From IMG/VR virus record IMGVR_UViG_3300006752_005121, positions 1 through 22,099 of that record: 22,099 nt of DNA; one strand, written 5' to 3'. The notes beneath the pieces were generated by a model. The model had not been told where the DNA came from and searched no databases. It worked only from the letters and a program-made list of their open reading frames with translations. The first letter of the stretch is position 1. Each line of letters begins with the position of its first letter. This DNA comes from a virus. Positions 1 to 22,099 of the stretch are shown in pieces. The translations under genes and the position numbers were made by a program.

Positions 1-120
1 AAGCCCCGTGCCTGTGCCTGTGGTGAGCGCGGGTGCTGGCTCAACAGGGGCAAGCCCCGTGCCTGTGCCTGTGGTGAGCGCGGGTGCTGGCTCAACAGGG
101 GCAAGCCCCGTGCCTGTGCC
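1..120. repeat. 51-bp tandem repeat, two full copies plus 18 bp
   Basis: Positions 1-51 and 52-102 are identical, and 103-120 repeat the first 18 bases of the unit. The unit is 51 bp, a multiple of three, so copy-number change would keep a reading frame. In rightward frame 2 it encodes the 17-residue unit SPVPVPVVSAGAGSTGA. The array runs off the left edge, so the total copy number is unknown. Perfect identity suggests recent expansion or active slippage. The array contains short GGGGC/GCCCC hairpins. Confidence 0.95.
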
Positions 121-139
121 TAGTGTGCGGCGGGCTTGA
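2..139 (+). CDS. 3' end of a repeat-rich protein (partial, open at left edge)
   Basis: Frame 2 is open from the left edge to TGA at 137-139. It encodes two copies of SPVPVPVVSAGAGSTGA, then SPVPVPSVRRA and the stop. The low-complexity Pro/Val/Ala/Gly/Ser composition fits a flexible C-terminal tail, as often seen on phage virion proteins. If the genome is circular or circularly permuted, this would be the end of the rightward late block seen at the right of the window, which supports the strand choice. It overlaps the leftward gene at 120-974 by 20 bp, tail to tail. The repeat is also open on the other strand, so the assignment is an inference; function is unknown. Confidence 0.5.
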   Translation, partial: SPVPVPVVSAGAGSTGASPVPVPVVSAGAGSTGASPVPVPSVRRA

Positions 140-974
140 TGCGGGCGGCTTGCCAGTGGTTAACAGTGACCAGCGCGCCGCTTATATTGCTGACGGCACG
201 CACGTCACTGAATCTATTTGCTAGGCTGTGCCCGTGAAGATGTGCGGGTAATGTGCTGATAGCTTTACAAAGGGCTTCAGCGTCAAGTTCAAGCGCGTGG
301 TCACCGCTTCTCTCATACACAACTTCACCCTTGATACGGGCGGTGACGCGCACGGCTGTTTCCAGTTGCTCGCTTATCACTACAGCGCCGTCAATCTCAC
401 CTGATAGCAACAGGTCACGCGCGCACAGTAAATCAAGCGCGGCGCGGGCTGAATCTGTGAGCGGGCTTGACGGTTCTGTTATTGTTGCGCGCCCGCCCGC
501 ACACTCTAGCGTGAGTGTGTTGATACGCAAGCGCCCTTCAAGGTCAACGGCAAGGTCAGTGACTTTGCGTGTATCCAGCGCCGCGTCACCGCATACAACG
601 CGGTACTGTTCAATCTCGTTGCACTTCACAATCAACACGCCGTCAACGGTGTCAACAGTACGCCCATCAATCACACCCGTCACGGTTACATCACTATCAC
701 CCAGCACGTCAACGAGATCAAAGAGCGCATCATCAATGCAAGGCAAGGCGGCGGGGTGAAGCCTGTATTGTACAGGTGACGATTCAAGATAATCAACAAT
801 GTCACGCTGTGCTTCAATCGCGCTGTTGAGGCGCACAAGGGGGCGGCGGTGTATGAACGTGCGCCAAAGCGCAACAGGTAACGGTGCGTCATGTATGTCA
901 ACAATGTACCAGTCACGGGTGATGCTGAGCGCATCCAGTTCACGGCGTGCGGCGTTTAGTGTGTCTTGTAACAT
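120..974 (-). CDS. Hypothetical protein, 284 aa
   Basis: I do not recognise this protein. It has an Arg/Leu-rich amphipathic N-terminus followed by an acidic, beta-rich region with many short Val/Ile/Thr strands (for example around VTVTGVIDGRTVD and LRINTLTLECAGG). There is no signal peptide, transmembrane segment or obvious catalytic motif. The ATG at 974 is preceded on the leftward strand by the purine run GAGAGAGAGAGA, a plausible ribosome-binding site. It is the last gene of the leftward block, behind DNA polymerase, and has its own promoter (1084-1111) and a leader of about 100 nt with ACACAAG repeats. Its position suggests an accessory early or replication-linked role. The stop codon lies inside the convergent gene that ends at 139. 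Confidence 0.8.
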   Translation of the reverse strand: MLQDTLNAARRELDALSITRDWYIVDIHDAPLPVALWRTFIHRRPLVRLNSAIEAQRDIVDYLESSPVQYRLHPAALPCIDDALFDLVDVLGDSDVTVTGVIDGRTVDTVDGVLIVKCNEIEQYRVVCGDAALDTRKVTDLAVDLEGRLRINTLTLECAGGRATITEPSSPLTDSARAALDLLCARDLLLSGEIDGAVVISEQLETAVRVTARIKGEVVYERSGDHALELDAEALCKAISTLPAHLHGHSLANRFSDVRAVSNISGALVTVNHWQAARIKPAAH

Positions 975-1013
975 GCTGTCTCTCTCTCTCGATATTGCAC
1001 CTAGCGGCGCGGG

Positions 1014-1041
1014 CTTGTGTCTTGTGTCTTGTGTCTTGTGG
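1014..1041 (-). repeat. ACACAAG heptamer repeat in the leader of the 284-aa gene
   Basis: On the rightward strand CTTGTGT occurs three times and CTTGTGG once, without gaps, in 1014-1041. Read on the transcribed leftward strand this is a run of ACACAAG units in the 5' leader, between the promoter at 1084-1111 and the start codon at 974. A (GA)n tract follows just before the start. Similar ACAAG-rich leaders precede other replication-block genes, so this may be a translational control element. That role is inference. Confidence 0.7.
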
Positions 1042-1083
1042 CTTGCGCCGTGAGTGCTGTATTATTACAACCGTGTGCTTGGC

Positions 1084-1111
1084 ACTATACAGGCGTGTGG
1101 GGGTATGTCAA
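1084..1111 (-). promoter_or_regulatory. Sigma70-type promoter for the 284-aa gene
   Basis: On the leftward strand there is a perfect -35 TTGACA (1106-1111), a 16-bp spacer and the -10 TATAGT (1084-1089). Transcription would begin near 1077, giving a leader of about 100 nt. The 11-bp direct repeat AATAATACAGC flanks the promoter (1112-1122, touching the polymerase stop codon, and 1056-1066, just downstream of the start point), which could form an operator pair. Confidence 0.75.
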
Positions 1112-1117
1112 GCTGTA

Positions 1118-3283
1118 TTATTCTTTTGATGAGTAGATTGACAACAGCCCGTTATCAAGCGTCACGCTCTCAGCGTCCTTAGTCCACTCATATGATAGGC
1201 ACGGGTCAGCCAGCGCGGGGATATCAGGTGTGTGTTGTTGCATACCCTTCACCATGATATCACGCAAACGAAGCGCGGCGGCGCTGGCTTTGTGGTGTGC
1301 GGCGGGCGTGCCGTCAAAGGGTACTTCTAGCACAATCTCATCATGTACAAACAGCACAGGCTTGCATGCGTACAGGGGTGACACAGCATCGAGGAAACAC
1401 TCACTGAACACATCAACAAGCGCGTCTTTTGCGCCGTCACTAGCAATGCCTTGAAAGGGTGTATTGCACGCAATGGTGAACTTGCGCAAGTAGCGCGCAC
1501 GCCCTGATGACTTGAAGGTATACACACACGCCCAGTCTTTATCACTGACGTGCTTTGAGCGCCGCGCCTTGCCTGTGCTGGTGAGCGCATCCACACGTTC
1601 AAGCAAGTCACTTTCTTCAGCATCCCGCAACATTACCCCCCGCCGTTCAAAGTATTCACGCATCTCTACCCATGTATCAAGCCACTGTTCACGCAACGTG
1701 CTGGCCTGTTCTGAGGTCAGGCGCGTGCCGTATCCTTTTGCATAGTCAATAAATTGCTCAGCACCCAGCCCGCCCGCGTACCCGAAGTTTGCGATTTTGC
1801 TTAGTTGCCGCTTCTCTTTAAGCGCCTTGTATTGCGGGTGTGCCTTGTCACTGAGCACCCTCAAGCCGTCGTCATAAGTCAACCCCCCTAGTATGCGCAC
1901 AGCCATAAACAGGTGGGGGTCAAATTGCGGGTTGCGCTGGTACTCGCTTGCAAGGCGTGACGCACGCCCTTCATTGATGTGAGCTTGTGCAAGTGTTCTT
2001 AGTTCGGCGTTTGAGTAGTCAGCAATGATGAAGATATGCCCCGCACGCGGCTTGATACATGACCGCGCCGCCCCCTTTCTAGGTATGTTCTGCAAGTTAG
2101 GTGATGACGACGACGTGCGCCCCGTTTCCATCAATCCATTGTATTTGTAGCGCAAGCGGCTGTCAGGGTTAAGCGCCGCGCCGCGCAACGCATCAAGAAA
2201 CGTGCGCTTTGCTTTCCAAGCCGTCTCACTAGCCTCACGACTCTTAAACGCTGACTGTATGCCCGCGAGTTCTGCAACGTCCTGATCAGTAAGCGGTGCT
2301 TTATGGTCTAGGTTGCGCCTATAGCTTAGCGCGTAGTCAATAGCATCATAAAGCGTGCTCATTGCTGTCTTGTTAGTGGTCAGTTTGCCCGCGCTGGTTT
2401 GTGGGTGATCAATGCCCACAAGATCAAGCGCGCGGCGCAACAGGGTTTGAACCTGTGCATTGACAGTGCTTACACCGCGCTCATTCTTTGTGACTTTATA
2501 CAGCCCATATGTCAGCGCGGTTTCAATGCTTTCATTATGTGCTGTCATCAGCCCCTCAACGGCTTCATCAATACGGTCAACGTCAACCTGAACACCTAGC
2601 ACGGTTGATGACATTTGTAAGACGTACTCTGCAAATGTTTGCCGCCCTAAATCAGCAAGCGGGTTTGCACCGATACGCGCCGCGAGTTGCACACCCCGCT
2701 GACGCTGGGCAAGCAACACGTCATGTGTGTATTGCGCGTCACCCTCTGCATAATCACGGGCGGCCTGTGACCACTGGTCAAGCGGTGTATCAACAAGCGT
2801 GCCGTATGAAAGGCGCAAGTCACTGTCTTTGTCACCGCTCAAGTCAACGCTGAGATATTTATATGCGCACCCTACAAGGGCATTACTCGAAACAGGTAAC
2901 CAGCGCCCCGTTGCATAATCTTCACCCCTGTCAATAAACACGTTAACCCGTGCGTGACCTTCACATGCGGGGTCAGCGGTGTTCAATAAGATCTCAGCAA
3001 GCTTTGAACAGTAGATGCGCCCCGCTTTCAGCGCGGTCATAAATGCCGTGAATAGGTCTAGGTCAAACACACTCATGCTGATCAGGTCAAAGTTTGCGTT
3101 GTGTGCAACGAGATCAACGGCGGGGTCGCTTAGTAATTCTTTAAGGCGTGCCGCGCCGCTGTGTGCCTTGTAGAGTTCACGCCCCGTATCTTGTGAGTAA
3201 AGAGATACGCATACAGGCTGGGGCGCAACCTGATTGACGATGAAGAAGGTTTCAATATCAAAGCCTATGAGTTCACGTTTCAT
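1118..3283 (-). CDS. Family A DNA polymerase with 3'-5' exonuclease
   Basis: Replicative phage DNA polymerase, 721 aa, close to the 704 aa of T7 gp5. The N-terminal proofreading exonuclease shows Exo I GFDIET (D9, E11), Exo II HNANFD (N62, D66) and Exo III DYAEGD (Y178, D182). The polymerase domain shows the TGRTSSSSPNLQNIP block (387-401), motif A ADYSNAEL (metal-binding D422), O-helix motif B (R492, K496, F500) and motif C VHDE (H647-E649). All catalytic residues seem present. The residue matching E. coli Pol I position 762 is Phe (F500). ATG at 3283 is preceded by AAGG and ACAAG. A promoter lies at 3334-3362, so the gene can be expressed apart from the upstream terminase operon. It presumably works with the primase-helicase at 9645. 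Confidence 0.97.
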   Translation of the reverse strand: MKRELIGFDIETFFIVNQVAPQPVCVSLYSQDTGRELYKAHSGAARLKELLSDPAVDLVAHNANFDLISMSVFDLDLFTAFMTALKAGRIYCSKLAEILLNTADPACEGHARVNVFIDRGEDYATGRWLPVSSNALVGCAYKYLSVDLSGDKDSDLRLSYGTLVDTPLDQWSQAARDYAEGDAQYTHDVLLAQRQRGVQLAARIGANPLADLGRQTFAEYVLQMSSTVLGVQVDVDRIDEAVEGLMTAHNESIETALTYGLYKVTKNERGVSTVNAQVQTLLRRALDLVGIDHPQTSAGKLTTNKTAMSTLYDAIDYALSYRRNLDHKAPLTDQDVAELAGIQSAFKSREASETAWKAKRTFLDALRGAALNPDSRLRYKYNGLMETGRTSSSSPNLQNIPRKGAARSCIKPRAGHIFIIADYSNAELRTLAQAHINEGRASRLASEYQRNPQFDPHLFMAVRILGGLTYDDGLRVLSDKAHPQYKALKEKRQLSKIANFGYAGGLGAEQFIDYAKGYGTRLTSEQASTLREQWLDTWVEMREYFERRGVMLRDAEESDLLERVDALTSTGKARRSKHVSDKDWACVYTFKSSGRARYLRKFTIACNTPFQGIASDGAKDALVDVFSECFLDAVSPLYACKPVLFVHDEIVLEVPFDGTPAAHHKASAAALRLRDIMVKGMQQHTPDIPALADPCLSYEWTKDAESVTLDNGLLSIYSSKE

Positions 3284-3333
3284 TACTTGTACCTTTCACG
3301 CGCAAGGCGTTTGTGTATTACTTACAGGGTACA

Positions 3334-3362
3334 AGTCTAGGCGCGTGTTAAGGGCTTGTCAA
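3334..3362 (-). promoter_or_regulatory. Sigma70-type promoter for DNA polymerase
   Basis: On the leftward strand, -35 TTGACA (3357-3362), a 17-bp spacer and -10 TAGACT (3334-3339). It lies in the 95-bp gap between the KTSC gene stop (3379) and the polymerase start (3283), giving a leader of about 45 nt. AATAATACA precedes the -35 box, as at the 1084-1111 promoter, and TAATACA occurs again in the leader near 3315-3322. No terminator separates this promoter from the upstream operon, so readthrough is also likely. Confidence 0.7.
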
Positions 3363-3378
3363 GTGTGGTGTGTATTAT

Positions 3379-3795
3379 TTATCTTATGCGCCTGTATGGT
3401 ACGCCGCGCCGCCTTAGCATTGCCCACACCCAACGCCCTTTACTACCCGCACGCTTAAAGCTGTTCCATTGTGGCTCACTTATGCCCGCGTATTCATAGC
3501 GCGCACCGCCGCCCGCAATTGCGCCCTGACCCTTTACATGTCGTCTAAACTCGACAAGTAACACGCGGGTTGTTACGTCATAGGATGCGGCCACAACATT
3601 GCTTGATGATACGTATACAATTTGATTGCGGTTCTTTGTGTATGGGTTTACCGCGTTATATGTTGCAACAATGTTTTCAATCTCTCGTTGTTGCAAGAAG
3701 GGGTCATCTGTTCGCGCGGGTAGCCGTTGCCCGCCTTGCACCGCACGTTCAAAACTTAGCGGTTGATCACCTGTCACTGAACTATATAAGCCCAT
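3379..3795 (-). CDS. KTSC-domain protein, 138 aa
   Basis: The C-terminal part (about residues 62-135) matches the KTSC domain, named for its relation to a lysyl-tRNA synthetase C-terminal segment. It has VSSSNVVAASYD, a hydrophobic strand LLVEF, the RYEYAGI strand, and the AGSKGRWVWAMLRRRG helix ending in YRRIR. KTSC proteins are common in phages and bacteria; an RNA/nucleic-acid-binding role has been suggested but is not established. The first 60 residues are an extension not typical of the domain, and a longer loop (KGQGAIAGGG) splits the central strands. The gene starts 21 bp after the large terminase with AAGGGG before ATG, so it is in the terminase operon. A packaging or head-assembly accessory role is possible but unproven. 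Confidence 0.8.
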   Translation of the reverse strand: MGLYSSVTGDQPLSFERAVQGGQRLPARTDDPFLQQREIENIVATYNAVNPYTKNRNQIVYVSSSNVVAASYDVTTRVLLVEFRRHVKGQGAIAGGGARYEYAGISEPQWNSFKRAGSKGRWVWAMLRRRGVPYRRIR

Positions 3796-3816
3796 ATTTA
3801 AGCCCCTTGATAATGT

Positions 3817-5490
3817 TTAATGAACCTCATCATCCAAGCCTATACTATCCCACAATTTAGTTAAATGGCTGTTTTCAGCATCTTGCGCCCAGCGTTGATC
3901 ATCACGCACAGTATCACCCCACATGTCAATCTCTACATCTCCAAAGCTGACGCTGTATTCAAAAGAGGTTGATTGTAAAGTTGCTTCAGCGATTGACAAG
4001 GCAAGCACCGTGTCATCATGCGCTTCAACGCCGTACCCTTGCAACTCACTGATCAAGGGTTCAAGCGTGTCTCTGTCATCTTTGTCACGGCTGGGCAAAG
4101 TGATTTTATCATTCTCAAACAATACTGTGAGGCGGGGCACGCCTGTCAGGGCTGACGCTTTTGAACGCGCTGTTGTTTGATGCTCTCTTAAAGGTATGTC
4201 ACTACGCTGTTTTAAGTTGAGCGTGTGGAGTTGCCCGAAATTATTCTTTTCAACCGCAACAACCGTGACGTATTGCCGCCATTTATTAAAGAATAGTTCA
4301 ACACGGCGGTATAGTTCAGAAGGTGAGACACCTCTGAAGCGCGTGATATCTAAAAGGTATCTGTGCCCCGCCTCATCACTTGCCCAGCAAATACCTACAG
4401 TGAAATCACTGTCATTCTTTTCAGCCCGTGTTGCGTCAGTAACTAAGGCTAAATCCCACGCTTGTATAACGCGCAACTTACCCACCGCGCTAGGTATCTC
4501 ACGCAAGCCTAGTGAGCGCCCCCGCATGAGTGCCGCGTCAAGCCACTCTGTTTTAAACATTGCGTCATCAGCGTCTTGCACTTCATTTTGAAATTCTCTT
4601 GTAAAGAGACGTGACCCTACTGTTGCGCGCTCTTTTAATAGGTACTCAATCGGGCGTTGATCTTGCCATAATACAGTGCTTTCACCTTGTACTGTTATTT
4701 CTTTGATCACGTCACGCCCCGCGCCGTCAACTTCAGTTACAAACTGGTATGAGTCAGGCATTTTAATAATTGCGCGGTCATGTATCAGGTTGAATGTTGC
4801 GTCTTTGATCATGTGCGCGTAAATATCATCTGCGTGTTTTCTAGTACCTACAGCCAGCATAACACCGTTGCGTGTAAGTACGGGCTGTATTGTACCTGAT
4901 AACCATTCCCGTGTTTTACGCCGCACACCAGCTGTGTATGTGGTTTTATCATCATCAACGTCATCAAGCACAAGCACATCAAAGTGCCCGCCTGTGACCG
5001 CGCCCCCCGCCCCCACTGCCTCAAGTGACGGATCAATACTTTCAATATCACGGTTAAGGTAAATTTGTGTGTTTATCCATTTAGTGCTAGGTGTCCTGAA
5101 CGGGGGCAAATCGTCACTTGCCCAGTCATCAATCACAATTGCGCTTTCTAGGAATGTTTTAACAAGTCTTAGGCGTTTCTCAGCTTGCCCACTCGTTGCG
5201 CTGACAAAGAGGATTGTTGAGTTTCTATCCGTGCATAAGCGCCATACGGTATAGAGTATAGACAGGTAAGACTTGCCGTGATCACGCGGCGCGAGCAACA
5301 ATAACTTTTCTTTGCTGTTTCTCTCATGTGCAAGTCTTGTCAGGCGCACGCATTCATTTATCCATCTCTCTTGATGCGCTACATAATCAAAGCCCATATA
5401 ATAAACGGCAAAGAATGACGGGCTGTGAATAGACAACAGCCGCCGCCCTTCTTTAGTCTTGATCAGTTTGTTGATTTGTTCCTCATTCAT
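3817..5490 (-). CDS. terL: Terminase large subunit (packaging ATPase/nuclease)
   Basis: DNA-packaging motor, 557 aa. The ATPase domain shows an atypical Walker A LLLAPRDHGKS (64-74), Walker B VLVLDDVDDD (172-181) and the coupling motif VGTRKH (214-219). The RNase H-fold nuclease shows its acidic triad in AWDLA (D346), VAVEKNNFG (E414) and HDDTVLAL (D492). These motifs in this order and at this length are diagnostic of TerL. It would dock on the portal (20163-21758), cut concatemers and pump DNA into the prohead. It overlaps the small subunit by 8 bp; ATG at 5490 has AAAGGGG upstream. Unusually, it lies on the replication strand, opposite to the portal. Confidence 0.95.
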   Translation of the reverse strand: MNEEQINKLIKTKEGRRLLSIHSPSFFAVYYMGFDYVAHQERWINECVRLTRLAHERNSKEKLLLLAPRDHGKSYLSILYTVWRLCTDRNSTILFVSATSGQAEKRLRLVKTFLESAIVIDDWASDDLPPFRTPSTKWINTQIYLNRDIESIDPSLEAVGAGGAVTGGHFDVLVLDDVDDDKTTYTAGVRRKTREWLSGTIQPVLTRNGVMLAVGTRKHADDIYAHMIKDATFNLIHDRAIIKMPDSYQFVTEVDGAGRDVIKEITVQGESTVLWQDQRPIEYLLKERATVGSRLFTREFQNEVQDADDAMFKTEWLDAALMRGRSLGLREIPSAVGKLRVIQAWDLALVTDATRAEKNDSDFTVGICWASDEAGHRYLLDITRFRGVSPSELYRRVELFFNKWRQYVTVVAVEKNNFGQLHTLNLKQRSDIPLREHQTTARSKASALTGVPRLTVLFENDKITLPSRDKDDRDTLEPLISELQGYGVEAHDDTVLALSIAEATLQSTSFEYSVSFGDVEIDMWGDTVRDDQRWAQDAENSHLTKLWDSIGLDDEVH

Positions 5491-6115
5491 CGGCGTTACC
5501 CCTTTGATTACTAATAGCTTCAGCCAATGCTTTGCCTATTGTCTCAAGTGAACCGACAGGCAACTTTAAGCGGGCTTCAGCTTCGCTTGTGATCTGTGCT
5601 TTGTCTTTGTTATTGGCGGGGCTTTGCTGGTCTTCAGGTATCGCTTCAAGCCCGCACAGTTTAGCTTGACGCGCGCCTGTATCAACAATCATCTTAAGAT
5701 ATGATAATTGTTCTTTAAAGTCAGCGCCTTCATGTTCACCCTTTTCATAAAGCCGCCATAATTCAGACTTTACGCGGTCAGCCTCTATATACAACTTCTC
5801 ACGGCGCTGGTTAAGCGCCCCGCGTGTCATAGTGTTTGCCCAGCGCGCAATCACTTCTTTGCGTAGTATGCCCGCCGTGCGTGAACTTAGCCCCGTCTTG
5901 CTTGCAATCTCAGTTGTTGTTTCAATGCCGCGTGTTATCATCATCTCAACAGCAAGCACCCAGCGTTCACGGGTGAAATCATCAAAGCCTTTGAGCGTCA
6001 CGGGTATGTCAATACCTTTCAGGCGCGGGTCAACGTGCGTCAAATCCCGTGATGAATCGTCAACGAGTTCAACCGTCTCAACATCTGTAAAAGGTAATTT
6101 AGGTAAGCGTTTCAT
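5483..6115 (-). CDS. terS: Probable terminase small subunit (DNA-binding)
   Basis: The 210-aa protein has a helix-turn-helix-like segment at about residues 58-93 (GIETTTEIASKTGLSSRTAG, then a helix RKEVIARW). A long charged helical region (about 100-150) suits oligomerisation. The C-terminus is polar and probably flexible. Small terminases recognise the packaging site and have this layout; its place directly upstream of terL with an 8-bp overlap is the strongest evidence. The start ATG at 6115 lies inside the helicase gene (17-bp overlap), with ACGGGTG upstream and an ACAAG at 6129-6133. It could instead be another HTH regulator, but the context favours TerS. Confidence 0.75.
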   Translation of the reverse strand: MKRLPKLPFTDVETVELVDDSSRDLTHVDPRLKGIDIPVTLKGFDDFTRERWVLAVEMMITRGIETTTEIASKTGLSSRTAGILRKEVIARWANTMTRGALNQRREKLYIEADRVKSELWRLYEKGEHEGADFKEQLSYLKMIVDTGARQAKLCGLEAIPEDQQSPANNKDKAQITSEAEARLKLPVGSLETIGKALAEAISNQRGNADE

Positions 6116-7784
6116 ATTTCACCCGTATCTTGTCAGCATAACACAGGCGCAAAGGCTGTTGTGTACTCTCCTGAACAACATAAGACTGTTTTATTGCACG
6201 CCGCAATGCTGAACCAAATATTGAGAAGTGAAACACACTGACAGTAACCTCATCAGCGGCTTGACCTGTTCTGTGTGTGCGTGCAATCAACTGTTCATAC
6301 ATTGAAGGGTCAGCAAGGGGGTGCGCAATGATGTTGCGTGACCATGCTTGCAAGTTCTTACCTGTTGCGTGTGCCTTAATACTCATCACACATGTTACAG
6401 CCTTGTCAGGTAGAGTTGCGCCCGCCCCGAAGTATGGTATATCAAGCCGCGCCGCTATGCGCTCACCTATGGCTTGAAGGTCAACCCATATGATGACGGG
6501 GTGTGTGTCACGCCGCGCAAGTTTACACACCGCATCAATAAAATAGTCACTGACCCAGTGTTGATGCTTCGGTGGCGGTTCGCGGTGCTTGACCGCCGCC
6601 CATTCATCCCTCGCTGTGCTGAACAGGTCATGCAAGTCATCATCAAGTTCATTGAAGCGGTTAAATATAAGCGCGGGTGAATCAAGCTCATCTTGATACT
6701 CAAGCAACTTGCGCACCGCTCTTGACCAGTTACGGCGTGCGTTCAACCATTCATCATCACGCTTGCCTACCCAGTGCCACACATACAGACAGCCCATTGT
6801 GACCTGACCTAGCGCACGCAACGCAAACGCGTCATCATCAGCCCAAAGGTGATCACTTTCACTTAAGACATTTGCGTCAATATACTTTTCAAGCCCTTCA
6901 ACAACACCGTCAGCAAAGCACTGATTGATTGCGTCCCGCAACTCATCAGGCACGCTCATTTCAATTTGCTCAAGCCGCAATGATGACTTCACTTGTTCAT
7001 CACTTGTGAACATTACGCCGCCCGCTTTTGAGAGTGTGTCATATAAGGCGGCGCGGGGCTTGCGCCCTTTTAGCCACTTTGAGAAAGCGGCATATTCAAA
7101 GCGGTCAGCGTCACCCGTCAATAAGTTGTCAAGTGAGGTCACATCTCGACTGTTGCGCGGCACGGGTGATGCTTCTTCAAGCGCCCAGTCTGCAAGGTGT
7201 GCAAAGTCACCCACTGTTTTATTAAATAGTGTACCGCTCATAACAATAAACTTACAGGCGCGTTGCTCAAATAAATACTTACCCAGCCGCCGCGTGCGGG
7301 TGCTGTGCAATGACTTAATCTTGTGCGCCTCATCACACACAATAAGTTGCGGTGCGTAGTCTCGTAAAGCGTTCACGCCGCTTTCACGGCTTAAGCGTTC
7401 ATAAGATATAAGCACGGGTGTGGTGAAGTTGAAGTGTTTACGATATTCACCCGCCTCAACTCGCGTCTTTTCTATGAGCGCGGCGGGCAACAGTAGCACA
7501 ACGCGTTCAACGTCTAGCACGCGCCCCAGTAATAACGTGATCAAGGTTTTACCGTGCCCGCAACCGATACCCCCCACAAAGCCCCCGCCTTGATCACGCG
7601 CCGTGATCAGCGCCTTGTTTTGACTAGCGCGCAAGCGCATTGTGCCGTTGACCGTCTTGAGCGCGTCAGTAAGGTCACTCTCAACATATGTGTAAGCGGG
7701 TAATCGAGACAGGCGCACAGCTTCACTGACAGCAACAGGCGCGCGCGCCTTGTGCTTCATCAGGTGCGCGAGTTGCGGGGTCAT
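6099..7784 (-). CDS. SNF2-like superfamily 2 helicase/ATPase
   Basis: DNA-dependent ATPase of 561 aa. Walker A GIGCGHGKT (72-80), motif II DEAH (151-154), motif III SGT (183-185) and motif VI QLIARTHRTGQ (498-508) are all visible. The last has the arginine fingers in the QxxxRxxRxGQ form typical of SNF2-type and related phage helicases. RecA-like domain 1 covers roughly residues 48-200 and domain 2 roughly 430-520. The inserted middle region is rich in Asp and Trp. Such proteins occur in phage replication and recombination cassettes with PolA and VirE-type primase-helicases, where they may remodel DNA or drive branch migration. The start overlaps the upstream nuclease stop as ATGA (4 bp), so translation is probably coupled. 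Confidence 0.92.
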   Translation of the reverse strand: MTPQLAHLMKHKARAPVAVSEAVRLSRLPAYTYVESDLTDALKTVNGTMRLRASQNKALITARDQGGGFVGGIGCGHGKTLITLLLGRVLDVERVVLLLPAALIEKTRVEAGEYRKHFNFTTPVLISYERLSRESGVNALRDYAPQLIVCDEAHKIKSLHSTRTRRLGKYLFEQRACKFIVMSGTLFNKTVGDFAHLADWALEEASPVPRNSRDVTSLDNLLTGDADRFEYAAFSKWLKGRKPRAALYDTLSKAGGVMFTSDEQVKSSLRLEQIEMSVPDELRDAINQCFADGVVEGLEKYIDANVLSESDHLWADDDAFALRALGQVTMGCLYVWHWVGKRDDEWLNARRNWSRAVRKLLEYQDELDSPALIFNRFNELDDDLHDLFSTARDEWAAVKHREPPPKHQHWVSDYFIDAVCKLARRDTHPVIIWVDLQAIGERIAARLDIPYFGAGATLPDKAVTCVMSIKAHATGKNLQAWSRNIIAHPLADPSMYEQLIARTHRTGQAADEVTVSVFHFSIFGSALRRAIKQSYVVQESTQQPLRLCYADKIRVKYETLT

Positions 7785-8854
7785 TGGCCTATCACAACCT
7801 TTTGCGCGGCGCTGTGTAGCGCGTCACAACACTTCTCATACAAGGGTGAACGGCTGTGTGCAAAGTAGTGACCAGCGGGCAAACCGTCATTCATAATTAG
7901 GGCTGACAGAAGGTCATATCCCTGTGCGTATGGTATAAGTGAGATGTGTTCAACCCCCTTGCTTGTGCATACCTTATCAACAAGCGGTTTTAAACCGTCA
8001 CTTAGGGGTGTAAGCGTTACGCCCAGCGGTACACAATTGACGTACAGGTGTGCGTCACTTGTCTTCACGTCACTTGTCTTCACGTCACTTGTCACAGGGG
8101 GCTTCACGCCGCGTAAACGGTCGATCACAGCTAGTTGTTTATCACTCATGTTCTTGATTCCTTTATGGTTTATTGTGCGCTGGCAATCATCAAAGTAAGG
8201 GCAACGCTTACCATATGCCCAGCAGTGGTCTTTATTCTTCAGCATTGTTGTGGCGGGCAACTCACACGCCGCAACCATATCTTTAACTGTTTCAAGTATG
8301 TCTAAGAATCGTTCTTCAACGTGCGCCCTAGACACAAGCGTTGATGTGCGCTGACTCTTATAAGGGGGCTTTGTAAGATAACAAACGTGGGTTAATCTTA
8401 TGTAGTCTGCATCACAGTTGTTGAGCGCGTGCGCCGCATAAATAATCAGCTGTGTATCTTCAGCGAGTTGTTCAGCGGTCAGCGCATACTTAAAGTTTGA
8501 TGTTGTCTTATGGTCAAGTATTTCAGGTGTGTCACCTACAACATAAAGGTCAATGAATCCTTTGAAGGGGGCGGGCGTGTCATAAATGGGCAACTCTGCA
8601 AGTGATATTTCAACATGATACTCACCTGTCAGTGTGGGCAAGTGATGAAGCCCCGCCTGTGCAATTAACCCTTCATCTGTATCATCAGGCACTTGCCCGT
8701 TTAACAGATACTCTTCAAGGTATTCATGCACCTTGTTGCCGCGTATCATTGCCTTTGATGACGGCTCACGTTTATCGAGCACATACCGTTCAAACCAGCG
8801 GCGCGGGCACGACTTGAAAAGTTTTATTGATGTTGCAGAAACGTGAGTCAGCAC
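7781..8854 (-). CDS. PD-(D/E)XK nuclease with Fe-S cysteines (RecB/Cas4-like)
   Basis: 357-aa nuclease. It begins with the family hallmark ATSIKLFKSCPRRWFERY. Visible active-site residues are H43, D102 (GFIDLY), D114-H-K116 (the D-x-K of ILDHKTT), then Q135 and Y139. One N-terminal cysteine (C16) and three C-terminal ones (C211, C218, C224 in CWAYGKRCPYFDDC) would hold a 4Fe-4S cluster, as in Cas4 and AddB. After the cluster a tandem TSDVK linker (about 255-267) leads to an extra C-terminal domain of about 90 aa that I do not recognise. The start is GTG at 8852-8854; the next Met is residue 36 and would remove the Cys16 region. It overlaps the upstream gene by 7 bp. Likely role: DNA end processing in replication or recombination. 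No other cas genes are present. Confidence 0.9.
   Translation of the reverse strand: MLTHVSATSIKLFKSCPRRWFERYVLDKREPSSKAMIRGNKVHEYLEEYLLNGQVPDDTDEGLIAQAGLHHLPTLTGEYHVEISLAELPIYDTPAPFKGFIDLYVVGDTPEILDHKTTSNFKYALTAEQLAEDTQLIIYAAHALNNCDADYIRLTHVCYLTKPPYKSQRTSTLVSRAHVEERFLDILETVKDMVAACELPATTMLKNKDHCWAYGKRCPYFDDCQRTINHKGIKNMSDKQLAVIDRLRGVKPPVTSDVKTSDVKTSDAHLYVNCVPLGVTLTPLSDGLKPLVDKVCTSKGVEHISLIPYAQGYDLLSALIMNDGLPAGHYFAHSRSPLYEKCCDALHSAAQKVVIGQ
8053..8094 (-). repeat. 15-bp tandem repeat in the nuclease linker
   Basis: A 15-bp unit (CGTCACTTGTCTTCA on the rightward strand) occurs twice exactly at 8053-8082 and again for 11 bases from 8083. It is in frame and encodes TSDVK repeats in the linker between the Fe-S nuclease core and the C-terminal domain. 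Length changes here would alter spacing without breaking the frame. Confidence 0.9.
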
Positions 8855-9087
8855 AGTTGTGACCTTACCTGTTCAAGCGTGACTTCAGTATTAATGAGCA
8901 TGTCAAGCACGCCGTTTGCATTGGCATCTGATACAGATAGAAGTGAAGCGGCGGTGTCTCTGTGTCCTGATCTTATCAGGTGCTGTAATATAGCGCGTTG
9001 TAAATCATCTCTTAAAACTGTGTTGTCTCTCAACAGCGGCTCAACTAGGTCATAGACCAACGCCGCCGTGTGTTCATCAGTTGTCAT
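8848..9087 (-). CDS. Small acidic hypothetical protein, 79 aa
   Basis: Not recognised. It is predicted to be almost wholly helical and acidic, with leucine-rich helices (DLVEPLLRDNTVLRDDLQRA and AASLLSVSDANANGVLDMLI), and no membrane segment or catalytic motif. It is the first gene of the leftward operon; the ATG at 9087 follows AAGGCACAAGA, giving a good ribosome-binding site. Its stop overlaps the nuclease start by 7 bp. As a leader gene next to the origin-like region it could be a small regulator or adaptor for the replication proteins; this is inference. Confidence 0.75.
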   Translation of the reverse strand: MTTDEHTAALVYDLVEPLLRDNTVLRDDLQRAILQHLIRSGHRDTAASLLSVSDANANGVLDMLINTEVTLEQVRSQLC

Positions 9088-9121
9088 TCTTGTGCCTTTC
9101 AGTTTACTTGTTACGCTTTAA

Positions 9122-9150
9122 ACTATAGTCACAAAAGGCGCGAGTGTAAA
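9122..9150 (-). promoter_or_regulatory. Sigma70-type promoter of the leftward operon
   Basis: On the leftward strand, -35 TTTACA (9145-9150), an exact 17-bp spacer and -10 TATAGT (9122-9127). Transcription would start near 9115, about 28 nt before the ATG at 9087. The iteron-like repeats (9173-9272) lie directly upstream, where a bound initiator or regulator could act. Confidence 0.75.
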
Positions 9151-9172
9151 CACATAAAACCACATACCTTAT

Positions 9173-9272
9173 ACTGTACAAGCACAGTTATTGTGTAGTG
9201 TGCAACGCTTTTAGTAATCACGTTGTACAGTTCTAAAACTGTGCAAGTGGCTTATGTTGACGTTGCACACTA
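9173..9272. repeat. Iteron-like cluster with nested inverted repeats
   Basis: Five sites fit the consensus TTGYACASTW in either orientation: ACTGTACAA (9173-9181, reverse), TAGTGTGCAA (9196-9205, reverse), TTGTACAGTT (9223-9232), AACTGTGCAA (9237-9246, reverse) and TTGCACACTA (9263-9272). Two pairs share one centre near 9234. The outer pair is a perfect 12-bp inverted repeat (9196-9207 with 9261-9272); the inner pair has one mismatch in ten (9223-9232 with 9237-9246). This looks like binding sites for a dimeric protein, such as a replication initiator or a repressor. Confidence 0.85.
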
Positions 9273-9334
9273 TGAAATCGTCTTAATGAAAACAAGCACT
9301 TAGAACACGCTGAACACAGTTATAGAGAACTTGT

Positions 9335-9392
9335 AAACATAAATAAATATAGTTTATGCATTTATATTTATTGCTGATATTTATTTATGTTT
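9335..9392. repeat. 16-bp perfect AT-rich inverted repeat
   Basis: AAACATAAATAAATAT (9335-9350) and its exact reverse complement (9377-9392) flank a 26-nt AT-rich spacer. The tract contains only one G/C pair per arm and could form a cruciform or melt easily. It lies 60 bp to the right of the TTGYACASTW cluster, between divergent replication operons. No U-run follows, so it does not look like an intrinsic terminator. A -10-like TATAGT lies at 9349-9354 on the rightward strand but has no -35 partner. Confidence 0.9.
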
Positions 9393-9482
9393 CAGTGTAC
9401 GGGCAATTTGTGTTCACCATGTTCTTGCACGCTTGCAAAGGTGGTGTTAGGGTGCACACGGAAACAAAAGAGAAAGGGTAAG

Positions 9483-9641
9483 ATGATGATGATTAACAGG
9501 CTAACACGCGCCGCGCCTGTGATGATGCGCGCGTATGATACTGACCCGCTGGAAGTGCTCACAGAAAGCACTTGTAAACCGCTCACGGCTGTATTACAGT
9601 TACAGGCGCTGTGTTCAACCTTTAATCACAAGAGAGCTTAA
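9483..9641 (+). CDS. Small hypothetical protein, 52 aa
   Basis: Short ORF starting with three successive ATG codons (9483, 9486, 9489) behind the strong site AGAAAGGG; the spacing favours the second ATG (7 nt) but cannot settle it. The product is basic at the N-terminus (NRLTRAAPVMMRAY) and ends near FNHKRA; I see no known domain. Its stop lies 3 bp before the primase-helicase start, so it probably leads that operon and may help couple translation. It is too short to exclude a leader-peptide role. Confidence 0.5.
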   Translation: MMMINRLTRAAPVMMRAYDTDPLEVLTESTCKPLTAVLQLQALCSTFNHKRA

Positions 9642-9644
9642 TCA

Positions 9645-12497
9645 ATGGCACAAGAGTCATATTACCCGACAGCAACACAGTCTGTGTTGCCCCCTATGCC
9701 CCCCGCGTTAAACGGCAAGATGTACCATGCACAGCGCACGGTCAAACAGAACCATTTAAACAACCCCACAACCTACACTCAGAACTGGGTGATAACAGGG
9801 TATTTCCCTGACCCGTCACAACAGAAACAAAAGGCGCTGGGTAAGATTGCGGCCTGTTACATTGACTTTGATTTAACTGATACACTTGTTCATCAGGGGT
9901 ATGCACCCCGCGCAAAAGAGCGGCTGATTGAGAATAATATAACGTCGCTATATAAAGACCGTCAGCCCGTTGCGGTTGCTGATCTTGACCCGAATGATAA
10001 ACGGCACGCCCCTGACCTTGTAAAAGCCGTCTTATCATTTATGCCCGTTGATGATCTAAAGCGCCTGACCGCACAACACTTCACGCCCATACTCACAAAT
10101 CAGTTTGTGCCGTACATAGGCAAGCCGTCACTCATTACTTACACGGGTCACGGTTGTCATGCATACTATTGGCTTGATGATAATGAAGGTTACACAGTAC
10201 ACGGGGCGGGGCTTGCGCCTGATCATGTGAAGGTTAATGCGGATGACCTTAAGCGGTACTTTAAAGCGGTGTATGCTCAATGTAATGGGGCACTAGGTTA
10301 TCAAGCTGTTGATCCTAAAGTTTCGGACTTAGGCACACGTTGCACCCGTGAACTCAGCACCGTTAACCGCAAGAACAGTGCAAACCCTAAAACAGTTGAA
10401 CGGTTCTTGCGTGAGCATACTGATGACGGGCGGCGCGTAACGCTTGCGGGATTCACCCCCCTTGTTGAAAAGACTAACTTTATTGAACAGATAGCCGCCG
10501 CAACCTCATCAAATCAGGGGCGGGGTAGACCGCCCAAGTTCAAGCCCGTCAATGTGCGATTTGATGAAGAAGTGTTTGTTGAGGTTGCGGGGCAAGTCCA
10601 CACAATGAGCGTTGCTGATTTCAACAAGAACTTTGATGACCTGATGAGCCAGCAAGGGCAAACAGATAAGGTGCGCAATGTGCGCCTTGCTCAGTTAGGT
10701 CAGGGTTCAATGAACATGTTTGCAACGCGTTCAGGTGATGGTGTCATGTTTGTGCTTACAGCCTCTAAGTATATGCAACAGGGTGATACACACTGGAGAG
10801 TTGATACAGCGGGAAATTATAACGGATTCTATAAGTTTGACGGGCTTGTCTTTGAGTTAATCCGTAATGAGCGCGGCGCGGTGCGTAAGAACTCATCGAA
10901 CTTGCAACAGATCTTATTGCACGACGGGCGCACGGCGGGGTTACTTCAGTATAACTCACGTCTTGAACAGGTGTTTGTTCACCGTGACCTTCACCTTGAT
11001 GTATACGGCGCGGTTGACCGCGAGGTCAGAATAGCACGCTCAGCAGAGTGGTTTAAGTTTAAAGACGCGCATTACATCACATTTGAAAAGGTGTTCAATC
11101 ACCCTTATGCACTTGATAACGTGCCCGACGGTCAAATAAGCCGCGTTGTGAGATCTGTTGCAATGCAACGCGCATTTGACCCCGTGACCGCTTGGATAGA
11201 GTCCTTACAGTGGGATAATAAGAGACGGCTTGACGGGGCTGATAGTTGGCTTTGTAACCTTTTGAACTTGCCCGCTGATCACCCTAAGCGTGAGTTATAT
11301 TCAGCTTATGGGCGTGCCGTTATGTTAGGGATATTAAGGAACATTTATGTGGGTAACACTTACCCTGACGTTCAACACGTTCTAACGCTTGCGGGCGGTC
11401 AGGGTGTGGGCAAGTCACTGTGCGCCGCTGTGCTGGGGTTAACTGAGACATTAGGCATGGATTATTTTCATGATAGCGGCATTGATATGGGTGCGGGCGC
11501 TCACAAGGGTGATCAGATCGCATCAATGCTGGGTTGTTTTCTTGTAGAGTTGCCCGAAGCAATAAGCCTGTCAAGCAACAGCACAGACGCATCAATCAAA
11601 GCGTTTCTTACTACTAAGAAGGATAAGGGGCGCTTTGCATTTGGGCGTGAACATGAAGAGAGGTTAAGAGCAACCTATTTTATCACAAACAGTAATGATA
11701 ACATATTCTTAAGCGATCACACAGGAAACCGCCGTTATCTTGTGCTTGATTGTTTTGATGATCTCAACACGCCTGACCAGCGCCTTGATATTGACGGTGT
11801 GCGTGATGTTTTGCCACAGTTATACGCTGAAGCGTACCAGCGTTGTGTGTTAGGTCAGAACATACCCCGTGAGCGTCATCAAGATACGCGCAAGTATGAA
11901 GGGGTGATATGTGAAGAATGGAATTTAACCGCAATTGAGCGCGGCTGGCAAGCGGCGCACAACATGAAGTTCACACAACCTGATTACATTGTTGAAGAAC
12001 TGAGTGACATACTATCAGAGGAGTTAGAACGGGGTATCTCATGCGTGTCATACGCTGAAGTAAAACGGAAACTGTCAACGCGCGACCCCGCCGCCCGTTT
12101 GAGCAATGTTAAGTTTGCAAATGCAATGACGCGGTGCGGCTGGCGGCGCGCAACCGTTAAAGGGAAGAATTTATGGTTACCCCTTGATGCACATACAGAA
12201 CCGCGTGAGCGTGTTGAGCCTGTAAAGAGCGTTAAGATTACAGCAACCTCACAAGGGGGCGTGACAATCACACAGGCAACACCGCCCCCGCTCAAGCCTG
12301 TCACAGATTTGACGACCGCGCTTGATACATTATCCCGCGCTGACTTTAGACAGTTATGCACATCTGAAAGTATTAAAAGAATAGTGCGCATCAAAGAGAG
12401 CATTGACAGCACCGCTGATGTGCAACCCGCGCAAGTTGCGCTGTTACTGAGATATGTGAATTGTGAGATAAACGCACAGGCATTGAACGCGCTATAA
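9645..12497 (+). CDS. Primase-polymerase/VirE-type helicase fusion
   Basis: 950-aa replication protein. The N-terminal third fits an archaeo-eukaryotic-type primase (prim-pol): motif I YIDFDLTD (D74, D76), motif II GHGCHAYYW (H172) and a motif III-like segment DLGTRCTRELSTVNRKN (228-244). The C-terminal half is a VirE-like superfamily 3-type ATPase: Walker A GGQGVGKS (584-591), Walker B-like CFLVELPE (631-638), the TKKDKGRFAFGRE segment, and a GNRRYLVLD arginine-finger block (694-702). It would open the origin, prime synthesis and unwind DNA for the polymerase at 1118-3283. The start ATG at 9645 follows CAAGAGAGC with 7-nt spacing. The extreme C-terminus (about 880-950) is variable-looking. 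Prim-pol activity is inferred from motifs; the helicase call is firm. Confidence 0.92.
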   Translation: MAQESYYPTATQSVLPPMPPALNGKMYHAQRTVKQNHLNNPTTYTQNWVITGYFPDPSQQKQKALGKIAACYIDFDLTDTLVHQGYAPRAKERLIENNITSLYKDRQPVAVADLDPNDKRHAPDLVKAVLSFMPVDDLKRLTAQHFTPILTNQFVPYIGKPSLITYTGHGCHAYYWLDDNEGYTVHGAGLAPDHVKVNADDLKRYFKAVYAQCNGALGYQAVDPKVSDLGTRCTRELSTVNRKNSANPKTVERFLREHTDDGRRVTLAGFTPLVEKTNFIEQIAAATSSNQGRGRPPKFKPVNVRFDEEVFVEVAGQVHTMSVADFNKNFDDLMSQQGQTDKVRNVRLAQLGQGSMNMFATRSGDGVMFVLTASKYMQQGDTHWRVDTAGNYNGFYKFDGLVFELIRNERGAVRKNSSNLQQILLHDGRTAGLLQYNSRLEQVFVHRDLHLDVYGAVDREVRIARSAEWFKFKDAHYITFEKVFNHPYALDNVPDGQISRVVRSVAMQRAFDPVTAWIESLQWDNKRRLDGADSWLCNLLNLPADHPKRELYSAYGRAVMLGILRNIYVGNTYPDVQHVLTLAGGQGVGKSLCAAVLGLTETLGMDYFHDSGIDMGAGAHKGDQIASMLGCFLVELPEAISLSSNSTDASIKAFLTTKKDKGRFAFGREHEERLRATYFITNSNDNIFLSDHTGNRRYLVLDCFDDLNTPDQRLDIDGVRDVLPQLYAEAYQRCVLGQNIPRERHQDTRKYEGVICEEWNLTAIERGWQAAHNMKFTQPDYIVEELSDILSEELERGISCVSYAEVKRKLSTRDPAARLSNVKFANAMTRCGWRRATVKGKNLWLPLDAHTEPRERVEPVKSVKITATSQGGVTITQATPPPLKPVTDLTTALDTLSRADFRQLCTSESIKRIVRIKESIDSTADVQPAQVALLLRYVNCEINAQALNAL

Positions 12498-12520
12498 GAT
12501 ACAAGAGCAAGGTATAAGAG

Positions 12521-13432
12521 ATGAATGAAGATTTAAGACTTTTCAGCACAGGCTTGCACGCGCTGGTCAGCACGTTCAGCATTGTACTTGAAGACACGGC
12601 TGACGGTGAAAAGGCTTTGACCGCCGTTGAAAGCGCATTGCTTATCATTAACAACACACTTAACCCCCCGCAAGAGAGCGAAGACATGACAACAACAACA
12701 ACACCCCCCGCCGTTGAACAAGCCCCGCGTCTTGACGCTGTGCGCAATAAACTTGAGTCATTGACGTACAGTGTGACTGAAGCGTTTAACGGTGACGCGT
12801 TTCATATTGTTGACGCTCACCAGCGTCTTGTGTTTGATGACCTCACACTTGATCAACTTGTAATGACGCTTAATATGTGCCGTGTTGTGCGTAACAGCAA
12901 AGAGGCGCGCTTGACAGTTGACCAGCGGCTTGAAGTGGCCGCCCTTCATCCTGACTTTGTTGCACCCCCTACAAAGAAAGCCCAGCGTGAACGATTAAGC
13001 GAGTTAGAAAAGGCGCTTGAAGATCAACACGGCAAGTATGGTTCAAAGGCTACATTGACAAAGGTGAAGTTTGACACATCTGTTTCATATTCAAGTGAAT
13101 GGCTAGATAAGGTCACAGGCTTTGCAGATGCGTTATTGACAAGAGACAATGAAGTTGCTGACGGTCAGGGGGGTGTATTTACGGTCACACTGACAGACAC
13201 GCCGCTTGAATCACCCCCTTTGCCCAGCAGTGTGCCAGCTGTTGAGTATATGGATACAGAAGACGTGCCTGAATGGGTTAAGAGTACAAGCCCAGCGGGC
13301 GGTGAAGTAGACGCGTATATTGATACACATACAAATGAGAGAATAGGCGTTGATTCTAAAGGGCGGTGCTGGCGCAAACCCTTACCTGTAAAAGATAAAT
13401 TAAGCCCCCTTGATATATTTATGAAAAGATAG
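12521..13432 (+). CDS. Hypothetical replication-block protein, 303 aa
   Basis: Not recognised. It consists of a helical N-terminus (1-45), a Thr/Pro linker (about 56-66), a helical region containing DLTLDQLVMTLNMCRVVRNSKE, a charged KKAQRERLSELEKALEDQHGKYG segment, and an acidic Pro-rich C-terminus ending in SPLDIFMKR. The last residues resemble a short peptide tail of the kind that docks on partner proteins; that is a guess. The start is preceded by ATACAAGAGCAAGG. A second start, ATG at 12686 (Met56), follows CAAGAGAGC, the same nine bases that precede the primase ATG, so a shorter 248-aa form may also be made. It lies between the primase-helicase and the SSB-like gene, suggesting a replication accessory role. 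Confidence 0.8.
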   Translation: MNEDLRLFSTGLHALVSTFSIVLEDTADGEKALTAVESALLIINNTLNPPQESEDMTTTTTPPAVEQAPRLDAVRNKLESLTYSVTEAFNGDAFHIVDAHQRLVFDDLTLDQLVMTLNMCRVVRNSKEARLTVDQRLEVAALHPDFVAPPTKKAQRERLSELEKALEDQHGKYGSKATLTKVKFDTSVSYSSEWLDKVTGFADALLTRDNEVADGQGGVFTVTLTDTPLESPPLPSSVPAVEYMDTEDVPEWVKSTSPAGGEVDAYIDTHTNERIGVDSKGRCWRKPLPVKDKLSPLDIFMKR

Positions 13433-13495
13433 TTGACGCGGTGTGTATTACATGGTAACACTGACAACATGCTTTGTTAATAAAGACAACGCACA

Positions 13496-13534
13496 AAGCC
13501 GCAAGGCACAAGAAACAAGCCGCAAGGCATAAGA
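13496..13534 (+). repeat. 18-bp direct repeat in the leader of the SSB-like gene
   Basis: AAGCCGCAAGGCAYAAGA occurs at 13496-13513 and 13517-13534 (one difference, period 21 bp) just before the ATG at 13550. It lies in a 117-bp untranslated gap that begins with TTGACG (13433-13438). Seventeen bases later TAACAC makes at best a weak -10, so a promoter here is possible but not convincing. The repeat shares ACAAG and CAAGG elements with other leaders in this genome. Confidence 0.8.
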
Positions 13535-13549
13535 GAAAGTGAGAAGCAT

Positions 13550-14014
13550 ATGAGCTTCATTGACCAAATCGCCGCAACAACAGCCCGCCGCCAATCAGAA
13601 TATTTTGGTGTAGGTAAATACCTTGTGCGCATTGATGATTTTAAAGAAGGTGAGAACCGCTCACAGCGCGCCTTTGTTGTTCTTGAGTGTACCGTTCTTG
13701 ACAGTGATGACCTTAACGCAAACCCTAAAGGGTGCGCGCGTTCATGGTTACTCATGCAAGATAAAGAGACAACCCCGCGCAACGTGCGTGCAATGCTTTG
13801 CGGCGTGCTGGGTATTTCTGATGAAGGGTTGACACCTGATATGATTGGAAACGCACTGACACCTGACTCAGATACAGGCAAATCAGCCCTGTCAGGCTTG
13901 AAGGTGATTGTGCATGGTAAGAATCTTGTGACACGTCGCGGCACTGACTTCACCTTGCTGAACTTTATGACCGCTGATCAAGATGCAACAGGTTTAGATA
14001 ACGCGGTGAATTGA
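13550..14014 (+). CDS. Probable ssDNA-binding protein (OB-fold-like), 154 aa
   Basis: The pattern is a strand-rich core, GVGKYLVRIDDFKEG, then RAFVVLECTVLDSD, then an SWLL strand, and later LKVIVHGKNLVTRRGTDFTLLNF. This resembles phage SSB-like families (DUF669/DUF2815 type) in size and layout. These bind single-stranded DNA during replication and recombination. Its place at the end of the primase operon, directly before the terminator, supports this. There is no acidic tail of the E. coli SSB kind; the C-terminus is DQDATGLDNAVN. Family membership is my inference from pattern, not a database match. Confidence 0.55.
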   Translation: MSFIDQIAATTARRQSEYFGVGKYLVRIDDFKEGENRSQRAFVVLECTVLDSDDLNANPKGCARSWLLMQDKETTPRNVRAMLCGVLGISDEGLTPDMIGNALTPDSDTGKSALSGLKVIVHGKNLVTRRGTDFTLLNFMTADQDATGLDNAVN

Positions 14015-14047
14015 TTAGGCTGAACACAGCAAACAGTCATTGATTCA

Positions 14048-14094
14048 CCAGCACACGCCCGCATCTCACAATGATGCGGGCGTGTGTTGGTTTT
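14048..14094 (+). terminator. Intrinsic terminator after the rightward replication block
   Basis: An 18-bp stem with one G-U pair (14048-14065 with 14073-14090) encloses a 7-nt loop TCACAAT. The inner 14 bp are perfect and GC-rich (CACACGCCCGCATC), and TTTT follows at 14091-14094. It lies 33 bp after the SSB-like stop codon. No T-run exists on the other strand, so it acts rightward only. It separates replication genes from the late block. Confidence 0.93.
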
Positions 14095-14123
14095 ACTAGC
14101 GCAAGCAATGCTGTGTCATTACA

Positions 14124-14142
14124 ATCACGCGTGTGATATACT
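14124..14142 (+). promoter_or_regulatory. Late-block promoter with overlapping dyad
   Basis: An extended -10 element TGATATACT (TG at 14134-14135, TATACT at 14137-14142) lies 33 bp before the ATG at 14176. There is no good -35 hexamer at 17 bp upstream, as is common for extended -10 or activator-dependent promoters. The dyad ATCACGCGTGTGAT (14124-14137, arms ATCAC/GTGAT) overlaps the promoter and could be an operator or activator site. A second AT-rich stretch TTATATAAA follows directly. Confidence 0.65.
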
Positions 14143-14175
14143 TATATAAAACACGCTGTGAAAGGTTAATGACGT

Positions 14176-14511
14176 ATGGCAAAACGCACTTATAAGGTTG
14201 AAGCACAACCTGACGGTCAGGGCGGGGCAACCCCCGTGATACTTGATAAATCTAATATAGGATTTTCACCCGCTGACACGCTTGTAAATGTTCAGATAAG
14301 TACAACGGGGCTTGACGGCGGTGACTATGCCGTGCGGTTCTTCCCTGTTGACGGTTTTGACTTTGTTGATGTTGAATCACTTGTGCCGCAAACATCAGCG
14401 GTGCTCATGAGTCAGGGCTTTATGTTTGACAAGATCAAGATTGACTTTTCAAACTTAGGCGCGGCGGCATCTCCTGAAGTCGCAATCACTTTTATGTCAC
14501 GTTCATTCTGA
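14176..14511 (+). CDS. Small probable virion protein, 111 aa
   Basis: First gene of the late block. The sequence is rich in beta-strand patterns (TLVNVQISTTG, YAVRFFPVDGFDF, VAITFMSRSF), without cysteines, membrane segment or signal peptide. It resembles small beta-sandwich phage structural proteins in general character, but I recognise no family. ATG at 14176 is preceded by GAAAGG. It is followed 9 bp later by the fibre-type gene, with which it is presumably co-translated. It could be a decoration, fibre-base or tail-completion protein; the exact role is unknown. Confidence 0.65.
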   Translation: MAKRTYKVEAQPDGQGGATPVILDKSNIGFSPADTLVNVQISTTGLDGGDYAVRFFPVDGFDFVDVESLVPQTSAVLMSQGFMFDKIKIDFSNLGAAASPEVAITFMSRSF

Positions 14512-14520
14512 GGTTATATT

Positions 14521-16971
14521 ATGGCTATCTTAACAGGTAAAGGTACAACGTTCACCATTGCAACAGATGAGGAGGCGTTTAGCGGTGCAAATGTTAATAA
14601 GGCAATCACACCTGATCAATTAATGACTGTTGTGTCACAGGGTGTTGCGGCGGTTGCTGGGGGGCTTGTATATAAGGGTGTGTTTGATGCAACGGCGTTG
14701 ACCCCTGACTTATCAAATGCTCGACAGGGTGACTTTTATAAGGTCAGCGTCGCTGATACCGCTTTTGGGCAAGCGTTTGCTGTCAGTGATATGCTTTTGA
14801 TCAATGCTGATATGAACGGCGCAATTGATGCGGGCAAAGTTGACAAGATTGACAACGGTGAAAGCCTTGCCCAGCTAGATGACATCAGTGACGTTGTGTT
14901 AACTAATACCGCAACAGGGCAAGTATTGCGGTATGACGGCGCGCAGTGGATCAATGAAGAGGTCAGCGCAAATGACCTGACCAGCGATCACACAGGCGTG
15001 AACTATACAGGCGCGAACACAGACTCAATCACGGCTCACTTGTCAGGTGTCGATGCTGAGTTAAACAACCGCGCTGACACAGTGAACAGTCAATCTGTTG
15101 TGAACGGCGCTGTGACAATCGCGAGTGATGACATTGTAGGTGAGCACACGGGCGTGAACTATACAGGCGCTAACACAGACTCAATCACGGCTCACTTATC
15201 AGGTATTGATACCGCGCTAGCCAGCGCGGGCGGCGGGGTCGCACCTACGTTGCTTGATGACCGTTCGATTATAAATAACCTTGCTATCAATACTGAGTAT
15301 GTTATCTCACCAACCCTAACAGGTAGTATTCAGGTGCGTGTTCCCGCGCATGGTAGTGGTTCAATTGTTGATGGTAGCACCATACTTGTAACGAATCTAT
15401 CAGCACACGCTGTGCTTGTTTCTCTGTATGACACTAGCGGTCAGGGTGCGCTATATTATGCTGACGGCACAGCCGCACCCACTGTTGCAGTATACACAAG
15501 ACGGCTCACCATTGAAGCACAAGGCACAATAAGGCTGTATCAATCAGGTGCGGGTGACCCTGTAAAGTGGTACTGTTTCACGTCGCCAGCTTTTGAAGTA
15601 GAGACAGCAACTAGCGCCTTAAGCACAGGCGCCGCGCTGAACTATGATACAGGCCGTAAAGCTTTCTTAAACGCGGGTGCGGTACATGGTGAGGTAGTTC
15701 TAACAGGTAACATCTCAAAGACTGTTTACGCGCGTCATAAGTATGTGACATCTTATGATGAGACAACAGCGCGCACAATATCATTACCTGATATATACAG
15801 CGCCAATGACTTTGTGAACGGTTTAGATGGTAATCGGTTCTATGTTGAGAATAGAGGTTCATCAACGCTGACTGTTAATCTCTTTAATGCTTACAATTTC
15901 CAGAACGGGATAACCTATAGGTCTTACCTAAAACGATTTGATAGCAGTGCACTCAGTGGTAACACATACACCTTACAGGCTGGTGAACGCGTAGTCATTG
16001 AGACTCTAGTGGAGAACCAAAGCGGCACTTTCTTAGTAGTCAATTATAGACTAGGTGAGTTCACGCCTGTGAGTGTAACGGAGGTAGACGCGAGCGGTAC
16101 TAACTCAACAATCACACACGGTAATGAGGATAGACTAGTTTACATCGTTAACACCGCTAGTGATGTGACCATTACGCTCCCTTCTTTGGCTGATTGCAAG
16201 CCGAGTTATGAGGTAGTGGTCAAGAGTCTAGGCACAGGCACAACGACCGTTGAGCGAGATGGTACTAACACATTCGATGGGCTGACTTCGTTTGATCTCT
16301 CACAAAATGGTCATATTGCTCTCTCACGCATCTCAATTGCCACGTGGGCAATCACAAGCACCGTTGCCCCTGAGTCGTCCGATGACCTGACCAGCGATCA
16401 CACAGGCGTTAATTACGTCGGTTCTGATACGGACACGCTAACCACTCATCTCTCAGGGATTGATAGTGAGTTCAACAACCGCGCTGAGATCGTTAACGGC
16501 CAAGCTGTTGTGAACGGCGCTGTGACAATCGCTAGTGATGACATTGTAGGTGAGCACACGGGCGTGAACTATACAGGCGCTAACACCGCCTCAATCACGG
16601 CTCACTTGTCAGGTATTGATACCGCTTTAGCGTCTGCTGGTGGTGGTGGTGGTGTTCCTACTGTGACATCACTTAGCGGTAATGCTACAGAGACACTAGG
16701 TGTTGCGTCAGGTAGTGAAGAGATATATTTACTTAATCAAAGTGGGGTTGATGTGTATATGAATAGCGCATCTTCTGCTGGCGAAGGGTTTAAATATACC
16801 TTTAAGAATAAGTCAACAGGCGGTTATTATTTCGCTACGCCCACAATCCACGTCAACGCTTCGTCAAGTGATACTATTGATGATGGAGCTACTACGAGTG
16901 TTCCTCTAGGTAACACATACGACGCTATCACGCTTGTAAGTGATGGTACTTCACAATGGTATATAATCTAA
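14521..16971 (+). CDS. Tail-fibre/virion structural protein, 816 aa
   Basis: The N-terminal region carries phrases common in phage fibre and structural proteins: GLVYKGVFDAT, ARQGDFYKVSV, and LDDISDV followed by GQVLRYDGAQW (about residues 48-144). Then comes an 88-residue module (152-239) containing two DHTGVNYTGANTDSITAHLSGID-type repeats 52 residues apart. An almost complete second copy lies at 622-709, and a Gly-rich hinge follows each copy. The segment between (240-621) is beta-rich and resembles receptor-binding shaft domains. The C-terminus (about 715-816) forms another beta domain. HLSGID-type repeats are usual in trimeric fibres. GAGG precedes ATG at 14521. Adsorption is the likely role, but a non-receptor structural role is possible. 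Confidence 0.8.
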   Translation: MAILTGKGTTFTIATDEEAFSGANVNKAITPDQLMTVVSQGVAAVAGGLVYKGVFDATALTPDLSNARQGDFYKVSVADTAFGQAFAVSDMLLINADMNGAIDAGKVDKIDNGESLAQLDDISDVVLTNTATGQVLRYDGAQWINEEVSANDLTSDHTGVNYTGANTDSITAHLSGVDAELNNRADTVNSQSVVNGAVTIASDDIVGEHTGVNYTGANTDSITAHLSGIDTALASAGGGVAPTLLDDRSIINNLAINTEYVISPTLTGSIQVRVPAHGSGSIVDGSTILVTNLSAHAVLVSLYDTSGQGALYYADGTAAPTVAVYTRRLTIEAQGTIRLYQSGAGDPVKWYCFTSPAFEVETATSALSTGAALNYDTGRKAFLNAGAVHGEVVLTGNISKTVYARHKYVTSYDETTARTISLPDIYSANDFVNGLDGNRFYVENRGSSTLTVNLFNAYNFQNGITYRSYLKRFDSSALSGNTYTLQAGERVVIETLVENQSGTFLVVNYRLGEFTPVSVTEVDASGTNSTITHGNEDRLVYIVNTASDVTITLPSLADCKPSYEVVVKSLGTGTTTVERDGTNTFDGLTSFDLSQNGHIALSRISIATWAITSTVAPESSDDLTSDHTGVNYVGSDTDTLTTHLSGIDSEFNNRAEIVNGQAVVNGAVTIASDDIVGEHTGVNYTGANTASITAHLSGIDTALASAGGGGGVPTVTSLSGNATETLGVASGSEEIYLLNQSGVDVYMNSASSAGEGFKYTFKNKSTGGYYFATPTIHVNASSSDTIDDGATTSVPLGNTYDAITLVSDGTSQWYII
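14974..15237 (+). repeat. 264-bp module, copy 1 of a duplication in the fibre gene
   Basis: Encodes residues 152-239 of the fibre-type protein, from DLTSDHTG to the Gly-rich end. Copy 2 is at 16384-16647 and is the same length with no indels. The first 26 bases are identical in both copies; the rest of the first half has diverged. The second half (from about 15105) differs at only a handful of positions over some 115 bases. Confidence 0.93.
16384..16647 (+). repeat. 264-bp module, copy 2 of a duplication in the fibre gene
   Basis: Encodes residues 622-709, in the same frame as copy 1 (14974-15237). The patchy identity, nearly exact in the second half but diverged in the first, suggests recombination or gene conversion between copies. 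The two copies frame a 1.1-kb central segment as direct repeats. Confidence 0.93.
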
Positions 16972-16981
16972 GGGGTTTATT

Positions 16982-17323
16982 ATGTCATACAAACGTAACG
17001 CACATCTAACGATAGTTCATTTACCGAGAGCCACCTACACTAATTTTGGTGAGCCTAACACTCATTATGCGGCCTTTACGAATGGCACAGGTCTAAACGT
17101 AACGCTTAAGCCTAAAGCTAACTATGTTCAGGGTGACCGTATATGGTTCACTGTACGCAATGGGAATACTAGCTTTGGTACTTTTCGGTCAGGCGGTAGC
17201 AGTGATGTTGTTGATACAAGTGGTGGTGCAACACAGAACTTTTATTATAAACCTTTTGTGCAGCATCCTGTAAAAATTATAATGGCAGGACTGTGGCAAT
17301 ATGAAAGTGGGGATACACCATGA
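16982..17323 (+). CDS. Small probable virion protein, 113 aa
   Basis: Not recognised by family. Beta-rich, with many Thr, Asn and Gly residues and aromatic residues spread through it (THYAAFTNGTGLNVTLKP, RIWFTVRNGNTSFGTF), like small phage structural or fibre-associated domains. ATG at 16982 follows AAGGGG. It starts 10 bp after the fibre-type gene and ends in an ATGA overlap with the next gene, so the three are co-translated. A fibre accessory or attachment role is inferred from position only. Confidence 0.65.
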   Translation: MSYKRNAHLTIVHLPRATYTNFGEPNTHYAAFTNGTGLNVTLKPKANYVQGDRIWFTVRNGNTSFGTFRSGGSSDVVDTSGGATQNFYYKPFVQHPVKIIMAGLWQYESGDTP

Positions 17324-17949
17324 AGAATATAAACACTACTGTGATGTTCAACGCGCGTCTTCAAGATCATGCTGATTCAGGTGCGGTCATGAACGTGATA
17401 GGTGTGTCTAAGGGAAATCCTGTGATAGAGGCTAGTGAGAACGGTAACGCGATACTCGCACATCGTGGCTCACGCGGTCTTGTATGGTGCATAGGATTTG
17501 GCGAGATCGAGAACTCGACCGCCACACCGATAGAGCGACCACTCACTCTCAGCGGTGACGCGGATATAGACGATATGCTATCTCGGCTGAACGTGTGTGA
17601 CCTCTCACCTGTCGAGACACACCGTATTGAGGGTGTGCTTGATGCAGTAAGTGTTGGTGACGCACTACCGTTCACCGATACTTCAACGCCTGACTTCACT
17701 ATGAGTAACAATGAGTTATCCTTTTCAAGTGGAACGTGGGCGGTGTTCTTTGAGGCAAAGGGTGAAGATCTGAACTGTGATCTCTACCGCGTGGATGAGT
17801 TGCAATCTCATACACCCTCCGTTGCTGACGTGCCGCATATGTCAAGCACCGCAATCATGATTGAGTCAGGCGGCGCACCCTTGCGCCTAGTAGCGGCATC
17901 ATCAAGTCAAGTCACGTCCAGTGTTTGCATCTGTTACCGACTCGCTTAA
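17320..17949 (+). CDS. Probable virion or receptor-binding protein, 209 aa
   Basis: Not recognised with confidence. The C-terminal half (about 125-209) alternates hydrophobic strands with small polar loops (ELSFSSGTWAVFFEAKG, TAIMIESGGAPLRLVAASS, SVCICYRLA). This is reminiscent of the jelly-roll head domains found on phage fibres. The N-terminal half includes GLVWCIGFGEIEN. The start overlaps the previous stop as ATGA; GGGG lies 7 bp upstream. Codon choice here (more CGA, TCT, CTC and CTA by eye) seems to differ from the replication genes, as in the middle of the fibre gene. That would fit exchange of host-range modules. Confidence 0.6.
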   Translation: MKNINTTVMFNARLQDHADSGAVMNVIGVSKGNPVIEASENGNAILAHRGSRGLVWCIGFGEIENSTATPIERPLTLSGDADIDDMLSRLNVCDLSPVETHRIEGVLDAVSVGDALPFTDTSTPDFTMSNNELSFSSGTWAVFFEAKGEDLNCDLYRVDELQSHTPSVADVPHMSSTAIMIESGGAPLRLVAASSSQVTSSVCICYRLA

Positions 17950-18005
17950 ACGTGCGCTGTTAGATAATACAACACTAGAAATTTAGACGGGCAAGTGATA
18001 CATTT

Positions 18006-18027
18006 ACAGGTGAACATAAACACCTGT
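18006..18027 (+). promoter_or_regulatory. Hairpin before the small membrane-protein gene
   Basis: ACAGGTG (18006-18012) and CACCTGT (18021-18027) form a perfect 7-bp inverted repeat around an 8-nt AT-rich loop, ending 9 nt before the ATG at 18037. In RNA the stem could mask or position the ribosome-binding site; in DNA it could be an operator. There is no U-run, so termination is unlikely. The gap also holds GATAATACAACACT (17963-17976), which includes a -10-like GATAAT but no matching -35. Confidence 0.55.
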
Positions 18028-18036
18028 GAGTATACA

Positions 18037-18345
18037 ATGAACGCTATTTATAAGCATAGAAAACAACTTGCACCGTTGCTGTGTGCCTTACTCGTTATAG
18101 TAGCATTAATCTATTCTGTGAAGCTTGCGCTTACTGTAATAGGGGGCTTTATCGCGCTCCTGTTTGGTGATAATCAACGCAAGCGCACAGAACTTGAGAC
18201 TAAGACGGCTAAGATAGAAGAAGTAGAGCGGGAATCACGCGCCGTTGCTGATGAGATTGAGCGGGTCAACGAAGCCCAGCGTGATGCAACTGAGAAGTTG
18301 ACAAGTCAGCGTGAAAGCGAGGTTGACCAGTGGTTAGACTCTTAA
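18037..18345 (+). CDS. Small membrane protein with coiled coil (possible holin or spanin type)
   Basis: 102 aa. After a basic N-terminus (NAIYKHRKQ) there is a long hydrophobic stretch (about residues 11-43) that could form one or two transmembrane helices. A highly charged helical region follows (about 46-100, TETKTAKIEEVERESRAVADE type heptads). This layout fits phage inner-membrane lysis proteins, holin-like or i-spanin-like, but no signature proves it. I chose ATG at 18037; a GTG at 17995 would add 14 residues but has poor ribosome-site spacing. It overlaps the next gene by 16 bp. Confidence 0.7.
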   Translation: MNAIYKHRKQLAPLLCALLVIVALIYSVKLALTVIGGFIALLFGDNQRKRTELETKTAKIEEVERESRAVADEIERVNEAQRDATEKLTSQRESEVDQWLDS

Positions 18346-18749
18346 TCATGAGCGCCGCACTTTGCGCCGCCCCGTCAACTGGGCAGTGGGTGCTTAAAAG
18401 CGGTGAAGTTGTACATAAGCCTTGCCCGTCAGCCCTTCAAATGAGTGACAAGGCACGTTTACCACAAGGGTGCGTTGCACGTCAGGCGGGTGTGTGGTTA
18501 TCGCGTAAAACTTACACGCGGGGTGAACTTGATATTGTGCGCTTACAGCAGACTATTGAAGCGGCGGCGGCGCGTGAGGCTGTGCTTGCCCAGCGGGTGC
18601 GCAACCTTGAAATGCAACTTAGACTTACAACGGTCGCGGGTGTTTGCCCCCCTTGTAATTGCACGTCACAGATATTCACAACAACCGCCGTCACAGCGGC
18701 GGTCACAACGGGGGTGTGTTTATGGACACAATATCAATCACGGCGCTAG
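18330..18749 (+). CDS. Exported or membrane-anchored small protein, 139 aa
   Basis: The GTG start at 18330 is supported by GAGG 7 bp upstream and by the product: VVRLLIMSAALCAAPS reads as a signal peptide or anchor with a possible cleavage after AA. The next ATG (18348) lacks a ribosome site and would cut off the basic start. The body has a Cys-containing region (HKPCPS, QGCVARQAGVWLS), a coiled-coil-like helix (about 70-98), CPPCNC, and a C-terminal hydrophobic segment (TTTAVTAAVTTGVCLW). It overlaps the genes before and after by 16 and 28 bp. In a run of three membrane genes it may belong to the lysis set, but no family was recognised. Confidence 0.65.
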   Translation: MVRLLIMSAALCAAPSTGQWVLKSGEVVHKPCPSALQMSDKARLPQGCVARQAGVWLSRKTYTRGELDIVRLQQTIEAAAAREAVLAQRVRNLEMQLRLTTVAGVCPPCNCTSQIFTTTAVTAAVTTGVCLWTQYQSRR

Positions 18750-18961
18750 TGAGTGCCGTTACTGTAGCGGGCTTTATATACACATATGTAAAAGACCGCT
18801 TTCAGCAAGGGCGTTCAATGGGGCAACTGGAACAACGCGTCACGGCGCTTGAGAATGATAAGCAAATACTTGAGACGCTTACACAAACACTCACAGAGAC
18901 GCGCATTGCTGTGAACCGTTTAGAACAGAAGGTTGACACATGGATAGAAACACAGAGATGA
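18722..18961 (+). CDS. Small membrane-anchored coiled-coil protein, 79 aa
   Basis: The N-terminus is hydrophobic (ISITALVSAVTVAGFIYTYV, about residues 4-23), and the remainder forms a coiled coil (MGQLEQRVTALENDKQILE, then LTETRIAVNRLEQKVDTW). It resembles small phage membrane proteins with haemolysin XhlA-like layout near lysis genes, in which order of anchor and coil can vary. ATG at 18722 follows GGGGG and lies inside the previous gene (28-bp overlap). Its stop overlaps the ThyX start as ATGA. Confidence 0.7.
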   Translation: MDTISITALVSAVTVAGFIYTYVKDRFQQGRSMGQLEQRVTALENDKQILETLTQTLTETRIAVNRLEQKVDTWIETQR

Positions 18962-19632
18962 TTTACATATATGGTGACTCTATCGGGGGCGTTTCTCTCG
19001 TTGACTATATGGGCAATGATAAGCGGGCTGTAAGCGCGGCACGCGTGAGCCTGTTAAATGATGAACTAGACGGCTTTGATGATGAGCTTGATGAAGGTGA
19101 GCGCCGCTTACTTGCCTTTCTTGCAAGAGAGCAACACACATCACCATTTGAGCACAGTACAGTCAGCGTGCGCATCACTTGCCCCCTGTTTGTGAGCAAG
19201 CAAATTATGCGTCACCGCACATTTTCATTCAATGAGGTATCCCGCCGTTATACCAGCAAGGGGCTTGAGTTCTTCATACCTGAAACGCTAAGGCAACAGG
19301 CGGCTAAGAATCTTCAATGCTCAACAGGTGACGCGGTTCAAGATAACAGCGCCGCGCTTGCTGTATATCAAGATCAGGTTGAAGCCGCCTTTGAATCATA
19401 TGCACTGTTAATTAATGCGGGGGTGTGTCGAGAGCAAGCACGCGGGGTGTTGCCTCAGTGTTTATACACAGAGTTTTATATGTCAGGTAACCTGTTGAAT
19501 TGGTTTAAGTTCTTGCGTCTACGCTTGCACCCACATGCACAGCCTGAAGTGCAAGCCGTTGCAAAGGCCGTGCTTGAGTTCTTACGCGCTCATTTCCCTG
19601 TTACAACAGAATTGTTTATCAATGAAGACTAA
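18958..19632 (+). CDS. thyX: Flavin-dependent thymidylate synthase ThyX
   Basis: Makes dTMP from dUMP with methylene-tetrahydrofolate, FAD and NADPH. The 224-aa protein carries the family signature RHRX7S (R85-H-R87 to S95, in RHRTFSFNEVSRRY), the HTSPFEH block (60-66), and the C-terminal R-x-VLP-x-x-LYTEFY segment with a downstream FLRLR. The length is normal for ThyX. I chose ATG at 18958 because it forms an ATGA overlap with the previous stop; ATG at 18940 would add six residues. It overlaps the dCMP deaminase gene by 11 bp, so the two enzymes are likely made together: deaminase supplies dUMP, ThyX methylates it. Confidence 0.96.
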   Translation: MIYIYGDSIGGVSLVDYMGNDKRAVSAARVSLLNDELDGFDDELDEGERRLLAFLAREQHTSPFEHSTVSVRITCPLFVSKQIMRHRTFSFNEVSRRYTSKGLEFFIPETLRQQAAKNLQCSTGDAVQDNSAALAVYQDQVEAAFESYALLINAGVCREQARGVLPQCLYTEFYMSGNLLNWFKFLRLRLHPHAQPEVQAVAKAVLEFLRAHFPVTTELFINED

Positions 19633-20155
19633 ACACCTTAGACACTGGTTACAGCAAACAACCGCCCTTGCTCAACTAAGTGAGTGTAAGCGGCGCAAGT
19701 TCGGGTGCTTGATCATTGACCCCCGTATTAATAGCCTTGTCACAGATGGATATAACGGCGGTGCGCGGGGCGGGTCACGCTGTTGCGGCGGTGAAGATAT
19801 ATGCACGCGTGAACTAGAACAAATACCCAGCGGTGAACGGCTTGCACGCGGGTGCAATCACGCTGAATCAAACGCGGTTGCAAACGCGGCGCGGCGGGGT
19901 GTTGCGCTTGAGGGGTGCTGGCTTATGGTCAATGGTGAGCCGTGCCTTGCATGTGCTAAGCTGATACAGCAAGCGGGCATTGCGCGTGTTATATTTATAG
20001 GGGGTGTGTATTCAACGAGTGAAGGGGTTGAATACTTGCGGCGTTTCATTGACGCACATGATATTGACCTTGATAATGACGCAAGCCTTGAAGCGGTCTT
20101 GCGCCCTTCAACGTTCAGCGCACAATCAACGGGTGTTTCACCCTTCATGAAATGA
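19622..20155 (+). CDS. dCMP deaminase (zinc-dependent cytidine/deoxycytidylate family)
   Basis: Converts dCMP to dUMP. The catalytic zinc site is visible as HAE (H80-E82) and PCLAC (C108, C111), spaced as in the deoxycytidylate deaminase family. Extra cysteines (C54, C55, C61, C78) in the preceding loop may bind a structural zinc, as in T4-type enzymes. At 177 aa it has normal length. ATG at 19622 lies inside thyX (11-bp overlap) without a clear ribosome site, implying coupled translation. The portal follows 7 bp later. A broader nucleoside deaminase activity cannot be excluded by sequence alone, but the thyX pairing favours dCMP. Confidence 0.93.
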   Translation: MKTKHLRHWLQQTTALAQLSECKRRKFGCLIIDPRINSLVTDGYNGGARGGSRCCGGEDICTRELEQIPSGERLARGCNHAESNAVANAARRGVALEGCWLMVNGEPCLACAKLIQQAGIARVIFIGGVYSTSEGVEYLRRFIDAHDIDLDNDASLEAVLRPSTFSAQSTGVSPFMK

Positions 20156-20162
20156 GGCAATA

Positions 20163-21758
20163 ATGGGTTTATTTGACTGGTTTAAAAGTGACACGGATAA
20201 CGTCAACACTGATGATGAAGTGTTTAAGGCGTTGCCCGCCCCCAGCGCAAAAGCTCCGTCACCGTCAAGTCATCAGGTCAACGCAAGTGACATTGCAAAT
20301 GCCTACATGCTAGAAGGTATGAATGAAGGGGGTGAAACGTCACGCGGTTTAGATTATGACCAACTTCTATCAATGACAAGAGTGCCGTTGATAGCATCAA
20401 TAATTCAAACGCGTATTAATCAGGTTGCTGAGTTTGCAACACCGTCAAAAGACGGTAATGATATAGGTTTCATGATCAGGTTAAAAGACCGTGACGCAAT
20501 GCCCAGCAAGCAAGACACGCAATACATTCAAGAACTGTATCAGTTTATTGTTGATTGCGGTGACAACCGCATTGCGCATGACACAAACTTTGAATCATTC
20601 TTGCGTATGCTTGTGCGGGATTCACTAACATATGATCAAGCTTGTTTCGAGGTTATACGCAACAGGGGGGGTGACGTTGCGGGCTTTGTTAATGTAGACA
20701 GCCGCACAATAAGGCGTACAAAGATGAGCGCCGCTGAAAAGTCAGCGGGGCGGCGTGATGCGAACAAACCGCAATATGTTCAAGTGATTGACCATAAACC
20801 CAAAGCTGAATTTATGGGCGCTGATATGTGCTTTGGTGTACGCCGCCCCCGTTCAGATTTGCGTTTTCACGGTTACGGTTTCCCTGAACTTGAAGAAGCA
20901 ATAGGACTGATTACAAACCTATTAAACGCTGATATATTCAACGCGGCAAACTTTACAAACGGCATATCTGTTGCGGGCATTATTGCGGTTAAGAGCAAGA
21001 TGAACCCCCAGTTGTTCAGATCGTTCAGGCGTGAGTTTTATCAAATGCTTAGCGGGTCAGCAAACGCAAAGAAAACGCCGCTAGTCCAGCTTGACCCTGA
21101 CAGTAATGAAGATTTAAAGGCGCTTAATCTCTCATCTAGTAATAAAGATATGGAGTTTCAACAGTGGCAACATTACCTGATGAAATGCATCTGTGCGTTG
21201 TATCAGATTGACCCTATGGAGCTAGGCTTTCATTTTGGGCAAGAAGGTGTGCGTTCAGCACTGAATCAAGGCACAGGTGTTGACCGTGCATTAATGAGTA
21301 AAGAAAAGGGTTTGCGCCCCCTATTAAGAGCGGTTCAACAGTGGCTAAACCGCTATGTTGTTAATCAGTTAGATGACCGCTTTGAATTAGTGTTTACAGG
21401 GCTTGATGCAACAACGGTTCAAGAGCAACTTAAGATGAACATTGATAAAGTCAGATCACTCATGACAATAAATGAAGTGCGGGCGTTGTATGACCTTCCA
21501 TCATTGCCCAACGGTGACACTATACTTGACCCGACATTTATTAATGCGTTCAGCACAGCGCCTCAACAATTTACAGGTGTTGAGGATGACACAGGTGTTG
21601 AGGATGACACAGGTGTTGAGGATGACACAGGTGTTGAGGATGACACAGGTGTTGAGGCTGACACAGGTGTTGAGGATGACACAGGTGTTGAGGATGACAC
21701 AGGTGTTGAGGATGAAGCCGTTAACAGAGTTTATACAGTGAAACTTAACAATGAATAA
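20163..21758 (+). CDS. Phage portal protein with acidic repeat tail
   Basis: 531-aa portal, the dodecameric ring at the capsid vertex through which DNA passes. It shows the usual pattern: a variable start, SMTRVPLIASIIQTRINQVAEFA (about 78-100), a central region with DSLTYDQACFEVIRNRGGDVAGF, the YGFPELEEAIGLITNLLNAD helix, and the crown region ending near residue 470. It resembles HK97-type portals. GAGG precedes ATG at 20163. After residue 470 comes an acidic tail of eight TGVEDD-type repeats (471-518), unusual for portals. It would partner the TerL at 3817-5490, which lies on the opposite strand. Confidence 0.92.
   Translation: MGLFDWFKSDTDNVNTDDEVFKALPAPSAKAPSPSSHQVNASDIANAYMLEGMNEGGETSRGLDYDQLLSMTRVPLIASIIQTRINQVAEFATPSKDGNDIGFMIRLKDRDAMPSKQDTQYIQELYQFIVDCGDNRIAHDTNFESFLRMLVRDSLTYDQACFEVIRNRGGDVAGFVNVDSRTIRRTKMSAAEKSAGRRDANKPQYVQVIDHKPKAEFMGADMCFGVRRPRSDLRFHGYGFPELEEAIGLITNLLNADIFNAANFTNGISVAGIIAVKSKMNPQLFRSFRREFYQMLSGSANAKKTPLVQLDPDSNEDLKALNLSSSNKDMEFQQWQHYLMKCICALYQIDPMELGFHFGQEGVRSALNQGTGVDRALMSKEKGLRPLLRAVQQWLNRYVVNQLDDRFELVFTGLDATTVQEQLKMNIDKVRSLMTINEVRALYDLPSLPNGDTILDPTFINAFSTAPQQFTGVEDDTGVEDDTGVEDDTGVEDDTGVEADTGVEDDTGVEDDTGVEDEAVNRVYTVKLNNE
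21573..21716 (+). repeat. 18-bp tandem repeat, eight copies, in the portal gene
   Basis: ACAGGTGTTGAGGATGAC is repeated eight times without gaps. The fifth copy has GCT for GAT (TGVEAD) and the last ends GAA (TGVEDE). It encodes a highly acidic tail of six-residue units. The near-perfect identity suggests recent slippage; copy-number change would keep the frame. Confidence 0.97.
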
Positions 21759-22099
21759 AGTAACGTTTTCAGATCTAGTCAAAGCATCTTTAACCGTGCG
21801 TGTATTGCTGGCAAAGGGCGCGGGGCATAAATATATCAAGCGCATTCCTATTGGGATGACTCCAACGGGGCGCACTAAATACCGTTACATCTACAAAGAG
21901 ACTCACACAGTAGGGGGTAAGCATTTACTTGATGAGGCACATCTAAAAGTAGGGGCTAAACTTATGCTTGAGAGCGGTCAGGGTAAGCAAGTGCACGCTC
22001 ACATCATAGCGGTCAACGGTAACAAGGTGACGATTGAATACGATGACGGCGCGCGCAAAGGTGAAACAAAGACACTAACCAAACAAGAACTATTAAATG
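21751..22099 (+). CDS. Head-region protein, N-terminal 116 aa (partial, open at right edge)
   Basis: Starts at ATG 21751 inside the portal gene (8-bp overlap) and stays open to the window edge. The sequence GAGHKYIKRIPIGMTPTGRT and then KYRYIYKE resembles a K-Y-I-R-R-x-P ... Y-R-Y-I-Y segment I associate with multidomain phage head-associated proteins encoded next to portals. It is followed by a compact domain with LKVGAKLMLES and HAHIIAVNGNKVTIEYDDG, which could be a small beta-barrel (KOW/SH3-like). The full product may carry a protease, ADP-ribosyltransferase or nuclease domain downstream, which cannot be seen here. The call rests on position and this motif. Confidence 0.7.
   Translation, partial: MNKVTFSDLVKASLTVRVLLAKGAGHKYIKRIPIGMTPTGRTKYRYIYKETHTVGGKHLLDEAHLKVGAKLMLESGQGKQVHAHIIAVNGNKVTIEYDDGARKGETKTLTKQELLN

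Follow-up and report, generated by a model that had tools for sequence, protein, structure and literature searches.

A candidate iteron-type replication origin at the divergent junction of a phage with a VapE-type primase-helicase

Introduction

Does the intergenic region from which the replication genes of this phage diverge start DNA replication, or does it control the genes on either side? The region lies in a stretch of 22,099 bp, here called the window, which is a whole IMG/VR virus record and probably a fragment. A preliminary description had offered two readings: an origin built of iterons and a melting tract, or a shared operator for a lytic switch. Comparison with related phages supports the array of sites and the melting-type AT-rich core on which that description relied, and proves neither option. 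From sequence comparison and analogy with known systems, region 9172-9470 is here proposed as a candidate replication origin of the iteron/DUE kind, of which each genome would have at least two, with a probability slightly above one half (about 0.55).

Results

Site array

All five perfect matches to TTGYACASTW in the window fall within 101 bp (9172-9272; Table 1). The binomial probability of this cluster over the 22,099 bp scanned is 5.5e-10, a value that is optimistic because the motif was derived from the cluster itself; all motif P values, for the window and for relatives, likewise concern motifs picked out of the clusters being scored. Four of the sites form nested dyads. The outer dyad pairs TAGTGTGCAACG (9196-9207) with CGTTGCACACTA (9261-9272) as a perfect 12-bp inverted repeat centered at 9234.0, and the inner dyad pairs TTGTACAGTT (9223-9232) with AACTGTGCAA (9237-9246) over 10 bp with one mismatch, centered at 9234.5. 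Both dyads had been noticed in the preliminary description, as had the further motif copy, which is placed here at 9172-9181 rather than 9173-9181. The dyad units 9196-9232 and 9237-9272 lie about 40 bp apart from center to center. A perfect 12-bp inverted repeat arose in 0.6% of 3000 local Markov shuffles, and the repeats of the window are real and beyond chance. Generic EM motif finding on the window was set aside, as its result was diffuse and barely over its own null.

AT-rich core and palindrome

To the right of the sites lies a perfect 16-bp AT-rich inverted repeat centered at 9363.5, also correctly described earlier, which was reproduced in 0 of 3000 local Markov shuffles. This repeat is the core of a larger, imperfect palindrome of 220 bp with the same center, which was absent from the preliminary description. 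The palindrome scores 27, against a mean of 11.7 and a maximum of 21 for dinucleotide shuffles (0/200 reaching the score); its flanks without the AT arms exceed all shuffles (0/1000), and intergenic self-BLAST recovers it with an E value of 2.7e-14. A 17-bp inverted pair shares the center and flanks the core. No other 58-bp stretch of the window is as rich in AT as the one that the core overlaps (top 0.01% of stretches of this length), and similar AT extremes are found in most elements of the relatives described below. The sites stand to the left of the core, and the right side holds only a degenerate mirror. Scans of viral_contigs returned no match to the exact window palindrome or dyad.

Table 1. 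Features of the junction region and its flanking genes (window coordinates)
Feature	Position	Strand	Basis or remark
Site 1, TTGTACAGTA	9172..9181	-	perfect TTGYACASTW match
Site 2, TTGCACACTA; outer dyad arm reaches 9207	9196..9205	-	motif match and inverted repeat
Site 3, TTGTACAGTT; inner dyad	9223..9232	+	motif match and inverted repeat
Site 4, TTGCACAGTT; inner dyad	9237..9246	-	motif match and inverted repeat
Site 5, TTGCACACTA; outer dyad arm from 9261	9263..9272	+	motif match and inverted repeat
Imperfect palindrome around AT core	9251..9470		self-BLAST, alignment, shuffles
17-bp pair, left arm, AGAACACGCTGAACACA	9302..9318		88% complementary to 9409-9425
17-bp pair, right arm, TGTGTTCACCATGTTCT	9409..9425		inverted-repeat search, comparison; resembles GTTCACGTGGTTC of G008/G009
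Candidate unwinding element, most AT-rich 58 bp (86%)	9331..9388		AT scan of window
16-bp AT-rich inverted repeat, left arm	9335..9350		inverted-repeat search
16-bp AT-rich inverted repeat, right arm	9377..9392		inverted-repeat search
Degenerate right-hand mirror of site 5 (TAGGGTGCAC)	9448..9457		palindrome alignment; weak
Sigma-70-like promoter candidate, leftward operon, TTTACA-17-TATAGT	9122..9150	-	consensus match only
79-aa helical protein	8848..9087	-	perhaps distantly related to the 78-79-aa HTH-like proteins that L005, L006, L013 and L020 encode at this place
PD-(D/E)XK nuclease, first large gene of leftward replication/TerL operon	7781..8854	-	PF12705
SNF2-like helicase	6099..7784	-	phrog_62
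52-aa ORF, purine-rich ribosome-site-like stretch upstream	9483..9641	+	ORF list, family searches; no family match
950-aa VapE-type primase-helicase, candidate initiator	9645..12497	+	PF05272 E 1.3e-29; PHROG helicase/primase; structure model

Gene neighborhood and promoters

Gene calls and family matches confirm the earlier statement that transcription diverges at the region, with replication genes on its flanks. Leftward lie the 79-aa protein, the nuclease, the SNF2-like helicase, a 210-aa protein (TerS-like, judged by its position beside the terminase), TerL and PolA. Rightward, the 52-aa ORF is followed by the primase-helicase and, farther on, by ThyX, dCMP deaminase and portal genes. The C-terminal part of the VapE-type protein models as a winged helix, and its Foldseek neighbors include many winged helices, none of them significant in PDB; with a mean pLDDT of 76-79, the structure models deserve medium confidence. 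The leftward promoter candidate, the sole strong promoter match here, lies outside the motif sites, and the promoter scan gave no rightward match. No repressor, as a lytic-switch operator would call for, was recognized among the window genes examined.

Other repeats of the window lie at some distance. A 45-bp palindrome at 14047-14091, 80% self-complementary and built on a perfect GC-rich stem of 14 bp (14052-14065/14073-14086 region), comes just after the 13550-14014 gene and is probably a transcription terminator. A 250-bp duplication, 84% identical, falls inside an 816-aa gene (14972-15221 and 16382-16631), and a short tandem repeat at 21573-21715 encodes a repeated TGVEDD near the portal C-terminus.

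Cumulative GC skew, suggested earlier as a check, has its minimum near the element both in the window (10,144) and in the relative G005 (15,205), but this minimum is inseparable from gene direction, and the skew differs among relatives. Skew was therefore rejected as an arbiter between origin and regulation, being confounded by gene direction.

The junction in related phages

A locus search with VapE only gave no loci; alignments recovered diverged relatives of the replication block, and no close ones were found. Genes of the relatives are longest-ORF calls, and elements were matched across genomes by position and layout, not by sequence. Given its terminal repeat, near-identical over 1.26 kb, G001 is treated as complete; the remaining records are known or possible fragments. 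The PD-(D/E)XK/primase-helicase junction is common to L004/G004, L005/G001, L006/G002, L013/G003 and L007/G005, and all six phages examined in detail (window included) carry arrays or inverted repeats in it, with a motif that differs between genomes. For instance, there are 13 CTAGTGKV sites in G001, eight GACCACTAR-type sites in G002 and six TGACCACTAR-type sites in G003, whereas G004 and G005, which also have the divergent junction, contain no CACTA-type array: G004 has an 18-bp, 94% inverted pair (AGGGAGGGTAGGGAACCC) and lacks a strong AT core, and G005 has a 24-bp TGTTGGC-type inverted pair. The L005 array is a tandem of inverted site pairs of about 42 bp. The TAGTG core of G001-G003 is found again in the outer sites of the window (TAGTGTGCAA), and the octamer TAGTGTGC is common to the window and G002. 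A seventh relative, L112/G007, has no array at the junction, with only about 130 bp between PD-(D/E)XK and the next gene; a strong palindrome lies in its intergenic gap upstream of polA. On alignment with related phages, which the preliminary description had recommended, layout and position prove conserved but the motif does not.

Four relatives encode a small HTH-like protein at the junction. This gene has a palindrome of its own upstream, TTAAGATAT..ATATCTTAA, seen upstream of the 78-aa gene in L005 and L006 and at L020 1-30, and possibly its own operator, which argues against the 79-aa protein as binder of the window sites. That protein was rejected as a binder also on its model, without a significant PDB match, and on its weak homology to other small proteins.

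The more distant relatives G010-G012, in which a VapE homologue is not detectable, contain TTGYACASTW matches that are isolated, with no surrounding array, and were dismissed as chance or homologous coding sequence. Runs of the GGGGGGAGGGGGG type abound in intergenic palindromes of these genomes (G010 33.1-34.0 kb, G011 6.3-7.0 kb, G012 16.6-17.2 and 57.5-57.7 kb). The nearest phages by TerL (74-75% aa) and PolA (50-53%), L096-L098/G008 and G009, show no SNF2/PD-(D/E)XK block beside TerL in the parts covered, so that this block may have changed place or been swapped for another. By eye, the genes at L147 7493-8269 (G008) and L118 2693-3508 (G001) encode nucleotidyl-cyclase-like N-termini, with no Pfam match at E 0.01.

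Further elements in the same genomes

Among the long relatives, one genome (about 73 kb) has four elements with the same motif and three others have two. The four, in G001, are CTAGTGGA clusters at 10.7, 30.9, 56.6 and 66.5 kb of the whole record, and their gaps are the only palindromic maxima of the genome above the threshold used. Identity among these copies is about 64-93% over stretches of at most 390 bp; they occur in both orientations and head the divergent junction, the capsid operon, the ribonucleotide reductase (RNR) operon and a small-gene operon. A G001 gene at 63.8-65.9 kb, considered as PolA, is ribonucleotide reductase.

The commonest second location is within the late genes, with portal and DUF5824 before it and an HTH-like gene of about 250 aa, the head protease and capsid after it. 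The gene beside this element, considered as MuF, is DUF5824 (PF19141), and the gene of about 250 aa is conserved, with a weak HTH signal. A second late-gene element with the genome's own motif occurs in G001, in G002 (23.7-24.0 kb) and in G004 (a second GGGAGGG pair at 35.6-35.8 kb). At the same position, eight CCACTAA copies are found in G006, and an AT core between GTGGTTCACGTGGTTCAC arms in G008/G009; the window inner pair (GTTCACCATGTTC) and the G008/G009 arms (GTTCACGTGGTTC) are alike at 10 of 13 positions. The window stops short of the late-gene position, so that the second late-gene element is seen in relatives only. Two AGTTAAGAT elements occur in G013, where no VapE homologue was detected; one of them directly precedes a primase-like gene and PD-(D/E)XK. 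The motif sites of relatives are confined to their elements much as in the window, and in some of these elements the core is flanked by sites to its left and right. A sigma-70 promoter scan of two relative elements gave about as many matches as chance predicts.

Discussion

Origin or operator

The comparison suggests a shared design: a genome-specific array of sites, often with an inner inverted pair, around an AT-extreme spot at fixed positions. The motif changes in concert within each genome, as expected for the sites of one co-evolving trans-acting protein. Origin function is favored because SPP1 and PICI origins are of like design, with the same components, and the comparative evidence appears to fit an origin better than an ordinary gene switch or operator. 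In favor of an origin are the confinement of the sites to the element, the AT extreme and a palindrome beyond all shuffles; repeats at the same junction in G001-G005 and upstream of the primase-like gene in G013; the late-gene elements of G001, G002 and G004 and those at the same position in G006, G008 and G009; promoter matches no more frequent than chance; and the VapE C-terminus, modeled as a winged helix. Against it, up to four elements per genome are many for origins, and every element heads a gene block, as regulatory sites would. The missing CACTA-type arrays of G004 and G005, the lack of a strong AT core in G004, the L112/G007 junction without an array and a GC skew that cannot separate replication from gene direction also count against it.

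The main rival is an operator at operon heads for a co-evolving DNA-binding protein, which would time early, replication and late expression from two to four transcription-unit starts. This control region is distinctly less likely than an origin; in its favor, every element heads a gene block. The binder could be the HTH-like protein of about 250 aa, whose conserved gene lies beside the late element, or the 79-aa protein, given the small HTH-like proteins encoded at the junction in four relatives. However, none of the window sites overlaps the one strong promoter match, the scanned elements show no enrichment of promoter matches, and the head of an operon read in a single direction has no need of a symmetric palindrome centered where the genome is richest in AT; moreover, in a compact phage genome most large gaps between genes stand at operon heads in any case. 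The occurrence of one motif at two to four places in several relatives suits multi-origin and multi-operator models alike.

Origin and operator may also be joined. In iteron plasmids and phage lambda, origins are combined with regulatory elements and the initiator represses its own operon. An origin within a divergent regulatory region would accord with the placement between divergent operons beside the helicase gene and with the leftward promoter candidate adjoining the array, but it leaves the relatives' elements between co-directional late genes unexplained, and we consider it improbable. Least probable are dispersed non-autonomous (MITE-like) repeats and packaging or recombination sites. 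The variable identity, length and two orientations of the G001 copies recall mobile repeats, yet a mobile repeat would bring its own sequence and a packaging site is normally single; both readings are disfavored because the elements occupy orthologous positions in diverged phages with different motifs.

Proposed mechanism and meaning

In the origin reading, a phage initiator would bind the clustered 10-bp TTGYACASTW sites, probably including the inner inverted pair, and open the adjoining AT-rich palindromic core, where the VapE-type primase-helicase, whose gene lies 175 bp farther right, could then be loaded to begin replication. The initiator may be the VapE C-terminal winged helix or another phage protein, such as the HTH-like protein of about 250 aa beside the second element. 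As with oriL and oriR of SPP1, the complete genome would probably have at least two origins of this kind. As a tentative generalization, which we hold at somewhat less than even odds, a clade of tailed phages with VapE-type (and other) primase-helicases would carry two to four dispersed, palindromic iteron origins of the PICI/SPP1 kind, placed at the replication junction and within the late genes, with concerted motif turnover at fixed positions.

If the region is an origin, the iteron/AT layout of PICI-like origins exists in full tailed phages, and the co-evolving motifs, at two to four copies per genome, form a natural series for tracing the passage from theta to concatemeric replication and a tractable means to ask which protein reads the sites. 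If it is an operator, the series represents a regulon code in which positions are fixed and words change fast. Under either reading, the binding protein can be sought by co-variation.

Comparison with known systems

Mycobacteriophage stoperators and other multi-site repressor operators place one short motif at several intergenic locations, as do these phages; stoperators are single directional sites, whereas the sites here are clustered around AT-rich palindromes. The phage P4 alpha protein combines primase and helicase activities (PMC7145576), and the primase-helicase encoded beside repeats is likened to P4 alpha and its ori by description, not by sequence.

SPP1 oriL and oriR consist of direct repeats and an AT-rich unwinding element (PMC6316719; PMC3485210), and these two similarly organized origins are bound by one protein, gp38, with oriR interrupting the late morphogenesis genes (PMC6316719). 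The window likewise has a repeat cluster confined to one element with an AT-rich stretch (86%, 58 bp) adjoining, and G001, G002 and G004 add a second element within the late genes, a position before which the window ends. SPP1 differs in having gp40, a DnaB-type helicase, where the helicase here is VapE-type; moreover, the sites here are inverted and palindromic, with motifs that change from one relative to the next, and one relative contains four copies.

In PICI/SaPI (Pri-Rep) origins, an AT-rich region lies between two sets of iterons, beside the gene for the primase/initiator-helicase (PMC6092414). The PICI ori lies immediately 3' of rep in satellites, whereas these are full tailed phages (the window encodes TerL, portal and PolA) whose element lies on the 5' side of the helicase gene, has several copies and, in the window, has sites almost all on one side. 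For the DNA-binding domain of a helicase-initiator, the window offers the winged-helix-like model of the VapE C-terminus, without a significant PDB match. Conversely, iterons and an AT-rich region beside a helicase gene are common to both systems, and several elements of relatives have, like PICI origins, sites on both sides.
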